Assembly: GCF_021502675.1 (NCBI RefSeq)
Contig: NZ_JAKFHA010000011.1
Location: 62,001 to 126,000, forward strand
DNA: 64,000 nt
Source of the DNA: Yinghuangia soli
GTDB taxonomy: Bacteria; Actinomycetota; Actinomycetes; Streptomycetales; Streptomycetaceae
Direction: 5' to 3'
Part shown: piece after piece, positions 1-64,000 of the stretch
Position numbering within the stretch: the first letter of the stretch is position 1
Layout of the letters: every line of letters begins with the position of its first letter
Notes under the pieces: model-generated
What the model was told of the DNA's origin: nothing
The model's input: the letters and a program-made list of their open reading frames with translations, nothing else
The model's database searches: none
Translations under genes and position numbers: made by a program

Positions 1-751
1 TCGCGACGATCCCCGTGTGGCTGCGCGCGAACCACTCGGCCGCCTGGACCGCGGAGGGCACCCCCACGCGGCCGCGGTAGTGCGCGAGGTCGACCTCGCC
101 GCGCAGGCAGGCCGCGCCGACCTCGGCGGCCACCGGCTCGGTCACCAGCCCGTGGTACGTGCCGTGCGGGAGCGCGACCAGGTTGGCCGCGTACCGGTCG
201 CCGCCGACGTGCGTGGTCTCCCACACCGGGTCGCCGTACGCGGCGTGCAGCGCGCGCACGGTCGGCCGGCCGAACTGCGCGCAGCACGGCTCGCGCTTGC
301 CGTGCGTGCACACCAGCAGCACCGGCTCGTGGTGCGCGGTGCCCCAGCCGGGCCGCACGCCGCGCGAGACGGCGTCCAGGTCCAGGTCGAACAGCTCGCG
401 CAGGTCCGCGATTTCGCGCTGCTCGGCCCACGGCTCGCCGCCCCGGCTGCCGCCCGAGAACGCGACGTACACCTGGTGCGGCGGCACCGGGCGGCGGGCG
501 CCGGGGCGGCGGATGAGCTGCGGGCGGATCCGGTACGCGGGCAGCCGGTCCAGGAAGTCCGCCACCTCGGCGGGCATTCCGGGCGGTGCGTCGTACGCCG
601 GCCAGGGCCCGGGGTGCTCGACCAGCAGCCACGCATCGCACGTCTCCGGTGCGCTGCCGAGGACGGACTCGCCCAGGGCGCGGGCGACGACCGCGCAGCG
701 GTCGGTGCGGCGGTCGCCGGGGGCGGCGGCGGTGTTCACCGGGGGCGTCAT
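1..751 (-). CDS. Sucrase/ferredoxin-like family protein (3' end beyond window)
   Basis: About 250 residues are visible and the frame runs off the left edge. The sequence fits the actinobacterial sucrase/ferredoxin-like family, which has a C-terminal thioredoxin-like ferredoxin region; the segment CTHGKREPCCAQFG near residue 144 carries its cysteines. The family is probably cytoplasmic and electron-transferring, but its substrate is not established. ATG at 751 is preceded by AGGAGA at good spacing. An in-frame ATG at 880 would add 43 Arg/Pro-rich residues without family character, so I reject it. An iron box lies about 145 bp upstream, so expression probably rises under iron starvation, and a role in siderophore iron reduction is an inference. 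Confidence 0.82.
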   Translation of the reverse strand, partial: MTPPVNTAAAPGDRRTDRCAVVARALGESVLGSAPETCDAWLLVEHPGPWPAYDAPPGMPAEVADFLDRLPAYRIRPQLIRRPGARRPVPPHQVYVAFSGGSRGGEPWAEQREIADLRELFDLDLDAVSRGVRPGWGTAHHEPVLLVCTHGKREPCCAQFGRPTVRALHAAYGDPVWETTHVGGDRYAANLVALPHGTYHGLVTEPVAAEVGAACLRGEVDLAHYRGRVGVPSAVQAAEWFARSHTGIVA

Positions 752-895
752 CACGGGTCTCCTGGGCGGCGGGCAGGCACGAGTGCGGAGAAGCGGTGGC
801 CGGGAAACGCGGCGGAGGGCGTGAAAAGCGCCGCGACCGGGAACCCGGTGCGGCGCAGCGCTGTCCGGTCGCGGAACCATGAAGCTGCCACTAGT

Positions 896-914
896 TGAGG
901 TTAGGCTAGCCTAA
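896..914. promoter_or_regulatory. Iron box (IdeR/DmdR-type operator)
   Basis: The 19-bp sequence TGAGGTTAGGCTAGCCTAA matches the actinobacterial iron-box consensus TTAGGTTAGGCTAACCTAA at 17 positions. It lies upstream of the leftward sucrase/ferredoxin-like gene. A matching DtxR-family regulator is encoded at 56414-57100. Control by Fe2+-loaded repressor is inferred from the match. Confidence 0.85.
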
Positions 915-1059
915 TTAACCTGGCAAAGTGATGCCCGCAAACGTGGTACTGCCAACCTCGGCCGGGGGCCGGGTTTCCGTGCGCGGCGGTCTCGGCGAGT
1001 CAGCTGTCGACCTGCTGTCGACCAGCCGGAGGACTGGGCTGCCGGGACTGCCGGAGGGA

Positions 1060-1341
1060 CTACTCCGGGACGCTGCGGCGCTGGCTGCGCGCGGTGGCCA
1101 CCAGGCCGCTCAGCGCCACCCCGAGGCCCAGCGGCATCAGCGCGCTGAGCAGGTAGACGGCCCGCGGCAGTGCGTCCGCACCGATCAGGAACGGGACCAG
1201 GGTGGCCAGTGTGGCGACCGTCCCGACCGCGAACACGATCGCGCCGATCCGGATCGCGGCATCGGCGCGGCCGGCCGTCCGGTCCGCGGCGGACGCGGCG
1301 GCGGACGACGGGGCGGGGCCGGAATCGATGGTGCTCACCAC
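1060..1341 (-). CDS. Small two-helix membrane protein, unknown function
   Basis: A 93-residue protein with an Ala/Ser-rich polar N-terminus of about 28 residues. Two hydrophobic segments follow (roughly 31-53 and 60-82) and then a basic tail, so it is a predicted integral membrane protein. The first two codons are both GTG, so the start may be 1341 or 1338. It is divergent from the cold-shock gene, and the intervening 170 bp should hold both promoters. I do not recognise a named family. Length, hydrophobicity and clean codon bias support a real gene. Confidence 0.6.
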   Translation of the reverse strand: MVSTIDSGPAPSSAAASAADRTAGRADAAIRIGAIVFAVGTVATLATLVPFLIGADALPRAVYLLSALMPLGLGVALSGLVATARSQRRSVPE

Positions 1342-1512
1342 CCCACCGTACTTGGTGCGCCTGGGCGTTTCTGCCCGGGTATCCCCATGTGCGGCGTCGG
1401 TTCCGACCGTTAGCCTGGACGGGTGAACGGGGGCGTCTCGCGTGCTCGGTCACGGAATTGCACTCACCCCGACCGTCCAGATGGCGACGTCCCGACACAA
1501 TCGAGGTCTCCC

Positions 1513-1896
1513 GTGCCTACCGGCAAGGTCAAGTGGTTCGACACCGGGAAGGGATTCGGCTTCCTCTCCCGTGACGACGGCGGCGACGTATTCGTCCACT
1601 CCTCAGTGCTGCCGGAGGGCGTCGACTCGCTCAAGCCCGGGATGCGGGTCGAGTTCGGCGTCGTCGACGGCCGCCGGGGCGAACAGGCGCTGTCCGTCCG
1701 GGTTCTGGACCCGCGCCCGTCCGTGGTCGCCGCGACCCGCAAGAAGCCCGACGAGATGACGGTGATAGTCGAGGACGTCATCAAGGTCCTCGACGAGGTC
1801 TCCAACACGCTGCGCCGCGGCCGCCACCCCGACAAGAAGCTCGCGCACAAGGTCGCCGAGCTGCTGCGTGCGGTGGCCGACCAGATAGAGAGCTGA
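1513..1896 (+). CDS. Cold-shock domain protein with C-terminal extension
   Basis: A 127-residue protein starting at GTG. Residues 1-66 form a cold-shock OB-fold with RNP-like motifs KGFGFLSRD (RNP1) and DVFVHSS (RNP2), so it should bind single-stranded nucleic acid. The remaining 60 residues are helical and charged, ending in a conserved-looking LLRAVADQIES segment. This extension separates it from the 65-70 residue CspA type and is typical of one Streptomyces subfamily found beside the futalosine-pathway genes, as here. An upstream in-frame GTG at 1423 would add 30 residues before the domain and is rejected. It converges on mqnD across a terminator hairpin. Confidence 0.9.
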   Translation: MPTGKVKWFDTGKGFGFLSRDDGGDVFVHSSVLPEGVDSLKPGMRVEFGVVDGRRGEQALSVRVLDPRPSVVAATRKKPDEMTVIVEDVIKVLDEVSNTLRRGRHPDKKLAHKVAELLRAVADQIES

Positions 1897-1932
1897 CCGC
1901 GCCGGCTGCGCGCGTGAAGCGAACCATGCGAA

Positions 1933-1962
1933 GGGCGGGCTCCGGGATTCCCGGGCCCGCCC
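1933..1962. terminator. Bidirectional hairpin between csp and mqnD
   Basis: GGGCGGG (1933-1939) pairs with CCCGCCC (1956-1962), with further G/C pairing inside. It lies between two convergent genes and has no long T-run, as is common in high-GC actinomycetes. Confidence 0.6.
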
Positions 1963-2024
1963 GTTGCGTCGTCTGCGGGTGCGGCTCCGTGCGGCTTCGT
2001 GCGGGGAAGGCCGGGGAAGCCGGC

Positions 2025-2873
2025 TCAGCGCCCCGGGAAGGCCAGCAGCTCCGGCGCCACGGCCGGCACCAGGCCCTCGTCCGCGGCGCGCGTCAGCAGG
2101 CCGTGCACGGCCGCGTAGCCCGCATCGCCGAGGTCCCGGGTGAACTCGTTGACGTACAGGCCGATATGCCGCTCCTGCACGGACGGGCTCATCTCCTGCG
2201 CGTGCTGCTGCACGTAGGCGCGCGAGGCGGCCGGGTCGGCCCAGGCGTACTCCACCGAGGCCCGCGCCGCGGCGGCCAGCGCGGGCAGGTCCAGCGAACG
2301 CCGCGCCACGATCGCGCCCAGCGGGATCGGCAGCCCGGTCTCGGACTCCCACGCCTCGCCCATGTCGGCCAGGCAGTCCAGGCCGTACTGCTGGTACGTG
2401 AAGCGCGCCTCGTGGATCACCAGCCCGGCGTCCACCTTGCCGTCGCGCACCGCGGGCATGATCTCGTGGAACGGCATGACCCGGATCTCGCCGACGCCGC
2501 CCGGGATCGCGCGCGCCGCCCACAGCCGGAACAGCAGGTAGGCGGTGGACCGTTCGCTCGGCACCGCGACCACGCGGCCGGCCAGGTCGGCGGGGGCCTG
2601 CGCCTCGCGGGCCAGCACGAGCGGCCCGCAGCCCCGGCCGAGCGCGCCGCCGCAGGGCAGCAGCGCGTACTCGTCGAGCACCCACGGCAGCGCGGCGTAG
2701 GAGATCTTGAGGATGTCCAGCCCGCCGCGCTCGGCGACGCCGTTGGTGATGTCGATGTCGGCGTACGTCACGGCCACTTCGGGCGCGTCCGGCAGCAGGC
2801 CGTGGGCCCACGCGTGGAACGTGAACGTGTCGTTGGGGCACGGCGAATAGGCCATGGAGAGCGGGACCGTCAC
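2025..2873 (-). CDS. mqnD: 1,4-dihydroxy-6-naphthoate synthase (futalosine menaquinone pathway)
   Basis: A 282-residue protein of the MqnA/MqnD periplasmic-binding-protein fold. MqnD converts cyclic dehypoxanthinylfutalosine to 1,4-dihydroxy-6-naphthoate in the cytoplasm. The family start is visible as MAYSPCPNDTFTFHAW, with the ligand-site segments ADIDITN and SERSTAYLL downstream. GTG at 2873 overlaps the mqnB stop as GTGA, a translational-coupling arrangement. Reading further upstream gives only Arg/Pro-rich shadow sequence, so the longer frame is rejected. It is the last gene of a leftward operon beginning at 5574. Confidence 0.93.
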   Translation of the reverse strand: MTVPLSMAYSPCPNDTFTFHAWAHGLLPDAPEVAVTYADIDITNGVAERGGLDILKISYAALPWVLDEYALLPCGGALGRGCGPLVLAREAQAPADLAGRVVAVPSERSTAYLLFRLWAARAIPGGVGEIRVMPFHEIMPAVRDGKVDAGLVIHEARFTYQQYGLDCLADMGEAWESETGLPIPLGAIVARRSLDLPALAAAARASVEYAWADPAASRAYVQQHAQEMSPSVQERHIGLYVNEFTRDLGDAGYAAVHGLLTRAADEGLVPAVAPELLAFPGR

Positions 2874-3583
2874 GACTGCTCCTTCCGGACGGGCGACACG
2901 GGCGGGACGGGTGCGGCGGGCAGGACGGGCAGTGCCGCCAGGACGGGCAGGACGGCGGCCGCGGCGGCGCCGAGCGCCGCCAAGGCCTCGCCGATCCGCC
3001 ACGCGGCACGGTCGCGCGGCCCCACCGGGTTCGAGACCGAGCGCAGTTCGAGGAACGGCACGCCGGCCCCGGCCGCGGCAGTGGCCACCCCGAAACCCTC
3101 CATCGCCTCGGCGGCAGCGCCCGGGTGACGCCGCATCAGCTCGGCCGCCCGGGCCGCGCTGCCGGTCACCGTGGACACCGTCAGGATTGGTCCGACGGAG
3201 ACCGCGCCCAGCTTCTCGCGCACCGCCTGCGCGGCCGGTGCGACCAACTCGGGGGCGAGGTCGTACACCCCGGTCCCGAAGCCCAGGTCGTCGATCGGCA
3301 CGAAGCCGTCGTCGGACTCGGCGCCCAGATCGGCGGCGACCACGCGGTCCGCGACCACCACCGAGCCCACCGGGGCCACCGGGGCGAAGCCGCCCGCGAT
3401 GCCGGCGCTGACCACCAGGTCGTACGGACTGCGCGCAAGCGCGACCGCGGTCCCCGCGGCAGCGGCGGCCGGGCCCACGCCGGCCGCGAGCACGTCGACC
3501 TCGGTGTTCCCGGGAAACGCGGCGTCCCCGCGGAGCAGCGCATCGCGCTCGGCGGGGACGGCGGTGACGATCAGGATGCGCAC
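2870..3583 (-). CDS. mqnB: Futalosine hydrolase
   Basis: A 237-residue member of the nucleoside-phosphorylase fold that removes hypoxanthine from futalosine to give dehypoxanthinylfutalosine, one step ahead of the downstream mqnD-side chemistry. It opens with MRILIVTAVPAERDALL. The segment VVSAGIAGGFAP and the conserved MEGFGVATAAA segment (catalytic-Glu region of the fold) are visible. Residues after about 205 are an Ala/Pro/Val-rich low-complexity tail that may be dispensable. It shares 4 bp with mqnD and lies 10 bp from the lipoprotein gene upstream, so the genes are almost certainly co-transcribed. Confidence 0.92.
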   Translation of the reverse strand: MRILIVTAVPAERDALLRGDAAFPGNTEVDVLAAGVGPAAAAAGTAVALARSPYDLVVSAGIAGGFAPVAPVGSVVVADRVVAADLGAESDDGFVPIDDLGFGTGVYDLAPELVAPAAQAVREKLGAVSVGPILTVSTVTGSAARAAELMRRHPGAAAEAMEGFGVATAAAGAGVPFLELRSVSNPVGPRDRAAWRIGEALAALGAAAAAVLPVLAALPVLPAAPVPPVSPVRKEQS

Positions 3584-3593
3584 AGCTGCGGGC

Positions 3594-4031
3594 TCACGCC
3601 TTGACGAGGTTGACCGTCCACAGGCCCTTGATGTCGCCGTCGCCGCCGAGCTTGATGACGCGGACCTGGAGTTCCTTCTCGGACTCGAACGCGTCGAGGG
3701 GGACGGGCAGGCCGTTGAAGAATGTCCGGTCCTCGATCACCGAGGTCTCACGCGAGCCCACGAGGACCTGCCACTTGTCGGCCACGTCGCCCTCGACCCC
3801 GATACCGAACGTGCTGCCGGGCTTGACGGCGAACGTCTTGGGCTTCTCCGGCGTGCACTTCGTGGAGTTCTCGGAGGTGATCGTCTTGTTGTAGCACTTG
3901 GCCTCGACCGTGATGGAATCGCTGCCGCTGACCACGGTCACGAGCGGCGTCGGCTTCTCGCAGCCGGTCAGGGCGAGGGCCCCCAGGACAACGGCGGTGC
4001 CCGCGAAGGCGGCACGGCGGCGGTTCGTCAT
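3594..4031 (-). CDS. DUF2771-type lipoprotein
   Basis: A 145-residue exported protein. The N-terminus has basic residues (TNRRR), a hydrophobic core and a lipobox ending LTGC at residue 24, so it should be lipidated and held on the outer face of the membrane. The remainder is a single beta-rich domain with a second cysteine pair (residues 47 and 59). The fit is to the DUF2771 family, which occurs beside mqnB in Streptomyces. It lies 10 bp from both neighbours in the MFS-lipoprotein-mqnB-mqnD operon. Its role is unknown and a link to menaquinone or transport is only contextual. Confidence 0.82.
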   Translation of the reverse strand: MTNRRRAAFAGTAVVLGALALTGCEKPTPLVTVVSGSDSITVEAKCYNKTITSENSTKCTPEKPKTFAVKPGSTFGIGVEGDVADKWQVLVGSRETSVIEDRTFFNGLPVPLDAFESEKELQVRVIKLGGDGDIKGLWTVNLVKA

Positions 4032-4041
4032 GATCGGAAGG

Positions 4042-5574
4042 TTACCGCCCGGCGCGCAGCCGGAAGCCGGGGGACCGGGTCGGGCGGGTTCGGCGCGTCG
4101 TCAGGCGGCGTCCGGCCAGCAGCAGGGTCAGGAGCAGGACCGCGGCGGCCAGGCCCATGCCGAGCGTGCCGTTCAGCGGCAGCACGATGCCGACGCCGCC
4201 GCCCACCACCCACGCCATCTGCAGCGCGGTCTCGGTACGCGCGAACGCCGACGTGCGGACTTCCTCGGGGATGTCGCGCTGGATCATCGCGTCCAGCGAC
4301 AGCTTGCCGAGTGCTTGGGACAGGCCCGCCACGCCGGCCACCGCGATCACGGTGGTCAGGCCGTAGAACAGCGCCGCGGCCAGTGCCGAGGCGCCCGCGA
4401 GCGTCAGCACGCCGACGATGATCGCCTCGGGGGCCTTCGACTTGAACCACGCGCCGAGCCCGGTGCCGACCGCGTTGCCGATCGCCGCGGCCACCACGAC
4501 CGCACCCAGCAGTGCCTTGCCGTCCATGTCGCCGACCGGCTTCTCGCGCACCAGGAAGCCGAGGAACATCACCAGGAAGCCGGAGAAGAACCGCAGCGCG
4601 GCGTTGGACCACAGGGCCAGCACGACGGACGGGCCGACGCTGCGCAGCCGCCGGGCGGTCTTGGGTCTCTTGCCGCTCTTCCCGTTCTTCGCGCTGCCGT
4701 TCGCACTGCCGCCGTCCGGGCCGTCCGGGACCGTCGCGGCCTTCTGCTTGGCCCCGAGCCGCGGGTGCGGGAAGTGGCTCTGGTGGTCGTCGCCCGCGGC
4801 CTCGCCGGTGAACGTGGCCTTGTCCTCGCCCTCCGGCGAGTCGACCTTGGCGGGCAGCGCGAAGGACAGGACCGCGCCGAACGCGAACACCGCGGTCGCC
4901 GCGTACAGGATCCACGGGGTGCCGGCCGTCACCTTGAGGACGCCGGCCAGCGGCGCCGCGAGCATGGTGCCGATCAGGCCGAACAGCGTGATCCGCGAGT
5001 TCACCTTCACCAGCGACATCGACCGCGGCTGCAGCCGGGGCACCACCGCGCTGCGCGAGACGCCGTACGCCTTGGACGTCATCAGGACGACCAGCGCCTC
5101 GGGATACAGCTCCAGCCCGGCGTCCTCGATCGAGGCCGCCATCATGAACGCCAGCCCCGCGCGGACCAGCATGGTCGCCGCGATCGCCACCCGGCGGCCG
5201 CGCCGCAGCCGGTCCAGGAGCGGCCCGATGACCGGGGCCATCAGCGCGAACGGCGCCATGGTGATGAGCAGGTACAGCGCCACCCGGTCGCGCGCCTGGT
5301 CGGTGGGCACCGAGAAGAACACCGTGGTGGCCAGCGAGATGGTGACCAGCGCGTCGCCCGCGTTGTTGAGCGCGTGCAGCTCGATCAGCTTGCCGAGCCC
5401 GCTTTCCTTGGCGCCCTTCGAATGCGCCGCGCGGCGGAAGCGTCCGGCGACGGATTTCGGCAGTCCGCCGAACCAGCCCATCGCACGCCGGAACCGGCCG
5501 GTGCCGGCGGCACTGCTGCCGCGCACCCGCGCTGTCCCGGTCCGGGATTCACTTCGCGTCCGCAAGGTTCCCAC
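4042..5574 (-). CDS. MFS transporter
   Basis: A 510-residue protein with about 12 hydrophobic segments typical of the major facilitator superfamily. A basic N-terminal tail of about 60 residues precedes helix 1, and a Lys/Gly/Asn-rich cytoplasmic loop sits around residues 260-300. Segments such as GPLLDRLRRGRRVAIA match the MFS loop 2-3 region. The substrate cannot be told from sequence. It is the first gene of the leftward operon with the DUF2771 lipoprotein and mqnB-mqnD. ATG at 5574 was taken; internal ATGs near residue 32 are possible. It is divergent from the DUF3027 gene. Confidence 0.85.
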   Translation of the reverse strand: MGTLRTRSESRTGTARVRGSSAAGTGRFRRAMGWFGGLPKSVAGRFRRAAHSKGAKESGLGKLIELHALNNAGDALVTISLATTVFFSVPTDQARDRVALYLLITMAPFALMAPVIGPLLDRLRRGRRVAIAATMLVRAGLAFMMAASIEDAGLELYPEALVVLMTSKAYGVSRSAVVPRLQPRSMSLVKVNSRITLFGLIGTMLAAPLAGVLKVTAGTPWILYAATAVFAFGAVLSFALPAKVDSPEGEDKATFTGEAAGDDHQSHFPHPRLGAKQKAATVPDGPDGGSANGSAKNGKSGKRPKTARRLRSVGPSVVLALWSNAALRFFSGFLVMFLGFLVREKPVGDMDGKALLGAVVVAAAIGNAVGTGLGAWFKSKAPEAIIVGVLTLAGASALAAALFYGLTTVIAVAGVAGLSQALGKLSLDAMIQRDIPEEVRTSAFARTETALQMAWVVGGGVGIVLPLNGTLGMGLAAAVLLLTLLLAGRRLTTRRTRPTRSPGFRLRAGR

Positions 5575-5705
5575 CCCTTGAATGCTGCCCTCGATAGCGC
5601 GCGATACGTCGGTGGTGACACGCCGAAAGGGCGCGCCGGTTGCGCGCCGGTTCCAGGTTTCTGTGCTTCTTGAGGGTAGCCCTCGCCATCGCGCCCGGAG
5701 GTTGA

Positions 5706-5720
5706 GAGAGAATCACTCTC
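5706..5720 (+). promoter_or_regulatory. Hairpin between Shine-Dalgarno and GTG start
   Basis: GAGAG (5706-5710) and CTCTC (5716-5720) enclose AATCA and end immediately before the GTG at 5721. The only good Shine-Dalgarno, GGAGG, lies about 19 nt before the start, and folding this hairpin would bring it to a normal distance. Translational control is an inference. Confidence 0.4.
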
Positions 5721-6548
5721 GTGAGTGCCCCGATCCGTAGTCGAATCCCCGACCGCCTGTGCGCGGAGGCCGTCGACCTTGCCCTTGCCGCAGCAGAGGA
5801 TGTCGCAGGCCCGGGACGGGTCGGCGAGCACCTTGGTGTGGAGGTAGACGGCGACCGCGTCGTCACCCATCACTTCGCCTGCCGAGAGGAGGCATACCAG
5901 GGCTGGCGTTGGGCGGTGACCGTGGCGCGCGCACCGCGCGCCAAATTGGTGACGGTCGACGAGACCGTCCTGGTACCCGGCCCGGACGCGCTGCTGGCCC
6001 CCGAATGGGTGCCGTGGAGCGAGCGCCTGCGCCCCGGCGACCTCGGCGTCGGCGACCTCCTGCCGACCAAGGAGGACGACGAGCGCCTGGAGCCCGGGTA
6101 CGCCGACATCACCCCGGACGCCGCCGCCGAACCGCTCGGCTTCGGCCCCGCCGCGGTGGCCGACGAGCTGGGCCTGGGCCGCGCCCGCGTCCTGTCCCCG
6201 CTCGGCATGGACCTGGCCGCGGACCGCTGGGAAGAGCACTTCGGCGTCCGCACCCCGATGGCCCAGGCCGCCCCGGCGCACTGCGCCAGCTGCGGCTTCC
6301 TGGTCCGCATCGGCGGCCCGCTCGGCCAGGCCTTCGGCGTCTGCGCCAACGAGTACGCGCCGGCCGACGGCCACATGGTCTCGCTCGGCTTCGGCTGCGG
6401 CGGCCACTCGGAAGCCGCGGTCATGCCTGCGATGCCCCAGGCCGCCGACCCCCGCGTCGACGACTACGACGTCGAGCAGGTCCGCGTCCACCACGAGGCC
6501 GGCTCCGTCGACGACGCCGAGCCCGGCGAGGACCTCGGCCACTCCTGA
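5721..6548 (+). CDS. DUF3027 family protein
   Basis: A 275-residue soluble protein of the actinobacterial DUF3027 family, function unknown. A conserved central region (WRWAVTVARAP, TVDETVLVPG) is followed by a cysteine-rich segment, CASCGFLVRI at about 193-202 and FGCGGHSE near 230. Cys-X2-Cys and Cys-Gly-Gly-His could form a metal site. The C-terminus is acidic. It starts at GTG and is divergent from the MFS gene at 5574. A strong hairpin follows the stop. In Streptomyces this gene usually sits next to the sacsin-like ATPase and mqn genes, as here. Confidence 0.85.
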   Translation: MSAPIRSRIPDRLCAEAVDLALAAAEDVAGPGRVGEHLGVEVDGDRVVTHHFACREEAYQGWRWAVTVARAPRAKLVTVDETVLVPGPDALLAPEWVPWSERLRPGDLGVGDLLPTKEDDERLEPGYADITPDAAAEPLGFGPAAVADELGLGRARVLSPLGMDLAADRWEEHFGVRTPMAQAAPAHCASCGFLVRIGGPLGQAFGVCANEYAPADGHMVSLGFGCGGHSEAAVMPAMPQAADPRVDDYDVEQVRVHHEAGSVDDAEPGEDLGHS

Positions 6549-6554
6549 CCCACC

Positions 6555-6595
6555 GCTGCGCGTGGCCCGCGGGAACCCCGCAGACCACGCGCAGC
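6555..6595. terminator. Bidirectional terminator hairpin
   Basis: GCTGCGCGTGG (6555-6565) is the exact reverse complement of CCACGCGCAGC (6585-6595), with additional G/C pairing in the loop. It lies between the convergent DUF3027 gene and the gene ending at 6630. Confidence 0.75.
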
Positions 6596-6629
6596 AGCGC
6601 GGGACGACCCGGGAGCGTCCGGGCTCCGG

Positions 6630-7526
6630 TCAGCCTGCCTCGTGCAGCCTGCGCAGGATGTCCATCAGCTCCGCAGGGGGCTGGACGGAGAACTCGCGGG
6701 AGTCGTGGTCGATGACCGTCAGCGAGGTGAGGGCCCCGGCGCGCCACCAGTAGAGGCGCGGCGAGAGCTGGCCCGGGCCGTCGCCGTAGGCGCCCAGGCC
6801 GAACGAAGACAGGTCGTTGATCGCGTCGACCGCCAGGCGGTCGGTGATCGGGTGGTACGCGATCACGTGGCGGCCCGGCACGGTGAGCAGCGCCCCCTCG
6901 GGCGGCAGCGGGCGGCCGGTCGCCTCGCGGGCGAGGTCGTCCAGGACCAGGGCCTTGCTGGCCACGAACATCGAGCTGCCGTCCGCGGTGTGGATGCGCA
7001 GGCCGCCGGGGCGGTCGACGACATGGTGGTCGACGGGCTCGGCGATGAGGTTCGCGCGGCCCGCTTCGCGCAGGCGCTCCAGGCCGACGGGGGCGATGTC
7101 GGCGTCGCTCAGGGTGCGCACGGTGTCGGGGGCGTCGAGCTGGAGGGCCTCCTGCAGGCCCTCCGCGACGGGGCGGATGTACGTGAACTGGTGGACCGCC
7201 TCGGCCGGCAGGAAGTCGTCCGGCAGCAGGCGCAGCCGTGCGCCGCGCAGGAGTTCGTCGTCGCCTCCGGCGTCCGGGGCGACCGCCAGGAGTGCGGAGA
7301 AATGCCCTTCGATCAGGTCGGGCCACTGGCCGGGAGCGGTCGAGCGGCAGAAGTGCGAGAGGTTCGTGAGCGGCAGGCCGCGCTGCTGGCCGGGGATCGA
7401 CACCGCGTCGCCGCCGACGGACGCGGCGACGCCCTGGGCCGCGAAGTAGGCGCGGCACAACTCCCGCAGCCGGTCGGCCTGGTCGCTGGTGAGCCGGGGC
7501 AGGTGCGGGTCCATGGTCTGTTCCAT
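6630..7526 (-). CDS. Conserved-looking soluble protein, unknown function
   Basis: A 298-residue protein with no signal peptide or membrane segment. I do not recognise the family. Visible features are a helical N-terminus (residues 9-22, DQADRLRELCRAY), a central segment SMFVASKALVLDDLAREATG, and a C-terminal half with VIAYHPITDRLAVDAINDL, which reads like an alpha/beta domain. Two starts are possible, ATG at 7526 or ATG at 7514, with MEQTM at the start of the longer form. It is divergent from the sacsin-like ATPase, with 170 bp between them, and converges on DUF3027. Codon bias matches its neighbours. Confidence 0.65.
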   Translation of the reverse strand: MEQTMDPHLPRLTSDQADRLRELCRAYFAAQGVAASVGGDAVSIPGQQRGLPLTNLSHFCRSTAPGQWPDLIEGHFSALLAVAPDAGGDDELLRGARLRLLPDDFLPAEAVHQFTYIRPVAEGLQEALQLDAPDTVRTLSDADIAPVGLERLREAGRANLIAEPVDHHVVDRPGGLRIHTADGSSMFVASKALVLDDLAREATGRPLPPEGALLTVPGRHVIAYHPITDRLAVDAINDLSSFGLGAYGDGPGQLSPRLYWWRAGALTSLTVIDHDSREFSVQPPAELMDILRRLHEAG

Positions 7527-7696
7527 GACGGGCCATTCAAGCCGACTGCGGAGTTTCCCGCAGAGGCGGCCGGCCGGTCGCGAAGAGTCGCACCGGGGTA
7601 CGGCAACGGGGATGTTTGTCGGATCCAGGAGGATTCCTCCGGGGATCCGGGCGCCGGATTTGCCAATCGGGGTGTCCTTGCGTGAAGAGTGATCCC

Positions 7697-10600
7697 ATGG
7701 GCACCGAGGACACTTTTGCGACGGCCGGACTGCGCCGGGCCGTGCTGGACGCGTGGGCCGCACAGCCCGCCCGGTTCCGGGAGGACGCCAATGCCGAGGA
7801 GGAGCTCGCACTCGGCGGATACCGGGACCGGCTCGTGGTCGAGCTGGCGCAGAACGCCGCGGACGCGGCGGCGCGCACGGGCGTGCCGGGGCGGCTGCGG
7901 CTGACGCTGCGTGACGGCGTGCTCGCGGCGGCCAACACCGGTGACCCGCTGCACGCGGACGGCGTGCTCGCGCTGTCCACCCTGCGCGCGTCCGCGAAGC
8001 GCGACGAAGGGCCCGGCACGGTCGGCCGGTTCGGCGTCGGCTTCGCCGCCGTGCTGGCGGTGTCCGACGAGCCCGCGGTGCTCTCGCGTACCGGCGGCGT
8101 GCGCTGGTCGCTGCGCGAGGCGCAGGAACTTGCCGAGGCGGTCGTCGAGATCGCCGACGAGGTGGTCCGGCGCGACGGTGCCGTCCCGGTGCTGCGGCTG
8201 CCGCTGCCCGCCGAGGGCACGCCGCCCGAGGGCTACGACACGGTCGTGGTCCTGCCGCTCCGCGACGGCCCCGCGGCCGACCTGGCCGCCCGGCTGCTCG
8301 CCGAGATCGACGACGCGCTGCTGCTGACGCTGTCCGGGCTCGGCGAGATCGTGGTCGAGACGGACGACGAGATCCGCACGCTGACCCGCCGCGACGAGGA
8401 CGGCGTGGTCGTGGTGGCGGACCGCGGCCGCGAGACCCGCTGGCGGGTGGCCGCGGACGGCGGTCCGCTGGATGCCGCACTGCTGGCCGACCGGCCCACC
8501 GAGGAGCGCCTGCGCGGCACTTGGTCGGTGCTGTGGGCGGTCCCGGTGGACGCCGCGGGCGCGCCGCTGCCGTTGAACGGTTCGGGCACCGAATGGCGGG
8601 CCGGCGGCCCGCCGATGGACCTCGGCGGCGGGGACGAGGGCCGCAGACCGGTCTCGGTGCGCCCGGTCGTGCATGCGCCGACCGCTTCCGACGAGCCGCT
8701 CGGGCTGCCCGCGCTGCTCGTCGCGTCGTTCCCGCTGGACAGCACGCGGCGGCACGTCGCGCCCGGCCGGCTGCGGGACTTCGTCGTGGCGCGCGCCGCC
8801 GAGGGGTACGCCGCGCTGCTGCGCGACTGGCCGACGCCGTTCACGCGCGCCCTCCTCGGCCTGGTGCCGGGCACCGCGCCGGAAGGCGAACTGGACGCGC
8901 TGCTGCGCCGCGCGGTCCTGTCCCGGCTCGCCGAGACGCCGTTCCTGCCCCTGGTGCACGGCGCTGCCGAGGCCTTGCCCGAGCCCGACGCCGACCCGGT
9001 GACGGCCGCGGACCCGCTCGCCGACGGCGCGCTCACGCACCTGCGCCCGCGCGACGCCGTGGTCGTGGACGGTGCCTCGCCGGGCCTGGTGGCCGCGCTC
9101 GCGCCCGTCCTGCCCGGCCTGCTGCCCGCCGGCCTGGACAAGTCCCCGGCGCTGCGTGCGCTCGGTGTGCGCCGCCTGCCGCTCGCCGAGGTGGTCGACC
9201 AGCTCGCCGCGCTGGAACGCGAACCGCAGTGGTGGCACGGCCTGTACGGGGCGCTCGACCCCGCGGACCGCGATGCGCTCGGCGCACTGCCCGTGCCGCT
9301 GGCGGACGGCCGCCTGGTGCGCGGCCCGCGGCACCTGCTGCTGCCCGGCGCCGAGACCCCCAAGCCCGCCGTGCTGGCCCCGCTGGACCTGCGCATCGTG
9401 CACCCGGACGCCGTGCACCCGCTGCTGGAGCGGCTCGGTGCGCTGCCGGCCGCGCCGCGCACGGTGCTGGCCGATCCGGCGGTCCGCGCCGGGGTCGCGG
9501 CCGCCGACGAGCACGACGACCCGGACGCCTTCACCGACGCGGTGCTCGAACTGGTCCGGGCCGCGCACCTGGCGCCCGGCGACGAGCCGTGGCTGGCCGA
9601 GCTGCCGCTCCCGGACGACCAGGGCGACCTGCTGCCCGCGGGCGAACTCATGCTGCCGGGCGGCCCGTTGCGCAATCTCGTGGAGCCCGGCACGCTCGGC
9701 GTCGCGGACGCCGAGCTGGTGGAGCGCTGGGGCGAGGACGTGCTGCGCGCGGTCGGCGTGCTGGACACCTTTGGCCTGATCACCGAGGAGGACGTGGTCC
9801 TCGACCACGACGCCTGCGACCACGACCTGGACCTCGAAGAGGACTGGCTCGACGATGTCCTCGACCACCTGCCGGATCCCGAAGTCCCGCCGGTGCTGGC
9901 CTCGTTCACCGCGGTGCGCGACCTGGACCTGGTGGCCGACGACGCCTGGGAGGACGCCCTCGACCTGCTGGCCGCACCGCCGCTGCGCGCCGCGGTGGTC
10001 GAGGCGGCCCGGGTGCTGCTGCCGGACGGCGGCCGCACCGAGATCCCGTCGTACACCGCATGGTGGCTGCGCGGCCACCCGGTCCTCGACGGCCGCCCGC
10101 CTGCCGGGCTGCTGGCCGCGGGCGCCGATCCGGCGCTGCACGGCCTGTACGACGAGGTCGACTCGCACCTGGACGACGTCTTCCTGCGCGCGCTCGGCGT
10201 CCGCACCACGTTGGCCGCGCTGCTCGCCGAACCGGGCGGCCCGGACGAGCTGCTGGACCGCCTCGCGAAGCGCTCCAACGAGGTGGACCGCGACCAACTC
10301 CGGGTGCTGTACAGCGCCTTGGCCGAGGTCGACATGGACCGGGTGGACGCCCCGCACGAGGTGCGCGCGGTCGTCGCGGGCCGCCTCACGGTCGCCGACG
10401 CCAGCTCGGCGGCCGTCGCGGACGCCCCCGACCTGGCCGCGCTGCTCGCCGAGTCGCCGGTGTGGGCGCTGCTGCCGGTCCGCCCGGACCGCGCCACCGC
10501 GCTTGCCGAGCTGCTGCAACTCCCGCTGGTCTCCGAGATCGTGCCGGGCACCGTGCAGTCCGAGGGCGTGCGGCACCCCGTCCCGGACGCGGTCCTCGCC

Positions 10601-10855
10601 GCGCTCGCCGGGGCGCCCGCGGAGTACATCGAGCACAGCGAGCTGCTGGTCGCCGGCCCGGACGGCAGCGAGCTGGAGGCGGACTGGCGCTACGTCGACG
10701 GCGAGGTGCACGCCACCACGTTCGAAGGCCTGGCGCGCGGCCTGGCCTGGGCAGCGGGGGAGTGGCACCGGCGCTTCGAGGTTGCGCAGTTGCTCGCCGA
10801 CCCGTCGCTCGCGCCGCTGCTGGACGCCGAGCGGGACTTCGACAACCCGGCCTGA
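7697..10855 (+). CDS. Sacsin/Hsp90-like GHKL ATPase-domain protein
   Basis: A protein of about 1052 residues. The N-terminal 200 residues form a Bergerat (GHKL) ATP-binding fold: an N-box VVELAQNAADAA, a degenerate metal/nucleotide loop AAANTGDPL in place of DxGxG, and a glycine motif FGVGFAAV. This is the sacsin/HSP90-like arrangement. The remaining 800 residues are Leu/Asp-rich without recognised domains and carry an acidic patch near residues 700-730. A chaperone-like cytoplasmic role is inferred. ATG at 7697 was chosen; an in-frame GTG at 7682 would add five residues. It meets the P-type ATPase gene tail to tail with only 7 bp between stops. Confidence 0.83.
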   Translation: MGTEDTFATAGLRRAVLDAWAAQPARFREDANAEEELALGGYRDRLVVELAQNAADAAARTGVPGRLRLTLRDGVLAAANTGDPLHADGVLALSTLRASAKRDEGPGTVGRFGVGFAAVLAVSDEPAVLSRTGGVRWSLREAQELAEAVVEIADEVVRRDGAVPVLRLPLPAEGTPPEGYDTVVVLPLRDGPAADLAARLLAEIDDALLLTLSGLGEIVVETDDEIRTLTRRDEDGVVVVADRGRETRWRVAADGGPLDAALLADRPTEERLRGTWSVLWAVPVDAAGAPLPLNGSGTEWRAGGPPMDLGGGDEGRRPVSVRPVVHAPTASDEPLGLPALLVASFPLDSTRRHVAPGRLRDFVVARAAEGYAALLRDWPTPFTRALLGLVPGTAPEGELDALLRRAVLSRLAETPFLPLVHGAAEALPEPDADPVTAADPLADGALTHLRPRDAVVVDGASPGLVAALAPVLPGLLPAGLDKSPALRALGVRRLPLAEVVDQLAALEREPQWWHGLYGALDPADRDALGALPVPLADGRLVRGPRHLLLPGAETPKPAVLAPLDLRIVHPDAVHPLLERLGALPAAPRTVLADPAVRAGVAAADEHDDPDAFTDAVLELVRAAHLAPGDEPWLAELPLPDDQGDLLPAGELMLPGGPLRNLVEPGTLGVADAELVERWGEDVLRAVGVLDTFGLITEEDVVLDHDACDHDLDLEEDWLDDVLDHLPDPEVPPVLASFTAVRDLDLVADDAWEDALDLLAAPPLRAAVVEAARVLLPDGGRTEIPSYTAWWLRGHPVLDGRPPAGLLAAGADPALHGLYDEVDSHLDDVFLRALGVRTTLAALLAEPGGPDELLDRLAKRSNEVDRDQLRVLYSALAEVDMDRVDAPHEVRAVVAGRLTVADASSAAVADAPDLAALLAESPVWALLPVRPDRATALAELLQLPLVSEIVPGTVQSEGVRHPVPDAVLAALAGAPAEYIEHSELLVAGPDGSELEADWRYVDGEVHATTFEGLARGLAWAAGEWHRRFEVAQLLADPSLAPLLDAERDFDNPA

Positions 10856-10862
10856 CGCGGAC

Positions 10863-13250
10863 TCAGGCGCCCGCGGCGGCTCCGGCCGCCGCGGGCTGCC
10901 GGCGCTGCAGCCAGCCCGAGACGTGCCAGCCCAGTTCGAGGATGAACATGCCGGCCACCCCGGTGCCCACCGCGATGCCCCAGTTGGGCAGGTTGTCCGG
11001 GTAGAGCGCGAAGAAGTCGGAGAGGAACGGCACCCACAGCGCCAGCAGGTAGCCGCAGCCCATCGCGGCGATCAGCGCGATCTTCCACCACGTGTACGGC
11101 CGCGCCACGATTGCCAGGATCCACATCGCCACCATGAACAGCGTGATGGTCGCCGCGGTGCGGTCCTGGTCCAGGTTCGAGCTGTGGTTGAGCCGGGCCA
11201 GCCAGTAGGTGAGGAAGGTGCACCCGGCCGCGATGATCCCGGCCGGGATGGCGAAGCGCAGCACGCGCGGCACGAATCCGGGCCGGGCGCGCTCGGTGTT
11301 CGGGCCGAGCGCGAGGAAGAACGCCGGGGTGCCGATGGTGAGCGTGCCGATCAGCGTCAGGTGCCGGGGCAGGAACGGGAACGGCAGGCTGGCCACCCCG
11401 ATGAGGAGCGAGAGCAGCAGCGAGTAGACGGTCTTCGACAGGAACAGGTTGGCGACCCGCTCGATGTTGCCGATGACCCGGCGGCCTTCCCCGACCACCG
11501 AGGGCAGCGTGGCGAACTTGTTGTCCAGCAGCACGATTTGCGCGACCGCGCGGCTGGCCGCACTGCCCGAACCCATCGCGACGCCGATGTCGGAGTCCTT
11601 GAGCGCGAGGACGTCGTTGACGCCGTCGCCGGTCATCGCCACGGTGTGGCCCTTGGACTGCAGCGCGGCGACCATGGCCCGCTTCTGCTGCGGGGTGACC
11701 CGGCCGAAGACCGTGTTGTCCTCCAGGACCCGGGCGAGTTCGCCGCGGTCCTCGGGGAGCGTGCGGGCGTCCACCGGGTGGTCGGCGCCGGCCAGGCCGA
11801 GCTTGCCGGCCACCGCGCCGACGGACAGCGCGTTGTCGCCGGAGATGACCTTGGTGGCGACCTGCTGCCCGGCGAAGTACTTCAGGGTGTTGCCCGCGTC
11901 GGGGCGCAGCCGCTGTTCGAGGACGACCAGCGCGGCCGGGGCGGCGCCTTCCCCGGCCTGGTCGGTGAGCGGCCCGGAGGCCTTGGCGAGGAGGAGGACG
12001 CGCAGGCCCTGGGCGCCGAGTTCGTCCACTTCGGCGAGCACCGGGTCGCCCTGCGGCAGCAGGACGTCGGGGGCGCCGAGCAGCCAGGAGCCCTCGTCCG
12101 CGAAGGTCGCGCCGCTCCACTTGCGGGCCGAGGAGAACGGCTCGACGCCGGTCACCCGCCAGCCGCTGCCGTCGGGGGCCGGGCAGGCGTCGATGATGGC
12201 CTGCAGGCTGGCGTTCGGCCGCGGGTCGGAGGTGCCGAGCGCGCCGAGGGCCTCCTTGACCGGGAGGTCCGGGGCGAGCGTGCGGATCTCGCCGACGTCC
12301 ATGCCGCCCTCGGTGAGGGTGCCGGTCTTGTCCAGGCAGACGACGTCGACGCGGGCCAGGCCCTCGATGGCCGGGAGTTCCTGGACCAGGCACTGCTTGC
12401 GGCCGAGCCGCACCACGCCGACCGCGAAGGCCACCGAGGTGAGCAGCATGAGGCCTTCGGGGACCATCGTGACGACGCCCGCGACCATGCCGGTGACCGC
12501 GCCGGGGAAGCCGTCGTCGCTGGTGCGCAGCTGGCTGATCAGCAGCAGGATGCCGACCGGGACCATCAGCCAGGTGACGTACTTGAGGATCACGTCCAGG
12601 CCGGTCTTCAGTTCGGAGCGGGTGAGGGTGAAGCGGCTGGCCTCTTCGGCGAGCTTGGCGGCGTAGGCGTCGGCGCCGACTTTGGTGGCCCGGAAGGCGC
12701 CGTTGCCGGCCGCCACGAAGCTGCCGGACATCACGGGGTCGCCGGGGTGCTTGTGGACCGGGTCGGACTCGCCGGTGAGCAGCGACTCGTCCAGTTCCAG
12801 GCCGTCCGCCTCGACCACCACGCCGTCGACGACGACCTGCTCGCCGGAGCCGATGTCGCACACGTCGTCCAGTACGAGGTCGCGCGGCGAGACCTCGGCG
12901 ATCCGCCCGTCGCGGCGCACCCGGGGCTTGGCCTCGCCGACCACGGCCAGGGCGTCCAGGGTCTTCTTGGCGCGCAGCTCCTGGATGATGCCGATCGCCG
13001 TGTTGGCGACGATGACCAGGCCGAACAGGCCGTCCTGCGGGGCGCCGAAGACCATGATGAGCACGAAGAGCGTGCCGATGATCGCGTTGAAGCGGGTGAA
13101 GACGTTGCCCCGGATGATGTCCCGGGTGCTGCGGCTGGACCGCGCCGGGACGTCGTTGACGTCGCCGCGGGCGACGCGTTCGGCGACCTGGGCCGCGGTG
13201 AGGCCCGAAGCGGACGTCTCGGCGGGGGGCGGGACCGCGGCGTCGATCAT
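10863..13250 (-). CDS. Cation-translocating P-type ATPase, CtpE-like
   Basis: A 795-residue membrane pump. In order it has N-terminal helices, an actuator domain with TGES near residue 160, the phosphorylation motif DKTGTLT near 306, an N-domain, the hinge TGDGVND near 540, and four C-terminal membrane helices. No N-terminal heavy-metal CxxC domain is present. Length and the short N-terminus resemble mycobacterial CtpE, a calcium importer, so Ca2+ is the best guess. The P-loop aspartate and hinge motifs are intact. It converges on the sacsin-like gene with 7 bp between stops and no terminator, so antisense read-through is likely. Confidence 0.88.
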   Translation of the reverse strand: MIDAAVPPPAETSASGLTAAQVAERVARGDVNDVPARSSRSTRDIIRGNVFTRFNAIIGTLFVLIMVFGAPQDGLFGLVIVANTAIGIIQELRAKKTLDALAVVGEAKPRVRRDGRIAEVSPRDLVLDDVCDIGSGEQVVVDGVVVEADGLELDESLLTGESDPVHKHPGDPVMSGSFVAAGNGAFRATKVGADAYAAKLAEEASRFTLTRSELKTGLDVILKYVTWLMVPVGILLLISQLRTSDDGFPGAVTGMVAGVVTMVPEGLMLLTSVAFAVGVVRLGRKQCLVQELPAIEGLARVDVVCLDKTGTLTEGGMDVGEIRTLAPDLPVKEALGALGTSDPRPNASLQAIIDACPAPDGSGWRVTGVEPFSSARKWSGATFADEGSWLLGAPDVLLPQGDPVLAEVDELGAQGLRVLLLAKASGPLTDQAGEGAAPAALVVLEQRLRPDAGNTLKYFAGQQVATKVISGDNALSVGAVAGKLGLAGADHPVDARTLPEDRGELARVLEDNTVFGRVTPQQKRAMVAALQSKGHTVAMTGDGVNDVLALKDSDIGVAMGSGSAASRAVAQIVLLDNKFATLPSVVGEGRRVIGNIERVANLFLSKTVYSLLLSLLIGVASLPFPFLPRHLTLIGTLTIGTPAFFLALGPNTERARPGFVPRVLRFAIPAGIIAAGCTFLTYWLARLNHSSNLDQDRTAATITLFMVAMWILAIVARPYTWWKIALIAAMGCGYLLALWVPFLSDFFALYPDNLPNWGIAVGTGVAGMFILELGWHVSGWLQRRQPAAAGAAAGA

Positions 13251-13311
13251 GAATTGACGTTACGTCACGGTATGTCGGATTTCGCGGCTATTCGGCCGTC
13301 CGGGCGGGCGG

Positions 13312-14310
13312 TCAGTCTTCGTCGCGGCGGCGCAGCGCGTCCCGGCGGCGGCGCACGTACCAGAGGCCGAGCAGGCCGAGGCCGGCGCCGGCCAGCGCGC
13401 ACCACGGCCACCACTCGCGGCCGTCGCGCTCCAGGCTGTCCCGGAACGGCAGCATGGCCAGGAACAGCACGAACCAGACGACCGTGCCGGTCGCCACGAT
13501 CTTGACGTCGTCGGCTTCCAGCGGCTCGGGGTCCGGGCGGCGGACCCGGCCGCCGGCGGGCGCGGCCGCTTCGGCGTCGTCGTGGGACTCGTCCGGGGAC
13601 TCGTGCGCGGACTCGCCGTCCGACTCGGCTGCGGGCCGGTCGGCGTACGCGCCGCGGTCCGCGGCGGCCGCGGGGCGGTAGAGCGAGTCGGGGTCGTGGC
13701 CGGGATCATGCGCGGCGGGGTAGCCGCCGGAGGAGTCGGACGTGCCGGACCCGTCGGACTCGTGGGACCCGTCGGACGTGTTCGCGTCCGGGTAGGCCTG
13801 GGCCTGCGCGGCGTAGCCGTCCTGGGGTCCGCCGTGCGCTGCGTAGTCCTGCGCCGGGTAGTCCTGTGACGGGTAATCCTGCGCCGGGTAATCCTGCGGG
13901 CTGTACGCCTGGTCGCCGTAGGACTGCTGCCCCGAGTAGTCCTGGCCGGCGAAGGTCTGCTCCGCGTAGTCCGGGGCCGCGTACCCCTGGTCTGCGTAGC
14001 CCGGGTCCCCGTAGGTGTGGTCGCCGTAGGCCGAGCCGCCGTAGGCCGGGTCCGAGGTGCTCGCGTACGAGGTCTCCGCGTACGAGGTGTCCGGGTAGGA
14101 CTGGTCCGCGTATCCCTGGTCGCCGTAGCCCTGCCCGGGGTAGCCCTGCGCCGCGTACTCCTGCGCCTGCGCCTGCGGGTCGTAGGGCGCGGCGTCGTAC
14201 GCGCCGGACTCGTACGACCCGTCGCCGTAGGAGTCGTCGGGCGACGCCTGCTGCCCATTCCCGTGCCTGCTCACAAGGGGCAAGGCTACTTCCCCGCGGA
14301 GTCCGGCCAT
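13312..14310 (-). CDS. DUF2530-type membrane protein with long Tyr/Gly/Asp-rich N-terminus
   Basis: The last 100 residues fit the small DUF2530 family: a polar stretch (PLEADDVKIVATGT), a first helix WFVLFLAMLPF, a second helix near the C-terminus, and a basic tail. In Streptomyces this family is usually under 120 residues. Here about 220 residues precede it, built of imperfect YGDQGYAD, YPAQD and DYAxQ repeats followed by a Ser/Asp/His-rich acidic stretch, so it should be disordered and cytoplasmic. ATG at 14310 has GGGGG at -12. GTG at 14274 (SRHGNGQQ) is the alternative. It is divergent from the NCS2 permease. Confidence 0.72.
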   Translation of the reverse strand: MAGLRGEVALPLVSRHGNGQQASPDDSYGDGSYESGAYDAAPYDPQAQAQEYAAQGYPGQGYGDQGYADQSYPDTSYAETSYASTSDPAYGGSAYGDHTYGDPGYADQGYAAPDYAEQTFAGQDYSGQQSYGDQAYSPQDYPAQDYPSQDYPAQDYAAHGGPQDGYAAQAQAYPDANTSDGSHESDGSGTSDSSGGYPAAHDPGHDPDSLYRPAAAADRGAYADRPAAESDGESAHESPDESHDDAEAAAPAGGRVRRPDPEPLEADDVKIVATGTVVWFVLFLAMLPFRDSLERDGREWWPWCALAGAGLGLLGLWYVRRRRDALRRRDED

Positions 14311-14512
14311 GGCAGCCCCCGTTTCGTTTGTGCCGGGAGTGCGTGGCACCCTGTGTGCTCTCGACCGGTTTTGGGAGTATTCGCCAAAAGAAGACCGGGG
14401 CGGCACGCCCGGGTCTTGGGTGATCGTCCAAAGCCCTCGATGCCCCGCGGTGTCGCTCCCCGACCCGCGGACTCTGCCCCGCGCACCCCGCACGATCGCC
14501 CCGAGGACCACC

Positions 14513-15991
14513 ATGACCGCCGATGCCCGCGCATCCGCCGGCCGTAACGCCACGCCCCCGCCCCCGCCGCGCAAGGCCGGTGCGGGCGGCGCCCTGGACC
14601 GCTTCTTCAAGATGTCCGAGCGGGGGTCCTCGCCGCTCCAGGAGGTGCGCGGCGGCGTCGCGACCTTCTTCACGATGGCCTACATCGTGGTCCTCAACCC
14701 GATCATCCTGAGCGGCGCGACGGACAAGTTCGGCAACCACCTCTCGCAGGGCCAGCTGGTCACCGCGACCTGCCTGGTCGCCGGAGTCATGACGATCATC
14801 ATGGGCGTGGTCGGCAACATCCCGCTGGCCATCGCGGCCGGCCTCGGCCTCAACGGCGTGGTGGCGTTCCAGATCGCCCCGCAGATGTCCTGGCCGGACG
14901 CGATGGGCCTGGTGGTGCTGTCCGGCATCGCGATCGTGGTGCTGGTGGTCACCGGCCTGCGCGAGCTGATCATGGACGCCATCCCGCTCGCCCTGAAGCA
15001 GGCGATCGGCGTCGGCATCGGCCTGTTCATCGCGTTCCTCGGCCTGGTCGACGCGGGCTTCATCACCCGCACCCCGGACGCGTCCGGCTCCGCGGTGCCG
15101 GTCACGCTCGGCCCGGACGGGCAGCTGCAGGGCTGGCCCACGCTGGTCTTCTGCCTCGGCGTGCTGCTGACCTTCATCCTGCTGATCCGCAAGGTCAAGG
15201 GCGCGATCCTGATCGGCATCGCGGGCATGACGGTGCTGTCCATGGTGCTGAACGCGGTGGCCGACGTCCCGGACGGCCAGTGGGGCCTGATCCAGCCGGA
15301 CATGCCGGACGCGGTCGTCGGCACCCCGGACTTCGGCCTGATCGGCGACGTGAGCCTGTTCGGCGCGTTCGCCGAGGTCGGCGTGCTCACCGCGGTGGTC
15401 TTCGTCTTCACCCTGATGCTGTCCGACTTCTTCGACGCGATGGGCACCATCATCGGCGTCAGCAACGAGGCGCAGCTGCTCGACGAGAACGGCAAGCTGC
15501 CCGGCATCGGCAGGGTGCTGCTGGTCGACGGCGTCGCGGCGGTGGCCGGCGGTGCGGCGTCCTGCTCGTCCAACACCTGCTTCGTGGAGTCGACCGCGGG
15601 CGTCGGCGAGGGCGCCCGCACCGGGTTCGCGAACGTGGTCACCGGCGGCATCTTCCTGGGCGCGCTGTTCCTGACCCCGCTGGCCACCGTGGTGCCCTAC
15701 CAGGCCGCCACCCCCGCCCTGGTCGTCGTCGGATTCCTGCTGATGACGCAGGTCAAGAGCATCGACTGGGACGACTGGGCGATCGCCGTGCCGGCCTTCC
15801 TCACCATCGTGCTGATGCCGTTCACGTACTCGATCACCAACGGTATCGGCGCCGGGTTCCTGGCGTACGTGGCCATCAAGGCGGCCACCGGCAAGGCCCG
15901 CGAGGTGCCGTGGCTGCTGTGGATCGTGGCCGCGTTCTTCCTCGTGTACTTCGGCATGGACCCGGTGGAGCAGATCCTCGGCATCAAGTAG
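14513..15991 (+). CDS. NCS2-family purine/xanthine-type permease
   Basis: A 492-residue membrane protein of the nucleobase:cation symporter-2 (AzgA/PbuG-like) group with about 12-14 hydrophobic segments. Family hallmarks include FFTMAYIVVLNPIIL at the first helix, the GLGLNGVVAFQ region, FDAMGTIIGV, and the SSNTCFVESTAGVGEGARTG substrate-site loop. Hypoxanthine, guanine or xanthine is the likely substrate, but sequence alone does not choose among them. ATG at 14513 follows GAGGA. The long upstream frame from 14309 overlaps the divergent gene and is rejected. A small gene of unknown function follows 75 bp later. Confidence 0.9.
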   Translation: MTADARASAGRNATPPPPPRKAGAGGALDRFFKMSERGSSPLQEVRGGVATFFTMAYIVVLNPIILSGATDKFGNHLSQGQLVTATCLVAGVMTIIMGVVGNIPLAIAAGLGLNGVVAFQIAPQMSWPDAMGLVVLSGIAIVVLVVTGLRELIMDAIPLALKQAIGVGIGLFIAFLGLVDAGFITRTPDASGSAVPVTLGPDGQLQGWPTLVFCLGVLLTFILLIRKVKGAILIGIAGMTVLSMVLNAVADVPDGQWGLIQPDMPDAVVGTPDFGLIGDVSLFGAFAEVGVLTAVVFVFTLMLSDFFDAMGTIIGVSNEAQLLDENGKLPGIGRVLLVDGVAAVAGGAASCSSNTCFVESTAGVGEGARTGFANVVTGGIFLGALFLTPLATVVPYQAATPALVVVGFLLMTQVKSIDWDDWAIAVPAFLTIVLMPFTYSITNGIGAGFLAYVAIKAATGKAREVPWLLWIVAAFFLVYFGMDPVEQILGIK

Positions 15992-16065
15992 GGCACCCGG
16001 TTCTCGACCGGTTCGGTACCGCGCGGGTCTTGTGTCCGTGCGGTGCCGTCGTCAGGATCGGCCGC

Positions 16066-16620
16066 ATGGGGGCTGAGTCGGGCATAGAGCGTGGGACGAT
16101 CGACGACGTCCCGCTGGCCATGCTGTTTCCGGGTGCCGCGGCGCACGAGCTGGAGCACGTCCGGCGCGTGGCCGCGGCGGTGGACGCCCTGCGGCCGGAC
16201 GCCGACCCGCCCGAATGGGAGTGGTTCCGCAAGCACGCGGTGTGCCCCGAGCCGATGCCGGACGGCATCACGCCGCTCATCCTGACCACCGTGGTCGCGG
16301 TGGTGCACGAGGAGACCGGCGTCGACTGGCTCGAACTGGAACTGGACGTGGCCTGGCTGCGACCCGGCGTGCCGGGTGCGCTCGCCGCGGTGAGCGTGGC
16401 GTGCTGGTGCGACATCGACCACAACACGCACTACCCGGCCGAGGCGGTCTGGGAGGTGGGCACCGGGCTGCGCCTGGGCGATGCGTTCGAGCGTGCGGCG
16501 AGCCGGCTGCCGGGGTGGCTGGCCTGCCCGGCCGACCCGGAGTACTGGCGGGCCCAGGCGGTGCTGCCGGCCCGGCCGAAGCCGCGGCGTCCGGCGGTGT
16601 CGGGCCCGGTTCCCGAGTAG
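16066..16620 (+). CDS. Hypothetical protein
   Basis: A 184-residue soluble protein that I do not recognise. It is acidic in its first half (ESGIERGTIDDVPLAM, DALRPDADPPEWEWF). A conserved-looking CWCDIDHNTHYPAEAVWEVG stretch lies in the second half, then a Pro/Arg-rich tail. ATG at 16066 gives a plausible compact protein. The ribosome-binding site is weak (AGGAT). It could be co-transcribed with the NCS2 permease. Twelve-base tandem repeats begin 30 bp after its stop. Confidence 0.6.
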   Translation: MGAESGIERGTIDDVPLAMLFPGAAAHELEHVRRVAAAVDALRPDADPPEWEWFRKHAVCPEPMPDGITPLILTTVVAVVHEETGVDWLELELDVAWLRPGVPGALAAVSVACWCDIDHNTHYPAEAVWEVGTGLRLGDAFERAASRLPGWLACPADPEYWRAQAVLPARPKPRRPAVSGPVPE

Positions 16621-16649
16621 CGCCGCGGTCCGGGGCCGCGGCGGGCGCG

Positions 16650-16697
16650 CCGGACCGAGCACCGGACCGAGAACCGGAACGAGTACCGGAATAAGAA
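16650..16697. repeat. 12-bp tandem repeat, four decaying copies
   Basis: Unit CCGGACCGAGCA at 16650 is followed in phase by CCGGACCGAGAA, CCGGAACGAGTA and CCGGAATAAGAA. It lies between the stop of the hypothetical gene (16620) and the marR promoter. Confidence 0.85.
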
Positions 16698-16717
16698 AGG
16701 GCCGTAAACCGGTTACC

Positions 16718-16747
16718 CGTTAGCGAAAGTAATGATCTAAGCTAACG
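16718..16747. promoter_or_regulatory. Inverted repeat overlapping the marR translation start
   Basis: CGTTAGC (16718-16724) and GCTAACG (16741-16747) are exact reverse complements with a 16-bp AT-rich spacer. The right arm ends three bases before the GTG of the MarR gene, so a bound dimer would block both promoter and ribosome access. It is a candidate auto-operator. Confidence 0.6.
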
Positions 16748-16750
16748 AAG

Positions 16751-17182
16751 GTGTCCTTGTCCGATGCCGACCGTGCCACGGTCGCCGTGCTCCGTGCGTC
16801 CGTGCTCAAGCTCGCCCGCCGCCTGCGCAATCAGCGTGCCGACGAGACCCTGAGCCCCACGCAGCTCTCGGTGCTGACCATCCTGGTCGTCCGAGGGGCC
16901 ATGACGCCGGGCGAACTCGCCCGGCACGAGAAGGTGCAGCCGCCGTCGATGACCCGCGTCATCGCCGGCCTCGAGGAACGCGGGCTGGTCCGCCGCGACC
17001 CGCACCCCGAGGACCGGCGGCAGATCACCGTGACCGCGACCGAGCCGGCCGCCCAGGTGGTCGCCGAAAGCCGGCGGCTCGGCAACGCGTGGCTGGCCGC
17101 GCACCTCGAGGCCCTGACCGACGAGGAGCTGGCCGCACTGCGCGCCGCGGTGCCGGTTCTCGAACGGCTCGCCCAGCTCTGA
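16751..17182 (+). CDS. MarR-family transcriptional regulator
   Basis: A 143-residue winged-helix repressor. The recognition region TPGELARHEKVQPPSMTRVIAGLEERGLVRR (residues 51-81) and the wing DPHPEDRRQITVTAT match the MarR family closely. Helices at both ends provide dimerisation. GTG at 16751 is preceded by GAAG. It is transcribed with the MFS gene that follows by 102 bp, the usual layout for a drug- or phenol-responsive repressor and its exporter. A 7-bp inverted repeat overlaps the start and may be its own operator. The ligand is unknown. Confidence 0.9.
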   Translation: MSLSDADRATVAVLRASVLKLARRLRNQRADETLSPTQLSVLTILVVRGAMTPGELARHEKVQPPSMTRVIAGLEERGLVRRDPHPEDRRQITVTATEPAAQVVAESRRLGNAWLAAHLEALTDEELAALRAAVPVLERLAQL

Positions 17183-17284
17183 CGCCGGGCGCCGCCCGGC
17201 AGCAGGCCCCTGCATCGGCAGGTCGGACAAGACGGACCGCCCGCGGTCCCGCACACCCGACCGACGCTCGATGGAAGGGGAGTC

Positions 17285-18598
17285 TTGACGGCCACCGCGT
17301 ACCCGGCCACTGACCGAACCTCGATGTTCTCCTCGCTGCACAACCGCAACTACCGCCTGTTCGCCGCGGGGCAGGTGGTCTCCAATACCGGCACGTGGAT
17401 GCAGCGCCTCGCGCAGGACTGGCTGGTCCTCAAGCTGACCGGCAGCGCGATGGCCCTCGGCATCACCACGGGCCTGCAGTTCCTGCCGATGCTGCTCTTC
17501 GGCCTGTGGGGCGGCGCGGTCGCGGACCGCTGCCGCAAGCGGCGCCTGCTGATCGCCACCCAGGCCGCCATGGGGCTGCTGGCCGCCGTGCTCGCGGTCC
17601 TCGACCTGGCCGGCGTCGTGGACGTCTGGCACGTGTGGCTGCTCGCCCTCGGCCTCGGCTTCGCCACCGCGATCGACAACCCGGCCCGGCAGACGTTCGT
17701 GGTCGAGATGGTCGGCCGCCGCGACCTGCCCAACGCCATCAGCCTCAACTCCGCCAACTTCCAGCTCGCCCGGATCACCGGGCCCGCGGCGGCCGGCCTG
17801 CTGATCGCCGCGATCGGCACCGGCTGGGTGTTCGCCCTCAACGCGCTGTCGTACGTCGCGGTGATCCTCGGCCTGCTCGCCATGCGCGAGCGCGAACTGG
17901 CGCCCGCCGAACCGGTCAAGCGCGAACCCGGCCAGCTGCGCGAGGCGTTGCGGTACGTCCGGGCCCGCCCGGACCTCCTCGCGGTCTTCGCGCTGGTCGG
18001 ATTCGTGGGCACCTTCGGCTTCAACTTCGCGGTCACCCTGGGCGGTTTCGCGAACCAGGTCTTCCACGCCGGCCCCGGCGCCTTCGGCCTGCTCAACACC
18101 GTCTTCGCGCTCGGCTCGCTGGCCGGCGCGCTGCTCGCCGCCCGGCGCGGCCGGTCGCGCATGCGCATGCTGGTCGGCGCCGCCTTCGGCTTCGGCATGC
18201 TGAGCGTGGCGGCCGCCCTGATGCCCGGCTACTGGAGCTTCGCGCTCGCGCTGGTGCCGATCGGCATCGCCGGCATCACGTTCAACACCGCCGCGAACGC
18301 CACGGTGCAGCTCGGCGTCGATGCGGCGCTGCGCGGCCGGGTGATGGGCCTGTACATGCTCGTGTTCATGGGCGGCACGCCGCTCGGCGGCCCGCTGATC
18401 GGCTGGATCGCGGAGGCGTACGGTCCGCGTGCGGCACTGCTGTTCGGCGGCGGCGTCTCGGCGGCCGCCGCGGTCGCGGTGGCGCTGATCCTGGCCAGGC
18501 ACTCCGGTGTGAAGGTCCGGGTGCGCGTTCGGCCGCATCCCGCGCTGCAGGTCGTGGACCGGACGCCTGTCCAGCCCCGCGATCCGGTTGCGGCGTGA
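17285..18598 (+). CDS. MFS exporter (EntS/MFS_3 type)
   Basis: A 437-residue transporter with 12 predicted helices. It opens with FSSLHNRNYRLFAAGQVVSNTGTWMQ and contains DNPARQTFVVEMV, both typical of the MFS_3 exporter group that includes enterobactin exporters. TTG at 17285 is the likely start because GGAAGGGGAG lies directly ahead of it and no better codon exists. Position behind the MarR regulator suggests efflux of a small toxic compound controlled by that repressor. The C-terminus (VRVRVRPHPALQ onward) is basic and cytoplasmic. Confidence 0.88.
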   Translation: MTATAYPATDRTSMFSSLHNRNYRLFAAGQVVSNTGTWMQRLAQDWLVLKLTGSAMALGITTGLQFLPMLLFGLWGGAVADRCRKRRLLIATQAAMGLLAAVLAVLDLAGVVDVWHVWLLALGLGFATAIDNPARQTFVVEMVGRRDLPNAISLNSANFQLARITGPAAAGLLIAAIGTGWVFALNALSYVAVILGLLAMRERELAPAEPVKREPGQLREALRYVRARPDLLAVFALVGFVGTFGFNFAVTLGGFANQVFHAGPGAFGLLNTVFALGSLAGALLAARRGRSRMRMLVGAAFGFGMLSVAAALMPGYWSFALALVPIGIAGITFNTAANATVQLGVDAALRGRVMGLYMLVFMGGTPLGGPLIGWIAEAYGPRAALLFGGGVSAAAAVAVALILARHSGVKVRVRVRPHPALQVVDRTPVQPRDPVAA

Positions 18599-18614
18599 AC
18601 CGGAAACCGACCGA

Positions 18615-18640
18615 TCAATATCTAACACATCGTCAATATC
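18615..18640. repeat. Direct repeat TCAATATC x2 in AT-rich promoter region
   Basis: TCAATATC occurs at 18615-18622 and 18633-18640, 18 bp apart, in the 135-bp gap between the MFS gene and the MDMPI-like gene. The perfect 10-bp palindrome CCCGTACGGG lies at 18676-18685. The stretch is markedly AT-richer than its surroundings and probably holds the promoter of the gene at 18734. Confidence 0.4.
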
Positions 18641-18733
18641 CTTGCCGGACAAGGCAAATCTTTGTGTGCTAAGGGCCCGTACGGGTGACGGAAGTCATCG
18701 ACACCGGTCGTTCGCGGCTGGAACGATTGATTC

Positions 18734-19459
18734 ATGGACTATGTGCGATTCCAGCACCTCTTCCACAAGGAAGGCGTGCGACTGGCGGAATCCGCGGCAA
18801 CGGGCCTGGACACCCCGGTCCCGTCCTGCCCCGGATGGACGGTCGCCGATCTGGTGGGTCACACCGGATCGGTCTACCTGACGGCTGCCGAGTGGCTGAA
18901 AGCCGGCCACCGGCCGGAACCGAACCAGGGGGCCCCGGCCCCGAAGAACGACGTCCTCGCCTGGTACGGCGAGGCACTCACCGCATTGCGCGCCGAACTC
19001 GCCCGGCGCGATCCGCTGACCCCCGGGTTCGAGGACGACGGGGACGGCGCGGTGGGCTTCTGGTACCGCAGGCTCGCGCACGAGGCGGCCATGCACCGCA
19101 CCGATGTCGAGATGGCGCTCGGCACGCCGGGCCCGATCGACCTCGACCTGGCGGTGGACGGCATCGACGAGGCGCTTCGCGTCCTGCTCCCGCTCCGCTA
19201 CGACGCCGCGGGCCCGGACGCCGCGGTGGGCCGGACGGTCGGGGTGCACTGCCATCAGCACGACTGGCGGCTCACGCTGCACCGGGACGCGGTCGAGGTC
19301 TCGCGGTCGCCGGGCTTCACCGACGCGTCGGTGCGCGGCGAACCGGGCGACCTGCTGCTGTATCTGTGGGGCCGGCGGCCCGGCACCGTCGTCTCGCGCA
19401 CCGGGGACACGACCGTCCTCGCGGCGTTCCGGCGGCGGCTCGCCCTGTCGATGGTCTGA
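18734..19459 (+). CDS. Maleylpyruvate isomerase-like (mycothiol-dependent, DinB-like) protein
   Basis: A 241-residue member of the actinobacterial TIGR03083/MDMPI-type family. The N-terminal four-helix region contains PSCPGWTVADLVGHTGSVY (residues 30-48) and HEAAMHRTDVEMALG (around 117-131). Histidines of these segments bind a divalent metal in the family, and several members use mycothiol as thiol cofactor. The C-terminal 80 residues form the small accessory domain. The substrate is unknown; detoxification is the usual suggestion. ATG at 18734 is the only reasonable start. It stands alone, with a repeat-rich tail after the stop. Confidence 0.8.
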   Translation: MDYVRFQHLFHKEGVRLAESAATGLDTPVPSCPGWTVADLVGHTGSVYLTAAEWLKAGHRPEPNQGAPAPKNDVLAWYGEALTALRAELARRDPLTPGFEDDGDGAVGFWYRRLAHEAAMHRTDVEMALGTPGPIDLDLAVDGIDEALRVLLPLRYDAAGPDAAVGRTVGVHCHQHDWRLTLHRDAVEVSRSPGFTDASVRGEPGDLLLYLWGRRPGTVVSRTGDTTVLAAFRRRLALSMV

Positions 19460-19480
19460 CCCGAGGAAAAGCACCACACG

Positions 19481-19562
19481 GCACGAACAGGCCCACACAG
19501 CACGAAAAAAAAGCACGGAACGGCACGGAACAGTGAAGTACGGCATGGCATGGCACGGGACA
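19481..19562. repeat. Short tandem repeats and A-tract downstream of the MDMPI-like gene
   Basis: Two copies of GCACGGAACR (19513-19532), three of GGCAY (19542-19556) and an eight-A run (19505-19512) lie within 100 bp of the stop at 19459. No coding function is visible. Confidence 0.6.
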
Positions 19563-19651
19563 GGGACTCCGCGAAGACCGCGGCACTGCGGTCTCAGGGC
19601 TCGCGGAGCCTCCGCGTCCGGCCGGCCGCGCCGGGGGGTTACTTTGGAGCG

Positions 19652-19738
19652 GTGAATCCGCGTACCCGCACCCGCATCGTCTCGGCCACGCTCGTCATCC
19701 TGCTGCTCGCGGTGGCGATCGGCGCGGCGCTCAGCTGA
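19652..19738 (+). CDS. 28-residue single-helix membrane peptide
   Basis: GTG at 19652 opens a 28-codon frame: a basic start NPRTRTR followed by a hydrophobic helix SATLVILLLAVAIGAALS running to the stop. GGAG sits just before the start with short spacing. The basic-then-hydrophobic layout is typical of single-pass small membrane proteins. A longer frame from 19550 adds unconvincing sequence and is rejected. Function unknown. It could also be a chance hydrophobic frame, so confidence is moderate. Confidence 0.45.
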   Translation: MNPRTRTRIVSATLVILLLAVAIGAALS

Positions 19739-19925
19739 CCTGGGCACTCTCTGCCCGCCTCGCACCCGTCTTCGTATTCGTCCCCGCATGCGCCTTGGCG
19801 TGCGTCATCGCATCCGTCATCCGTTCGTGATGCAACCGCCCGGCCCGCCTCGTCGGTAATCCGAGTGGGTGGACGGACGTCGGCCCGGGGCGGCCGCCCC
19901 GGCCGCGGCACGGGGAGGTGGACGG

Positions 19926-20600
19926 ATGGCAGCGGCCACGGCTGCAGCAGGCTCGGCGGGAACCGGCGAGGCTATGGGATCATCGGATCTTTGGCCGACC
20001 CCCCGGCCGTCCCGCGAGGCCGCCCTGCCCTCGGATTCCGATCTCGAGGCGGTGCTGGACCCGGGCCGCTCGGGCGACCCCGAGGGACAGCAGATGACCG
20101 AGGAGGAGTTCGACGCGTTCTACCATGCGTCGTTCTCCCGCCTGGTCCACCAGCTCTACGCGCTGACCGGCGACTTCTCCGAGGCCCAGGACGTCGTCCA
20201 GGAGGCCTTCGTACGCGCCTGGGACCGGCGCGCCCAGTTCTTCGCCGCGGACGCCCCCGAGGCCTGGATCCGCACCGTGGCCTGGCGGCTCGCGGTCAGC
20301 CGCTGGCGGCGCGCCCGCCGCGGCTGGGACCTGATGCGCCGCAACCACGTCGAGCAGCCGGTGGCCGGCCCGGACCCGAACCACGCCACGCTGGTCGCCG
20401 CCCTCCGGCAGCTGCCCGAGGCGCAGCGCCAGGCGATCGTGCTGCACCACCTGTGCGACATGACGGTCGATCAGATCGCCGCCGAGGCCAACGTGCCCAG
20501 CGGTACCGTCAAAGCCCGGCTGGCCCGCGGAAGGGCCGCACTGGCCAAGATCATCGGGGACCGGGAAGGAGAGGGGGAGCAACATCGTGCCCACTCCTGA
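19926..20600 (+). CDS. ECF-type RNA polymerase sigma factor
   Basis: The core is sigma-2 (FDAFYHASFSRLVHQLY, AQDVVQEAFVRAWDR, then the -10 recognition part TVAWRLAVSRWRRAR) and sigma-4 with the helix-turn-helix MTVDQIAAEANVPSGTVKARLARGR. ATG at 19926 has an excellent GGGGAGG site and gives 224 residues with a 56-residue non-conserved N-terminus. ATG at 20094, also with GAGGGA, gives the bare 168-residue core, so either may be used. The 3' end overlaps the next gene by 14 bp, pointing to a coupled membrane partner. Target promoters are unknown. Confidence 0.88.
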   Translation: MAAATAAAGSAGTGEAMGSSDLWPTPRPSREAALPSDSDLEAVLDPGRSGDPEGQQMTEEEFDAFYHASFSRLVHQLYALTGDFSEAQDVVQEAFVRAWDRRAQFFAADAPEAWIRTVAWRLAVSRWRRARRGWDLMRRNHVEQPVAGPDPNHATLVAALRQLPEAQRQAIVLHHLCDMTVDQIAAEANVPSGTVKARLARGRAALAKIIGDREGEGEQHRAHS

Positions 20601-21636
20601 CGACCATCTGCAGGATCCCGCGCTGGCCCGCGCACTGCGCGACCTGGACCTGCCGGGGCCGCCGGTGCCGCGCTGGTCGGCCGAGCAGGTGCGCCGCCGC
20701 GGTGTGTCCCGGCGGCGGCGCCGGCACGCGCTGTGGGCCGGTTCGGGAGTCGTCGCCGCGGTGCTGGCCGGTGCGCTGGTGATGGGTCCGCTGACCCCGG
20801 GGCGCGGCCCGGGCCCTACGGGCGGGGCCGCGCAGGGAAGTTCCACCGCCGCCCCAGGCCCGACCCAGCAAAGCCTGAGTACGCCTGAGGCCACCGGACC
20901 GGAGGACTCCCCGAGCCCGAGCGCGGCTCCGAGCGAGACCTCCGCGGACGGGTATCCGAACGTCTCTGCGGACCTGAGCCTCGAGACGATGGAGCTGGAG
21001 ACCTACAAGGACCAAGGTGCTCTGCAGACCGTGAAGATGCGCTTCACGGTCAACGCGGGGGCGAGGGCCGCGCTCATCGGCCAGACCCACGGCACCGTCG
21101 ACATGATCGAACCGTCGTCGCGCTTCGCGGCGGAACTCGTGGGCTTCGGCACGGACACCTACGACTACACGTTGCGGTCCGTCATCACCTTGACGCTGAA
21201 GAACGGCGCGCAAGTCAAGATCACCGCTCCGGTGTTCTGCGCGAACAAGTGCGGTGACGACACGCTGCCGGGCTATTCGATGATCATGCTCGAGAGCGAG
21301 GCCGACGCGTTGCGGCTGGTCAATGCGTTGGAGGTCGGTCTGTACGTGGGGATCACCCCGGCCGGCAGCCAGACCAGTGACCCGGTCCAGGACGCGACGC
21401 TGAAGAACACGCCCACGGGGAAGCGGGCGCCCGGCAAGAACGCCCCGCTGACGCCGAGTCAGACGGGTCGTACGCCGTCCGCCACCGCCCAGCCGACCGG
21501 GGCCGTCGAGCCGCGGGCCGGAAGCACCGCGATGCTCGCGCGCCCGGTCGGCCAGGCCACCGCCCCGCCGACCGCTCCCGAGTCGCCGCTGCCGCCCGTG
21601 CCGGGATCGTCCGCGCCGCCCGCGGGCGGCTTCTGA
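20587..21636 (+). CDS. Single-pass membrane protein coupled to the ECF sigma factor
   Basis: A 349-residue protein starting at GTG inside the sigma gene. Residues 1-47 are cytoplasmic and basic toward the end (RRRGVSRRRRR). A single helix follows (WAGSGVVAAVLAGALVMGPL), then about 280 external residues: a Ser/Pro/Thr-rich linker, a folded part with three cysteines including FCANKCGDD, and a Pro/Ala-rich tail. The layout suggests an anti-sigma factor, but there is no HxxxCxxC zinc anti-sigma motif in the short cytoplasmic part. It may sense cell-surface state by another mechanism, or be an unrelated regulon member. Confidence 0.75.
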   Translation: MPTPDDHLQDPALARALRDLDLPGPPVPRWSAEQVRRRGVSRRRRRHALWAGSGVVAAVLAGALVMGPLTPGRGPGPTGGAAQGSSTAAPGPTQQSLSTPEATGPEDSPSPSAAPSETSADGYPNVSADLSLETMELETYKDQGALQTVKMRFTVNAGARAALIGQTHGTVDMIEPSSRFAAELVGFGTDTYDYTLRSVITLTLKNGAQVKITAPVFCANKCGDDTLPGYSMIMLESEADALRLVNALEVGLYVGITPAGSQTSDPVQDATLKNTPTGKRAPGKNAPLTPSQTGRTPSATAQPTGAVEPRAGSTAMLARPVGQATAPPTAPESPLPPVPGSSAPPAGGF

Positions 21637-21760
21637 CCTGCCGCGGGCACGTCGCGCGATTGCGCCGGGTGGGTCCCGAACCGGTCGCAAGACGCCTGAA
21701 TGCCCCCGGAAGCCCTCCGAAATCCCCCGTTCCGGCCGACCTCCTGGCACTGTGTCCCGT

Positions 21761-22825
21761 ATGAGATTCCACGTTCCTCCGCTGCTCGCCGCCGTCGCGG
21801 CGGCGCTCGTGCTGGGGTGCGCCGCGGCGGTCCCGGCCGCGGCCGCGGGCGAGGAATCCGAGCTGCTGGTGATGCGCGACGAGCGCATCACCGAGTCCAG
21901 CGGCCTGGTCGCCAGCGTGCAGCACCCCGGCGTCTACTGGACCCACAACGACAGCGGCGACGAACCGCGGGTCTTCGCGGTCGGCGCGGACGGCAAGACC
22001 AAGGCCGTGGTCACGCTGCAGGGTGTCAGCCCGCGCGACTGGGAGGCCGTCTCGCTCGGCAAGGACGAGGCGGGCAAGCCCGCGCTGTTCGTCGCCGACG
22101 TCGGCGACAACTTCAAGGGCAAGTGGCCCGAAGTGTGGATCTACCGGTTCGCGGAGCCCGCCGAGCTCAAGGACGCCACGGTCAAGCCGGTCAAGTACCG
22201 CGTGACGTACGACGACGGCCCGCGCGATGCGGAGGCCATGCTCGTCGACCCGCGTACCAACAAGATCTACCTGGCCAGCAAGGAGAACGACGCGGGGCTG
22301 TACGAGCAGCCCGCCGCGCTGTCGCCGACCGGCCTCAACGTCTTCCGGCGGATCGCCAAGGCCCCCGGCACGGTGACCGACGGGGCGTTCTCGCCGGACG
22401 GCACGCGGTTCGTGCTGCGCGGCTACTTCACCGCGCGGATGTTCTCCGCGCCCGGTGTCGAGGTCGGCGACGTCCCGGTGCCGATCCAGCGGCAGGGCGA
22501 ATCGGTCGCGTTCTCGACCGACGGCCGTGCGCTGCTGTTCGGCAGCGAGGGGCCGGACAGCCCGGTCCGCCGCGTGGTCCTCGACGGTGCGAACCGGCCG
22601 GACAGCGTGGCGGCCGCGGACAACCAGCAGGCGGGCGGCCCGCAGGCCGCGCAGCCGGGTGCGGCGCCTGCCGACGGCGGCGGCGACCCGGACGGCCTGG
22701 CCGGGCAGGACGACAGCAACGAGGCCTACGGTCCGGGCTTCCTGGCGGTGCTCGGGCTGGTCGTGCTGGTGTACGTGGTGCTCAAGTTCCGCGGGCGGGG
22801 CTCGGGTTCGTCCGCGGGGTCGTGA
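21761..22825 (+). CDS. Secreted beta-propeller-like protein with C-terminal membrane anchor
   Basis: About 354 residues. A signal peptide (RFHVPPLLAAVAAALVLGCAAAVPAAAAG) is followed by roughly 230 residues rich in short beta motifs such as VYWTHNDSGDEPRVFAV, VADVGDNFKGKW and TDGAFSPDGTRFVLRGY, reminiscent of six- or seven-bladed propellers. A Gly/Ala/Gln linker and a C-terminal helix GFLAVLGLVVLVYVVLKF with a basic tail follow, giving a type I membrane topology. ATG at 21761 was chosen; GTG at 21752 is equally possible. The 3' end overlaps the convergent MFS gene by 44 bp. Function unknown. Confidence 0.75.
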   Translation: MRFHVPPLLAAVAAALVLGCAAAVPAAAAGEESELLVMRDERITESSGLVASVQHPGVYWTHNDSGDEPRVFAVGADGKTKAVVTLQGVSPRDWEAVSLGKDEAGKPALFVADVGDNFKGKWPEVWIYRFAEPAELKDATVKPVKYRVTYDDGPRDAEAMLVDPRTNKIYLASKENDAGLYEQPAALSPTGLNVFRRIAKAPGTVTDGAFSPDGTRFVLRGYFTARMFSAPGVEVGDVPVPIQRQGESVAFSTDGRALLFGSEGPDSPVRRVVLDGANRPDSVAAADNQQAGGPQAAQPGAAPADGGGDPDGLAGQDDSNEAYGPGFLAVLGLVVLVYVVLKFRGRGSGSSAGS

Positions 22826-24185
22826 CGGCGGTCCGGGGGCGGCCGCTCAGCAGCAGTGCCGGGACGGCGAGCAGCAGGAACACCGGGATCATCGCGAACG
22901 CCGTCCAGGTGTCGGACGCGTCGGCGAGCAGCCCGAGCAGGAACGGCGCGCTGCCCGCGGCGAGTGCGGTGCCCAGTGCGGTGCGCGAGGTGGCCAGGTC
23001 GCTGCGCCCGTCCGCGGCCTCGATCGTCCGGACCACGGCCAGCGGGAACTGCACCGACATGCCGAGGCCGGCGACGAACAGGCCGAGGAACGACAGCCAT
23101 GCGGTGGTGCTGAGCCACACCGCGGCGAACCCGGCGAGGTTCACCGCCAGGGCCACGCTGTAGAGCGCGGCGAGCCGGAAGCGCAGCGCGAGGCGCCCGC
23201 CCGCGAGGCGGCCGGCGCACAGGCCGGCGACCACCGCGGTCATCGCGGTCGCCGCCGCGCCTTCGGACAGCCCGGCGCGGTCCTCCAGCAGGTCGGCGGA
23301 CCAGAGGGAGAGGGAGAACTCCACCGCGACAAGGCTGACGATCAGCAGCCAGGCCCACCAATAGCGGGCCGGGAGGCGGTCGGAGGAGCGGGCAGCCGCG
23401 GTGACCGAGGCGGACGCTGCCGACCCGGTGTCCCCGGTGCGGCGTCCGGCGGCCTCGGCGCGTTCCGCGGCGGCGGCTTCGAGGGCGGCGATGTCGTCGC
23501 GGTGGTGGCCGGGTATTCGGGTGCTGCGGAAGACGAGATAGACGAGCGCGATCAGGACGGGCGCGGCCAGCATGCCGTACCGCCAGCCGAGTCCGGATGC
23601 CTGCGCGCCGCCGATCGCGAGCGGCGCGGCCATGCCGACCGCCGCGCCGATCCCGTGCGCCTCGCTGAGTGCGCCGGGGCCGACGACCGGGCCGTGGTGG
23701 TCGACGACGGCGGCCGCGACGATGTTGACCACCGCGAACCCGCCGACGCCGCACAGCACCGAGCCGGTCAGGGTGAGCGCGAGCCACGGGGTGGCCGCGT
23801 ACAGCACGATGCCCGCGGCCAGGATCGCGAAGCTGCCCCACAGCGCGGGGCCGCGGCCGAACCGGCGTACCGGCCGGCTGCCCAGCAGGCCGACGACCAG
23901 GCCGCCGACCGCATACCCGGTGCTGTGCAGGCCGGCCACCGCGCGGCTGACCCCGAGGTCGTCGCCGAGCAGCGCGGCGGACGGCCCGAAGGCGTAGAGG
24001 AAGTACGCGAAGACGGCGCTCTGCAGGTAGAGCAGCCAGGTCGCCCGGTCCCGCACCAGCCGCGGCGCCCCGGGCCGGACCTGGCCGGCCGCCGGTGCGG
24101 CAGCGGCTGCGGGGGTGGCGCCGAGGCCCGGGTCGGCCGGATTCGCCGGGGACGCGGCCTGCGCGGTGGTGTCGGGCGGATTCAC
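22782..24185 (-). CDS. MFS transporter
   Basis: A 467-residue membrane protein with 12 predicted helices and an Ala/Pro-rich N-terminal tail of about 35 residues. The loop between helices 2 and 3 is GSRPVRRFGRGPALWGS, and a charged central loop is rich in Ala/Glu/Arg. The substrate is not evident; it is not of the drug-exporter MFS_3 type seen elsewhere in the window. A perfect 16-bp hairpin separates its start from the serC stop, so it has its own promoter. Its last 44 bp overlap the 3' end of the convergent gene. Confidence 0.83.
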   Translation of the reverse strand: MNPPDTTAQAASPANPADPGLGATPAAAAAPAAGQVRPGAPRLVRDRATWLLYLQSAVFAYFLYAFGPSAALLGDDLGVSRAVAGLHSTGYAVGGLVVGLLGSRPVRRFGRGPALWGSFAILAAGIVLYAATPWLALTLTGSVLCGVGGFAVVNIVAAAVVDHHGPVVGPGALSEAHGIGAAVGMAAPLAIGGAQASGLGWRYGMLAAPVLIALVYLVFRSTRIPGHHRDDIAALEAAAAERAEAAGRRTGDTGSAASASVTAAARSSDRLPARYWWAWLLIVSLVAVEFSLSLWSADLLEDRAGLSEGAAATAMTAVVAGLCAGRLAGGRLALRFRLAALYSVALAVNLAGFAAVWLSTTAWLSFLGLFVAGLGMSVQFPLAVVRTIEAADGRSDLATSRTALGTALAAGSAPFLLGLLADASDTWTAFAMIPVFLLLAVPALLLSGRPRTAVTTPRTNPSPARGT

Positions 24186-24212
24186 CCGAAGAGGTTACTC
24201 GGCCCGAACGCG

Positions 24213-24248
24213 GAAACCCTCCCCGGCCGCGGGGCCGGGGAGGGTTTC
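24213..24248 (-). terminator. serC terminator
   Basis: A perfect 16-bp stem (24213-24228 with 24233-24248) and a four-base loop GCGG, 41 bp downstream of the serC stop. The AAA/TTT at the stem base supplies a short U stretch on both strands. Confidence 0.85.
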
Positions 24249-24288
24249 GGAAGTGCCGTGCAGGCGGTGCGCGTCCGGTGTCCCGGGG

Positions 24289-25434
<1,146 letters not shown>

Positions 25435-25472
25435 TCATGGGAACGTCAAAATCCACCAAGTGAGACGATCCG

Positions 25473-25487
25473 GACCACTATGTGGTC
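25473..25487. promoter_or_regulatory. Palindrome in the serC / dehydrogenase intergenic region
   Basis: GACCAC (25473-25478) and GTGGTC (25482-25487) flank TAT, with GATC copies on both outer sides. It is about 125 bp upstream of the dehydrogenase start and 60 bp upstream of serC. Dimeric regulator binding is inferred; the regulator is not identified. Confidence 0.5.
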
Positions 25488-25612
25488 AGATCCGCGACAG
25501 TGGGTGAGACGCGCGGCGGCCCGGCCGTGGCGGCGGCGTTCGGGACGAGGTCCGCGGACCGGGTGGGCGAGCAGGGGCCGACAGCGGGCCGGACTGTTGG
25601 GACACTGGGCCC

Positions 25613-28600
25613 GTGGCCGATTTCGAGTCTGCGGGGGAGCGGGGCAGGTCCGCGGGCGAGCGCGGCGGGTCCGCGCTTGCCGCGGCGCTGCGGCGGGCGG
25701 TCCGGGGCGAGGTCCGCTTCGACCCGCAGAGCCGTGCGCTGCACTCGATGGACGCCTCCAACTACCGGCACGTCCCGCCCGGGGTGGTGGCGCCGCGGGA
25801 CGTCGACGACGTGGTGGCGGCCGTCCGGGTGCTGTACGAGCACCGCGCGCCGATCACCGTGCGCGGCGCGGGCACCAGCATCGCCGGGCAGGCGACCGGC
25901 AACGGCGTCGTGCTCGACCTGTCCCGGCATCTGACGCGCATCCACGGCATCGATCCGGAGTCGCGCATCGCGGTGGTCGAACCCGGCGTGGTGCTCGACG
26001 ACCTGCGGCGCGCGGCGGCGGCGCACGGCCTGACGTTCGGCCCGGATCCGTCCACGCACAGCCGCTGCACGCTCGGCGGCATGATCGGCAACGACGCGTG
26101 CGGGTCGCACTCGGTGGCCTGGGGGCGCACGTCGGCGAACGTGGTGTGGCTGGACGTCCTGACCGCGGACGGGATCCGCATGACGGTCGGCGAGGGCGGG
26201 CCGCCGGACGGGGGACCCGAGGCGGCTCGGGCGGGCGGGGCGGGGAGCGGGGCATTCGCCCGGACTTCCGCCGAGCCCACCGCGGGGTCCTCGATCGGGA
26301 GGTCCGGCGGATCCGCCGCCAGGCCCTCTGCCGGTCCGTCAGCCGGTCCGTCTGTCGAGTCCTCTGCCGGGTCCTCCGCCGGGGACTTCAGCGGCTTTGG
26401 GAACAGGCCTTCCCCGGAACCGCGTTCGGCCGACCGTATCCGGGCCGAGCTGCGCGGCCTCGCCGATGCCAACCTCGCCGTGCTGCGCCGCGGATTCCCG
26501 CAACTGCCGCGCCGGGTCTCCGGATACGCACTCGACCGCCTGCTGCCCGAGCACGGCCGGAACCTCGCGCAAGCCCTCGTCGGCAGTGAGGGGACGTGCG
26601 CGATCGTGCTGCGCGCGGGCGTACGCCTGGTCCCCGCGCCGCGGGCGCGGGCGCTCGCCGTGCTCGGCTTCGCCGACGACATCGCGGCCGCCGAAGCCGC
26701 CCCCGACGTCCTGCGCCACCGGCCGCTCACCGTGGAGAGCCTGAGCGCCGAACTCGCCGCGCTGGCCGTCCATGCGACCGCCGCCGCGCAGGTGCCGTTG
26801 CCGGAGCGCGGCGCCTGGCTGTTCGTCGAGACCGGCGGCGACACCGCGGAGCAGGCCGCCGCGCGGGCGCACGCCGTCGCGCGCGGGCTGCGGCTCGCGC
26901 CCGGCGCGTATCTGGTCGTCGCGGACCCGGCGGAGCAGCGTGCGCTGTGGCGGATCCGCGAGGAGGCGGCCGGCACGGCGACCCGGCTGGCCGACGGCTC
27001 CGAGGCCTGGCCGGGGTGGGAGGACACCGCCGTACCGCCCGAGAACCTCGGTGCCTACCTGCGCGATCTGCATGCGCTCATGCGCCGGTTCGGCCTGCGC
27101 GGCCTTCCGTACGGGCACTTCGGCGAGGGCTGCGTGCACATCCGCTTCGACTTCGACCTGCTCGGCCGGGACGGCATCGCGGCGTTCCGGGAGTTCTCCG
27201 CGGACCTTGCCGATCTCGTCGCCGGGTACGGGGGTTCGCTGTCCGGCGAGCATGGCGACGGGCAGGCTCGCGCGGAGTTCCTGCCGCGTATGTACGGCAC
27301 CGAGATCATGGACCTGTTCGGCCGGTTCAAGGCGGTGTGGGATCCGGCCGGGCTGCTCAACCCGGGCGTGCTGGTGCACCCGCACGATGCGGACGCCGAC
27401 CTGCGTTTTGCGGGCATGCCGTCCGAGCCCGTGCCGGTCGCCTTCGGCTACCCGCACGACCACGGGGACTTCGGAGCGGCCGTCCGCCGGTGCGTGGGAG
27501 TCGGCAAGTGCATTGAGACCACGGAGAATTCGTCGGGCGGCGTGATGTGCCCGTCCTTCCGGGCGACCGGCGAGGAGAAGGACTCCACGCGGGGCCGCGC
27601 CCGGCTGCTGCACGAGATGCTGATCGGCGACGTCGTCCGCGACGGGTGGCGCTCGGAGGAGGTCCGGGACGCGCTCGACCTGTGCCTGTCCTGCAAGGGC
27701 TGCCGCAGCGACTGCCCGGTCGGCGTCGACATGGCCACGTACAAGGCGGAGTTCCTGCACCGGCACTATGCGGGACGCCTGCGCCCGCGCGCGCATTACA
27801 CGCTGGGCGCACTGCCCTGGTGGGCGCGCGCCGTCGCCGCCGTTCCCGGACTGGCCGCCCTGACGGGTGCGGTAGCCGAACACCCGATGCTGACTCGAAC
27901 TGCCCTTCGTGCCGCGGGACTCGACCCGGCCCGCGACCTTCCGGCCTTCGCCGCGGAACCCTTCACGCGCGCCTGGCGGCGCATCCGTCCCGCGGCCGCC
28001 CGGCGTGCGGAGCTCTCTTCCGCACGCCCCCGCGTCGTGCTGTGGCCGGACACTTTCACGAACCACTTCGCGCCGCAGGTGGCCTGGGCCGCGGTCGAGG
28101 TCCTGGAGGACGCCGGGCTCACGGTGGTCCTCCCGCCCGAGCCGGTGTGCTGCGGCCTGACCTGGGTGTCCACCGGGCGTCTGGACACCGCGCGCCGGGT
28201 GATGCGCCGTACGCTCGCCACCTTGCGCCCGGCGCTCGCGGCCGGGCTCCCGGTCGTCGGCCTGGAGCCGTCGTGCACGGCGGCGCTGCGTACCGACGTC
28301 CCCGAACTCCTCGGCCGCGAGGCGCAGCAACTCCCCGGCGCGGTCATGACGTTCGCCGAGGCGCTGGAGCGGCTGGCCCCGGACTGGTCGCCGCCGCGGC
28401 TGGATCGCCCGGTCGCCGGCCAACTGCACTGCCACCAGCACGCCGTCCTGGGAGACGCCGCCGACCGCAGGCTCCGCGCCCGGGCCGGCCTCACCGGCAC
28501 GCTCGCGGGCGGGTGCTGCGGCCTGGCCGGCAACTTCGGTTACGAGCCCGGCCACCACGAGATCTCGGCGCGCATCGCCGCCGAGCGCCTGCTGCCGGCC

Positions 28601-28792
28601 CTCGAAGCCGCTCCCGAGGATGCGGCCACGTTGGCCGACGGCTTCAGCTGTCGCACCCAGATCACGCACCTGACCACCCGCGAGCCCCGCCACCTGGCCG
28701 AACTCCTCGCCGAGGGCTGCGCGGAGCGGCGCGGAGAGGCCGCAACCGCGGTGTCCGCCGACTCTGCCGACTCCGCCGACTCCGCCGGCTGA
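25613..28792 (+). CDS. FAD/Fe-S D-lactate dehydrogenase-type oxidoreductase (GlcD-GlpC fusion)
   Basis: A 1059-residue fused protein. An FAD-binding type-4 domain comes first (GAGTSIAGQATGNGVVLD), then a cap domain with GEGCVHIRFDFD and the flavin-site SGEHGDGQARAEF. A dicluster ferredoxin region has CVGVGKC and CLSCKGCRSDCPVG. Two CCG domains (VCCGLTWVSTG, GGCCGLAGNFGYE) follow. This set oxidises a 2-hydroxyacid such as D-lactate and passes electrons to quinone. Residues about 193-266 are a Gly/Ser/Pro/Ala low-complexity insertion within the FAD domain, not expected for the family. The C-terminus ends in repeated SAD. GTG at 25613 was taken as start. Confidence 0.87.
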   Translation: MADFESAGERGRSAGERGGSALAAALRRAVRGEVRFDPQSRALHSMDASNYRHVPPGVVAPRDVDDVVAAVRVLYEHRAPITVRGAGTSIAGQATGNGVVLDLSRHLTRIHGIDPESRIAVVEPGVVLDDLRRAAAAHGLTFGPDPSTHSRCTLGGMIGNDACGSHSVAWGRTSANVVWLDVLTADGIRMTVGEGGPPDGGPEAARAGGAGSGAFARTSAEPTAGSSIGRSGGSAARPSAGPSAGPSVESSAGSSAGDFSGFGNRPSPEPRSADRIRAELRGLADANLAVLRRGFPQLPRRVSGYALDRLLPEHGRNLAQALVGSEGTCAIVLRAGVRLVPAPRARALAVLGFADDIAAAEAAPDVLRHRPLTVESLSAELAALAVHATAAAQVPLPERGAWLFVETGGDTAEQAAARAHAVARGLRLAPGAYLVVADPAEQRALWRIREEAAGTATRLADGSEAWPGWEDTAVPPENLGAYLRDLHALMRRFGLRGLPYGHFGEGCVHIRFDFDLLGRDGIAAFREFSADLADLVAGYGGSLSGEHGDGQARAEFLPRMYGTEIMDLFGRFKAVWDPAGLLNPGVLVHPHDADADLRFAGMPSEPVPVAFGYPHDHGDFGAAVRRCVGVGKCIETTENSSGGVMCPSFRATGEEKDSTRGRARLLHEMLIGDVVRDGWRSEEVRDALDLCLSCKGCRSDCPVGVDMATYKAEFLHRHYAGRLRPRAHYTLGALPWWARAVAAVPGLAALTGAVAEHPMLTRTALRAAGLDPARDLPAFAAEPFTRAWRRIRPAAARRAELSSARPRVVLWPDTFTNHFAPQVAWAAVEVLEDAGLTVVLPPEPVCCGLTWVSTGRLDTARRVMRRTLATLRPALAAGLPVVGLEPSCTAALRTDVPELLGREAQQLPGAVMTFAEALERLAPDWSPPRLDRPVAGQLHCHQHAVLGDAADRRLRARAGLTGTLAGGCCGLAGNFGYEPGHHEISARIAAERLLPALEAAPEDAATLADGFSCRTQITHLTTREPRHLAELLAEGCAERRGEAATAVSADSADSADSAG
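28760..28786 (+). repeat. 9-bp tandem repeat at the 3' end of the dehydrogenase gene
   Basis: GACTCYGCC is repeated three times in frame and encodes the Asp-Ser-Ala triplets next to the stop at 28792. Confidence 0.85.
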
Positions 28793-29082
28793 CCGAGGCA
28801 GCACGTCCGGTCCTGTCCGGGCTCCGATCCCGCATTCCCTCCGACCCTCCCTCCCTCGGCGCGCCCCCGCCCTCCCATACGCATTCGAATGTCTCGAAAG
28901 ATTGACGATGGCAAATCATTCGCCATACCCTCCGTGCGGGTGGGGACCTCGGCACTCTCCGGAGCCGTCCCCGCGCCGGTCCGCGGACCGTTGTCGGGTT
29001 TGGGACACCACCCCCGAGATCGCCACCAACCCCCTGGCCCCCTCCCGGGAAATCTGGCGAACTCACAGGAACGCTTGAGTGC
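28793..29082. other. 290-bp convergent gap without a recognisable gene
   Basis: The middle part (28880-28930) is AT-rich. It contains a 19-bp near-palindrome at 28908-28926 with 9-bp arms ATGGCAAAT and ATTCGCCAT (8 of 9 pairs) around one central base. A 65-codon frame at 28889-29086 has no family character. Both flanking genes point inward, so an operator here has no obvious client. Confidence 0.4.
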
Positions 29083-30084
29083 CTAATGCAGGGTGTCGAG
29101 TTCGCCAGTGGTACGAGGTCCCTTGCCCAGGGCGCTGAGGCGGACGTAGCGCTGGCCTTGCGTCCATGCGGTCGTCCGGCCTGAGGCGTCGAGCTTGGTG
29201 TTGGTCACGAGGTGCGGGAGGAGGACGGTGCGGTCGTCCTTCGCCGTGCTGAGGAGCAGGACTTTGTACTCTGCGCCTTCGGCACGCGCATCCTCGGCGA
29301 GGAGGTGCTCGATCAGCTCGCCGATGCGGATCACCTCCGGTTTGGGGTCGGCCTTGCGCCGCGTGGCTTCTTCCAAGGTGAAGTGAACGGCCTCCTCGGA
29401 GTACAGGATGGCCGCGATCTCCTGGCGTATGGCCTTGTCGGTGTAGAAGCCGAAGTGTGTGATACCGGATCGGAACGAGCGGTTCGGTTGGCAGACGTAG
29501 GCTCCATGTCGGAGGTACTCGGGGTACGCCTCACGAGCCGCGACGATCGCGACGTCCTCGTGTTCGAGAAGGTCGTCCAACCGGAAGAGCGCCTGCAGCT
29601 CGCGAAGTAGGAAGACGCCTTGCTCGCCGACCAGTTCATCGGGGTCGGCGAGCAAGGCGTCGATCGATTGGGAGAGTGCGGCGAAGTTGAACCACACGAC
29701 TCTCGGATCGGCGAGTTCGGTGACGCCTTTGGGTTGTTCGGGATCCGGGGTGAGGACGAAGAGCCGTTCGTCCGCGTGGGTCCCGGTGAGGAGCGACAGG
29801 TGATTGCCGAGCTGCCCGGGCTTGGTCAGTGCGCTCTTGGTCGTCTTGACCTCGAACAGCCACCGAAAGCTCGCACTGATGCTCGCGTCCGGGACGCTGG
29901 GAGCGTCCTTCCCCTGGGTCGGCTGATTGGTGTAGGTCAGCAGGGACAGCGTCGTCTCGCCGATCGCGCCGCCCAGTATCCGCTCCACGATGTGCGACTC
30001 CAGCCGCTGCAGCACCGCCAGCAGCGACGAGGTCACGCGGTTCTCGCTGGTCCGGTACGTCGAGAAGAGCGGATTGCGGGTCAT
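29083..30084 (-). CDS. PD-(D/E)XK nuclease-like protein, solitary
   Basis: A 333-residue soluble protein. The N-terminus NPLFSTYRTSENRVTSSLLAVL is a helical lead-in. It is followed by the spaced signature of a PD-(D/E)XK nuclease core: PDASIS at about residue 70 and FEVKT at about 84, which would supply the Asp and the Glu-X-Lys. The C-terminal half is alpha-rich with no recognised specificity domain. No methyltransferase, helicase or toxin-antitoxin partner is adjacent. ATG at 30084 was chosen; the 31 Arg-rich residues upstream are unconvincing. One counted 60-base stretch (29461-29520) is 60% GC, lower than its neighbours, consistent with acquisition. Cleavage activity is inferred only. Confidence 0.65.
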   Translation of the reverse strand: MTRNPLFSTYRTSENRVTSSLLAVLQRLESHIVERILGGAIGETTLSLLTYTNQPTQGKDAPSVPDASISASFRWLFEVKTTKSALTKPGQLGNHLSLLTGTHADERLFVLTPDPEQPKGVTELADPRVVWFNFAALSQSIDALLADPDELVGEQGVFLLRELQALFRLDDLLEHEDVAIVAAREAYPEYLRHGAYVCQPNRSFRSGITHFGFYTDKAIRQEIAAILYSEEAVHFTLEEATRRKADPKPEVIRIGELIEHLLAEDARAEGAEYKVLLLSTAKDDRTVLLPHLVTNTKLDASGRTTAWTQGQRYVRLSALGKGPRTTGELDTLH

Positions 30085-30162
30085 TGGCCCCCCAGAGCGC
30101 CGGTGTTTGCCGAGGAGCCTAGGGCGAGTCCGAGGACCGCGAACGCGTTTCCGGGCAAGGGA

Positions 30163-30201
30163 ACGGCCCCGGTCCACCGCGGAGTTGTGGGCCGGGGCCG
30201 T
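30163..30201 (-). terminator. Distal hairpin downstream of the LAxTG gene
   Basis: ACGGCCCCGG (30163-30172) pairs perfectly with CCGGGGCCGT (30192-30201). It also separates the LAxTG transcript from the nuclease gene. Confidence 0.7.
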
Positions 30202-30264
30202 GTGCTGCGGGCCGGTGGGGCCGGGGCGTCCCTTCCCCGGCTGCCGGTGGCCGCAGCGAGAGGC

Positions 30265-30298
30265 GGGGGCCTGTGGTCTGCCCGCTCGTCAGGCCCCC
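30265..30298 (-). terminator. Proximal terminator of the LAxTG gene
   Basis: GGGGGCCTG (30265-30273) pairs perfectly with CAGGCCCCC (30290-30298), 25 bp downstream of the stop at 30323. Two stacked hairpins follow this gene. Confidence 0.75.
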
Positions 30299-30322
30299 GT
30301 CTCCCTGTCTTGTTTCCCAGGC

Positions 30323-31540
30323 TCAGGCGCGGCGACGACGCATTGCGTAGGCCGTACCTCCGCCGGCTGCCGCGAGGAGTGCGGCGCCGATGCCCATCAG
30401 GGTGGTGGTGTTGCTGTCGCCGCCGGTGTCGGCGAGGGTCGGGCCGTCGGGGGCCGGGGTGCCGGGGGTGCCCGGGGTCGGGGCCCCGGTGGGCGCGGGC
30501 TCCGCGGTGACGATCTTGAACAGGCCGCGCTCGCCGCAGAATTCCGCGATCGGGGCGGGCTCGCCCTCGTCGCCTTCCATGACGTCGACGGCCAGGTAGG
30601 TCACGCCGTCCCCGGGCTTGGCGTCGTCGGTGAAGGACATGCGCAGGAGCTGGTCGACCGAGCTGCGCGGCTGGATGGCGTACGGGTCCGGCAGCGGGTT
30701 GATCATCTCGCCGGGGACGTCCATCGCCGGGACCGGCTTCCAGTCCTTGCCGTCCTTGGACGCTTCGAGCTTGAGGAGTTTGCTGTCGTTGCCGGTGGTC
30801 TTCAGGTCGAAGGCCAGCATCGCGGACAGCGACGGGTACGCCGAGTCGGTCGGGTTGTCGATCCTGAGCTTGTACTGCTTGGCGGGCCCGCCCGGGACGT
30901 GGGTGGCCGGGTAGTCGACCAGTGCGACGGTCGGGGCGCCGAGCTTCACGGTGTCGGTGTCGGCGGCCTTCGGCGGGTCCTGCGTGGCGGACTTGAGGTC
31001 CGCCTCCGGGGCGTTGCGCAGCGACGTGGCCAGCTTGATGTGGCCGTACGGGTTCGCCGGGTCCGGCGGCTTGGGGGCCGACGGGTCGTGCGCGTTGAAC
31101 GTGGCGAGCTCGTCGTCCGGCCCGGCGGGTGCCTTCGGGGCGACGCGGACGCGCATCTGCACGACCGTCTCGCCGGCGAAATCGCGGGCGGGCAGGCTGC
31201 CCGACACCTTGTCCTTGCCGGTGTCCTTCAGTGTGACGGGATGCCACTTCCCGTTGCCGTCCTGCCATTCGAGGTCGATGGTCGCGTCCTGTAGGCCGCC
31301 CAGTGCCGGGTTCAGGTCGGCGCCGGACAGTTCGAAGCCGAGGACGTCCTGCTCGTTGCCGTTCGAGACCTTGACGCTGAACGGCGTCGGCGAGCCCGCG
31401 ATGCCGAGCACGCCGGGGGCGGTGGTCTGCACGGCGGCAGAGCCTTCGGCGTACGCGGTGCCCGGTGCGGCGAGCACGGCGAGTGCGGGGGCGGTGGCGA
31501 GTAGGGAAGCCGTCGCGGTGACGGCCAGGGATCTGCGCAA
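30323..31540 (-). CDS. Secreted cell-wall protein with LAxTG sorting signal
   Basis: A 405-residue protein. A signal peptide (RRSLAVTATASLLATAPALA) leads into about 320 residues of beta-rich, charged extracellular sequence. A Pro/Thr/Gly spacer and a C-terminal sorting signal follow: LADTG near residue 370, a hydrophobic helix and MRRRRA. LAxTG is the site preferred by class E sortases of high-GC actinomycetes, so covalent wall attachment is likely. TTG at 31540 is preferred because GGAGAA lies just upstream and places the basic residues at the N-terminus. An ATG-less extension to 31588 is less likely. The ligand is unknown. Confidence 0.82.
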   Translation of the reverse strand: MRRSLAVTATASLLATAPALAVLAAPGTAYAEGSAAVQTTAPGVLGIAGSPTPFSVKVSNGNEQDVLGFELSGADLNPALGGLQDATIDLEWQDGNGKWHPVTLKDTGKDKVSGSLPARDFAGETVVQMRVRVAPKAPAGPDDELATFNAHDPSAPKPPDPANPYGHIKLATSLRNAPEADLKSATQDPPKAADTDTVKLGAPTVALVDYPATHVPGGPAKQYKLRIDNPTDSAYPSLSAMLAFDLKTTGNDSKLLKLEASKDGKDWKPVPAMDVPGEMINPLPDPYAIQPRSSVDQLLRMSFTDDAKPGDGVTYLAVDVMEGDEGEPAPIAEFCGERGLFKIVTAEPAPTGAPTPGTPGTPAPDGPTLADTGGDSNTTTLMGIGAALLAAAGGGTAYAMRRRRA

Positions 31541-31770
31541 GGTGTTCTCCAGCGGTGGTTCAGGAAGGCAAGTGGCGTGCTCTTCCACGGGGTTCCGTAC
31601 GGATGCGGGCGTGCCGGAGGGAGAGCCGGCACGCCGCTGCGTACCGAATGCGGGAACGCCGGAGCGCCCGCCTCACGTGTACGCGTTCGCCAGGCGGAAG
31701 TTGCGCCCGGGCACGGTGGAACACCCGTGGAGAAAACGGGGAATGGCCGCGTCAGCGGCTGGGGACGAAG

Positions 31771-31794
31771 CCCGGGGCCGTCCACGGCCCCGGG
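31771..31794. terminator. Perfect hairpin upstream of the LAxTG gene
   Basis: CCCGGGGCCG (31771-31780) pairs with CGGCCCCGGG (31785-31794) around TCCA. It lies 40 bp after the stop of a small minus-strand frame and would end that transcript. Confidence 0.65.
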
Positions 31795-31835
31795 CATGAT
31801 CGTCGGTGATGCCGACCGGCGTACCGGCGGGCGGG

Positions 31836-32024
31836 TCAGCCGCCGGGATCCGTCCGTCCGAGGGCAGTTGCGGCCCGTCCCGGCGGTGCGGTGCACGCGT
31901 CCGGGCAGGCAAGGCCGTGCGACTCGTACGGGTCGCCGAAGCGGCGGTCGTGCGCACCGGCCTGTTCAGGCCGTGCGGCATCGACAGCCTGCGGGCAGGC
32001 GCCCGCGGCTGGAAAGTCCAACAT
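31836..32024 (-). CDS. Putative 62-residue Cys-containing peptide
   Basis: ATG at 32024 is preceded by GGGGGGAA at ideal distance. The frame runs 62 codons and is followed by a perfect hairpin at 31771-31794, so it has the frame of an independent gene. The product begins MLDFPAAGACPQAV and contains LACPDACTAPPG in its second half, with three cysteines and many small residues. It has no hydrophobic signal peptide and no family I recognise. It could be a peptide precursor, a leader, or a chance frame; the SD and hairpin are the only support. Confidence 0.35.
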   Translation of the reverse strand: MLDFPAAGACPQAVDAARPEQAGAHDRRFGDPYESHGLACPDACTAPPGRAATALGRTDPGG

Positions 32025-32123
32025 GGTTCCCCCCAATGTGAACGCTGCGATGCTACCCCGACAAGTCGCCGAGCGTTGAAGAGCAGGCGAACTCGTCCTG
32101 GCGGCAGGCCAATTTGCCGTTGC

Positions 32124-32933
32124 CTAGGCCGGCATCGTGCCCACGACGACGGTGGCGTACAGCTCCGCGCAGACGGCGATTTCCACGCACAGCCCGCTGC
32201 GTCCGAACGCCTCCGCGGTGCCGGGTGCCTGATGCTCGCTCGTCTCCACGAGCAGCCGCCCGCCGGGCGCCAGCCACGCGGGGGCCTGTTCGGCGACGCG
32301 GCGGTGGATGGCCAGACCGTCGCGGCCGCCGTCGAGCGCCACCAGCGGTTCGTGGTCGCGGGCTTCGCTGGGGAGCAGCCCGATCTCTTCGGTCGGGACG
32401 TACGGCGCATTCGCGACCAGCACGTCGACGCGTCCCAGGAGATGCCGGGGCAACGCCGCGTAGAGATCGCCCCTGTGCACGGTGCCGCCCACCGGCGCGA
32501 GGTTGCCCGCGGCGCACCGGACCGCGTCCGGGTCGATGTCCGCCGCGTGCAGTTCGACATCGCTCAGCATCGAACCGAGCACCGCACCGACAGCGCCCGA
32601 GCCGCAGCACAGGTCGACCACCACGGTCGGTCCCGGCGCGGCGGACCCGTGCACGAGGGCGACGGCCTCGTGGACCAGGAACTCCGTACGCCGACGCGGC
32701 ACGAACACCCCGGGCGCGACCGCCAACCGCAGGCCGCAGAACTCGGCCCAGCCCAGGACGTGTTCGAGCGGCAGTCCGGAGCACCGGCGTTCGACCATCC
32801 CGACGAGCGAGAGGCTGTCGGGTGCGGCGGCGAGCAGCAGCGCCGCCTCGTCTTCGGCGAAAACACAGCCGGCGGTACGCAGAGCCGAGACGACCTCGGC
32901 GAAGACATCATCGGAAACGATCGGGAGTGACAT
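32124..32933 (-). CDS. PrmC-related N5-glutamine methyltransferase-like protein
   Basis: A 269-residue class I SAM-dependent methyltransferase close to HemK/PrmC. SAM motif I is VVDLCCGSGAVGAVL and the acidic loop is AADIDPDAV. The catalytic NPPY of PrmC is replaced by NAPYVPTEE. The N-terminal helical domain is shorter than in PrmC and includes LEHVLGWAEFCGLRL. This fits the actinobacterial PrmC-like subfamily of unknown substrate (TIGR03704 type), not the release-factor methyltransferase itself. ATG at 32933 was chosen. Both neighbours are separate units; the HAD gene begins 170 bp upstream on the same strand. Confidence 0.8.
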   Translation of the reverse strand: MSLPIVSDDVFAEVVSALRTAGCVFAEDEAALLLAAAPDSLSLVGMVERRCSGLPLEHVLGWAEFCGLRLAVAPGVFVPRRRTEFLVHEAVALVHGSAAPGPTVVVDLCCGSGAVGAVLGSMLSDVELHAADIDPDAVRCAAGNLAPVGGTVHRGDLYAALPRHLLGRVDVLVANAPYVPTEEIGLLPSEARDHEPLVALDGGRDGLAIHRRVAEQAPAWLAPGGRLLVETSEHQAPGTAEAFGRSGLCVEIAVCAELYATVVVGTMPA

Positions 32934-33102
32934 GTGAGGACCTTTCGGAGTGCCGAAGGGTGCCCTCACGGTCGCTCGCGCGTCAGCTCGCGGCGGCCGT
33001 ACGGCCGGTGGAAGAGAGCACCCAGCCTGCTGCAGCGGTAATGGGTCTCACCTCCCTGGTCCATGGCGCCCGGCGCGCGGACCGCACACGGACGCGGCAA
33101 CA

Positions 33103-33759
33103 CTACCCCGAATCCCTTGGGTCCCCGTGCGCCCCCCGAGATCTTCCGCCGCCCTGCAACGCGCTCCGCAGATCAGCCGGCACCCGGTAGAGCAGCCCGC
33201 TCATGCCCAACGCCGCCGCGGCAGCCACGTTCTCGGGGAGGTCGTCGACGAACAGGCAGTGCCGAGGGTCCACGCCCGCGAGGTCCGCGGCGATCTCGTA
33301 GATGCGGCGGTCCGGCTTCGCGATGCCGAGGCGGGCGCTGCTCACAACGTGGTGCGCGAGGGTGTCCAGGCCGAGGGACAAGAGGTCGGCTTCGAGTTCC
33401 AGGCTCGCGTTGCTCACCAGGACGAGCGGGACGCGGTTGCGGACGGTGCGCAGGAGGCCCACCACTTCCGGGTCGGCCTTGAACGGCGCCCGGGCGAAGG
33501 CTTCGGTCAGCGTGCGCGCGGTGTTCTCCGGGATGTCCTGCGCGATGAGCGCGGCGAGGATGCGGTCGAGCCACCCTTGGCGGTCCATCGCTCCCAGCAT
33601 CACCGGTGTCATCAGCTCGGGGAGGAACGCCGCGCGGGTCGTGGTGCCGGGTGCGATGCCGGCGTCGCGTTCGACGGCCTTGAGCGGCGCGGGGTCGTAG
33701 AAGCGGATGACGTTGTCGAAGTCGCAGAGCACGGCTCCGTAAGGGAGTTCGGTCGTCAT
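33103..33759 (-). CDS. HAD-superfamily hydrolase
   Basis: A 218-residue cytoplasmic phosphatase-like protein of HAD subfamily IA. Motif I is CDFDNVIRFYD, with nucleophile Asp12 and acid/base Asp14. Motif II is VLVSNAS, motif III has the lysine in GIAKPDRRIYE, and motif IV is FVDDLPENV. The cap is the small helical type between motifs I and II. Catalytic residues are complete. The substrate is unknown. It lies 60 bp from the PucR gene and may share its transcript. The C-terminus after residue 200 is Gly/Arg/Ser-rich and not part of the fold. Confidence 0.85.
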   Translation of the reverse strand: MTTELPYGAVLCDFDNVIRFYDPAPLKAVERDAGIAPGTTTRAAFLPELMTPVMLGAMDRQGWLDRILAALIAQDIPENTARTLTEAFARAPFKADPEVVGLLRTVRNRVPLVLVSNASLELEADLLSLGLDTLAHHVVSSARLGIAKPDRRIYEIAADLAGVDPRHCLFVDDLPENVAAAAALGMSGLLYRVPADLRSALQGGGRSRGAHGDPRDSG

Positions 33760-33819
33760 CGCTCCATGGTGCGGGACGGGGACGACCCACTGAAGCCGAA
33801 GTACCTCGGCCGCGGGCTG

Positions 33820-35670
33820 CTACTCGTGGACGTGCCGGCGGGCCTGGAGGGCCAGGCGTAGGCCGAGCACGGTTTCCGGGTCGTCGAGGTCGGTGCCCAG
33901 GAGTTGGGCGATGCGGGCCAGGCGGTCGTACAGGGTCTGGCGGTTCAGGTGCAGGTCGCGGGCCGTCTCGGCCTTGCGGCCGGCGTGGGTCAGGTACGCC
34001 TGGAGGGTGGGCAGCAGCGGCTGGCGCGCGGTGCGGTCGTGTTCCAGGAGGGGGCCGACCGCGCGGCGGACGAAGGCTGCGAGGTCGGCGTGCTCGCGCA
34101 TGCGCCACAGGAGCAGTTCGATGTCGAGCCGGCGCGCGTCGTACCAGGGGAGTTCGGAGAGTCCGCGGGCCGCGGCCGCGGCCTCGGCGGCGTGCCGGAG
34201 GCCCGCTCCGGCGGCACCCCAGGGGCCTGCTGCACCGACGACGACGACGGGCGGCTGCGGTCCCGGGGCGAGGCCGGCGCGGGTCAGGCCGGCGCGGAGG
34301 GCGGCGGCGACCCGGTCGGCCACTGCCACGCGTTCGCCCGCGGCCCGCAGGCCGAGCAGCAGCGCGAGGCGGCCTTCGACGGGGCGTACGCCGAGCAGCA
34401 CCGGCAGCCCGAGCGCCGAGAGTTCCTCTTGTACGGCGCGGGCGATCGGGGCCCAGTCCGTGGCGCCGACGCCGGAGCCGACCCCGTCGCCGGGGGTGTC
34501 GGAGGCGAGCCGGACCACGACCGGCAGCAGGGGGCCGTTCTCGTGGACGAAGCCGAGGACGCGGGCCTGCCGGGCGGCGTCCTCTTCGGCGACGCGCCCC
34601 TCGGCGAGGTCGCTGAGGAAGTCGCCGCGCCCGCGGGCCGCGAGCTCTTCCTCGTGCCGGGCCTGGCGCAGCGCCACGGCCAGCAACCCGGCTGCGTGAT
34701 CGACCACGATGCGCCCGAGCGGAAGCATGGGCCCGTGCACGGGCAGGACGACCAGACGGCCGCGGATCGGCTGCAGTGTGCCGCCGCCCGTGGTCGGGCC
34801 GCCGGCCGGGACGTCGACCACCAGCGCGGTGCCCGGCACCAGGGCGGTGGGAGGCCGGTCGTACGCGCCTGCCGTCGCCGCGGGGTGCCGCCCGCCGCGC
34901 AGGCCGGCCCAGGCGTCCAAGGGGTCGGCGTCGCCGTCCGGGGCGGTGCCGGGCGGGGCTGCGGTGTAGAGCAGCCGGCCGTCGGCGTCTTCCAGATAGA
35001 CCGGATTGCCCACGTGCTCGGCCAGCAGTTCCAGGACCTCGGGGACGCCCCCGCCGCTGAGCAGGATCTCGGTGCAGCGGCGGTGGACCTCCTCGCCCTG
35101 CCGGAGCAGGGCGTAGTGGCCGTTGACGATCTCGGTGTGGATCGCCTCGGTCACGGCGACAAAAGGGACTTCACGGTGCAATTGGATCAACGGGAGGTTG
35201 CGCAGACGGGCCGCCTCGACCATCGCGGCCGGCAGCACGTCGAAGCGCTGCCCGAGTTCCACGACCAGCGCGGCGATGCCCCGGTCGGCGAGCTGCGCGA
35301 CGAACCGCCGGTGGTCGGCCGGCCGCGGGCCGATGCCGAGCCCGGTGGTCAGCAGCAGCTCCTCGCCGCGCAGCAGCGAAGCGATGTTGGGCACCTCGCC
35401 GGTGTGCACCCAGCGGATCGGCCGGTCCAGGCCGTCCGGGCCGGCCACCACTTCGGGGAGGCCGCGGCGCAGCGGGGGCAGTTCCAGGGCCTGGCGCACG
35501 GTGATCCCGGCCAGCGGGGCGGTGTCCCCGGTCCGGGAGTCGCCGCTGCGGGGCTCTCCGCTCCGCGCGCCACCCGCCCGGGAGGGCGATGTGTCGCGGG
35601 CGGCCGTACGCGCCTTGAGCGTCGTCGGCGGGACTGCGGCGAGCCTCCCGGGTATGTCCATTTGCGGCAC
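33820..35670 (-). CDS. PucR-family transcriptional regulator
   Basis: A 616-residue protein. It has an N-terminal PucR-type ligand domain (TVRQALELPPLRRGLPEVVAG through about residue 190), a GGDEF-like/CdaR middle region, and a C-terminal helix-turn-helix in TARDLHLNRQTLYDRLARIAQLLG that binds DNA. Family members activate catabolic genes for purines, amino acids or polyamines. It is divergent from an APC permease and near an amine oxidase gene, so these are its probable targets. GTG at 35670 was used; ATG at 35661 is possible. The first 50 residues are disordered. A palindrome lies 21 bp upstream. Confidence 0.88.
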   Translation of the reverse strand: MPQMDIPGRLAAVPPTTLKARTAARDTSPSRAGGARSGEPRSGDSRTGDTAPLAGITVRQALELPPLRRGLPEVVAGPDGLDRPIRWVHTGEVPNIASLLRGEELLLTTGLGIGPRPADHRRFVAQLADRGIAALVVELGQRFDVLPAAMVEAARLRNLPLIQLHREVPFVAVTEAIHTEIVNGHYALLRQGEEVHRRCTEILLSGGGVPEVLELLAEHVGNPVYLEDADGRLLYTAAPPGTAPDGDADPLDAWAGLRGGRHPAATAGAYDRPPTALVPGTALVVDVPAGGPTTGGGTLQPIRGRLVVLPVHGPMLPLGRIVVDHAAGLLAVALRQARHEEELAARGRGDFLSDLAEGRVAEEDAARQARVLGFVHENGPLLPVVVRLASDTPGDGVGSGVGATDWAPIARAVQEELSALGLPVLLGVRPVEGRLALLLGLRAAGERVAVADRVAAALRAGLTRAGLAPGPQPPVVVVGAAGPWGAAGAGLRHAAEAAAAARGLSELPWYDARRLDIELLLWRMREHADLAAFVRRAVGPLLEHDRTARQPLLPTLQAYLTHAGRKAETARDLHLNRQTLYDRLARIAQLLGTDLDDPETVLGLRLALQARRHVHE

Positions 35671-35690
35671 GCTACCGGCCGGTCGCCCGC

Positions 35691-35703
35691 ATGTGGATCA
35701 CAT
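35691..35703. promoter_or_regulatory. Palindrome upstream of pucR-type gene
   Basis: ATGTG-GAT-CACAT is a perfect palindrome except for the three central bases and sits 21 bp upstream of the PucR start. It may serve auto-control or control of the divergent permease. Confidence 0.4.
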
Positions 35704-35995
35704 CCAGGTTTCGAACCGTGCACATCGTCCGGCTGCCCCGACACTACGTCGCCTTCCGAAGCGGAACGCCTGACCCCATGTCGGTTGTCGCGGGACCCGT
35801 TCCGCATCGAAGCTGACGGCCCGTCGGAATCAGCGGCGGTTCCGGCGCGCCCCAGAGGCGGGCCGGCGCTGCGGGCTGCATCGGCAGGTGCGCAGAAGAC
35901 ACACGCGATACCTGTCGAACGATCAAACGTAATGCGCGTGTGATCGGGTTCCGCTAAATACAGATCTTCTTTTTCGACATCCTGAAGGAGGTGGC

Positions 35996-37555
35996 ATGAC
36001 CACGGTCTCCACTGATGCTCCGTCGGCGGACAGCCCCGGCGAGGTCAACAGACTGAAGGCGAACTCGGTCGGCCTCGTCGGCGTCGTCTTCATGGCGGTC
36101 GCCACGGCTGCACCCATCACCGCGATGACGGGCAACCTGCCGGTGATCGCGGGCAGCGGGGGCAACGGCCTCGGCGCCCCGGCCGCGTACATCATCGCGA
36201 CGCTGGTCCTGACCATCTTCTCGGTCGGCTACGTCACGATGGCGAAGCACATCACCGCCGCCGGCGCGTTCTACGGCTTCATCTCGCACGGCCTCGGCCG
36301 CGTGATGGGCATGGCGTCCGGCCTGCTCGCGGTGATGGCGTACATCGTGTTCGAAGCCTCGATCCTCGGCTTCTTCGCGTTCAACATGAACGCGCTGGTC
36401 GACTCCCAGATGGGCGTCGACATCCACTGGGGCGTCTGGGCCTTCATCGGCATCGCCATCATCGGCGGCCTGGGCTACTTCGACATCCACCTGACCGCCA
36501 AGGTCCTCGGCATCGCCCTGGTGCTGGAGATCGCGGTGCTCGGAGCGGTGTCCCTCGCGGTGCTGTTCACCGGCGGCGGCCCGGACGGCTTCATGCCGGG
36601 CGACACCATCAACCCGCTCAAGGGCATCGAAGGCGCGGACGGCAGCATCGGCGCCGCGGCCGGCTTCGGTCTGTTCTTCTGCTTCTGGTCGTGGGTCGGC
36701 TTCGAGTCCACCGCGATGTACGGCGAGGAGTCCAAGGACCCCAAGCGCGTCGTGCCGCGCGCGACGCTGATCTCGGTCATCGGCGTCGGCCTGTTCTACG
36801 TGTTCGTCTCCTGGATGATGGTCTCGGCCGAGGGCCGCGGCGTCGTCGAGGACAGCAGCGGGCTGTTCTTCAACCCGCTCGGCGAGCACTTCGGCAGCTG
36901 GGCCGTGGACGTCTTCCAGTGGCTCATCGTCACCGGTTCGTTCGCCTGTGCGATGGCGTTCCACCAGTGTGCGTCGCGCTACCTGTACGCGATCGGCCGC
37001 GAGGGCTTCATCAACAAGAACCTCGGCCGCACGCACCCGAAGCACGGCTCCCCGCACATCGCGTCGATCGTGCAGACCTGCCTGACCATCGCGATCGTCA
37101 GCGGCTTCCTGCTCGCCGACCAGCACCCGGTCACGCACATGTACGGCCTGCTGGCGCTGCTCGGCACCATGGCGATCCTGATCGTCCAGACGCTCTGCTC
37201 GTTCGCCACCGTCGGCTACTTCCACGTGCAGGGCAAGCACCCGGAGACCAAGCACCCGGTCAAGACGCTGATCGCCCCGATCGTCTCGGGCATTGCCATG
37301 ATCGGCGTGGTCTTCCTGCTCATCAGCAACCTGGAGGACGCGGCCGGCGCCGCCTCCACCAGCCTGCTGTTCGACCTCATCCCGTGGATCGTCGCGCTGC
37401 TCTTCGTGGCGGGCATCGCCCTCGCCCTCTACATGAAGAACGCCAAGCCCGAGTCCTACGAGCGCATGGGCCGCATCATCCTCGAGGACGCCGGGGAGCG
37501 CGACGGCTCCGCCGGCACCATCCCCGCGCAGGGCGGCCAGCCGGTCAAGTCCTGA
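35996..37555 (+). CDS. APC-family amino acid/amine permease
   Basis: A 519-residue membrane protein with 12 helices. The first helix GLVGVVFMAVATAAPITAM and the segment FSWVGFESTAMYGEESKDPKRVVPRA (written here from the helix 6 loop region) are typical of the APC superfamily. AFHQCASRYLYAIGREG marks helix 8. The N- and C-termini are polar. A perfect AAGGAGG site precedes ATG at 35996. The divergent PucR regulator and the downstream FAD amine oxidase suggest uptake of an amine such as putrescine, but the transporter could equally take amino acids. A strong hairpin follows the stop. Confidence 0.88.
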   Translation: MTTVSTDAPSADSPGEVNRLKANSVGLVGVVFMAVATAAPITAMTGNLPVIAGSGGNGLGAPAAYIIATLVLTIFSVGYVTMAKHITAAGAFYGFISHGLGRVMGMASGLLAVMAYIVFEASILGFFAFNMNALVDSQMGVDIHWGVWAFIGIAIIGGLGYFDIHLTAKVLGIALVLEIAVLGAVSLAVLFTGGGPDGFMPGDTINPLKGIEGADGSIGAAAGFGLFFCFWSWVGFESTAMYGEESKDPKRVVPRATLISVIGVGLFYVFVSWMMVSAEGRGVVEDSSGLFFNPLGEHFGSWAVDVFQWLIVTGSFACAMAFHQCASRYLYAIGREGFINKNLGRTHPKHGSPHIASIVQTCLTIAIVSGFLLADQHPVTHMYGLLALLGTMAILIVQTLCSFATVGYFHVQGKHPETKHPVKTLIAPIVSGIAMIGVVFLLISNLEDAAGAASTSLLFDLIPWIVALLFVAGIALALYMKNAKPESYERMGRIILEDAGERDGSAGTIPAQGGQPVKS

Positions 37556-37610
37556 ACGCCCACGGCCTGAGCAGCCCCTGACAGGACGTCAGGCCGGTAC
37601 GACAAACGCG

Positions 37611-37678
37611 GCCCCCGGGCCGTACGCATCCCTGCCGCACCATTCCGGGCAGGACCACATCGCGTACGTCCCGGGGGC
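37611..37678 (+). terminator. Long branched terminator between permease and amine oxidase
   Basis: The outer arms 37611-37627 and 37662-37678 are 17 nt and pair at 16 positions. An inner CCTGCC/GGGCAGG stem forms a second hairpin. TTTGCTTTG follows. The two genes are therefore probably separate or attenuated units. Confidence 0.78.
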
Positions 37679-37818
37679 TTTGCTTTGCCGGAAAGCACCC
37701 GAATCATCGCTTTTGTCGCGCAGTATGCGCCCCCCCGCATGGCCGCCGCCCCGCCCCGCGCGACACCCGCACCGCGCCCCGCACGACACCCCTGAGAACC
37801 GCCGCGAAAGGACCTCCC

Positions 37819-39480
37819 ATGGCCCGTACGAACCCCATGCACCAACTGCGCCGGATGTTCGCCGACCACGCCGCGGCCGACCGACTCCGCATGCCGGTCG
37901 CCGAGTTCCGCGGCATGCGCGACGAGGCGGCCGCCGACCCGGCGGGCCCGAGCCGCCGCGCGCTGATCAAGCGCGGCACCGCCCTGGGCATCGGACTCGG
38001 CGTCGGCGCCGCGGCGATGAGCCGCCCGGCCTTCGCCGCGGTGGAGAGCAAGCCGATCGTCACCAACAAGCGCATCGCGATCATCGGCGGCGGCATCTCC
38101 GGCCTGACCGCCGCGCTCACGCTGGCCGACAGGGGCGTCAAGGCCACCGTGTACGAGGCGAATCCGACGCGCGTGGGCGGCCGCATGTGGACCCAGCGCA
38201 CGTACTGGGGCGGCGGCCAGACCTCGGAGATCGGCGGCGAGCTGATCGACACCGGGCACAAGAAGATGCTCGAACTGTGCCGCCGTTTCGGGTTGTCCAC
38301 GGTGGACTTCGCCGCCTCCGGCCCGGCCGGCGCGACCGAGACCCTGTGGTTCGGCGGCGGCTACTACGACCGTGCGCAGGCCGACGAGGACTTCAAGGCC
38401 ATGTACCAGGCGGTCCGCCGCGACTACTCCGAGGCGGGCACGCCCACCTGGAACAGCGCCACGCCGACCGGCATCGCCATGTCGAACATGAACCTGTACG
38501 ACTGGATCGAGTCCCGCACGCCGGGCGGACACGCGTCCCGGCTGGGCAAGTTCCTCGACTGCGCGTACAACGTCGAGTACGGCGCCGACACCGTGAACCA
38601 GGCCGCGTACGCGGCGGTCTGCATGCTCGGCTGGCAGTCGAACCCGGGGCACTTCAACATCTGGGGCGGTTCGAACGAGCGCTACCACGTGGTCGGCGGC
38701 AACGACCAGGTCACGTCGGCGGTTGCGGCGGCCCTGCCGTCGGGTTCGATCCAGATGGGCTACAAACTGGTCGCGATCCGGGCAAACTCCGACGGAACCC
38801 AGACGCTGACCTTCGACAACGGCGGAACGACCAAGACGGTCACGGCCGATCACACGATCCTGACCGTGCCGCTGCCGATCCTGCAGGGCCTCGACCTGAG
38901 CCGGGCGAACTTCGACCCGCTGATGACGAACCTGCTGCGCGACGCCCGCATGGGCTACGTCACCAAGCTCAACATGAAGTTCACCTCCCGCCCGTGGCGC
39001 GGCACCGGCCCGTGGCCCGGCGTCGCCGCCGGCGACTGCTTCACCGAGCAGCCGTTCCAGCAGACCTGGGACACCACCAAGGCGCAGGCCGGGACCGGCG
39101 GTGTGCTCATCCAGTACGGCGGCGGCAGCCTGGCCTACGGCCTCAACCCCGCAGGCCCGTTCAACACCGACAGCGACCCCGCGGTGCGCGCGATCGCGCA
39201 GAACTACCTGGGCCAGATCGACACCGTCTTCCCCGGCACCCGGGCGGCGTGGACCGGCAAGGCGCAGCTCTCCGCCTGGCACAAGAACCCGTACTCGCTG
39301 GGGGCTTACTCGTACTGGCCGGTGTCCTACCTGCACCGCTACGCGGGCTACGAGGGTACCCGCCAGGGCAACGTGCACATCGGCGGCGAGCACACCTCGT
39401 ACGACTTCCAGGGCTTCATGAACGGCGGTGCGGTGGAAGGCGAACGCGCCGCGAACGAGGTGATCGCGGACCTGCGCTGA
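37819..39480 (+). CDS. Tat-exported FAD-dependent amine oxidase
   Basis: A 553-residue flavin monoamine oxidase-family protein. Residues 1-73 form a long N-region with twin arginines at 46-47 (PSRRALIKRGTALGIGLG) and a cleavage-like AFA at 71-73, indicating Tat export already folded with FAD. The dinucleotide motif IIGGGISGLTAALTLADRG follows at residue 88. The C-terminal FAD contacts are in NVHIGGEHTSYDFQGFMNGG. Substrate choice among polyamines, amino acids or other amines is not readable. AAAGGA precedes ATG at 37819. It follows the APC permease but behind a terminator. Confidence 0.88.
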   Translation: MARTNPMHQLRRMFADHAAADRLRMPVAEFRGMRDEAAADPAGPSRRALIKRGTALGIGLGVGAAAMSRPAFAAVESKPIVTNKRIAIIGGGISGLTAALTLADRGVKATVYEANPTRVGGRMWTQRTYWGGGQTSEIGGELIDTGHKKMLELCRRFGLSTVDFAASGPAGATETLWFGGGYYDRAQADEDFKAMYQAVRRDYSEAGTPTWNSATPTGIAMSNMNLYDWIESRTPGGHASRLGKFLDCAYNVEYGADTVNQAAYAAVCMLGWQSNPGHFNIWGGSNERYHVVGGNDQVTSAVAAALPSGSIQMGYKLVAIRANSDGTQTLTFDNGGTTKTVTADHTILTVPLPILQGLDLSRANFDPLMTNLLRDARMGYVTKLNMKFTSRPWRGTGPWPGVAAGDCFTEQPFQQTWDTTKAQAGTGGVLIQYGGGSLAYGLNPAGPFNTDSDPAVRAIAQNYLGQIDTVFPGTRAAWTGKAQLSAWHKNPYSLGAYSYWPVSYLHRYAGYEGTRQGNVHIGGEHTSYDFQGFMNGGAVEGERAANEVIADLR

Positions 39481-39517
39481 CCCCCGCGCCGGCACCTGCG
39501 CTGACACCTGCGCAGGC
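39470..39517 (+). repeat. ACCTGCGCTGAC repeats spanning the amine oxidase stop codon
   Basis: Copy 1 (39470-39481) encodes the last residues and the stop. An identical copy is at 39494-39505, followed directly by a variant ACCTGCGCAGGC (39506-39517). Confidence 0.8.
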
Positions 39518-39540
39518 ACCTGTCCCGATGCTTGCGCCGA

Positions 39541-39960
39541 CAATCTGATTTGCGTCCGGGGCACGTGTCCCGAGTCACCCCGTTTCGGCCCCGACTGCGC
39601 GGTTTGCAGTCGGGGCCGTTGGGCATTCTTGGCCGGGTACGGCGATCCGGTGAACCGAACTTGACTGATAGATAAGGATCTGTCAGTAATAGTGCCAGAT
39701 GTCCGATATTTGAACGGGTAGTTAGCGGGTGAGCCTGGGTCTGTCAAGGCCCAACCAAGCGTCATTGTCGGTCAGTTCAGTGTCGAACTCGCCGATGAAA
39801 CCGGGGTTATCCGGTCATCCCATGACAGATGAGTATTCTTCGGTCTGGATCTGGACCGGCCCGACGCCACCGAACCGCGAGCCACGCGGGCGGAAGTGCA
39901 GGCCGGTCAGGCGCAACAAAGAGCAGTCTGATGAAACGTCAGGCGGCTCATAGCTCAACC
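39541..39960. other. AT-rich 420-bp stretch with no recognisable gene
   Basis: By count, 39661-39720 is 40% GC and 39781-39840 is 50%. It holds a palindrome with promoter-like hexamers, and frames at 39729-39953 (74 codons) and 39822-39953 (43 codons; MTDEYSSVWIWTG) whose codons are unlike the neighbours (ACA, GAT, TAT, TCT, AAA). No start has a clear Shine-Dalgarno. The stretch ends before two terminators. It may be a small RNA gene, an acquired fragment or a decayed gene. Confidence 0.45.
39664..39687 (+). promoter_or_regulatory. 24-bp palindrome overlapping a promoter-like sequence
   Basis: ACTGATAGAT (39664-39673) and ATCTGTCAGT (39678-39687) pair at 9 of 10 positions around AAGG. TTGACT begins at 39661 and AGTAAT begins 18 bp after it, a plausible sigma-70 type promoter. 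A TetR-like operator is one reading. Confidence 0.5.
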
Positions 39961-39988
39961 GGTCGTGGCCTGCCGCACTGACCAGCAC

Positions 39989-40026
39989 CCGCCCTCCCAC
40001 CTGCCAGGGGAGGGCGGTCGGCTTTT
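39989..40026 (+). terminator. Plus-strand intrinsic terminator
   Basis: CCGCCCTCCC (39989-39998) pairs perfectly with GGGAGGGCGG (40008-40017) and is followed by TCGGCTTTT. The T-run points to transcription from the left, that is, from the AT-rich gene-free stretch. Confidence 0.75.
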
Positions 40027-40057
40027 CCGGACCGGAGAGAGCCGCCGAGGAACCGCG

Positions 40058-40090
40058 ACGGCCCGCCTCCCTTGTGGGGAAGCGGGCCGT
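40058..40090 (-). terminator. Citrate synthase terminator
   Basis: ACGGCCCGC (40058-40066) pairs with GCGGGCCGT (40082-40090), with CTCCC/GGGGA pairing inside, 46 bp past the stop at 40136. Confidence 0.75.
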
Positions 40091-40135
40091 CCGATGCGCT
40101 TGTACGGGTCGAGAGCCGTACGAACTGCCAGGGTG

Positions 40136-41245
40136 CTACTTGATGTTGGCCACCGTGTCGTCGTAGCCCGGCACCTCGGTGATCGGGCGGGTGCCCGGGC
40201 CGATGTAGCGAGCCGACGGGCGCACGAGGCGCGAGGTGCGCTTGTGCTCCAGGATGTGCGCGCTCCACCCGGCGGTGCGGGCGCAGGTGAACATCGAGGT
40301 GAACATGTTGGCCGGCACCTCCGCGAAGTCCAGCATCACGGCGGCCCAGAACTCCACGTTGGTGGCCAGCACGCGGTCGGGGCGGCGGGCGTGCAGCTCC
40401 TCCAGTGCGGCCTTCTCCAGCGCCGCGGCCACCTCGTAGCGGGGCGCGCCCAGCTCCTTGGCGGTACGGCGCAGCACGCGCGCCCGCGGGTCCTCGGCGC
40501 GGTAGACGCGGTGGCCGAAGCCCATCAGGCGCTCGCCGCGGTCGAGGACGCCCTTGACGTACGCGGTGGCGTCGCCGGTGCGCTCGATCTCCTCGATCAT
40601 GTGCAGCACACGCGACGGCGCACCGCCGTGCAGCGGGCCGGACATCGCGCCGACCGCGCCGGACAGGCACGCCGCGACGTCGGCGCCGGTGCCGGCGATG
40701 ACGCGGGCGGTGAACGTCGAGGCGTTCATGCCGTGCTCGGCGGCCGAGGTCCAGTACGCGTCGACGGCCTTGACGTGCTTCGGGTCCGGCTCGCCGCGCC
40801 AGCGGATCATGAACCGCTCGACGATCGTGTCGGCCTTGTCGACCTCACGCTGCGGGACCATGGGCTTGTCCAGGCCGCGCGCCGACTGGGCGACGTAGGA
40901 CAGCGCCATGACCGCGGCACGGGCCAGGTCGTCGCGCGCCTGCGCGTCGTCGATGTCGTGCAGCGGCTTGAGACCCCACACCGGGGCGAGCATGGCCAGC
41001 GCGCTCTGCACGTCCACGCGGATGTCGCCGGAATGGATGGGGATCGGGAAGGACTCCGCGGGCGGGAGGCCCGGGTTGAAGGCGCCGTCGACCAGCAGTC
41101 CCCAGACGTTGCCGAAGGAGACGCGCCCGACGAGGTCCTCGATGTCCACGCCGCGGTAGCGGAGCGCGCCGCCTTCCTTGTCGGGTTCGGCGATCTCCGT
41201 CTCGAACGCTATGACTCCTTCGAGTCCGGGTACGAAGTCGGACAT
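40136..41245 (-). CDS. Citrate synthase (type II, short bacterial form)
   Basis: A 369-residue enzyme condensing acetyl-CoA and oxaloacetate. Signature pieces are GGALRYRGVDIEDLV near the N-terminus, GPLHGGAPSRVLHM with an active-site His, GFGHRVYRAEDPRARVL with the second His, and NVEFWAAVMLDFAEVP with the catalytic Asp region, so it is complete. It matches the second citrate synthase that sits beside pdxH in Streptomyces; some such paralogues act as methylcitrate synthases, which cannot be excluded. ATG at 41245 was taken. The 435-bp upstream region shared with pdxH is full of repeats. Confidence 0.92.
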   Translation of the reverse strand: MSDFVPGLEGVIAFETEIAEPDKEGGALRYRGVDIEDLVGRVSFGNVWGLLVDGAFNPGLPPAESFPIPIHSGDIRVDVQSALAMLAPVWGLKPLHDIDDAQARDDLARAAVMALSYVAQSARGLDKPMVPQREVDKADTIVERFMIRWRGEPDPKHVKAVDAYWTSAAEHGMNASTFTARVIAGTGADVAACLSGAVGAMSGPLHGGAPSRVLHMIEEIERTGDATAYVKGVLDRGERLMGFGHRVYRAEDPRARVLRRTAKELGAPRYEVAAALEKAALEELHARRPDRVLATNVEFWAAVMLDFAEVPANMFTSMFTCARTAGWSAHILEHKRTSRLVRPSARYIGPGTRPITEVPGYDDTVANIK

Positions 41246-41271
41246 CAGGCGGCTCCTCAGGCGATCTCGAC

Positions 41272-41322
41272 TGACTTGTGGTGACTTGTGGCCGGGTCCT
41301 TCATACCCCGCGTCACCACAAG
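41272..41322. promoter_or_regulatory. Tandem TGACTTGTGG and 11-bp inverted repeat before citrate synthase
   Basis: TGACTTGTGG occurs twice in tandem (41272-41281, 41282-41291). CTTGTGGTGAC (41275-41285) is the exact reverse complement of GTCACCACAAG (41312-41322). The block starts 27 bp upstream of the citrate synthase ATG, where an operator would repress it. Confidence 0.6.
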
Positions 41323-41427
41323 CTGTCTTCCCCTGGAGACACCCGGAAACCCGGCGCAAGATCGTTACTGCGCGCGGCTGCGGGCGCCCTCCGGAGGCGG
41401 CGTATCGGTGGTCGGGCGAAGTTCCGG

Positions 41428-41479
41428 AGTTGTGGCTTCGCCTATGAAGTTGTGGGCGACGGTTGTCGACAGGCCACAA
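41428..41479. promoter_or_regulatory. Further TTGTGG/CCACAA elements in the citrate synthase-pdxH region
   Basis: AGTTGTGG appears at 41428-41435 and 41448-41455, and CCACAA at 41474-41479. With the three copies at 41272-41322 this makes six hexamers within about 210 bp. Confidence 0.45.
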
Positions 41480-41483
41480 TATC

Positions 41484-41497
41484 TCTCGACGTCGAGA
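41484..41497. promoter_or_regulatory. Perfect 14-bp palindrome TCTCGACGTCGAGA
   Basis: It lies midway between citrate synthase and pdxH, about 240 bp and 180 bp from the two starts. A dimeric regulator site is likely by form; the regulator is unknown. Confidence 0.55.
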
Positions 41498-41578
41498 TGT
41501 CCTAGGCAAGGCGCACTGGGACCACGTGAACTCCGGCACACCCGACCAGGTGAGGCAGTCGATTCGTACGCCTGCACA

Positions 41579-41635
41579 TCACCCGTTCGGGCTCGTCCGG
41601 TCCGAGGCCCGGGTCACCCGTTCGGGCTCGTCCGG
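41579..41635. repeat. 22-bp perfect direct repeat upstream of pdxH
   Basis: The sequence beginning TCACCCGTTCGGGCTCG is identical at 41579-41600 and 41614-41635, 35 bp apart. Each copy contains the near-palindrome CCCGTTCGGG. The second copy ends 44 bp before the pdxH start. Confidence 0.8.
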
Positions 41636-41679
41636 CGCCGGTTTCGGCCCGGCGCGTCCCGAGGTGCTACTAAGGGACC

Positions 41680-42327
41680 GTGGAGCTACACGACCTCATG
41701 GCCATGCGCCGCCAGTACCGCAACGAGGGCATCGACGAAACCGCCCTCCCGCCCGCCCCCCTGCCGCTGTTCCGCCGCTGGCTCGCCGAGGTCGTCGCCG
41801 CCGACCTGCCCGAGCCCAACGCCATGGTGGTCTCCAGCGCCGCCCCGGACGGGCAGCCCAGCAGCCGCACCGTGCTGCTCAAGGAGTACGGCGAGGACGG
41901 CTTCGTCTTCTACACCAATTACGAGTCCCGCAAGGGCCGCGAGCTGACCGCCAATCCCGCGGTCGCCCTGCTCTTCCCGTGGCACGCGCTCGACCGGCAG
42001 GTCATCGTGTGCGGCACCGCGGAGCGGGTGCCCGCGGCCCGGACCGAGGCGTACTTCCGGTCCCGGCCGTACGGCTCGCGCATCGGGGCCTGGGCCAGCG
42101 AGCAGTCGAGCGTCATCGCCTCGCGCGAGGACCTGGAGAAGAGGTACGCCGAACTGGAGGCGCGGCACCCGGAGGGCACCGAGGTCCCGGTGCCGCCGTT
42201 CTGGGGCGGCTTCGCGGTCGTGCCGGACACCGTGGAGTTCTGGCAGGGCCGCGAGAACCGGCTGCACGACCGGCTGCGCTACCGCCGCGAGGGCGGGCTG
42301 TGGGCGGTGGAGCGGCTCAGCCCCTGA
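41680..42327 (+). CDS. pdxH: Pyridoxamine 5'-phosphate oxidase
   Basis: A 215-residue FMN enzyme producing pyridoxal 5'-phosphate from the pyridoxine or pyridoxamine phosphate. The family is recognised by [13 protein letters not shown], the FMN-binding [24 protein letters not shown], and the C-terminal [26 protein letters not shown] segment (residues about 173-198), which contacts FMN and substrate phosphate. All are intact. GTG at 41680 gives the usual length. It is divergent from citrate synthase and converges on the SDR gene with a 33-bp gap. Confidence 0.94.
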
Positions 42328-42360
42328 CCGGGCCGGCCGCGCCACGCGCGCACGTCCGGG

Positions 42361-43125
42361 TCAGAGCTCGCGGTGCACCTTGTGCTGGGCGGCCTGGGCG
42401 AGCGGCCGCAGGACCATCAGGTCGACGTTGACGTGCGCGGGCCGGGTGACTGCCCAGACCACCGCGTCGGCGACGTCCTCGGCGGTCAGCGGCTCGGCGA
42501 CGCCCGCGTAGACCGAGGCGGCCTTGCCCTCGTCGCCGCGCATCCGGTTGACCGTGAACTCGTCGGTCTTGACCATGCCCGGGGCCATCTCGATGATCCG
42601 CACCGGGCGGCCGTTGAGTTCGAGGCGCAGTGTCGCGGCGATCGCGTGCGTGCCGTGCTTGGCCGCGACGTACCCGCCGCCGCCCTCGTACGCCTGGTGG
42701 CCCGCGGTCGACGACATCACCACCACGGTGCCCGCCCCGGACGCCACCAGCGCGGGCAGCAGCGCCTGCGTGGTGTGCAGCGTGCCGAGCACGTTGACCT
42801 GGTACATCGCCAACCAGTCGGCCGGGTCGCCGGTCTCCACCGGGTCGGCGCCGAAGGCCGCGCCGGCGTTCGCGACGAGCACGTCGCAGCGCGGCAGCGA
42901 CGCCGCGAACGCGTTGACCGCGGCCCGGTCGGTGACGTCCAGCGGGTAGGCCGCGGCGGAATGCCCGGCGTCCGCCAGCTCCTGGGCGATCGCCTCGATG
43001 CGGTCCGCCCGGCGGGCGGTCAGGACGACCGAGTACCCGGCCTCGGCCAGGCCGCGCGCGCTGGCCGCGCCGATGCCGCTGCTCGCGCCCGTGACGACGG
43101 CGACGCGCTGATCCTTGACGTTCAT
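42361..43125 (-). CDS. Short-chain dehydrogenase/reductase
   Basis: A 254-residue classical SDR. NAD(P) binding is shown by TGASSGIG at residues 12-19, with ARR (37-39) after strand 2 suggesting NADP preference, and NAGA at 86-89. The catalytic tetrad is Asn111, Ser139, Tyr152 and Lys156 (GYVAAKHG). The substrate is unknown, as is usual for the YdfG-like group it resembles. ATG at 43125 removes 36 unrelated upstream residues. It ends 33 bp from pdxH, tail to tail. Confidence 0.87.
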   Translation of the reverse strand: MNVKDQRVAVVTGASSGIGAASARGLAEAGYSVVLTARRADRIEAIAQELADAGHSAAAYPLDVTDRAAVNAFAASLPRCDVLVANAGAAFGADPVETGDPADWLAMYQVNVLGTLHTTQALLPALVASGAGTVVVMSSTAGHQAYEGGGGYVAAKHGTHAIAATLRLELNGRPVRIIEMAPGMVKTDEFTVNRMRGDEGKAASVYAGVAEPLTAEDVADAVVWAVTRPAHVNVDLMVLRPLAQAAQHKVHREL

Positions 43126-43761
43126 GCGCGGGAGGCTAACAGGAGGAATCCCCCGGGCAGCTGGGCATGCGGACGGCATCGAGGCGCGGAGGCCAAGCGG
43201 AGGAAAGTGCCGGGCCGCGGACCGCCGGGGCACTCTTCGGGGACGGCTCGGGCGGTTCGTGGACGGTTCGGGGAGTTGGGAGGCAGGGGTCTCCGGTCCC
43301 GCCCGGGACCAATTCGGGAGCCGCCACGGGAATGCGCTGCCTGGGATGCGTTATACGACCTGGGGTTCGGTCGCTCGCGGCGATGTCCGCCGATTCCGCG
43401 TGCGCTGAATTCCCGGCCGGACCGTTTGTCCTCGGCGACTCGGGTGCGCGCTGCCTTCGTGATCATTTCGGTGGCGTGCGGACCTCGGACGCAAAACGAC
43501 GACCGGGGACAGGCGGCGGGATGGGCATTCGCAGGCTTCGGGTGGCGCCGCCCGGCCCTCCCCGGTCGCGGATCGGCACCGCAACAGCCCTGTGCAGCCA
43601 GGGGTTTTGCGGTGCGCGGGCAGCAGCCGCGGGCGTTCGGCGCCGGCGGTGCGGGTTTATCCGGGCGCCGTGCCTGCGGATTTCCGTCAGATATTGCCGA
43701 ACGCCGTGGGTAATTGCGGCTTCTTTTTCGGCGGGTCCGCGTGCTGCCCTATCCTGCTGCC
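43126..43761. other. 635-bp intergenic stretch without a recognisable gene
   Basis: This is the gap between the divergent SDR and M20 genes. Long frames on both strands are Arg/Gly/Pro-rich shadows with no family character. Short GGTTCG repeats occur near 43245-43285. I see no hairpin, tRNA or coding unit that I can support. Promoters of both flanking genes should lie at its ends; TATCCT at 43750 is close to the M20 ATG. Confidence 0.5.
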
Positions 43762-45012
43762 ATGACTCGCCCCACCCGAAATGCGGACGCCCGGATCGTG
43801 CCGCAGCGTTCCGCCGACGATCTTTCACGGCGATCACAATCGGAACTTCTGGCGCTGGCCGATCGATTCGCTGCGGAAATCGAACCGGAAATGATCGAGT
43901 TCCGCAGGGATCTGCACCGCCACCCGGAGCTGGCGTTCCAGGAATTCCGCACGACCGGACGGGTCGCGGACCGCCTTGCCGCGGCCGGCCTCGCGCCGCG
44001 CGCGCTCGGGCACACCGGCCTCGTCTGCGACATCCCCGGCGACGCCGAAGGCGCGACCGCGCTTCGCGCCGACCTCGACGGGCTGCCGGTGCACGACGAG
44101 AAGGACGTCCCGTACCGCTCCACGTTCCCCGGCATCAGCCATGCCTGCGGGCACGACGTCCATGTCGCGGGCGTCCTCGGGGCCGGGGTGGTCCTCGCCC
44201 GGATCGCCGCCGAACGCGGCCTGCCCCGCCCGGTCCGGCTCCTCTTCCAGCCCGCCGAGGAAGCCATCGCGGGCGCCCGGATGATGATCGACGCCGGCGT
44301 CCTCGCACCCGTGCGCCGGGTCCTGGGGGTGCACTGCGACCCGAAGATCCAGGTCGGCCGGATCGGCCTGCGCACCGGCCCGCTGACGTCCGCCTGCGAC
44401 CTGGTGAAGATCACCGTGACCGGCCCCGGCGGGCACACGTCGCGCCCGCACGAGAGCGTCGACATCCTGTCCGCCCTGGCCGCCATCGCGACCGCGGTGC
44501 CGAGCGTCGTGGCCCGCACAGTCGATCCGCGGGTCGGGCTGTCCATCGTGTGGGGCCGCATCGAGGCCGGGAGTTCGTTCAACACCATCGCCTCGCACGG
44601 GGCCGTGGAGGGCACGTTCCGCTGCACCGACGAAGCCTCGTGGATGCGGTTGCCGGGACTGGTGCACGCGGCCATCGAGGACCTGTCGTCGGCGTACGGG
44701 GTCGACACCGAAGTCGCCTACACCCGGGGCGTGCCGCCGGTGGTGAACGAGGCCGCCAGCATCGACCTGCTGCGCCGCGCGGCGGAGCACGGGCTGGGTG
44801 CGGAGGCCGTGGTCGGCACCGAACAGAGCCTGGGCGGCGAGGATTTCGCGTGGTTCCTGCGCGAGGTGCCCGGCGCGATGGCGCGCCTGGGCGTGGGGCG
44901 CCCCGGGCGTACCGGCGAATTCGACCTGCACCAGGGCCACTTCGACGTGGACGAGCAGGCGGTCCCGGCGGCGGTGAGGGTGCTGGCCGGCGCGGCGCTG
45001 CTGGACGTCTGA
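43762..45012 (+). CDS. M20-family amidohydrolase (aminoacylase/hippurate hydrolase type)
   Basis: A 416-residue zinc/manganese amidohydrolase. The family opening is EFRRDLHRHPELAFQEF near residue 48. Metal ligands are in ISHACGHDVHVAG (around 126-138), the catalytic glutamates in LLFQPAEEAIAGA, and a further His in VLGVHCDPKIQ. The dimerisation domain includes GPGGHTSRPHESVD. This subgroup removes acyl groups from N-acyl amino acids or related amides. ATG at 43762 was taken; upstream codons to 43714 look unrelated. It stands alone and is followed by a large hairpin. Confidence 0.88.
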   Translation: MTRPTRNADARIVPQRSADDLSRRSQSELLALADRFAAEIEPEMIEFRRDLHRHPELAFQEFRTTGRVADRLAAAGLAPRALGHTGLVCDIPGDAEGATALRADLDGLPVHDEKDVPYRSTFPGISHACGHDVHVAGVLGAGVVLARIAAERGLPRPVRLLFQPAEEAIAGARMMIDAGVLAPVRRVLGVHCDPKIQVGRIGLRTGPLTSACDLVKITVTGPGGHTSRPHESVDILSALAAIATAVPSVVARTVDPRVGLSIVWGRIEAGSSFNTIASHGAVEGTFRCTDEASWMRLPGLVHAAIEDLSSAYGVDTEVAYTRGVPPVVNEAASIDLLRRAAEHGLGAEAVVGTEQSLGGEDFAWFLREVPGAMARLGVGRPGRTGEFDLHQGHFDVDEQAVPAAVRVLAGAALLDV

Positions 45013-45035
45013 CCCGCCCGGCCGCGGAAAAGCAG

Positions 45036-45100
45036 CGACCCGCAGGCCTTCCCTCACTGGGGAGGGGGCCGAGGGGACGTCCTCGGCAGCCTGCGGGTCG
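45036..45100. terminator. Branched terminator between the M20 gene and a minus-strand RNA
   Basis: The outer arms 45036-45047 and 45089-45100 are perfect over 12 bp. Inside, GCCGAGG (45068-45074) pairs perfectly with CCTCGGC (45081-45087), giving a branched fold. T-rich tracts lie outside both ends (CTTTT on the minus strand, GGTTTT on the plus strand), so it can serve both directions. Confidence 0.78.
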
Positions 45101-45259
45101 GGTGTCTGCCTGGTTTTCGCCGACCGCCTGACACCTTCCGCAACGGTGCACTCGTTGCGGGTCAGACTTCGGTCGGGAGACCGGAGTGGCGGCTAGCGGG
45201 CAGCCACCTCACGCGTCCGATTGCTACACATAAGATCGAACCACCTCCTTTCCCGTGTA
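45101..45259 (-). ncRNA. Candidate structured small RNA with a 12-codon leader frame
   Basis: On the minus strand a promoter-like TTGCGG-17-TAACTT (45294 to 45266) is followed by AAAGGAGGTGG (45251-45241) and a 12-codon frame at 45231-45193. Four hairpins come next: GTGGC/GCCAC (45186-45207), CGGTC/GACCG (45070-type arms at 45170-45183), an 8-bp perfect CCGCAACG/CGTTGCGG stem (45138-45160), and GGTGTC/GACACC (45101-45135). The terminator at 45036-45100 ends it. No minus-strand gene lies downstream, so a trans-acting RNA is more likely than a leader. Family unknown to me. Confidence 0.55.
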
Positions 45260-45429
45260 CCGCAGAAGTTAGATCCACATCGGCGGCACCGCAACGGATT
45301 AAACGGGTGGGGGATGTCACCCCTCGGACGGGAATAAGCCGGACGCTTTAGCGGTCGTTCCCACGGGGCGCGCTGCCGGTGAACAGCGTTGGCAGGCGTG
45401 TGAGTTGCGCTCGGCTGCGGGCATCGGGG

Positions 45430-47856
45430 TCAGGCGCGGGGCCGGCGGACCAGGAGCAGGGTCCCGGTGCCCAGGGCGAGGAACACCAAGGACAGCAGGA
45501 CCAGGACGTGCACTCCGTCGGCGCCGGTGTGCGCGGTGGTGGCATGTGCCGAGCGGTCCGGCGGTGCGGGGTGCGCGGGCACGGCGTGGCTCCCGCCGGG
45601 CGCGGGAGCCGGCGGCGGCGTGCCGGGCGGCGGCTCGCCGGGCGGGGCCGTGGGCGGGGGAGTCTCCCCGCCGTCCGGGGGCGTGCGCTTCAGGACGTTG
45701 TCGATGGCGATGCGCACGTTCTGGCCCGGCCGCACGGTGAAACTCTCGCCGAGGCGGTACGGACTCCCCGGGTCGGCCGGGCCGGTGGTGAGCGTTGCGG
45801 AGGTGGCGACGTCCACGCCCGCGGCCGCGCCGGAGGCCGTTTCGGCGATGGTGCAAGTGATCGGGTCCGGGAGGATGTACTGCCCGGTGGTCGCGGAGGT
45901 GTCGCCGACCGGGACGGTGAGGCGTCCGCTCTGCCCGGTGGCGCAGGTGGCTTCCAACTGGGCCGCCGCGGGGCGCAGGCCCGTGTCGCCGCTGGTCGTC
46001 TTGACCACTTCGAGCGTGGCGGACGGCTGGTAGGTGTTGGTGAAGCGGCAGGTCGGGCGCGGCTGGGCGGCGGTGAGGCGGATCTGCACGGTGGCCGCGG
46101 CGGCGTCCAGCGGGGACGTCTCCGCACCGCCGCAGTCGACCGAGGTGACCTTCCAGTAGCCCGCGTCGGAGGTGGGCGGCAGGAACTCCTGGATGGTGTA
46201 GCGGACTTCGTCGCCCACCACGAGCTTGTCGGCAAGCGGGCCGGGAGTACCGTCCGGGCGCACGGCGTCGGCCGGGGTGCCTTCGGCGGTGGTCGATGCC
46301 GAGCCGTGGTAGGTGCTGTCGTCCGGTCCGGCCTTGCGCACGCGGCTGTGCGGCGTGACGGCGTAGCCGAAGGTGCCGGTGCCGCCCTGGCTGACCTTCT
46401 CGACGTAGATCGCGCCGCCCGGCGTGAAGGTGTTGGTGAGCAGGCACTTCACCGGTCCGGCGGCGGCCACGTCGTAGGCCGCGGACCACGTGGTGGCGGT
46501 CTCGGTGATCGGCACGTCCGTGCCGTTGCAGTTCGCCCCGGTGAGCTGCCAGGTGCCGGTGCCGTCGGGCGCCGGTTTGACCTCGGTGGCGGTGTAGGTC
46601 CCGGGCGTGATCCCGGCGGGCGCCTGGGCCACGGTGATGGGGACGCCGTCCCGGACGGTGGTCACCGGGGTGGTATTCGTCGGCGGGACGCCCGGCGGGG
46701 TGCCGAGCGAGATGGCGAACGTTCCGGTGCCGCCGATGGTCTCCTTCTCCAGCAGGGCTGTTCCGCTGGTCCGCCGGTTGGTGTACGTGCAGGTGACGTT
46801 GTCCCCTGCGGCGAGCACGACCGAGGCCTTGCCGGTGGAATCGACGGAGACGGCGCTGGTGCCGGCGCCGCCGTTCGCGTTCACGATCGTGCAGGCGGGG
46901 GTCGTCGGCGGCAGCCACCCGCTGCCCGGCGTGACGATCTCCTGGAACTGCCAGGGGGCGTCGCCCGGACGCGTCTCGCCGCGTACGAAGGTCATCGAAC
47001 TGCTCTTGCCCGCCGAGGCGGTGAGCAGGAAGTCGTTCACGCCGTCGCCATTGGTGTCGGCGTAGGAGATGTTGCCGTCGAAGCGGAACGTGCCCTGTCC
47101 GGGGCTGTCCGGCGCGACTTCCTTGACGACGGTGATGGTCCCGGCGCTGGGCGGCGGGGTGACGGCGTAGTAGTAGCAGAACACGTGCCGGGCGTCGGCG
47201 GGGAAGCTGACGTACTCGACGTTGTCGCCGTTGATGGCGTCCTGGGCGCAGCGCAGCGCGGCGAACCCGTACTGCTCCTGCATGCCGTTGAGGGGCTGGG
47301 ACGGCGTGCCGCCCTGCACGACGAGCCAGCCCGTCGCGGCCACCTTGATCTCCGCGGGGGTGAGCGGCACGGTCACCGCTCCTTCGAGCGTGCGGCCGGT
47401 CGGCATCCCCTGGGCGTCGAGTTCGGGGATGCTGCCCGCGGTGGTGGTGATGTTCTGCCGGATCACCCCGGTCGCGGTGCTCAGCTGCAGCGAGGCCGGG
47501 GTCTTGGCGGTCAGCCCGGTGCCGGTGGAGAAGGTCCAGCCGGGCAGCGGCTTGCACGGCGGCAGCGGGGTGCCGGCGGCCTCCTTCTGCGCGCTCACCG
47601 TCTCGGAGCGGTCGTAATTGGAGTCGGGGCCGAGGTCGCGCAGGGACTCCTGGAGGTTGTTGCGCGCCTTGTTGGCCATCACCTGGGAGTACTGCTCGCA
47701 GGACCGGGCCACGAACGTGACCGAGAGGGGCTCCAGGCGGGCCAGCGCCCCCGGGGCCGCGGTGGCCTTGTCCGGGGCGGACGTGCCCAGAACTCCTGCG
47801 GCCAGCCCCAGCACAGCCGCCACGACCACGAACTTCCGTGTCCACCGGACCGGCAC
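45430..47856 (-). CDS. Large secreted surface protein with repeated prealbumin-like domains
   Basis: An 808-residue protein. A signal peptide (RKFVVVAAVLGLAAGVLG) leads into about 200 residues of unassigned sequence with several cysteines. Four similar beta domains begin near residues 243, 367, 483 and 615, marked by VVKEV, LLEKETIGGTGTF, YVEKVSQGGTGTF and VVKTTSGDTG, as in SpaA/DUF5979-type stalks. A Pro/Gly spacer and a C-terminal TTAHTGADG, helix and RRPRA tail follow, a variant sortase signal. GTG at 47856 follows GGGGG; the frame stays open to 47901. It is probably a wall-bound stalk or adhesin. Confidence 0.82.
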   Translation of the reverse strand: MPVRWTRKFVVVAAVLGLAAGVLGTSAPDKATAAPGALARLEPLSVTFVARSCEQYSQVMANKARNNLQESLRDLGPDSNYDRSETVSAQKEAAGTPLPPCKPLPGWTFSTGTGLTAKTPASLQLSTATGVIRQNITTTAGSIPELDAQGMPTGRTLEGAVTVPLTPAEIKVAATGWLVVQGGTPSQPLNGMQEQYGFAALRCAQDAINGDNVEYVSFPADARHVFCYYYAVTPPPSAGTITVVKEVAPDSPGQGTFRFDGNISYADTNGDGVNDFLLTASAGKSSSMTFVRGETRPGDAPWQFQEIVTPGSGWLPPTTPACTIVNANGGAGTSAVSVDSTGKASVVLAAGDNVTCTYTNRRTSGTALLEKETIGGTGTFAISLGTPPGVPPTNTTPVTTVRDGVPITVAQAPAGITPGTYTATEVKPAPDGTGTWQLTGANCNGTDVPITETATTWSAAYDVAAAGPVKCLLTNTFTPGGAIYVEKVSQGGTGTFGYAVTPHSRVRKAGPDDSTYHGSASTTAEGTPADAVRPDGTPGPLADKLVVGDEVRYTIQEFLPPTSDAGYWKVTSVDCGGAETSPLDAAAATVQIRLTAAQPRPTCRFTNTYQPSATLEVVKTTSGDTGLRPAAAQLEATCATGQSGRLTVPVGDTSATTGQYILPDPITCTIAETASGAAAGVDVATSATLTTGPADPGSPYRLGESFTVRPGQNVRIAIDNVLKRTPPDGGETPPPTAPPGEPPPGTPPPAPAPGGSHAVPAHPAPPDRSAHATTAHTGADGVHVLVLLSLVFLALGTGTLLLVRRPRA

Positions 47857-47947
47857 GACCACCCCCAAGGTTGAGGGGCGTACGACGGCACCCCAAGACA
47901 ATTAGGACAAATAGCAACATTAAGTGACGGCGATATCACGCTGTGTA

Positions 47948-48001
47948 CGCCCCGCCGGGGCGGCGCCCGCGCCGCCCCGCCGGGGCGGCGCCCGCGCCGC
48001 C
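47948..48001. repeat. 25-bp tandem duplication, entirely G and C
   Basis: Unit CCCCGCCGGGGCGGCGCC plus CGCGCCG (25 bp) at 47950-47974 is repeated exactly at 47975-47999, with identity extending to 47948-48001. Each unit contains the palindrome CCCCGCCGGGG. It lies in the gap between the divergent surface-protein and MFS genes. Confidence 0.85.
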
Positions 48002-48215
48002 TGGGGCAGGCGGGAGGGGGAAGGCCCGGCGCAGGAGGGCCACCGCAGGCGGCGGCAGGCGGGGAGGGGTGCGGGGGTGAAGGCGTGGACGCGATCGACA
48101 GCGCGGCCTGGCCGGGCCGCACGGGCGGCGAGGGGTGGCCTGCCGCGGGGCCGGGTGGCGCACGTCACGTGACCCCGGTGGCCGCCCGGCAACATCTCGG
48201 GGGTTTGATCGGTCG

Positions 48216-49511
48216 GTGTCTTCCGTACTCGCCGACCTGACGCCGCTGCGCGGCTCGGCCCCTTACCGCCGGCTCTGGTTCGGCACGACCGTCAGCATGC
48301 TCGGGCAGCAGATGACCGCGCTGGCGGTGGCCGTCCAGGTCTACTCGATGACCGGATCGAACTTCTCGGTCGGCCTGGTCGGCCTCTTCTCGCTCGCCCC
48401 GCTGATCGCGTTCGGGCTGATCGGCGGCGCCATCGCGGACAGCATGGACCGCCGCAAGCTGGGCCTGTTCGCGTCCACCGGGCTGGCCGCGATGAGCCTG
48501 GTGCTGGCGCTGCAGGCAGTGCTCGGGCTGGACCAGGTGTGGCTGCTGTACGGCGTGGTCGCCGCGCAGTCCGCATTCTTCGCGGTCAACAGCCCGACGC
48601 GCGCGGCGATGATCCCGCGCCTGATACCGCCCGAGCAGCTCCCGGCCGCCAACGCCCTGTCGATGATGAGCATGACCCTCGGCATGACGCTCGGACCGCT
48701 GCTCGGCGGCCTGGTCATGGGCCTGTGGAATGTCGAGACCGTGTACGTGGTCGACGCACTCGCCTTCGGTGCGGCGCTGTACGCGATGTGGCGGCTGCCC
48801 GACATGCCGCCGGAGCGCGGCCCCGGCAAAGCGGGAGAGCAAGGCGAGTCGGGGGAGCAGGAGGAGCAAGAGGAGCAAGCCGAGACCGGCCCGCCCAAGC
48901 GGGCCTCGGTCGCGGACGGCCTGCGCTTCCTGCGCAGCCGCCCCAACGTCCGCATGACGTTCCTGGCCGACATCGCCGCGATGGTCTTCGGCATGCCGCG
49001 TGCGCTGTTCCCGGCGATCGCGGTCGCCTGGTACGGCGGCGGCACCAACACCGTCGGCATCCTCACCGCGGCGATCGCGGTCGGCGCCTTTGCGGGCGCG
49101 GTCTTCTCCGGCCCGCTCGGCAGCGTCCGCTACCAGGGCCGCGCGGTCATCGTCTCGATCGTGGTGTGGGGCCTGGCGATCGCCGCGTTCGGCATGAGCA
49201 ACTGGCTCTGGCTGGGCGTCTTCTTCCTCGCCGTGGCCGGCGCCGCGGACACCGTCAGCGGTGTCTTCCGCAACACGATCCTGCAGGTCGCGACGCCCGA
49301 CGATATGCGCGGACGGCTGTCCGGGGTCTTCATCGTGGTGGTCGCGGGCGGCCCGCGGCTGGGCGACTTCGAGTCCGGCAGCGTCGCTGCGCTCACCACC
49401 GAGCGGATCTCGGTGATCAGCGGCGGACTCGCGTGCGTCGCGGTCGTGGTCGCCCTGGCGCTCCGCTGGCCCGGGTTCTGGCGCTACGACGCGAAGAACC
49501 CGCAGCCCTGA
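48216..49511 (+). CDS. MFS exporter (MFS_3 type)
   Basis: A 431-residue transporter with 12 predicted helices. FRST-like features of the MFS_3 group include PLRGSAPYRRLWFGTTVSMLG at the N-terminus and NSPTRAAMIPRLIPPEQL between helices 4 and 5. The central loop is extended by an acidic repeat GEQGESGEQEEQEEQAE around residue 205. GTG at 48216 gives the normal N-terminus; 27 upstream in-frame residues are rejected. Drug or siderophore efflux is typical of the group, but no regulator adjoins it. Two hairpins follow the stop. Confidence 0.86.
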   Translation: MSSVLADLTPLRGSAPYRRLWFGTTVSMLGQQMTALAVAVQVYSMTGSNFSVGLVGLFSLAPLIAFGLIGGAIADSMDRRKLGLFASTGLAAMSLVLALQAVLGLDQVWLLYGVVAAQSAFFAVNSPTRAAMIPRLIPPEQLPAANALSMMSMTLGMTLGPLLGGLVMGLWNVETVYVVDALAFGAALYAMWRLPDMPPERGPGKAGEQGESGEQEEQEEQAETGPPKRASVADGLRFLRSRPNVRMTFLADIAAMVFGMPRALFPAIAVAWYGGGTNTVGILTAAIAVGAFAGAVFSGPLGSVRYQGRAVIVSIVVWGLAIAAFGMSNWLWLGVFFLAVAGAADTVSGVFRNTILQVATPDDMRGRLSGVFIVVVAGGPRLGDFESGSVAALTTERISVISGGLACVAVVVALALRWPGFWRYDAKNPQP

Positions 49512-49550
49512 ACCGGGCGTACACAGTGGGGGGTTCTGCGTACGCCCGGT
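49512..49550 (+). terminator. MFS gene terminator
   Basis: ACCGGGCGTAC (49512-49522) pairs perfectly with GTACGCCCGGT (49540-49550), directly after the stop at 49511. Confidence 0.8.
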
Positions 49551-49560
49551 GCCATGGACG

Positions 49561-49623
49561 CCGTACCGGGCCCGGCCCCCCGTGGGCCCGCGTCCCGGGC
49601 GGGCCGGGCCGGACCCGGTACGG
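49561..49623 (-). terminator. Terminator downstream of the LPMO gene
   Basis: The arms 49561-49577 and 49607-49623 pair at 16 of 17 positions, 31 bp past the stop at 49654. The loop is itself G/C-rich and can pair further. Confidence 0.7.
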
Positions 49624-49653
49624 CGATTACGCCCGCGTCGCCGGCGCGTGGTG

Positions 49654-50733
49654 TCAGCGCGCCGCGCGGCGCCGGGCGTAGATCAGCGAGCCCGCCCCGA
49701 GGGTGAGCACCCCGGCCGCGGTCCCGGCCAGCAGCCCCACCGAAGTCGACGGCTCGGCGCCGGTCTGGGCCAGTTCGTCCGCGGCGTTCGCCACCGGGGC
49801 GGTGCCGTCGGCACCGCCGGTGCCGGCGGCCGCCGCCGAGGGCGTGCCTGTAGCCGAGCCCGTGGTGGAACCGACGGTGCCGGCCGGCTTCGCCGCGCCG
49901 CCCGGCGTCGGGGTGCCGTGGCCGCTGTGGTCGGCGGCGCCGCTCGAACCGCCGGTGCCGCTCGTGCCGCCCGGCTTGGACCCGGCGCTGCCCGTCGTCC
50001 CGGTGCCGCCCGAAGTCCCGGTGCCGGTACCGCCGCTGCCGCCCGGCTTGCCCGGTGCGGGCACCTGCGGGGCGGGCTTGCCGCTGCCGTCGAAGGCGAC
50101 GTCCGAGCACGAGTAGAACGCCTCGGGGCTGTCCGACCGCTGCCAGACGACGTACACCAGGTGGCGTCCCGACTTCTTCGGCAGTTGCCCCTTCATCACG
50201 TACGCCCCGGCTTCCATGCCCGGGTCGGTCGCGGTCAGGAACGGCTTGTCCTCCAGGTCGGACCACTTGAGCGGCTTCGTGACGTCGAAGCCGTCCTTGG
50301 TGATGTAGTACTCGAACGTGCCCTTGTGCGGCGCGGTGCCCTTGTAGAGGAACGTGAAAGCGCCGCCGGACGGGAGGTTCGTGGTCGGCCAGTCGGTACG
50401 CGGCAGGTCGAGGCCGGCGTACTGCGGGTTGCCCGCACTGCACAGCTTGCCGTCCGGGATCAGCTGCCGGTGCTTGCCGGCCGCGGCGGCGATGTTCACC
50501 GCGTTCGGGTCGTAGAACGGCGCGGGGTTGTTGCCCACCGCGGCCTTGGCGGCCTTGCACGCGGGCAGCGAGAAGTTCTCCGGGTTCTCGCCGCCCTGCG
50601 TCGAGCACAACTGGATACGGCTCGGCGGGTTCTGCGACGTGCCATGCGCGTGCGCGGTGCCGGCCCCCAGCGCGCCGAGCGCGAGCGGGACCGCGGTGAT
50701 CGTGGCGACGGCGGCGGTACGGCGGATCTTCAT
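49654..50733 (-). CDS. AA10 lytic polysaccharide monooxygenase with LAxTG wall anchor
   Basis: A 359-residue exported copper enzyme. The signal peptide ends GTAHA at residue 29, so mature residue 1 is His30 in HGTSQNPPSR, the first ligand of the copper histidine brace. The second brace His is in GTAPHKGTFEYYITK near residue 137. Such enzymes oxidatively cleave chitin or cellulose. A Gly/Thr/Ser linker of about 110 residues leads to LAQTG near residue 323, a hydrophobic helix and ARRRAAR, a sortase signal, so the enzyme should be wall-bound. ATG at 50733 was chosen; GAGG-ATG at 50745 adds four residues. Confidence 0.9.
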   Translation of the reverse strand: MKIRRTAAVATITAVPLALGALGAGTAHAHGTSQNPPSRIQLCSTQGGENPENFSLPACKAAKAAVGNNPAPFYDPNAVNIAAAAGKHRQLIPDGKLCSAGNPQYAGLDLPRTDWPTTNLPSGGAFTFLYKGTAPHKGTFEYYITKDGFDVTKPLKWSDLEDKPFLTATDPGMEAGAYVMKGQLPKKSGRHLVYVVWQRSDSPEAFYSCSDVAFDGSGKPAPQVPAPGKPGGSGGTGTGTSGGTGTTGSAGSKPGGTSGTGGSSGAADHSGHGTPTPGGAAKPAGTVGSTTGSATGTPSAAAAGTGGADGTAPVANAADELAQTGAEPSTSVGLLAGTAAGVLTLGAGSLIYARRRAAR

Positions 50734-50872
50734 CAGGCGGCACATCCTCGGCTGTCCGAAAACCTTGCGTCGACGGGCGACGCTAGTCCGGTCCGGCCCA
50801 GGAAAATCCCTGATCAGAAGCTATCCGCGGATCCTTATGGGGCTCTTAGGGAACCCATCGGCAGCGGTTAAG

Positions 50873-51643
50873 TCAGGCGCTCTCGCGCGGTGCGATCCAC
50901 AGCGCCTCGGCATGCGCGGCCACTCGGCCGTCGCCGTCGTACAGCGTCGTCGAGGTGCGCACCTTGCGCCCGACCCGGGCCAGCAGCCGGCCCATCACCA
51001 CGCACCGGTCGCCCAGATACGGCAGCGCGTCGACCCGCGCCGCGAAGCGGCCCAGCAGCAGCACCGGGAGGTCCGCGCCCAGCGCCGTCCAGGCCCCCGG
51101 GCAGTCCAGCGCCGCCCACACGAACTCCGGCCGCACCCGGGCCCCGTCGGGACCGGTCAGCGACGCGTCGGGCACCCACGCGCACGCCGTCGTCCCGGGC
51201 CGCTGCGGCAGCAGCCCGGGGAACAGCCGCAGGCCGTCCCCCTCGGCCCGCTCGGTGCCGCACACGAAGCAGGTGGGGTACGGGTGCTGCGCGCGTCCGC
51301 CGAAGAACGCCGCACTCGACTCCTGGGCCAGCTCGAAGGAGACCGGATCGATCGGCTCGAACAGCTCCGGCCCGTTCGGCACCTCGTACGGCAGCTCCGC
51401 ACCGGCCTCCGCGACCAGCAACTCGCCGTCGTAGAGCCCGACCCCGCCGCCCGGCTCCGCGGCCACCTTCAACGCCCGGTCCAGCGGCGGCGGTTGCCGC
51501 AGCGTCACGGTCGCCACCCCTTCGGGCGCCCGGGCCGCGAGCAGCCCCGCGACATATCCGCCGTTGCCCGACCCCGGCGGACCGTTGAAACGCGCGGCCA
51601 CGGTGAGGACGTCGGGGCTGGTCAGGCTGTCAGGCTCGGGCAT
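50873..51643 (-). CDS. Hotdog-fold thioesterase-like protein
   Basis: A 256-residue soluble protein with two hotdog-like halves. The N-terminal half contains ARFNGPPGSGNGGYVAGLLA, and the central CFVCGTERAEGDGLRLFPG is a hallmark of an actinobacterial acyl-CoA thioesterase-like group. The second half has EFVWAALDCPGAW and ends in a strand-rich segment (TSTTLYDGDGRVAAHAEALW). Acyl-thioester hydrolysis is inferred from fold; the substrate is unknown. ATG at 51643 gives the start PEPDSL. It is upstream of the DUF4328-like operon end by 75 bp and likely independent. Confidence 0.75.
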   Translation of the reverse strand: MPEPDSLTSPDVLTVAARFNGPPGSGNGGYVAGLLAARAPEGVATVTLRQPPPLDRALKVAAEPGGGVGLYDGELLVAEAGAELPYEVPNGPELFEPIDPVSFELAQESSAAFFGGRAQHPYPTCFVCGTERAEGDGLRLFPGLLPQRPGTTACAWVPDASLTGPDGARVRPEFVWAALDCPGAWTALGADLPVLLLGRFAARVDALPYLGDRCVVMGRLLARVGRKVRTSTTLYDGDGRVAAHAEALWIAPRESA

Positions 51644-51718
51644 GCCCAACACCGTACCCAGCGGATCCCCCTGCGACGCGGACCGCCGCCCGCGCCGGGC
51701 CGGATCCCCCGATGCGCA

Positions 51719-52678
51719 CTAATCGCGGCGGAAGGCGTCCGCGTAGTAGCCGCTGTCCGAGGAGATCCGGAACAGCCGGTCGGCGGTCCGGGACTCGTCG
51801 GCGTGGATGGACTCCGAGTACGTGTAGCCGGGGAAATCCATGACCACATCGCGGCCGTCCTCGGACAGCCGCCAGGTACCGGTCTCGACGGCCGCGGGGT
51901 CCCGCTGGTCCAGGGTGCCGGACCGGCGGACGGCCCCGTCGGGGGACAGCACGATGGTCTCGCCGCCGTGCCGCCACGTGCCGGGGATCTCCTCGGCGGA
52001 CAGGAGGTAGCGGGGCGGCGCCCACAGGGGTGCTGCCTCCATGGAGAACAAGACCATCGTGACCGAGGCGGCGACAATGCCCACCGGAATGGCCACGACG
52101 GACAGGACCAGACCGCCGAGCAGGCAGCCCGTCGACGGCTGGAACGGCTTCCAGTCGGACGCCGCGCGCACGGGGGCCTTCGCGCGGGCGCGCTGCGTGC
52201 GGGTGGCCGCCACGATGATCCGCAGCATGGCGGCCGCTGCGGCGGCGGAGAGCAGATGGAAGACGATGTCGGTCGCGTACGTGGCCAGCGTGCTCCCCGC
52301 GCGGTCCTGGTCCGCGGCGCGGATCACGCGGTAGTCGACGCAGAACGCCACGAACGCGGCCGCCGCGAGCACGCACCAGACCGCGAACACCCGCCCGGTC
52401 GCGATCCGCATCCGCTCGGGGCCGTACGTCGCTGCGTTCCCCCGTACTACGAACAGCCAGAACAGGGACAGCAGTCCGGCGGGTGCGAGCATCAGCAACC
52501 ACAGTTCGCCCCGTTCGGCGGGCTTGCCGCCGAGTGCCATGCCGAGCACCGCCCACAGGTCGACCAGCACGAAGCCGGCCAGCGCGCCCCCGGCGAGCAT
52601 TGCGGCACCGGCCGTGATCCAGACGGGCCAACGCAGCGGGCCGGCCGCCCAGGTGTCCACGTGCTCGGGTGCGGTCAC
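51719..52678 (-). CDS. DUF4328-like membrane protein with C-terminal GTW domain (paralogue 3)
   Basis: A 319-residue protein, third in a leftward operon of paralogues. Five to six hydrophobic segments occupy residues 15-215. A Thr/Arg/Ala-rich loop (ATRTQRARAKAPV) lies between the last two and recurs in the sister proteins. The C-terminal 100 residues begin LLSAEEIPGTWRHGGETIVLSPDGAV, a compact beta domain built around GTW, DG and a second GTW (ETGTWRLSEDG). GTG at 52678 follows GGAAAGG and lies 32 bp after the previous gene. Function unknown. It is less conserved in its first helices than paralogue 1. Confidence 0.72.
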   Translation of the reverse strand: MTAPEHVDTWAAGPLRWPVWITAGAAMLAGGALAGFVLVDLWAVLGMALGGKPAERGELWLLMLAPAGLLSLFWLFVVRGNAATYGPERMRIATGRVFAVWCVLAAAAFVAFCVDYRVIRAADQDRAGSTLATYATDIVFHLLSAAAAAAMLRIIVAATRTQRARAKAPVRAASDWKPFQPSTGCLLGGLVLSVVAIPVGIVAASVTMVLFSMEAAPLWAPPRYLLSAEEIPGTWRHGGETIVLSPDGAVRRSGTLDQRDPAAVETGTWRLSEDGRDVVMDFPGYTYSESIHADESRTADRLFRISSDSGYYADAFRRD

Positions 52679-52710
52679 AGGTGCCGCCTTTCCGGTCGGG
52701 GTGCCCGCGG

Positions 52711-53877
52711 TCAGCGGGGCGGGTCGGGGTGGAGGGAGTGCTCGGTCGTGAAGATGCCGTCGGGGTGGACGTGGACCAACTTGGGCCGTTCGCGGGATCG
52801 GTCGGCCGCGAGGTCGATGGTCTCCGGCTCCGCACGGCCGCCGCCCGGGTCGAGCCGGACAGCGACGGTCCGGCCGTCGTCCGTCAGAGTCCAGGTGCCG
52901 CGTCCGGAATAGCGGCCGTCCAGGTCTTCGACCACCGCGCTTCCGTCCGGGGCGAGCACGATCCGGGTGTCTTCGTCCGCCCAGGTGCGGGCGAGTTCCT
53001 CGTGGGAGAGCAAGTGGCGGGGAGGACCCCAGGCCCGGTCGGTGGGGTTGCCGATCACGAACGTCACCAAGCCGAAAAGCGAGACGGTGAGCCCCAGGAC
53101 CGCCAGGGGGACGGTCACCGCGAGAGCAGTGCCCACCGCGCCGACGGCATGCTGCCCCGCGGTCTTCTCGGGCTTGTCGGCAGCTTCGCGAACGGGTGCG
53201 TGGACCGGGTCGGCCGCGCGGGCGCACTGCGTGCGGGTGATGCGCCCGATGAACACCGCCATGACCGCGGCAGCCGCGAGCGACAGTGCGTGGAAGGCGC
53301 TGTTCCAGGCGACGACGGCCGAGGTGTTCCCGGCCCGGGCGGCGTCGGCGTCGAAGTTCGCCGCGACGGCCAGGACCAGGGCCGTGCACATCGCGGCCCA
53401 CAGCACCGACCATGTCCCGATGAGCACGAGCCCCGTGCGCGGCCGCCGCGGCCGCGCACGGCCCGGCTCGGCATGCGTCCCTTCCAGGACGTCCAGCAGG
53501 ACCACCCACGCCAGCACGGCGTTGGCCACCGGCACCAGCCAGATGACGACCGTCCCGCCGGCATCGACCGGCTTGCCGACCGGGCCGTAGCGCAGGGCGT
53601 TGTGCCGGGCCGTCATGAACCAGCACAGGAACGCGACTGCGGCGAAAGGCAGTACGCACATCCAGAGCGCGCCGGTCCGCGGCGCCCATCGCGCGCCGGA
53701 CGCGAACCCGGCCAGCGCCCGGACGTCCACCGCGGCCACCGCGGCCAACCCCAGGACGGCCGCCGCGGCGACGCCGACGAGGAAACGCGGCGGCCACCGT
53801 CCAGGTGCCCCGTCGGCGAAGATGCCGCGCTGCTCCGGGTCTTGGAGCCGCCGGCCTTCGTTGTGCGTCCCGCTCAT
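52711..53877 (-). CDS. DUF4328-like membrane protein with C-terminal GTW-type domain (paralogue 2)
   Basis: A 388-residue protein, middle gene of the operon. It has six hydrophobic segments, with YGPVGKPVDAGGTVVIWLVPVANAVLAW matching the DUF4328 core pattern of a YG turn followed by a WxVP helix. The loop RITRTQCARAADPVH parallels the sister genes. The C-terminal domain starts LLSHEELARTWADEDTRIVLAPDGSAV and includes GRGTWTLTDDGRTV. Its first GTW position reads RTW, a divergence. The start ATG overlaps the stop of the upstream paralogue as ATGA, so translation is coupled. Function unknown. Confidence 0.75.
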   Translation of the reverse strand: MSGTHNEGRRLQDPEQRGIFADGAPGRWPPRFLVGVAAAAVLGLAAVAAVDVRALAGFASGARWAPRTGALWMCVLPFAAVAFLCWFMTARHNALRYGPVGKPVDAGGTVVIWLVPVANAVLAWVVLLDVLEGTHAEPGRARPRRPRTGLVLIGTWSVLWAAMCTALVLAVAANFDADAARAGNTSAVVAWNSAFHALSLAAAAVMAVFIGRITRTQCARAADPVHAPVREAADKPEKTAGQHAVGAVGTALAVTVPLAVLGLTVSLFGLVTFVIGNPTDRAWGPPRHLLSHEELARTWADEDTRIVLAPDGSAVVEDLDGRYSGRGTWTLTDDGRTVAVRLDPGGGRAEPETIDLAADRSRERPKLVHVHPDGIFTTEHSLHPDPPR

Positions 53878-55079
53878 CGCGTCTTCTCCAAGAACCGGCG
53901 GTAGATGACGCCTTCCTCCATGTCGTCCCAGACGCCGTCACGCAACTGCGGTGCGCCCGGGGCGCCGAACGAGTGCAGCATTTCTCGGCATGTCCATCGG
54001 GCAGAGGCATTGGGCTCGGGGATGTCGTACACGAGTCCCACGCCGGGCGAGTGGTCCGAGGTGCCTCGCGGGCCGCCGCAGATCGTCCAGCGGCCGGAGG
54101 CCGACCAGCGGTCGCGGCCCAAGCCCTCGGGATCGGGCAGCCGGTCCTTCGGCATTCCGGTGATGCGGAAGCGGCCGTCGGCGGAGAACTCGACCACGGC
54201 ACCGTCGCCGCGCCAGGTTCCGACGACGTCCTCGGCGTCGAGCATCAGCGCGGGAGGGTCGAAGCGCGGCGGGCTCACCATGACGACCGCGAACAGGACG
54301 ACAAGGCTGAGTGGCGCCAGCGTCCCGGCGATCAGGCAGCCCCACGGGCCGGCGGCATCGGCGTCGGCGGGCACCGGCTGCAGCGGTGTGTCCCGGCGGC
54401 GCAGCTGCTCGCGGGTGACCGCGACGACGAGCCACACCGCGGCGGCAGCCGCTGCGGCGCCCGCGAGGTGGAAAGCGGTGTCGGCGAGCCGGACGCTCCC
54501 ATCGATGCCCCGGGCCTCGGCGTCCGCCTTGTCGATGACCCATAGGGAGGCCCAGAACAGCGCCCACATCGCCAACCATGCGGTCCACCAAGAGCGCAGC
54601 AGCACCACCATGCGCCGCGGCAGCGTCCCGAAGGTCAGCCGCACAACCTCGTGGGTGGCCCGGTACGGCATGACCATCTGCCCGAGCGGCACCAGCCAGC
54701 ACAGGATCGCGCCCGGCCGGGAGTACCGCGGCTGTCCGACGCCGTAGGTACGGGAGTTGCTGTGCGCGCTGCCGAACCAGGCCGCGAACACCGGGCCGAT
54801 CAGGACCAGCAACAGCACCCAGACCGCCGGCCGGTCGAACTGCTCGGCCCGTGCGCTCGCGACGACCCCGTAAAGGTGGTTCAGGGCCGCGGTGGACAGC
54901 AGGACGACCAGCACCGCGGTGAGCACCGGTCGCGAGCGCCGCGCCCACACGACTTCGGCTCCGGCCTCGGCCGCGACTTCGGCCACGGCCTCGGTCATGA
55001 CGTCGGCCGGCACGTCGGCCGCAACGTCCGTCGCGGCGCCCCTGTCGGCGGGGCCCTCCGCCGCGGTGCGTATCGCCAT
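53874..55079 (-). CDS. DUF4328-like membrane protein with C-terminal GTW domain (paralogue 1)
   Basis: A 401-residue protein, first in the operon. An acidic Ala/Val/Asp N-tail (about 45 residues) precedes six hydrophobic segments. The DUF4328 core is clearest here: YGVGQPRYSRPGAILCWLVPLGQMVMPYRATHEV. Its cytoplasmic loop is VTREQLRRRDTPL. The C-terminal domain opens LMLDAEDVVGTWRGDGAVVEFSADGRFRI and is longer than in its sisters, with paired cysteines. All three genes probably derive from tandem duplication. Start ATG 55079. Whether the GTW domain faces inside or outside depends on an even helix count, which favours the cytoplasm. Confidence 0.75.
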   Translation of the reverse strand: MAIRTAAEGPADRGAATDVAADVPADVMTEAVAEVAAEAGAEVVWARRSRPVLTAVLVVLLSTAALNHLYGVVASARAEQFDRPAVWVLLLVLIGPVFAAWFGSAHSNSRTYGVGQPRYSRPGAILCWLVPLGQMVMPYRATHEVVRLTFGTLPRRMVVLLRSWWTAWLAMWALFWASLWVIDKADAEARGIDGSVRLADTAFHLAGAAAAAAAVWLVVAVTREQLRRRDTPLQPVPADADAAGPWGCLIAGTLAPLSLVVLFAVVMVSPPRFDPPALMLDAEDVVGTWRGDGAVVEFSADGRFRITGMPKDRLPDPEGLGRDRWSASGRWTICGGPRGTSDHSPGVGLVYDIPEPNASARWTCREMLHSFGAPGAPQLRDGVWDDMEEGVIYRRFLEKTR

Positions 55080-55256
55080 GCGTCCCCCTGATCGCGCGTA
55101 CCGGTGACCAGAAACTATCCAGGCCGGGTGCGGGGGCGGGGGTGGCCGCGTGGAGGTTTGGTGCAGGTCAGGAGCCCGTGCGCGGTGGTGCGCCGGTAGG
55201 AAACGCGGCGGGCTGATCCGGCGTCGGGCCGCGCGGGATCGGTGCGGCCCAGCCGG

Positions 55257-55326
55257 GCGCTTCCTGCTGCAGGTAGGACGAGCGCTTCCTACTGCAGGTA
55301 GGACGGGCGCTTCCTACTGCAGGTAG
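55257..55326. repeat. 25-bp tandem repeat spanning the SIS gene stop
   Basis: GCGCTTCCTRCTGCAGGTAG plus GACGR is repeated at 55257, 55282 and 55307 (third copy truncated). Each copy contains CCTAC/GTAGG arms (CCTGC in the first) around TGCAG. The third copy includes the stop codon (55314-55316) and last codons of the SIS gene. Confidence 0.88.
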
Positions 55327-56060
55327 AAGATGCGGTCGGCGTGCTCGGCGAGGAGGCGGGCGTTCCATTCCTCGCCGCCCTCGATGTTGGCGGACATGAA
55401 GACGGGAGGCTCGATGCCGAGCTCGGCCATGCGGCCGATGACCGTCGCCATCAGCGCCTGCATCACCGCCGAGACGACGACGCCCGAGGTGGGGCCGATG
55501 CGCTGCGGGACGCCGTCGACGTCGAGGGCGGCGTCGCCGATCGGGATGCCGGTGTCGAGGACCACGTCGCAGTTGTCGAGGAGCCGGGTGCCCGAGGGGT
55601 GCCGCGGGGACTCGGCCAAGCTGGCCGTGACCGCGGTCACGCCGATCACCAGCGCGCCGCGTTCGCGCGCCGCGCGGGCCATCTCGACCGGGAGGCCGTT
55701 GCGGCCGGACAGGGAGATGGCGATCAGGACGTCGCCGGCCCGCAGCCCGGCGCCGTCGAGGACCGGGGCGGCCAGTTCCGGGAGCTTTTCCACCGCGCTG
55801 CTGGTGGTGATCGGACGGACCGACAATTGATTGCCGGGCGCGATGAGGGGATTGGCCAGCATGAGCCCGCCGGCGCGGTAGACGACGTCCTGGGCGTTGA
55901 GGGCGGAGTGGCCGCCGCCGAAGACGAACAGGCGGCCGCCGTCGGCCAGCGCGCGGGCGATGCGGTCCGCGGCATCGTCGACCGCGGGCAGTTCCTTGTC
56001 CCGCAGGCGCTCCAGGAGTGCGATCGCCGCGTCCAGGTAGCGCGCGCCCAGCTCGCCCAT
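55314..56060 (-). CDS. SIS-domain sugar-phosphate-binding protein
   Basis: A 248-residue protein with one sugar-isomerase (SIS) domain. FVFGGGHSALNAQDVVYRAGG holds the phosphate-binding GGGHS, and AISLSGRNGLPVEMARAA is the second conserved loop. It matches the UPF0309/YbbI-like group thought to handle phosphosugars, possibly N-acetylmuramate- or glucosamine-derived; no second SIS domain or kinase partner is present. ATG at 56060 follows AAGGA. It is divergent from the DtxR-type regulator, with a 22-bp palindrome between. Its 3' end has been copied twice downstream as a 25-bp tandem repeat. Confidence 0.83.
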   Translation of the reverse strand: MGELGARYLDAAIALLERLRDKELPAVDDAADRIARALADGGRLFVFGGGHSALNAQDVVYRAGGLMLANPLIAPGNQLSVRPITTSSAVEKLPELAAPVLDGAGLRAGDVLIAISLSGRNGLPVEMARAARERGALVIGVTAVTASLAESPRHPSGTRLLDNCDVVLDTGIPIGDAALDVDGVPQRIGPTSGVVVSAVMQALMATVIGRMAELGIEPPVFMSANIEGGEEWNARLLAEHADRIFYLQ

Positions 56061-56236
56061 CTGCGCAGTCCTTGTCCCCGCGGGTGGCGGTGTCGTCGGT
56101 CCGGTGAGGCCCCGTGCCGTTCCGTGTGGTGCAGACCACGCACGGTGCGGCTTCCGGAGGCACCCTGTCAACCCGGTGGCTCGTAGATACATCCAACAGA
56201 CGCGGAGGCCGCTGCGCACATACGGTCGGGATGACG

Positions 56237-56258
56237 ACACAATGTCGGGACGTTGTGT
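56237..56258. promoter_or_regulatory. 22-bp palindrome between SIS gene and iron regulator
   Basis: ACACAA (56237-56242) mirrors TTGTGT (56253-56258) and GTC (56244-56246) mirrors GAC (56249-56251), with one mismatched pair and GG at the centre. It is about 177 bp from the SIS start and 156 bp from the regulator start. It does not resemble an iron box. Confidence 0.55.
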
Positions 56259-56413
56259 GTGTACGGCACGCCGGAGCGGGCGGCGTACGCGCCGGGCGCA
56301 AATCCGGAACGGACAAGCCCGGCGCGTCGAACCTGTTGGCGTGGACGGTCCCGGCCGTCCCGCCGGTGGGACAGAATTGGGGGCAGGACCACGAAGAAAC
56401 GGAGCTGGCGGTC

Positions 56414-57100
56414 GTGAGTGCACTCATCGACACCACGGAGATGTACCTCCGGACCATTTTCGAGCTGGAAGAGGAGGGCGTGGTCCCGCTGCGCGCCCGC
56501 ATCGCCGAACGGCTCGGGCAGAGCGGACCGACCGTCAGCCAGACCGTCGCGCGCATGGAGCGCGACGGCCTGCTCACGGTCGAAGGCGACCGCCATCTGG
56601 AGCTGACCGACGAGGGCCGTGCCCTCGCCACCCGCGTCATGCGCAAGCACCGGCTCGCCGAGTGCCTGCTCGTCGACGTGATCGGGCTGCCCTGGGAGCA
56701 GGTCCACGCGGAGGCGTGCCGCTGGGAGCATGTGATGAGCGAACAGGTCGAGCGCCGTCTGCTCGAACTGCTTCGCCACCCGAAGGAATCGCCGTACGGC
56801 AACCCCATCCCCGGCCTCGAGGAGCTGGACCGCGACCTGCACGCGGACGACTTCATGGAGGGCCTGGGCACCCTGCTCGACGCGGCGGGGCCGGAGGGCA
56901 AGAACGTGGTGGTGCGCCGGATCGGCGAACCGCTGCAGACCGACGCCCAGCTCATGTACACGCTGCGGCGCGCGGGGGTACGTCCCGGCGCGGTGGTCAG
57001 CGTGCACGAGTCGGCCGGCGGGGTCATGGCGGGCAGCGGCGGCGAGGCGGCGGAGCTTTCGCCGGAGATCGCCGCGCACGTGTTCGTCGCCGTGCGGTGA
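56414..57100 (+). CDS. DtxR-family iron-dependent repressor (IdeR/DmdR type)
   Basis: A 228-residue protein co-linear with IdeR. The winged helix (residues 1-70) carries SGPTVSQTVARMERDGL. Metal-site residues fall at the IdeR positions: Met10, His79, Glu83, His98, Cys102, Glu105 and His106 (HRLAE and VHAEACRWEH). A C-terminal SH3-like domain follows residue 150. Fe2+-loaded protein should repress siderophore and iron genes at iron boxes such as the one at 896-914. GTG at 56414 puts Met10 in register; the long upstream frame from 56114 is rejected. It is divergent from the SIS gene. Confidence 0.93.
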   Translation: MSALIDTTEMYLRTIFELEEEGVVPLRARIAERLGQSGPTVSQTVARMERDGLLTVEGDRHLELTDEGRALATRVMRKHRLAECLLVDVIGLPWEQVHAEACRWEHVMSEQVERRLLELLRHPKESPYGNPIPGLEELDRDLHADDFMEGLGTLLDAAGPEGKNVVVRRIGEPLQTDAQLMYTLRRAGVRPGAVVSVHESAGGVMAGSGGEAAELSPEIAAHVFVAVR

Positions 57101-57151
57101 CCGAGCAGAACGCAATGCGGCGGCAACAGGAGCAGCCGAAGTAGCGGAAGG

Positions 57152-57169
57152 GCCGGGGAAAACCCCGGC
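57152..57169 (+). terminator. Terminator of the iron regulator gene
   Basis: GCCGGGG (57152-57158), AAAA loop, CCCCGGC (57163-57169), 52 bp past the stop. Confidence 0.75.
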
Positions 57170-57181
57170 AGGCAAGGCACA

Positions 57182-57223
57182 GGCGGGCGGTCGCGCGGCA
57201 GCGCGGCCGCCCGCCGCGCGTTT
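57182..57223 (+). terminator. Second terminator with T-run
   Basis: The arms 57182-57195 and 57202-57215 pair at 13 of 14 positions around a six-base loop and are followed by GCGTTTT, so plus-strand termination before the narK-type gene is strong. Confidence 0.8.
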
Positions 57224-57369
57224 TCTCACGCCGCGGGCCGCCCGGCATGAACGGAATGTTTCCTTGTGCGCAACATGGTGACCTTCCGGGGAAACACGAG
57301 CTTGGCACCGTCGCCCATGTCCGGAGAGATGCCGACCGCTCCGCCAGGGGCAGCGACGGAGGACCCGCC

Positions 57370-58926
57370 ATGGCGACCACGACCACACCGGCCGACGCCG
57401 CCGACAACAAGCCCAGATTGCGCGCGCTGCTGTCCTTCCGGGGCCGCTACCGCATGCTGCACCTGGCGACCCTCGCCTTCCTGGCGAGCTTCGTGCTGTG
57501 GTTCGACATGGCCCCGTTCCTCGACGACATCGGCGAGGAGTTCGGGCTGACGGCGGGTCAGAAGGCCACGCTGGCACTGTGCAACATCGCCCTGACCATC
57601 CCGGCCCGCACCCTCATCGGGCTGCTCGTCGACCGGTACGGGCCGCGCCGCGTGTACGGTGCGCTGCTGATCTTCGCGGCGATACCCAACACCGTCTTCG
57701 CGTTCGCGCAGAGCTATTCGATGCTGGTGGTCAGCCGCCTGATGGTGAGCATCGTCGGAGCCGGCTTCGTGGTCGGCATCCGGCTGGTCGCCGAGTGGTT
57801 CCCCAAGCGCGAACTCGGCACCGCCGAGGGCTTCTACGGCGGCTGGGGCAACTTCGGCTCGGCGGCCGCGGCGCTGACCCTGCCGGTGTTCGTCGCGGCG
57901 GTCGCGGACGGCGAGGGCGCGTGGCGCTGGGGCGTCGGCGCGGCGGGTGTCCTGGCCGCCGGGTACGGCGTGTTCTTCCTGTTCATGGCCCGCGACGTCC
58001 CGGACGGCAAGACGTACCAGCGGCCCGCCCGCAAGCCCGGCCTGCAGGTCACCAGCCGCGGCGCGGTGTTCGGCCTGATCGGCCTGCAGGTCCCGCTCGC
58101 GGTCGCGCTCGGCTTCGTGGTCTACCGGCTCAACGCGGACGTCACCGTCACCACGCCGACCGGCAAGAAGGTCTTCCCCGGGGTCGTGAACGACGGTACG
58201 GCGGCGGTCCTGTACGTGCTGGTCGCGGCCTGGCTGGCGTACCAGGTCTACGCGGTGGTCAAGACGAACCGCGGCATCCTCAAGGGCGAGGCCCCCGAGG
58301 TCGAGCACTACCCGTTCGCCGCGGTCGGACTGCTGGCGATGGCGTACCTGGTCACCTTCGGCGCCGAACTGACCATGGCGGCCTGGCTGCCGAACTTCTT
58401 CAAGACGCTCTTCGACATGGACACCACCACCGCGGCCACCGCGGCGGCCTGCTTCGCGGGCACCAACCTGGTCACCCGGCCGTTCGGCGGATGGCTTTCG
58501 GACCGCACCGGGCGCCGCAAGCTCACCCTCCTCGGGCTGCTCGCCGGCTCGTTCCTGTGCTACCTCGTGCTGTGGCGCATCGACTCGTCCTGGCCGATCT
58601 GGCAGAGCGTCGGACTCCTCGCCCTGGCCTCGGTGTTCATCCAGGGCGGCAACGGCGCGGTGTACGCGATCGTGCCGCAGATCCAGCACCGGCTGGCCGG
58701 TCAGATCTCCGGCCTGGTGGGCGCATTCGGCAACGTCGGCGGGGTGCTGTTCACCAGCCTGATCTTCCTCCAGGTGGTGCCGCAGACGGTGTTCCTGGTG
58801 ATCGGCATCGCCTCGCTCGCCGCCGGGCTGTGCTGCCTGCTGCTCCCCGGCGTCGGCGAGGTGCGGCGCGGGGATGCACCGCCCGCCGACCAGGCGGCCG
58901 CCCCCGTGCCGGTGGCCGCGGGCTGA
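57370..58926 (+). CDS. NarK-type nitrate/nitrite transporter (MFS, NNP family)
   Basis: A 518-residue membrane protein with 12 helices. It carries both nitrate-signature-like segments: GFYGGWGNFGSAAAAL in helix 5 and the helix 11 counterpart FIQGGNGAVYAIVP. The conserved helix 2 segment around RTLIGLLVDRYGPR contains the arginine that contacts nitrate in NarK. A periplasmic-side insertion of about 45 residues lies between helices 7 and 8 (NADVTVTTPTGKKVF). GGAGGA precedes ATG at 57370. No nitrate reductase gene adjoins it, so assimilation genes must lie elsewhere. It has its own promoter after two terminators. Confidence 0.88.
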   Translation: MATTTTPADAADNKPRLRALLSFRGRYRMLHLATLAFLASFVLWFDMAPFLDDIGEEFGLTAGQKATLALCNIALTIPARTLIGLLVDRYGPRRVYGALLIFAAIPNTVFAFAQSYSMLVVSRLMVSIVGAGFVVGIRLVAEWFPKRELGTAEGFYGGWGNFGSAAAALTLPVFVAAVADGEGAWRWGVGAAGVLAAGYGVFFLFMARDVPDGKTYQRPARKPGLQVTSRGAVFGLIGLQVPLAVALGFVVYRLNADVTVTTPTGKKVFPGVVNDGTAAVLYVLVAAWLAYQVYAVVKTNRGILKGEAPEVEHYPFAAVGLLAMAYLVTFGAELTMAAWLPNFFKTLFDMDTTTAATAAACFAGTNLVTRPFGGWLSDRTGRRKLTLLGLLAGSFLCYLVLWRIDSSWPIWQSVGLLALASVFIQGGNGAVYAIVPQIQHRLAGQISGLVGAFGNVGGVLFTSLIFLQVVPQTVFLVIGIASLAAGLCCLLLPGVGEVRRGDAPPADQAAAPVPVAAG

Positions 58927-58957
58927 CGCGCCGCAGTCCGCAGCCGGAGACACCGCA

Positions 58958-58985
58958 GGCGGCCCTGGTGCGAACCAGGGCCGCC
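58958..58985. terminator. Bidirectional terminator between the narK-type and primase-like genes
   Basis: A 12-bp perfect stem (58958-58969 with 58974-58985) around GCGA, between convergent genes. Confidence 0.82.
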
Positions 58986-59000
58986 CGCAGGTGTGTCGCG

Positions 59001-59040
59001 GTGCCGGAAGCTGCCGGAAGGTGCCAGAAGGTGCTGGGAA
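59001..59040. repeat. 10-bp tandem repeat, four copies
   Basis: GTGCCGGAAG, CTGCCGGAAG, GTGCCAGAAG and GTGCTGGGAA lie in exact 10-bp phase, 15 bp beyond the stop (59056) of the leftward primase-polymerase-like gene. Confidence 0.85.
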
Positions 59041-59055
59041 AGCCGGGGGAGCCGG

Positions 59056-59700
59056 TCAGGCCTCGGCCATCGCGCGGCCGCACGCGTAGGCGATCGGGCT
59101 GATCAGCTCGCGCGCCTCGGGCAGCCAGCGGTTCGCCTCGGTGGGTTCCCGGGCCCAGGTCGCGGTGCCGCTCGCACCCATCCGGGACGGCGGGGCCACC
59201 ACGTAGTCGCCGTCGCCGCGGCAGACCAGGTCGATCGCGCTGGACCCCCAGCCGGCCCGGCGCAGCATGTCCGGCATCTTGTCGCGCGCCCCGGGCAGCA
59301 CGAAGAACTGCATGCGCCGGGTCGGGGTGGCGATCACCGGGCCCAGCGCGAGGCCCAGGCGCTCCAGCCGGGCCAACGCCAGGCAGCCGGCCTGCTCGGG
59401 CACGTCGATCACCTCGAACACCCGGCCGGTGGGCAGCAGGATCGCGGCGTCCGGGTGCTCCGCCCACCACCGGCGGATCATCGCCGGACCGCTGGCGGCC
59501 TGCGCCGCCCAGTCGCGGTGCAGCGGGTGCGCGCCGGGGGCGCTGCAGGCAGGGTGCCCGCAACTGCACTGCCGGCCCAGGCCGGTGTCCTGCACCGAGG
59601 TACCGGGGACGACCTCCCAGTGGCGGTCCTCCGCATACCGGACGGCCGTCTCTACAAGCGTGTCGCGGGCGAGCTGCCGGGTTCCGAGGATCTCTTCCAC
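59056..59700 (-). CDS. Primase-polymerase (prim-pol) domain protein, catalytically doubtful
   Basis: A 214-residue protein resembling the N-terminal domain of bifunctional DNA primase/polymerases found as short stand-alone proteins in Streptomyces. It has a conserved CSCGHPACSAPGAHPLHRDW segment near residue 45, which could bind zinc, then PDAAILLPTGRVFEVIDVPEQAG. In active prim-pol enzymes this second region carries an Asp-X-Asp pair; here the motif reads IDVPE, so a catalytic acid is missing. A chromosomal regulatory or structural role is as likely as priming. GTG at 59700 was chosen for family length. Confidence 0.75.
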   Translation of the reverse strand: MEEILGTRQLARDTLVETAVRYAEDRHWEVVPGTSVQDTGLGRQCSCGHPACSAPGAHPLHRDWAAQAASGPAMIRRWWAEHPDAAILLPTGRVFEVIDVPEQAGCLALARLERLGLALGPVIATPTRRMQFFVLPGARDKMPDMLRRAGWGSSAIDLVCRGDGDYVVAPPSRMGASGTATWAREPTEANRWLPEARELISPIAYACGRAMAEA

Positions 59701-59866
59701 GCCTTCACAACTGCCGGGCGAAGGGTTGGTTACTGGGCATCCGGGCCTTATCCGGACGCTCACCCGAATCTCACCCGAACGGGAAAACCCGCCGATCGGC
59801 CGACGGAGATCCCCGGAGTCCCGCGCGGGTGCGAAGCCGTGCACTTCATGCGGGAAGGCCGCGCGG

Positions 59867-60574
59867 CTACCCCTGTGCCGGTGCTGCTTCCGCCGTCGAC
59901 TTCTCCAGCATGGCGAGGGTGTTGGCGTGGGTGCCGACGACGTGCTGCCGGGCGAGTTCGGCGGCTTTCGCGGAGTCGCGGGCGGCGATGGCGGCGTAGA
60001 GCCGCTCGTGTTCGCCGCACATGGCGGCGCCGTCCTCCGGGGTGGAGGTGAGCCGGAAGAGCCGGCGGAGCCGGCCGTCGAGCGGCGTCATCAGGTCCTT
60101 GAGCAGCGGGTTGCCCGACATGTCCACGATTTGCTGGTGGAAGTCGGCGTTGAGGGCGACGGCCTCGCGCAGGCGGCCGTTCCCGGCGGCGCGGCGGGAG
60201 CGGTCGAGGATGCGTTCCAGGGACCGAAGTTCGGCGTCGGTGGCGTGTTCGGCGGCGAGCCCCGCGGCGAGGGCTTCGAGCGACTCGCGGACCGCGAAGA
60301 AGTGCCGGGCGTCCTCGGGGCCGAAGTCCGCGACGACCGCGCCCTTGCGCGGCTGGATGGCGATGAACCCCTCGGTCTCCAGGCGCTGCATGGCCTCGCG
60401 CACGGGGATGCGCGAAACGCCCAGCTCCTCGGCGATCTCGCGCTCCACGAGCCGGCGGCCCGCCGCGTACTGGCCCTCGATGATGCGCTCGCGCAGTTCG
60501 ACGTACGCCTGGTCCCGCAGCGACCGGTGGGCGTCGCCCATGCTCGGGCCGTCGGCGGGGGTGCGGGGGCTCAT
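59867..60574 (-). CDS. GntR-family (FCD/FadR-type) transcriptional regulator
   Basis: A 235-residue repressor. The N-terminal winged helix contains GRRLVEREIAEELGVSRIPVREAMQRLETEGFI, and the C-terminal all-helical FCD domain has metal-ligand histidines in NADFHQQIVDMSGN and in the HERLYAAIAARD segment. FCD regulators respond to organic acids and control adjacent catabolic genes. It is divergent from an amidohydrolase-permease pair with a TGGTAT/ATACCA palindrome between them, the form typical of this family. ATG at 60574 was taken; a second Met lies at residue 12. Confidence 0.9.
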   Translation of the reverse strand: MSPRTPADGPSMGDAHRSLRDQAYVELRERIIEGQYAAGRRLVEREIAEELGVSRIPVREAMQRLETEGFIAIQPRKGAVVADFGPEDARHFFAVRESLEALAAGLAAEHATDAELRSLERILDRSRRAAGNGRLREAVALNADFHQQIVDMSGNPLLKDLMTPLDGRLRRLFRLTSTPEDGAAMCGEHERLYAAIAARDSAKAAELARQHVVGTHANTLAMLEKSTAEAAPAQG

Positions 60575-60674
60575 GAAGGGACTCCAGACCGTTCGGCGGG
60601 CACCAGTGCGGGGTCAAGGTCCCCGATCATTCCAGATCACTTTCGGTCCGGAGATTTCCCCCGAGACCATTGCT

Positions 60675-60691
60675 TGGTATTCGGTATACCA
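60675..60691. promoter_or_regulatory. GntR/FCD-type operator
   Basis: TGGTAT (60675-60680) mirrors ATACCA (60686-60691), and GGTATACC (60683-60690) is itself a perfect palindrome. It lies 101 bp from the regulator start and 93 bp before the amidohydrolase start. The form agrees with sites of FCD-type GntR proteins. Confidence 0.68.
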
Positions 60692-60783
60692 GTTACGGTG
60701 GCGGCCGCCCACCCCGACAGCGGGCTGCCGCACATGTCGGTCCGAGCCGCCAGGCCGGGCGCCGACCCAGCACCAGGAGTGCC

Positions 60784-62112
60784 ATGCCGACCACACCCGT
60801 GACGCCGCCGACCGGCGGTGTTCCCGCGCCTGAGCTGCTGCACCGGGTGACGTCGCCGACCGGTGCCGCGCTCGTGCCGGAGGTGCTGCGCCGGGCGGCG
60901 CTGCCGGACGGCCGCCTCGCCGACGTGCACCTGCGGGACGGCCTGGTGGCCGAGATCCGGGCGTGCGCGGGGCCCGACGCTGCGGGCGTCGACCGGGCGG
61001 TCGGCGGGGGAGCGGCGGAGCGTGCCGTCGACCTCGGCGGTGCGCTGCTGCTGCCCGCGTTCGTGGACGGCCACGCGCACCTCGACAAGACGTTCCTCGG
61101 GTCCCCTTGGCAGCCCCACCTCCCGGCCGCCGACCTGCGTGCCCAGATAGCCGCCGAACGCGAGCTGCGCCGCCGGATCCCCGTGCCAGTCGAGGACCGG
61201 GCGACCGCGCTCGCGCGCCGCATGGCCGCGCTCGGCACCGGCTACGTCCGCTCGCACGTGGACATCGACCCCGACGCCGGCCTGGCCGGCCTGCACGCCC
61301 TGCTCGCGGTCCGCGAGGCCTGCCGGGACCTCATCGGCATCCAGCTCGTCGCGTTCCCGCAGAGCGGCGTCGTGACCGCGCCGGGCGTCGCGGACCTGCT
61401 CGACGCCGCGCTGCGCGAGGGCGCAGACCTGGTCGGCGGACTCGACCCGGTCGGCTTCGACGGCGACATGGCCGGGCAGCTCGACGTCGTGTTCGGTCTC
61501 GCCGAACGGCACGGCGCGGGGATCGACATCCACCTGCACGACGGCGGCGCCGACGGCATCGCGCAACTGCGCGAGATCGCCCGGCGGACCGCCGCGCTGG
61601 ATCTCGGCGGCCGCGTCGCGGTCAGCCACGCGTACGCCCTCGGCCAGGTCGGCGACGGTGAACTCGGCCGTACTGCAGAGGTGTTGGCCCAGGCCGGGGT
61701 CGCCATCATGACCAACGGCCCGGCCGGGACCACGCCGCCCGTACGGCGCCTGCGCGAACTGGGCGTACGAGTCTTCGCCGGTTCCGACAACATCCGCGAC
61801 GCGTGGTGGCCGTACGGCACCGGCGACATGCTCGAACGCGCCACCATCATCGGCCTGCAATGCGACCTGATGACGGACACCGGACTGCACGACGCCGCCG
61901 ACCTCGCCACCGACGCAGCCGCGGCGGCTCTCGGCCTGTCCGGGTACGGCCTCGCCCCGGGCTGCCGCGCCGACCTGGTGGCCGTCGACGCCGCCTCCGT
62001 ACCCGAGGCGGTCGCCGCGCACCCCGCACGGCTGCTGGTCCTGCACGGCGGCCGCGTGACGGCCGACCACCGGGGCCTCGTGCACCTGTCCGACGGCGGC
62101 CGGGCGGACTGA
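60784..62112 (+). CDS. CodA-like amidohydrolase
   Basis: A 442-residue metal-dependent hydrolase of the cytosine deaminase-like branch. Metal ligands are visible in FVDGHAHLDKTF (His-X-His near residue 98), IDIHLHDGG (around 258), VSHAYALG, and the catalytic Asp in FAGSDNIRDAWWPYGTGDM. An Asp replaces Glu after the HLH motif, so cytosine itself need not be the substrate; a cyclic amide, imide or guanidine is possible. AGGAG precedes ATG at 60784. It is co-directional with an APC permease and controlled by the divergent GntR protein, so it probably acts on an imported compound. Confidence 0.86.
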   Translation: MPTTPVTPPTGGVPAPELLHRVTSPTGAALVPEVLRRAALPDGRLADVHLRDGLVAEIRACAGPDAAGVDRAVGGGAAERAVDLGGALLLPAFVDGHAHLDKTFLGSPWQPHLPAADLRAQIAAERELRRRIPVPVEDRATALARRMAALGTGYVRSHVDIDPDAGLAGLHALLAVREACRDLIGIQLVAFPQSGVVTAPGVADLLDAALREGADLVGGLDPVGFDGDMAGQLDVVFGLAERHGAGIDIHLHDGGADGIAQLREIARRTAALDLGGRVAVSHAYALGQVGDGELGRTAEVLAQAGVAIMTNGPAGTTPPVRRLRELGVRVFAGSDNIRDAWWPYGTGDMLERATIIGLQCDLMTDTGLHDAADLATDAAAAALGLSGYGLAPGCRADLVAVDAASVPEAVAAHPARLLVLHGGRVTADHRGLVHLSDGGRAD

Positions 62113-62260
62113 ACTCCGTTCTCCCGGCGGCCGGTATGCCCCCGGGTCCCGAAGCCCCGAACTTCCGAAGTTGCGAAACCCCGGCCCTGCGGGCCCGCCG
62201 CTTCGCCGAACCCGCCCTACCCCGCGCCGCAGCGCGCCCTTGCCCCCGGAGGAACCCGCT

Positions 62261-63742
62261 GTGACCACGCATGCCCCCGCGCCCGCCCCGGCGGACGCGT
62301 CCAAGCCGCCGGCCGCCGGTGACACCAAGCTCGCGACCGGCCAGATAGGCACGGCCGACCTGGTCTTCTTCGTCGTCGCGGCGGCCGCCCCGCTGACCGT
62401 GCTGGCCGGCGTCGCCCCCTTCGCAATCGGGGTCGGCGGCCCCGGGACGCCGCTCGGCTACCTGATCTCGGGTGTCCTGCTGGCGCTGTTCGCCGCCGGG
62501 TTCACCGCGATGAGCCGGTACGTCCGCAACGCCGGAGCGTTCTACGCCTACGTCGCGCGCGGACTCGGCCGGACCCTTGGCGTGGCCACCGCCTACGTCG
62601 CGGTCGTCGCGTACAACCTCATCACCCCCGGTGTGGCCGCCGCCTTCGGCTACTTCGGAGCCGCCTACGTCAACGAGCGGGCGGGCACCGACATCCCGTG
62701 GTGGGTGTTCGCGGGCGTGTGTGTCGCGGCCACCGGCGTGCTCGGCTGGCTGCGCGTCACCTTGAGCGCGAAGGTCCTGGGCGTGGCGCTGGTCCTCGAG
62801 GTGGTCTCGCTGCTGCTCATGGAGTTCGGCATCCTCAAGGACCGCGGCGGCGACGCCCTCGACCTCGGCTCGTTCGACCCGCAGACGCTCGCCAACGGCG
62901 GTATCGCCGGGATGTTCGTCCTGGTCATCGGGGCTTTCACCGGCTTCGAGGCGACCGCCATCTACGCCGAGGAAGCGCGCGACCCGCGCCGCACCGTGCC
63001 GCGCGCCACGTTCGTGGCGATCGGGTTCCTCGCGCTGTTCTACGCCGCCGGGGTCTGGCTGATCATGGGTGCGTACGGGACCGACGAGGCGGTGGCGCTC
63101 GCGCAGGGTGCGGACGGCCCGCAGCTCACGTTCGACGCGGCCGGCGCGCACGTGGGCACCTGGCTCGCGGACAGCATGGAAGTCCTCATCATCGTCAGCG
63201 CGTTCGCCTCCACGCTCGCCTTCCACAACGCGGGCGCACGGTACCTGTACGCGCTGGGCCGCGAGGGCCTGCTGCCGCGCTCGCTGGGCCGCGTATCGGC
63301 CAAGCACGGTTCGCCGGGCGCCGCGGTCGTCGCGCAGACCGTGTTCAACGTGCTGCTCATCGGCGTCGGGGTGGCGCTGGCCGCCGACCCGTACGCCGAG
63401 GTGTTCCTGTGGAGCAACAGCGTCGGTGTGCTCGGCGTCATGGCCATGCAGGCGCTGGCGGCGCTCGCCGTCTGGGCGTTCTTCCGCCGTGACCGGCGCG
63501 GGATGTCGGCGTTCCGGGTGGTGTGGGCGCCGCTCGTGTCCTGCGCGGGGCTGGCAGTACTGACCGTGCTGGCGGTGGTGCATTTCGACTTGCTGACCGG
63601 CAAGACCGGAACGGTGAACGCGGCGCTTCTGGTACCGATCCCGGTCGTCGCGCTCGCGGGTGCGGCGGTGGCGCTGCGCATCCGGCGGCGCGATCCGCAG
63701 CGGTACGTGCGCCTGACCGAGGTGGACGTCGAGCGCGGCTGA
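62261..63742 (+). CDS. APC-family permease
   Basis: A 493-residue membrane protein with 12 helices and a Pro/Ala-rich 20-residue N-tail. IGTADLVFFVVAAAAPLTV is helix 1, FTGFEATAIYAEEARDPRRTVPRA (helix 6 and following loop, residues about 229-252) the APC signature, and AFHNAGARYLYALGREG helix 8. It resembles the permease at 35996 in overall design and probably carries the substrate of the preceding amidohydrolase. GTG at 62261 follows GGAGG. The 148-bp gap to the upstream gene contains no clear terminator, so co-transcription is likely. Confidence 0.87.
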   Translation: MTTHAPAPAPADASKPPAAGDTKLATGQIGTADLVFFVVAAAAPLTVLAGVAPFAIGVGGPGTPLGYLISGVLLALFAAGFTAMSRYVRNAGAFYAYVARGLGRTLGVATAYVAVVAYNLITPGVAAAFGYFGAAYVNERAGTDIPWWVFAGVCVAATGVLGWLRVTLSAKVLGVALVLEVVSLLLMEFGILKDRGGDALDLGSFDPQTLANGGIAGMFVLVIGAFTGFEATAIYAEEARDPRRTVPRATFVAIGFLALFYAAGVWLIMGAYGTDEAVALAQGADGPQLTFDAAGAHVGTWLADSMEVLIIVSAFASTLAFHNAGARYLYALGREGLLPRSLGRVSAKHGSPGAAVVAQTVFNVLLIGVGVALAADPYAEVFLWSNSVGVLGVMAMQALAALAVWAFFRRDRRGMSAFRVVWAPLVSCAGLAVLTVLAVVHFDLLTGKTGTVNAALLVPIPVVALAGAAVALRIRRRDPQRYVRLTEVDVERG

Positions 63743-63776
63743 CCCCGACGGGATCACCGAAGAAGAGCGGGAACCA

Positions 63777-63811
63777 GGTGGTCCGGCAGGGGCGTACTCT
63801 GCCGGACCACC
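63777..63811. terminator. Bidirectional terminator at the end of the catabolic locus
   Basis: A perfect 13-bp stem (63777-63789 with 63799-63811) and a nine-base loop, between the convergent permease and second amidohydrolase genes. Confidence 0.85.
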
Positions 63812-63818
63812 GCACGTG

Positions 63819-64000
63819 TCAGACCAGTCGGCCCGCACGTGCCACGATCTCGCCCGCCCGCACGACGATGTCGCGCGGCGGCAGGTCCACGACCACCTGC
63901 GGTACGCACTCGCCCTCGACCAGCATGAAGTCGGCGGGCGACCCAGGGGTGAAGTCCACCGCCGGGAGACCGAGCAGCGCGGCGCCGCCGTGCGCGGCGA
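63819..64000 (-). CDS. C-terminal end of a second CodA-like amidohydrolase (5' part beyond window)
   Basis: The last 60 codons of a leftward gene are visible, including GSPADFMLVEGECVP and DIVVRAGEIVARAGRLV before the TGA at 63821-63819. This is the standard C-terminal beta-sandwich return of CodA-like amidohydrolases, similar to the end of the enzyme at 60784. Catalytic residues lie outside the window. It converges on the permease across a strong terminator. Two related amidohydrolases around one permease suggest consecutive ring-opening and deamination steps, which is an inference. Confidence 0.75.
   Translation of the reverse strand, partial: AAHGGAALLGLPAVDFTPGSPADFMLVEGECVPQVVVDLPPRDIVVRAGEIVARAGRLV

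Follow-up and report, generated by a model that had tools for sequence, protein, structure and literature searches.

The window analyzed here, a 64-kb stretch of a 9.7-Mb Yinghuangia genome, contains a gap of 655 bases that separates an amine oxidase gene (37819-39480, + strand) from a citrate synthase gene (40136-41245, - strand). The two genes are convergent around a low-GC stretch (39541-40026), which has 61% GC as compared to 65 to 80% in most 500-base windows. The original prediction that GC content falls to 40% at 39661-39720 proved exact, and this value is the minimum in a scan of the 64 kb with 60-base windows at 10-base steps. Three hairpins split the gap (39586-39618, 39989-40017, the latter followed by TTTT, and 40057-40091). 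The outer two are probably the terminators of the flanking genes, each of which has its own terminator-like hairpin, and the one between them marks the end of a separate unit (Table 1). The stop codon of the amine oxidase gene lies within a tandem repeat (39470-39517) of two 24-base copies that are 88% alike; this repeat is not conserved in the sister genome described below.

Table 1. Features of the unit, its borders, and its candidate target (positions in the window).
Feature	Position	Strand	Remark
Hairpin with perfect 13-nt arms directly 3′ of the amine oxidase gene; probable terminator; unit boundary	39586-39618	+	Identical in the sister genome
Conserved block upstream of the -35 hexamer; possible activator site	39620-39652	+	Kept in all three congeners
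Promoter-like TTGACT-18-AGTAAT	39661-39690	+	TTGAC kept in three genomes; unreported by consensus scan
Imperfect palindrome across the promoter spacer	39664-39687	.	Unique in the genome; not kept in the third congener
Predicted small RNA gene, approximate ends	39695-40026	+	Conservation, folding
P1, 5′ hairpin	39696-39712	+	Folds in all three genomes
P2 hairpin	39737-39752	+	Missing in the third congener
P3 hairpin	39765-39798	+	Missing in the third congener
P4 hairpin	39800-39815	+	Missing in the third congener
P5 hairpin	39854-39908	+	Kept in all three genomes
P6 hairpin; 3′ arm (39936-39949) complementary to the citrate synthase start	39921-39949	+	
Terminator-like hairpin and TTTT closing the RNA	39989-40026	+	
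Hairpin 3′ of the citrate synthase gene; its probable terminator; unit boundary	40057-40091	-	
Candidate target: citrate synthase RBS edge and AUG (GAGCCGCCTGATGT)	41242-41255	-	

The unit had been predicted to carry a 24-bp palindrome overlapping a promoter, and a terminator at its end. The palindrome is present at the size given, and the promoter and terminator are present in a form weaker than claimed. The palindrome (ACTGATAGAT-AAGG-ATCTGTCAGT) is imperfect, with 9 of the 10 arm pairs formed in this genome and 8 in the sister genome. It overlaps both promoter hexamers (TTGACT at 39661-39666 and AGTAAT at 39685-39690), which are weak as a promoter; a sigma-70 scan that demands an A as the second base of the downstream hexamer found no promoter here. 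Likewise, the 10-bp terminator stem (39989-39998 with 40008-40017) is real, and its tail is only TTTT, starting 5 nt past the stem or, in the predicted fold, directly past an added 3-bp helix (AGC/GCU); a scan requiring 5 T in 8 reported no terminator at 39989-40026.

A search for the palindrome at up to three mismatches returned one site in the genome, and its role as the operator of a regulon was rejected on this ground. The third congener keeps TTGAC, AATAGTG, and the upstream block. The sister genome has a 10-bp insertion between the upstream block and the -35 hexamer. Because this insertion keeps the helical phase, an activator site within the upstream block seems to be a better bet than the palindrome.

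Conservation and predicted fold of the unit

The genus Yinghuangia is represented by three genomes in our comparison set: the one analyzed here, a sister genome taken to be Yinghuangia seranimata, and a third congener. Comparison of the locus in close relatives, which the original prediction had proposed as a check, found the unit at full length in the sister genome and shortened in the third congener. Between this genome and its sister, 39695-40026 aligns without gaps and is identical at 313 of 332 positions (94%). By comparison, the four-fold degenerate sites of four nearby genes (amine oxidase, citrate synthase, pyridoxamine oxidase, and permease, with a DNA identity of 82 to 95% to the sister genome) are identical at 594 of 839 positions (71%; P 4e-27). 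Conservation sets in at about the amine oxidase hairpin and ends four bases past the T-tract, with identity down to 46% in the bin 39500-39599 and to 50% just past 40030. Most of the full-length RNA is constrained between the two genomes, loops included, and 39695-40026 is a non-coding sequence under selection with defined ends. This conservation far above that of the flanking genes, together with the flanking terminator-like hairpins, goes beyond what had been observed originally.

Beyond the T-tract, the sister genome carries an insertion of about 2 kb (L044, 5526-7526) that contains an ECF sigma gene, lies directly behind the unit, and is absent there in the other two genomes. In the third congener, identity is 76% over the block 39620-39709 and reaches 50 of 55 positions over 39857-39911; set against its four-fold sites (61% identical, two genes), this corresponds to P 7e-7 for the 55-base hairpin and 0.003 for the 90-base block. 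The third congener lacks 147 bases between these conserved blocks as well as everything from P5 to the citrate synthase hairpin, so that only the promoter block, P1 at the 5′ end, and a single hairpin of 55 nt are retained, while the terminator and most of the RNA are missing. Another gene, which we take to be methyltransferase-like and whose DNA matches window 32136-33062, stands there in the place of the amine oxidase. Citrate synthase adjoins the unit in all three congeners, with the amine oxidase, the ECF sigma insertion, and the methyltransferase-like gene as variable neighbors. Because these other neighbors differ among the three genomes, the RNA behaves as an independent unit whose place near citrate synthase is kept.

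The + strand of 39695-40026 is predicted to form a multi-branched fold of -149.8 kcal/mol, with z of -3.76 against shuffled sequences as compared to -2.25 for the - strand. The corresponding z was -3.26 in the sister genome and -3.22 for the short form of the third congener, in which the folded stretch includes the strong citrate synthase hairpin. Among 50 control folds (332-base stretches from 25 places, both strands), the mean z was -0.47, and none was at or below -3.3. By conservation and by folding, the unit exceeds chance.

The substitutions between the genomes bear on both the helices and the strand. The end pair of P1, C39696-G39712, is replaced by G-C in the sister genome, which represents a compensatory change. 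In P5, 58 of 60 pair cells are standard over the three sequences, with one pair altered on both sides and two by wobble; sliding the partner cuts the pairing to 23 to 33%, and the pair counts do not exceed those of the shuffled control (163/500). Thus, the covariation, resting on three genomes, is thin. The minimum-energy fold of this genome has a pair broken by 8 of the 19 changes found in the sister genome (P 0.20, not significant); a consensus fold with no pair broken by these changes was built from the same two sequences and is therefore biased. Four wobble changes (at 39749, at 39922, and two in P5) are tolerated by the + strand alone, as they produce mismatches on the - strand. These changes and the T-tract together indicate the + strand.

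Given the sharp-ended conservation, the folding, the compensatory changes, and the lack of a coding signal (see below), we consider 39695-40026 likely (probability of about 0.82) to be an autonomous gene for a structured, genus-restricted non-coding small RNA of ~330 nt on the + strand. This agrees with the small RNA outline drawn in the original prediction. The gene would have its own promoter region and intrinsic terminator, both weak by consensus, and from the sequence features we infer that the RNA is transcribed and has a regulatory role.

Candidate partners of the predicted RNA

The 3′ arm of P6 can form 14 contiguous pairs, 13 Watson-Crick and one G-U, with the citrate synthase mRNA at GAGCCGCCUGAUGU, from the SD edge through the AUG (-31.7 kcal/mol). 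On both strands of the genome, GAGCCGCCTGAYGT occurs twice, once at the citrate synthase start and once as the complement of the RNA itself. The target sequence is the same in the other two congeners and common in the family; the arm is present in this genome and its sister only, being absent from the third congener. The helix energy ranks 16th in the window, with 15 other places pairing as well or better, and this rank converts to a chance of ~0.005 when a single 40-base start region is considered and of 0.02 for four neighbors. In cofolding with the whole RNA, the citrate synthase start was equaled by 2 of the 60 shuffles and by 6 of the 120 random 70-mers; with the domain 39909-39985, the counts were 0 of 60 and 3 of 118. 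The whole RNA cofolded with the amine oxidase start at -13.6 versus -14.8 for citrate synthase, and the sister pair gave -11.2. Whole-length duplex energies with five neighboring start regions were uninformative, as 26 of 150 shuffles did as well as citrate synthase. The arm itself is buried in P6.

The pairing suggests translational repression of citrate synthase, which, as the statistics are only suggestive, we put forward tentatively and consider less likely than not. P6 would open, and its freed 3′ arm would pair with the RBS edge and AUG of the citrate synthase mRNA and repress its translation. P1 would protect the 5′ end of the RNA, and P5, which is retained even in the most divergent species, could serve in protein binding or stability. 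More speculatively, P6 might store the anti-start-codon strand, with its other arm imitating the target (GAGCAGUCUGAUG versus GAGCCGCCUGAUG), such that TCA cycle entry would be throttled by a signal that opens P6, and P5, left almost on its own in one species, might be a second module with a separate job.

Alternatively, the RNA may bind a protein, for example RNA polymerase in the manner of Ms1 and 6S RNA, and not pair with mRNA at all, in which case the protein would bind at P5 and the match to citrate synthase would be due to chance. We regard this as a realistic possibility, though short of even odds. The loops of P5 are nearly unchanged in the third and most divergent genome, the constraint on the full-length RNA extends over most of its length, and the pairing with citrate synthase is no more than suggestive. 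These observations have to be weighed against a locus that is not the HAD-hydrolase-linked place reported for Ms1 (PMC9130861), the lack of an Rfam match, and a multi-branched fold in place of a 6S-like rod. An Ms1- or 6S-like RNA was itself rejected as a candidate, the neighbors being amine oxidase and citrate synthase and the fold being branched. Other targets would account for the probability remaining beside citrate synthase and protein binding.

Other readings of the locus

The stretch contains open frames of 74, 50, and 61 amino acids, none with a Pfam match. In the sister genome, the 74-amino acid frame has lost its start and gained a stop, and the 61-amino acid frame on the - strand has gained a stop as well, which leaves two of the three frames broken. 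The 50-amino acid frame is open in both genomes, as a small protein gene would require; however, its changed codons comprise four nonsynonymous versus two synonymous, and its four-fold sites are identical at 29 of 31 positions as compared to 71% in real genes. A decayed gene would not be expected to show 94% identity. With frames that are either broken or without coding constraint, and without a Pfam match, we rejected protein coding and consider a small protein gene or decayed gene at 39695-40026 very unlikely. The description of the stretch as gene-free thus holds for proteins.

It is similarly improbable that the stretch is a 5′ leader or riboswitch of a downstream gene. The ECF sigma gene of the sister genome would be such a gene, as it lies on the same strand past the terminator, with its frame starting ~75 bases past the T-tract. 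However, there is no + strand gene downstream in the other two genomes, where citrate synthase is convergent, and no close counterpart of the sigma gene exists in this genome (the best match has 44% identity and a stop) or, at E 1e-30, in the third congener. A leader is thus contradicted in two of the three genomes. The acquired mini-element of the original prediction has in its favor a GC content below that of the surroundings and a full-length form in two genomes only, but we give it hardly any weight, since it is conserved above gene level, occurs as a single copy in the genome, keeps its place next to citrate synthase in all three congeners, has neither the several copies and terminal repeats of a MITE nor element-like flanking repeats, and finds no match in plasmids, phages, or (by hairpin pattern) viral contigs.

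Distribution and relation to known small RNAs

A DNA search of 394 family genomes gave scores above 45 bits in the three congeners only. A model of P5, searched against 121 family genomes at E up to 0.1 and against 345 class genomes at E up to 1e-4, scored 86 to 92 bits in the three congeners and at most 35 bits elsewhere among the matches listed. Nine of the weak matches were aligned and taken as chance; one of these is a second, intergenic site in the third congener (L093, 2047-2108, - strand; 34.9 bits), which keeps the inner sequence and has three pairs broken. A scan of genome contigs returned three loci, one from Y. seranimata and two from unrelated MAGs, and the P5 model did not confirm the MAG loci. 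Of 30 citrate synthase loci fetched for comparison, three were from the congeners, and no counterpart was seen at the other 27 (L069 covers ~340 bases past the stop codon); nor did the citrate synthase loci reveal a conserved RNA-like stretch common to three close relatives. No Rfam 15 family reached its gathering score, the best in the gap (28.6 bits versus 50) lying over the citrate synthase hairpin, and a literature search found no paper joining Yinghuangia and small RNA. Judged by these searches, the predicted RNA is restricted to the genus Yinghuangia, with no convincing homologue outside.

Another conserved actinobacterial small RNA, Ms_IGR-5 (RF02471), is found near the same genes (window 45030-45258, - strand; 102.6 bits). 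In contrast to the predicted RNA, it belongs to a known Rfam family, is unrelated in sequence, and lies on the - strand; the stretch 45019-45336 is 88% identical in the sister genome, which is below the value for the new RNA. ARAGORN also called a tRNA-Ala (anticodon CGC) at window 59932-60031 (+ strand), which has an unusual length of 100 nt and is possibly false or decayed.

Spot 42 is a small RNA that acts on citrate synthase mRNA and, like VcdRP and NgncR_162/163, is proteobacterial. To our knowledge, none of these RNAs is a neighbor of its citrate synthase target gene, whereas in Yinghuangia the candidate target has the predicted RNA gene on its 3′ side. VcdRP (PMC8672173) and NgncR_162/163 (PMC9973317) are also reported to act on citrate synthase mRNA, so that the enzyme and the mode of action, pairing, would be the same as proposed here.

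Two stand-alone RNAs offer actinobacterial parallels. The Streptomyces coelicolor small RNA scr5239 is reported to bind mRNA targets and to influence central-metabolism enzymes (PMC4365011, PMC7025569), and as such provides a precedent for the control of central metabolism by a small RNA in Streptomyces. It is 159 nt long and conserved in streptomycetes, whereas the Yinghuangia RNA is ~330 nt, genus-restricted, and has only a candidate target. Ms1/scr3559 is likewise a structured RNA of a few hundred nucleotides (~230 nt in S. coelicolor); it is HAD-hydrolase-linked and binds the RNA polymerase core (PMC9130861), while the Yinghuangia RNA differs in its locus and its multi-branched fold.

The catalogue of small RNAs from streptomycete relatives is sparse, and the unit described here would add a new small RNA gene without an Rfam family. 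The naturally shortened version in the third congener offers a ready comparison of domain roles. If the pairing with citrate synthase is real, entry into the TCA cycle would be under the control of an RNA brake whose gene lies back to back with that of the target.

Follow-up and report, generated by a model that had tools for sequence, protein, structure and literature searches.

Dual-function small RNAs such as SgrS/SgrT, RNAIII/hld and Spot 42 are encoded by discrete small-RNA genes that contain a short ORF and end at a terminator of their own. In leader-peptide attenuators, alternative helices ahead of a terminator compete with the reading of a short ORF by the ribosome. The described RNA closest to the locus reported here is the Rfam family RF02471, Ms_IGR-5 (M. 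smegmatis IGR-5), one of the small RNAs with the widest conservation in actinobacteria, including mycobacteria and Streptomyces. Members of the family have been reported as transcripts in M. smegmatis (ncMSMEG15794c, which is IGR-5; PMC10454040), in S. lividans (SLIV_16488, by RNA-seq; PMC8079986) and in S. avermitilis, where the RNA is a discrete transcribed unit (PMC8780764). The published literature accessible to us gives no function for Ms_IGR-5, and the accessible surveys of coding sRNAs do not mention the family.

The window analysed here is the whole stretch of 64,000 nucleotides of Yinghuangia soli DNA. Positions 45258-45030 of its minus strand form a complete small-RNA gene of 229 nt, and an Rfam search matched this gene to RF02471 with 102.6 bits (E 6e-22; curated cut-off, 45 bits) along the full length of the model (1-184). 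The original prediction had been unable to assign the RNA to a known family, which this match corrects. No Rfam family besides RF02471 was found between 44700 and 45600, even at E<=10, and the window has no Rfam match to scr5239, which had been put forward for comparison, or to 6C RNA, both of them likewise actinobacterial small RNAs. The 229-nt RNA folds with -116.8 kcal/mol and a z of -4.5, equalled by none of 200 shuffles, and the terminator part alone gives a z of -5.1 against shuffles; together with the RF02471 score, these values bear out the earlier claim that the architecture is beyond chance. The locus is like RF02471 in its full-length match, single copy, intergenic position, P3 helix around the stop codon and terminator; the accessible family description is without the P2 helix, the likely pseudoknot (PK) and the ORF described below. 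Ms_IGR-5 is already known as a family, and the locus itself is no discovery. The conserved frame, the corrected long-range fold and the match to 16S rRNA described below are, as far as the accessible literature goes, undescribed. From the comparison of homologs, we lean towards the view that the locus, the single genomic copy of Ms_IGR-5, encodes a ribosome-engaging, translated regulatory RNA.

Ms_IGR-5 is intergenic and occurs once per genome, and the 9.7 Mb genome of Yinghuangia soli likewise contains one copy. RF02471 was found in 3 of 3 genomes of the genus, 117 of 119 of the order and 193 of 297 of the class, and the matches in other classes of the phylum are weaker yet real. Neither the Rfam search nor an independent pattern search found the RNA in families f7, f26, f27, f36 and f38 of the class, several of which have small genomes. 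Its absence from several families of the class indicates that the RNA is dispensable in some lineages, and it was probably lost more than once. One genome of the order contains a second, weak RF02471 match of 27.6 bits (L282, G023:C377:10470-10603), in which the 5' profile matches nothing. A full RF02471 RNA (76.9 bits) was also found at 301-476 of MT835602.1 (L322), an unverified 'bacteriophage' contig from human faeces, with the frame GTG ATT TCT GAT CGG ACA TGT GAG GTG GCT CGC CGC TGA; this contig is probably bacterial or prophage. Three pattern matches in a viral collection were dismissed as chance, two of them failing the RNA profile and the third being without the Shine-Dalgarno segment SD1, and the M20 hydrolase, used as a query against viral contigs, gave no match.

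The gene has its own promoter and terminator. On the minus strand, the -35 element TTGCGG (45294-45289) is followed after 17 nt by the -10 box TAACTT (45271-45266), and the -35 element together with the preceding A/T tract, TTTAAtccgTTGCGG, covers 45289..45303; the predicted transcription start is near 45260. All 137 homologs compared have TANNNT at the -10 position, 19-21 nt before the Shine-Dalgarno sequence, and when they are aligned on this box, the first -35 position is T in 126 of 137 and the AAA tract is present in about 85%. The homolog promoters share an order of A-tract, about 5 nt, -35 T(T/G)G, 17-18 nt and TANNNT, and the conserved A-tract points to an UP-like element or to the site of a regulator. 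A generic sigma-70 scan of the window did not call the promoter. At the other end, folding gives a branched terminator (45036..45100, minus strand) made of P4, P5 and a third stem, in which the 12-bp outer stem P4 (CGACCCGCAGGC/GCCTGCGGGTCG, 45100-45089 with 45047-45036) encloses two inner hairpins, one of them P5 (45086-45081 with 45074-45069), and a U-run (TTTT) follows at 45028..45031. The original prediction had described the promoter-like element, a strong Shine-Dalgarno sequence, a 12-codon frame and a branched terminator in one orientation, and each of these was recovered on the minus strand.

The 12-codon ORF MCSNRTREVAAR followed by TAG lies at 45193..45231 of the minus strand and reads ATG TGT AGC AAT CGG ACG CGT GAG GTG GCT GCC CGC TAG in the window. 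We sought the 5' part of the RNA in 285 loci, of which 137 distinct homologs were retained, picked by a covariance model that is blind to the frame; L114 and L136 (both at a stretch edge), L118, L141, L152 and L183 were left out for having no SD1. The frame is kept in these 137 homologs. Codon 1, seven codons before GAGGTG, is ATG in 59, TTG in 55, GTG in 20, and CTG and ATT in one each, with L263 having its ATG one codon earlier than the others. The stop, five codons from GAGGTG, is TAG in 124, TAA in 7 and TGA in 5, and the one CAG at this position is followed at once by TAG. Non-stops at codon 13 number 1 against 5.5 by shuffling, with none of 2000 shuffles as low, and in-frame stops number 0 against 11.4 expected by column shuffling (minimum 4 in 1000), with the other two frames closed in 102 and 126 of 136. 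Length changes within the frame are in whole codons only (L125, L171, L263). Outside the class, the frame stops at the same codon (TAG, TGA or TAA) in all 20 loci and never sooner, the shifted frames being closed in 13 and 18 of the 20. Several of the out-of-class starts are CTG, ATT or ATC, and L298 has ACG alone. The first codon is ATT, ATC or CTG in L046, L304, L307, L308, L292 and L293; such starts are discriminated against by initiation factor 3.

These counts bear on the explanation that the RNA is an ordinary trans-acting non-coding sRNA whose frame is a by-product of strong sequence conservation. Such an RNA would fit the Rfam type of the family, which is sRNA, and the high base-level conservation of the 5' third. 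It does not explain why different start codons (ATG, GTG, TTG) and different stop codons (TAG, TAA, TGA) replace one another, why codon 13 is so seldom a non-stop, why indels preserve the phase or why the out-of-class homologs agree, and we regard it as very unlikely. Judged by these patterns of conservation, the 12-codon frame is under selection, and Ms_IGR-5 is probably a translated RNA and not a purely non-coding one. The original prediction had listed the frame as one feature among several; the frame is there, and it was underrated, being the feature under the clearest selection. A conserved translatable ORF inside the sRNA, which marks dual-function sRNAs, is therefore found here in terms of sequence conservation.

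The peptide itself is poorly kept. Among 136 homologs there are 118 different peptides, and at codons 2-4 the third-position entropy is about 1.3 bits against 1.6-1.7 bits at the first and second positions. Glu-Val is invariant and Thr is kept in 128 of 136, and the conservation of T, E and V is largely explainable by the pairing of their bases in RNA helices. GC3 is low at codons 2, 3, 7 and 10 in Streptomycetales (0.03-0.33), which fits a frame shaped by RNA structure and not by codon preference. Based on the kept frame and the poorly kept peptide, we suggest that what counts is probably the process of translation itself. The RNA could instead be a tiny mRNA whose product is the peptide M-x-x-x-[RW]-T-[RC]-E-V-[AT]-[AV]-[RSG], its helices regulating translation or stability, and the frame, start and stop that are kept across the phylum, as well as the invariant Glu-Val and nearly invariant Thr, speak for this. 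We consider it unlikely, since so many peptides differ, since third positions at codons 2-4 are no more variable than the others, which is the opposite of protein-level constraint, and since most of the invariant residues are encoded by bases that pair in P2 or PK.

The segment before the frame is extensively complementary to the 3' tail of 16S rRNA. Positions 45237..45253 of the minus strand (GGAAAGGAGGUGGUUCG) pair without a break with the 16S tail over its last 17 nt, G-U pairs allowed, in a scoring that used the 16S 3' end from a mycobacterial relative, and the mycobacterial copies form 17-18 pairs. Inside this segment lies SD1, AAAGGAGGTG (45251-45242), with AAAGGAGG at 45251-45244; RRGGAGGTG is present in all 137 homologs, and RAAGGAGGTGRTYCG was found once in the whole 9.7 Mb genome. 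The spacing between the Shine-Dalgarno sequence and the start codon is mostly 10-12 nt and varies by single bases among homologs; SD1 is placed 12-14 nt before the start codon, a distance longer than usual, which counts against the ribosome-engaging, translated reading. L291, in which SD1 is AAAGGGGGTG, was considered as a compensatory SD1-16S change and rejected, because its 16S tail is canonical and the change is merely A-U to G-U, which is uninformative. Every homolog carrying SD1 also has an internal Shine-Dalgarno-like GAGGUG (45205..45210, minus strand; codons 8-9, Glu-Val), and this motif ends 6 nt before codon 12, approximately where the Shine-Dalgarno helix would lie with the stop codon positioned in the A site. 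In M. abscessus and M. smegmatis, ribosome-protected reads have been reported on Ms_IGR-5 (PMC4974804), and the conserved frame offers a reason for these footprints. Because 6C and F6 RNAs were footprinted in the same Ribo-seq study (PMC4974804), footprints alone are weak evidence of translation.

The complementarity could itself be the function, with the 17-nt duplex holding or storing 30S subunits or acting on 16S ends and the ORF providing an exit for the ribosome. The near-invariant extended Shine-Dalgarno sequence, its 17 pairs, the occurrence of one such site in the genome and the equally invariant GAGGUG are what would be seen in a ribosome-binding or ribosome-titrating RNA. This explanation leaves the conserved stop codon, the in-phase indels, P2 and PK unexplained, and an RNA encoded in single copy would need very high abundance for the titration of ribosomes; we consider it rather unlikely.

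Four elements of the conserved fold involve the frame. P1 (45215..45241, minus strand) pairs GUUCGAU (45241-45235) with AUCGGAC (45221-45215) and places the start codon at its apex; two covarying pairs lie above all shuffles. P2 joins GGUGGCUGCC inside the ORF (45199..45208) to GGCAGACACC in the linker directly 5' of the terminator (45101..45110). In the sequence-profile alignment its consensus is GGUGRCUGCN (codons 8-11), complementary to N'GCAGYCACC in the linker, and 94.5% of the cells of this 10-bp helix are paired, compared with at most 60% for slid versions. At least 9 of the 10 pairs form in 131 of 136 homologs, and five pairs have two-sided changes. When 60 diverse members were aligned with MAFFT, without structural constraints, two-sided changes in P2 numbered 33, where shuffles give 8.5 (0 of 500 shuffles reached this), and the whole structure with P1, P3 and P5 scored above every shuffle on each measure. 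Two-sided changes in P2 were also counted between near neighbours, in 68 non-overlapping pairs: 19 were compensated and 9 broken, where a linker-permuted null gives 5.1 and 16.6. P3, in agreement with Rfam, pairs GCUAGCCGCC (45197-45188), which contains the stop codon, with GGCGGUCGGC (45128-45119) and closes a variable branched middle (45119..45197) that holds the 8-bp perfect stem CCGCAACG/CGTTGCGG noticed earlier. In the internal loop between P3 and P2 lies the conserved linker GAAUNCCN (here GAAAACCA; 45111..45118; profile of 136 homologs).

The fourth element is a likely pseudoknot between GGAC in codons 5-6 (45215..45218), which is also the 3' arm of P1, and GUCC in the apical loop of P5 (45075..45078), which is GUCC in 130 of 136 homologs. 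Paired cells amount to 240 of 240, the loop is AUCC in 6 of the 8 cases where GGAC is GGAU, and two out-of-class loci pair CGAC/CGAU with GUCG; the two-sided changes are few, several of them in one clade. Since GGAC is common to P1 and PK, one of the two would be transient, or wrong in some species. The 5' helix drawn by Rfam, which pairs GGUGGU of SD1 with GCUGCC, can form in the window and was set aside, because family-wide its pairing frequency does not exceed that of shuffles and two-sided changes are absent; this result questions the drawn family structure, not the membership. The single-sequence minimum-energy fold of the 5' half was rejected, as it differs from the covarying helices. 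The original prediction had described successive local hairpins and had named lack of conservation of the stems in relatives as its own refutation: the stems are present and conserved, but the conserved fold is partly long-range, joining the ORF to the linker and perhaps to the terminator loop.

A short ORF, alternative pairings and a terminator are also the anatomy of an attenuator, and the RNA could be a cis-acting leader of a neighbouring gene. In the window the next gene downstream is an M20 hydrolase (43714-45012, plus strand) convergent with the RNA, so that, as had been predicted, no minus-strand gene follows as a cis client. By a rough gene finder, 169 of 264 loci have their next gene on the other strand, and no same-strand downstream gene is conserved across the 264, the neighbours changing between lineages. 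We regard a cis-acting leader as extremely unlikely. As read from the sequences, many Streptomyces copies converge on pdxH beside citrate synthase, mycobacterial copies follow a class IV aminotransferase and are convergent with a gene for a fatty-acid-binding-like protein, and further copies precede an MFS transporter or a phosphoglycerate mutase. The mycobacterial neighbourhood is, we assume, the gene order of Rv0812 and Rv0813c, and the Streptomyces copies by pdxH and citrate synthase presumably lie near SCO4388-4389, which by gene order would make scr4389 possibly the same locus. scr4389 is a named S. coelicolor small RNA (PMC8388888).

For the translated, ribosome-engaging RNA that we prefer, the anatomy points to a competition between translation and folding. 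A 30S subunit would dock on the extended Shine-Dalgarno sequence and open P1, and the ribosome would then read the 12 codons. The 5' strands of PK, P2 and P3 are codons 5-6, codons 8-11 and the stop codon, respectively, so a reading ribosome would have to melt all three, and translation and the long-range fold should be mutually exclusive. GAGGUG is at about the right distance to hold the ribosome at the stop codon. Translation would thereby switch the RNA from a closed to an open form and back, the linker GAAUNCCNNGCAGUCACC being free in the open one, and if the RNA is a gated sRNA, GCAGUCACC would be its predicted contact site for RNA partners while it is translated. Candidate outputs are pairing of the freed linker with mRNAs, turnover of the RNA, or the holding of ribosomes. 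We propose that in such a translation-gated RNA the frame and its length matter and the peptide does not. The original prediction had also taken the RNA to be free-standing and able to act in trans; the promoter, the terminator and the missing client support the first part, and they make trans action probable. More tentatively, as a possibility that we hold with low confidence, Ms_IGR-5 may be a free-standing, trans-acting sensor of the state of translation, which captures ribosomes by a duplex with the entire free 3' tail of 16S rRNA and, by way of translation of a peptide-indifferent 12-codon frame or of stalling at its stop codon, opens P2 and PK and exposes a conserved linker acting on other RNAs or proteins.

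Compared with dual-function sRNAs, Ms_IGR-5 is alike in its discrete gene, short ORF and own terminator. It differs in keeping the frame and not the peptide, in an ORF of merely 12 codons that forms one strand of the main long-range helix, in an SD1 that matches the 16S tail over 17 nt, and in having no known base-pairing target, the pairing found here being a predicted one with 16S rRNA. It resembles leader-peptide attenuators in the competition between ORF and helices and differs from them in being free-standing with no downstream client; to our knowledge, an attenuator without a client gene is a kind of RNA that has not been described. An RNA filed as non-coding is probably read by ribosomes, and with the frame, the fold and the 16S match, an sRNA that had lacked an explanation becomes open to test; for this, the start codon, the stop codon, P2, PK and the 16S-complementary segment are the indicated targets of mutation.

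Several further observations were made in the window. The other flank of the RNA is occupied by a SpaA-type surface protein (45430-47901, minus strand) with three stretches of prealbumin-like domains (PF24514) and a hydrophobic C-terminus followed by RRPRA. ARAGORN called a tRNA-Ala(CGC) of 100 nt at 59932-60031 on the plus strand, which is long for an alanine tRNA and may be a false call. Overlapping the P2 linker, the plus strand has at 45093-45109 a terminator-like hairpin with CTGGTTTT, by which the transcript of the M20 hydrolase could end antisense to the RNA.
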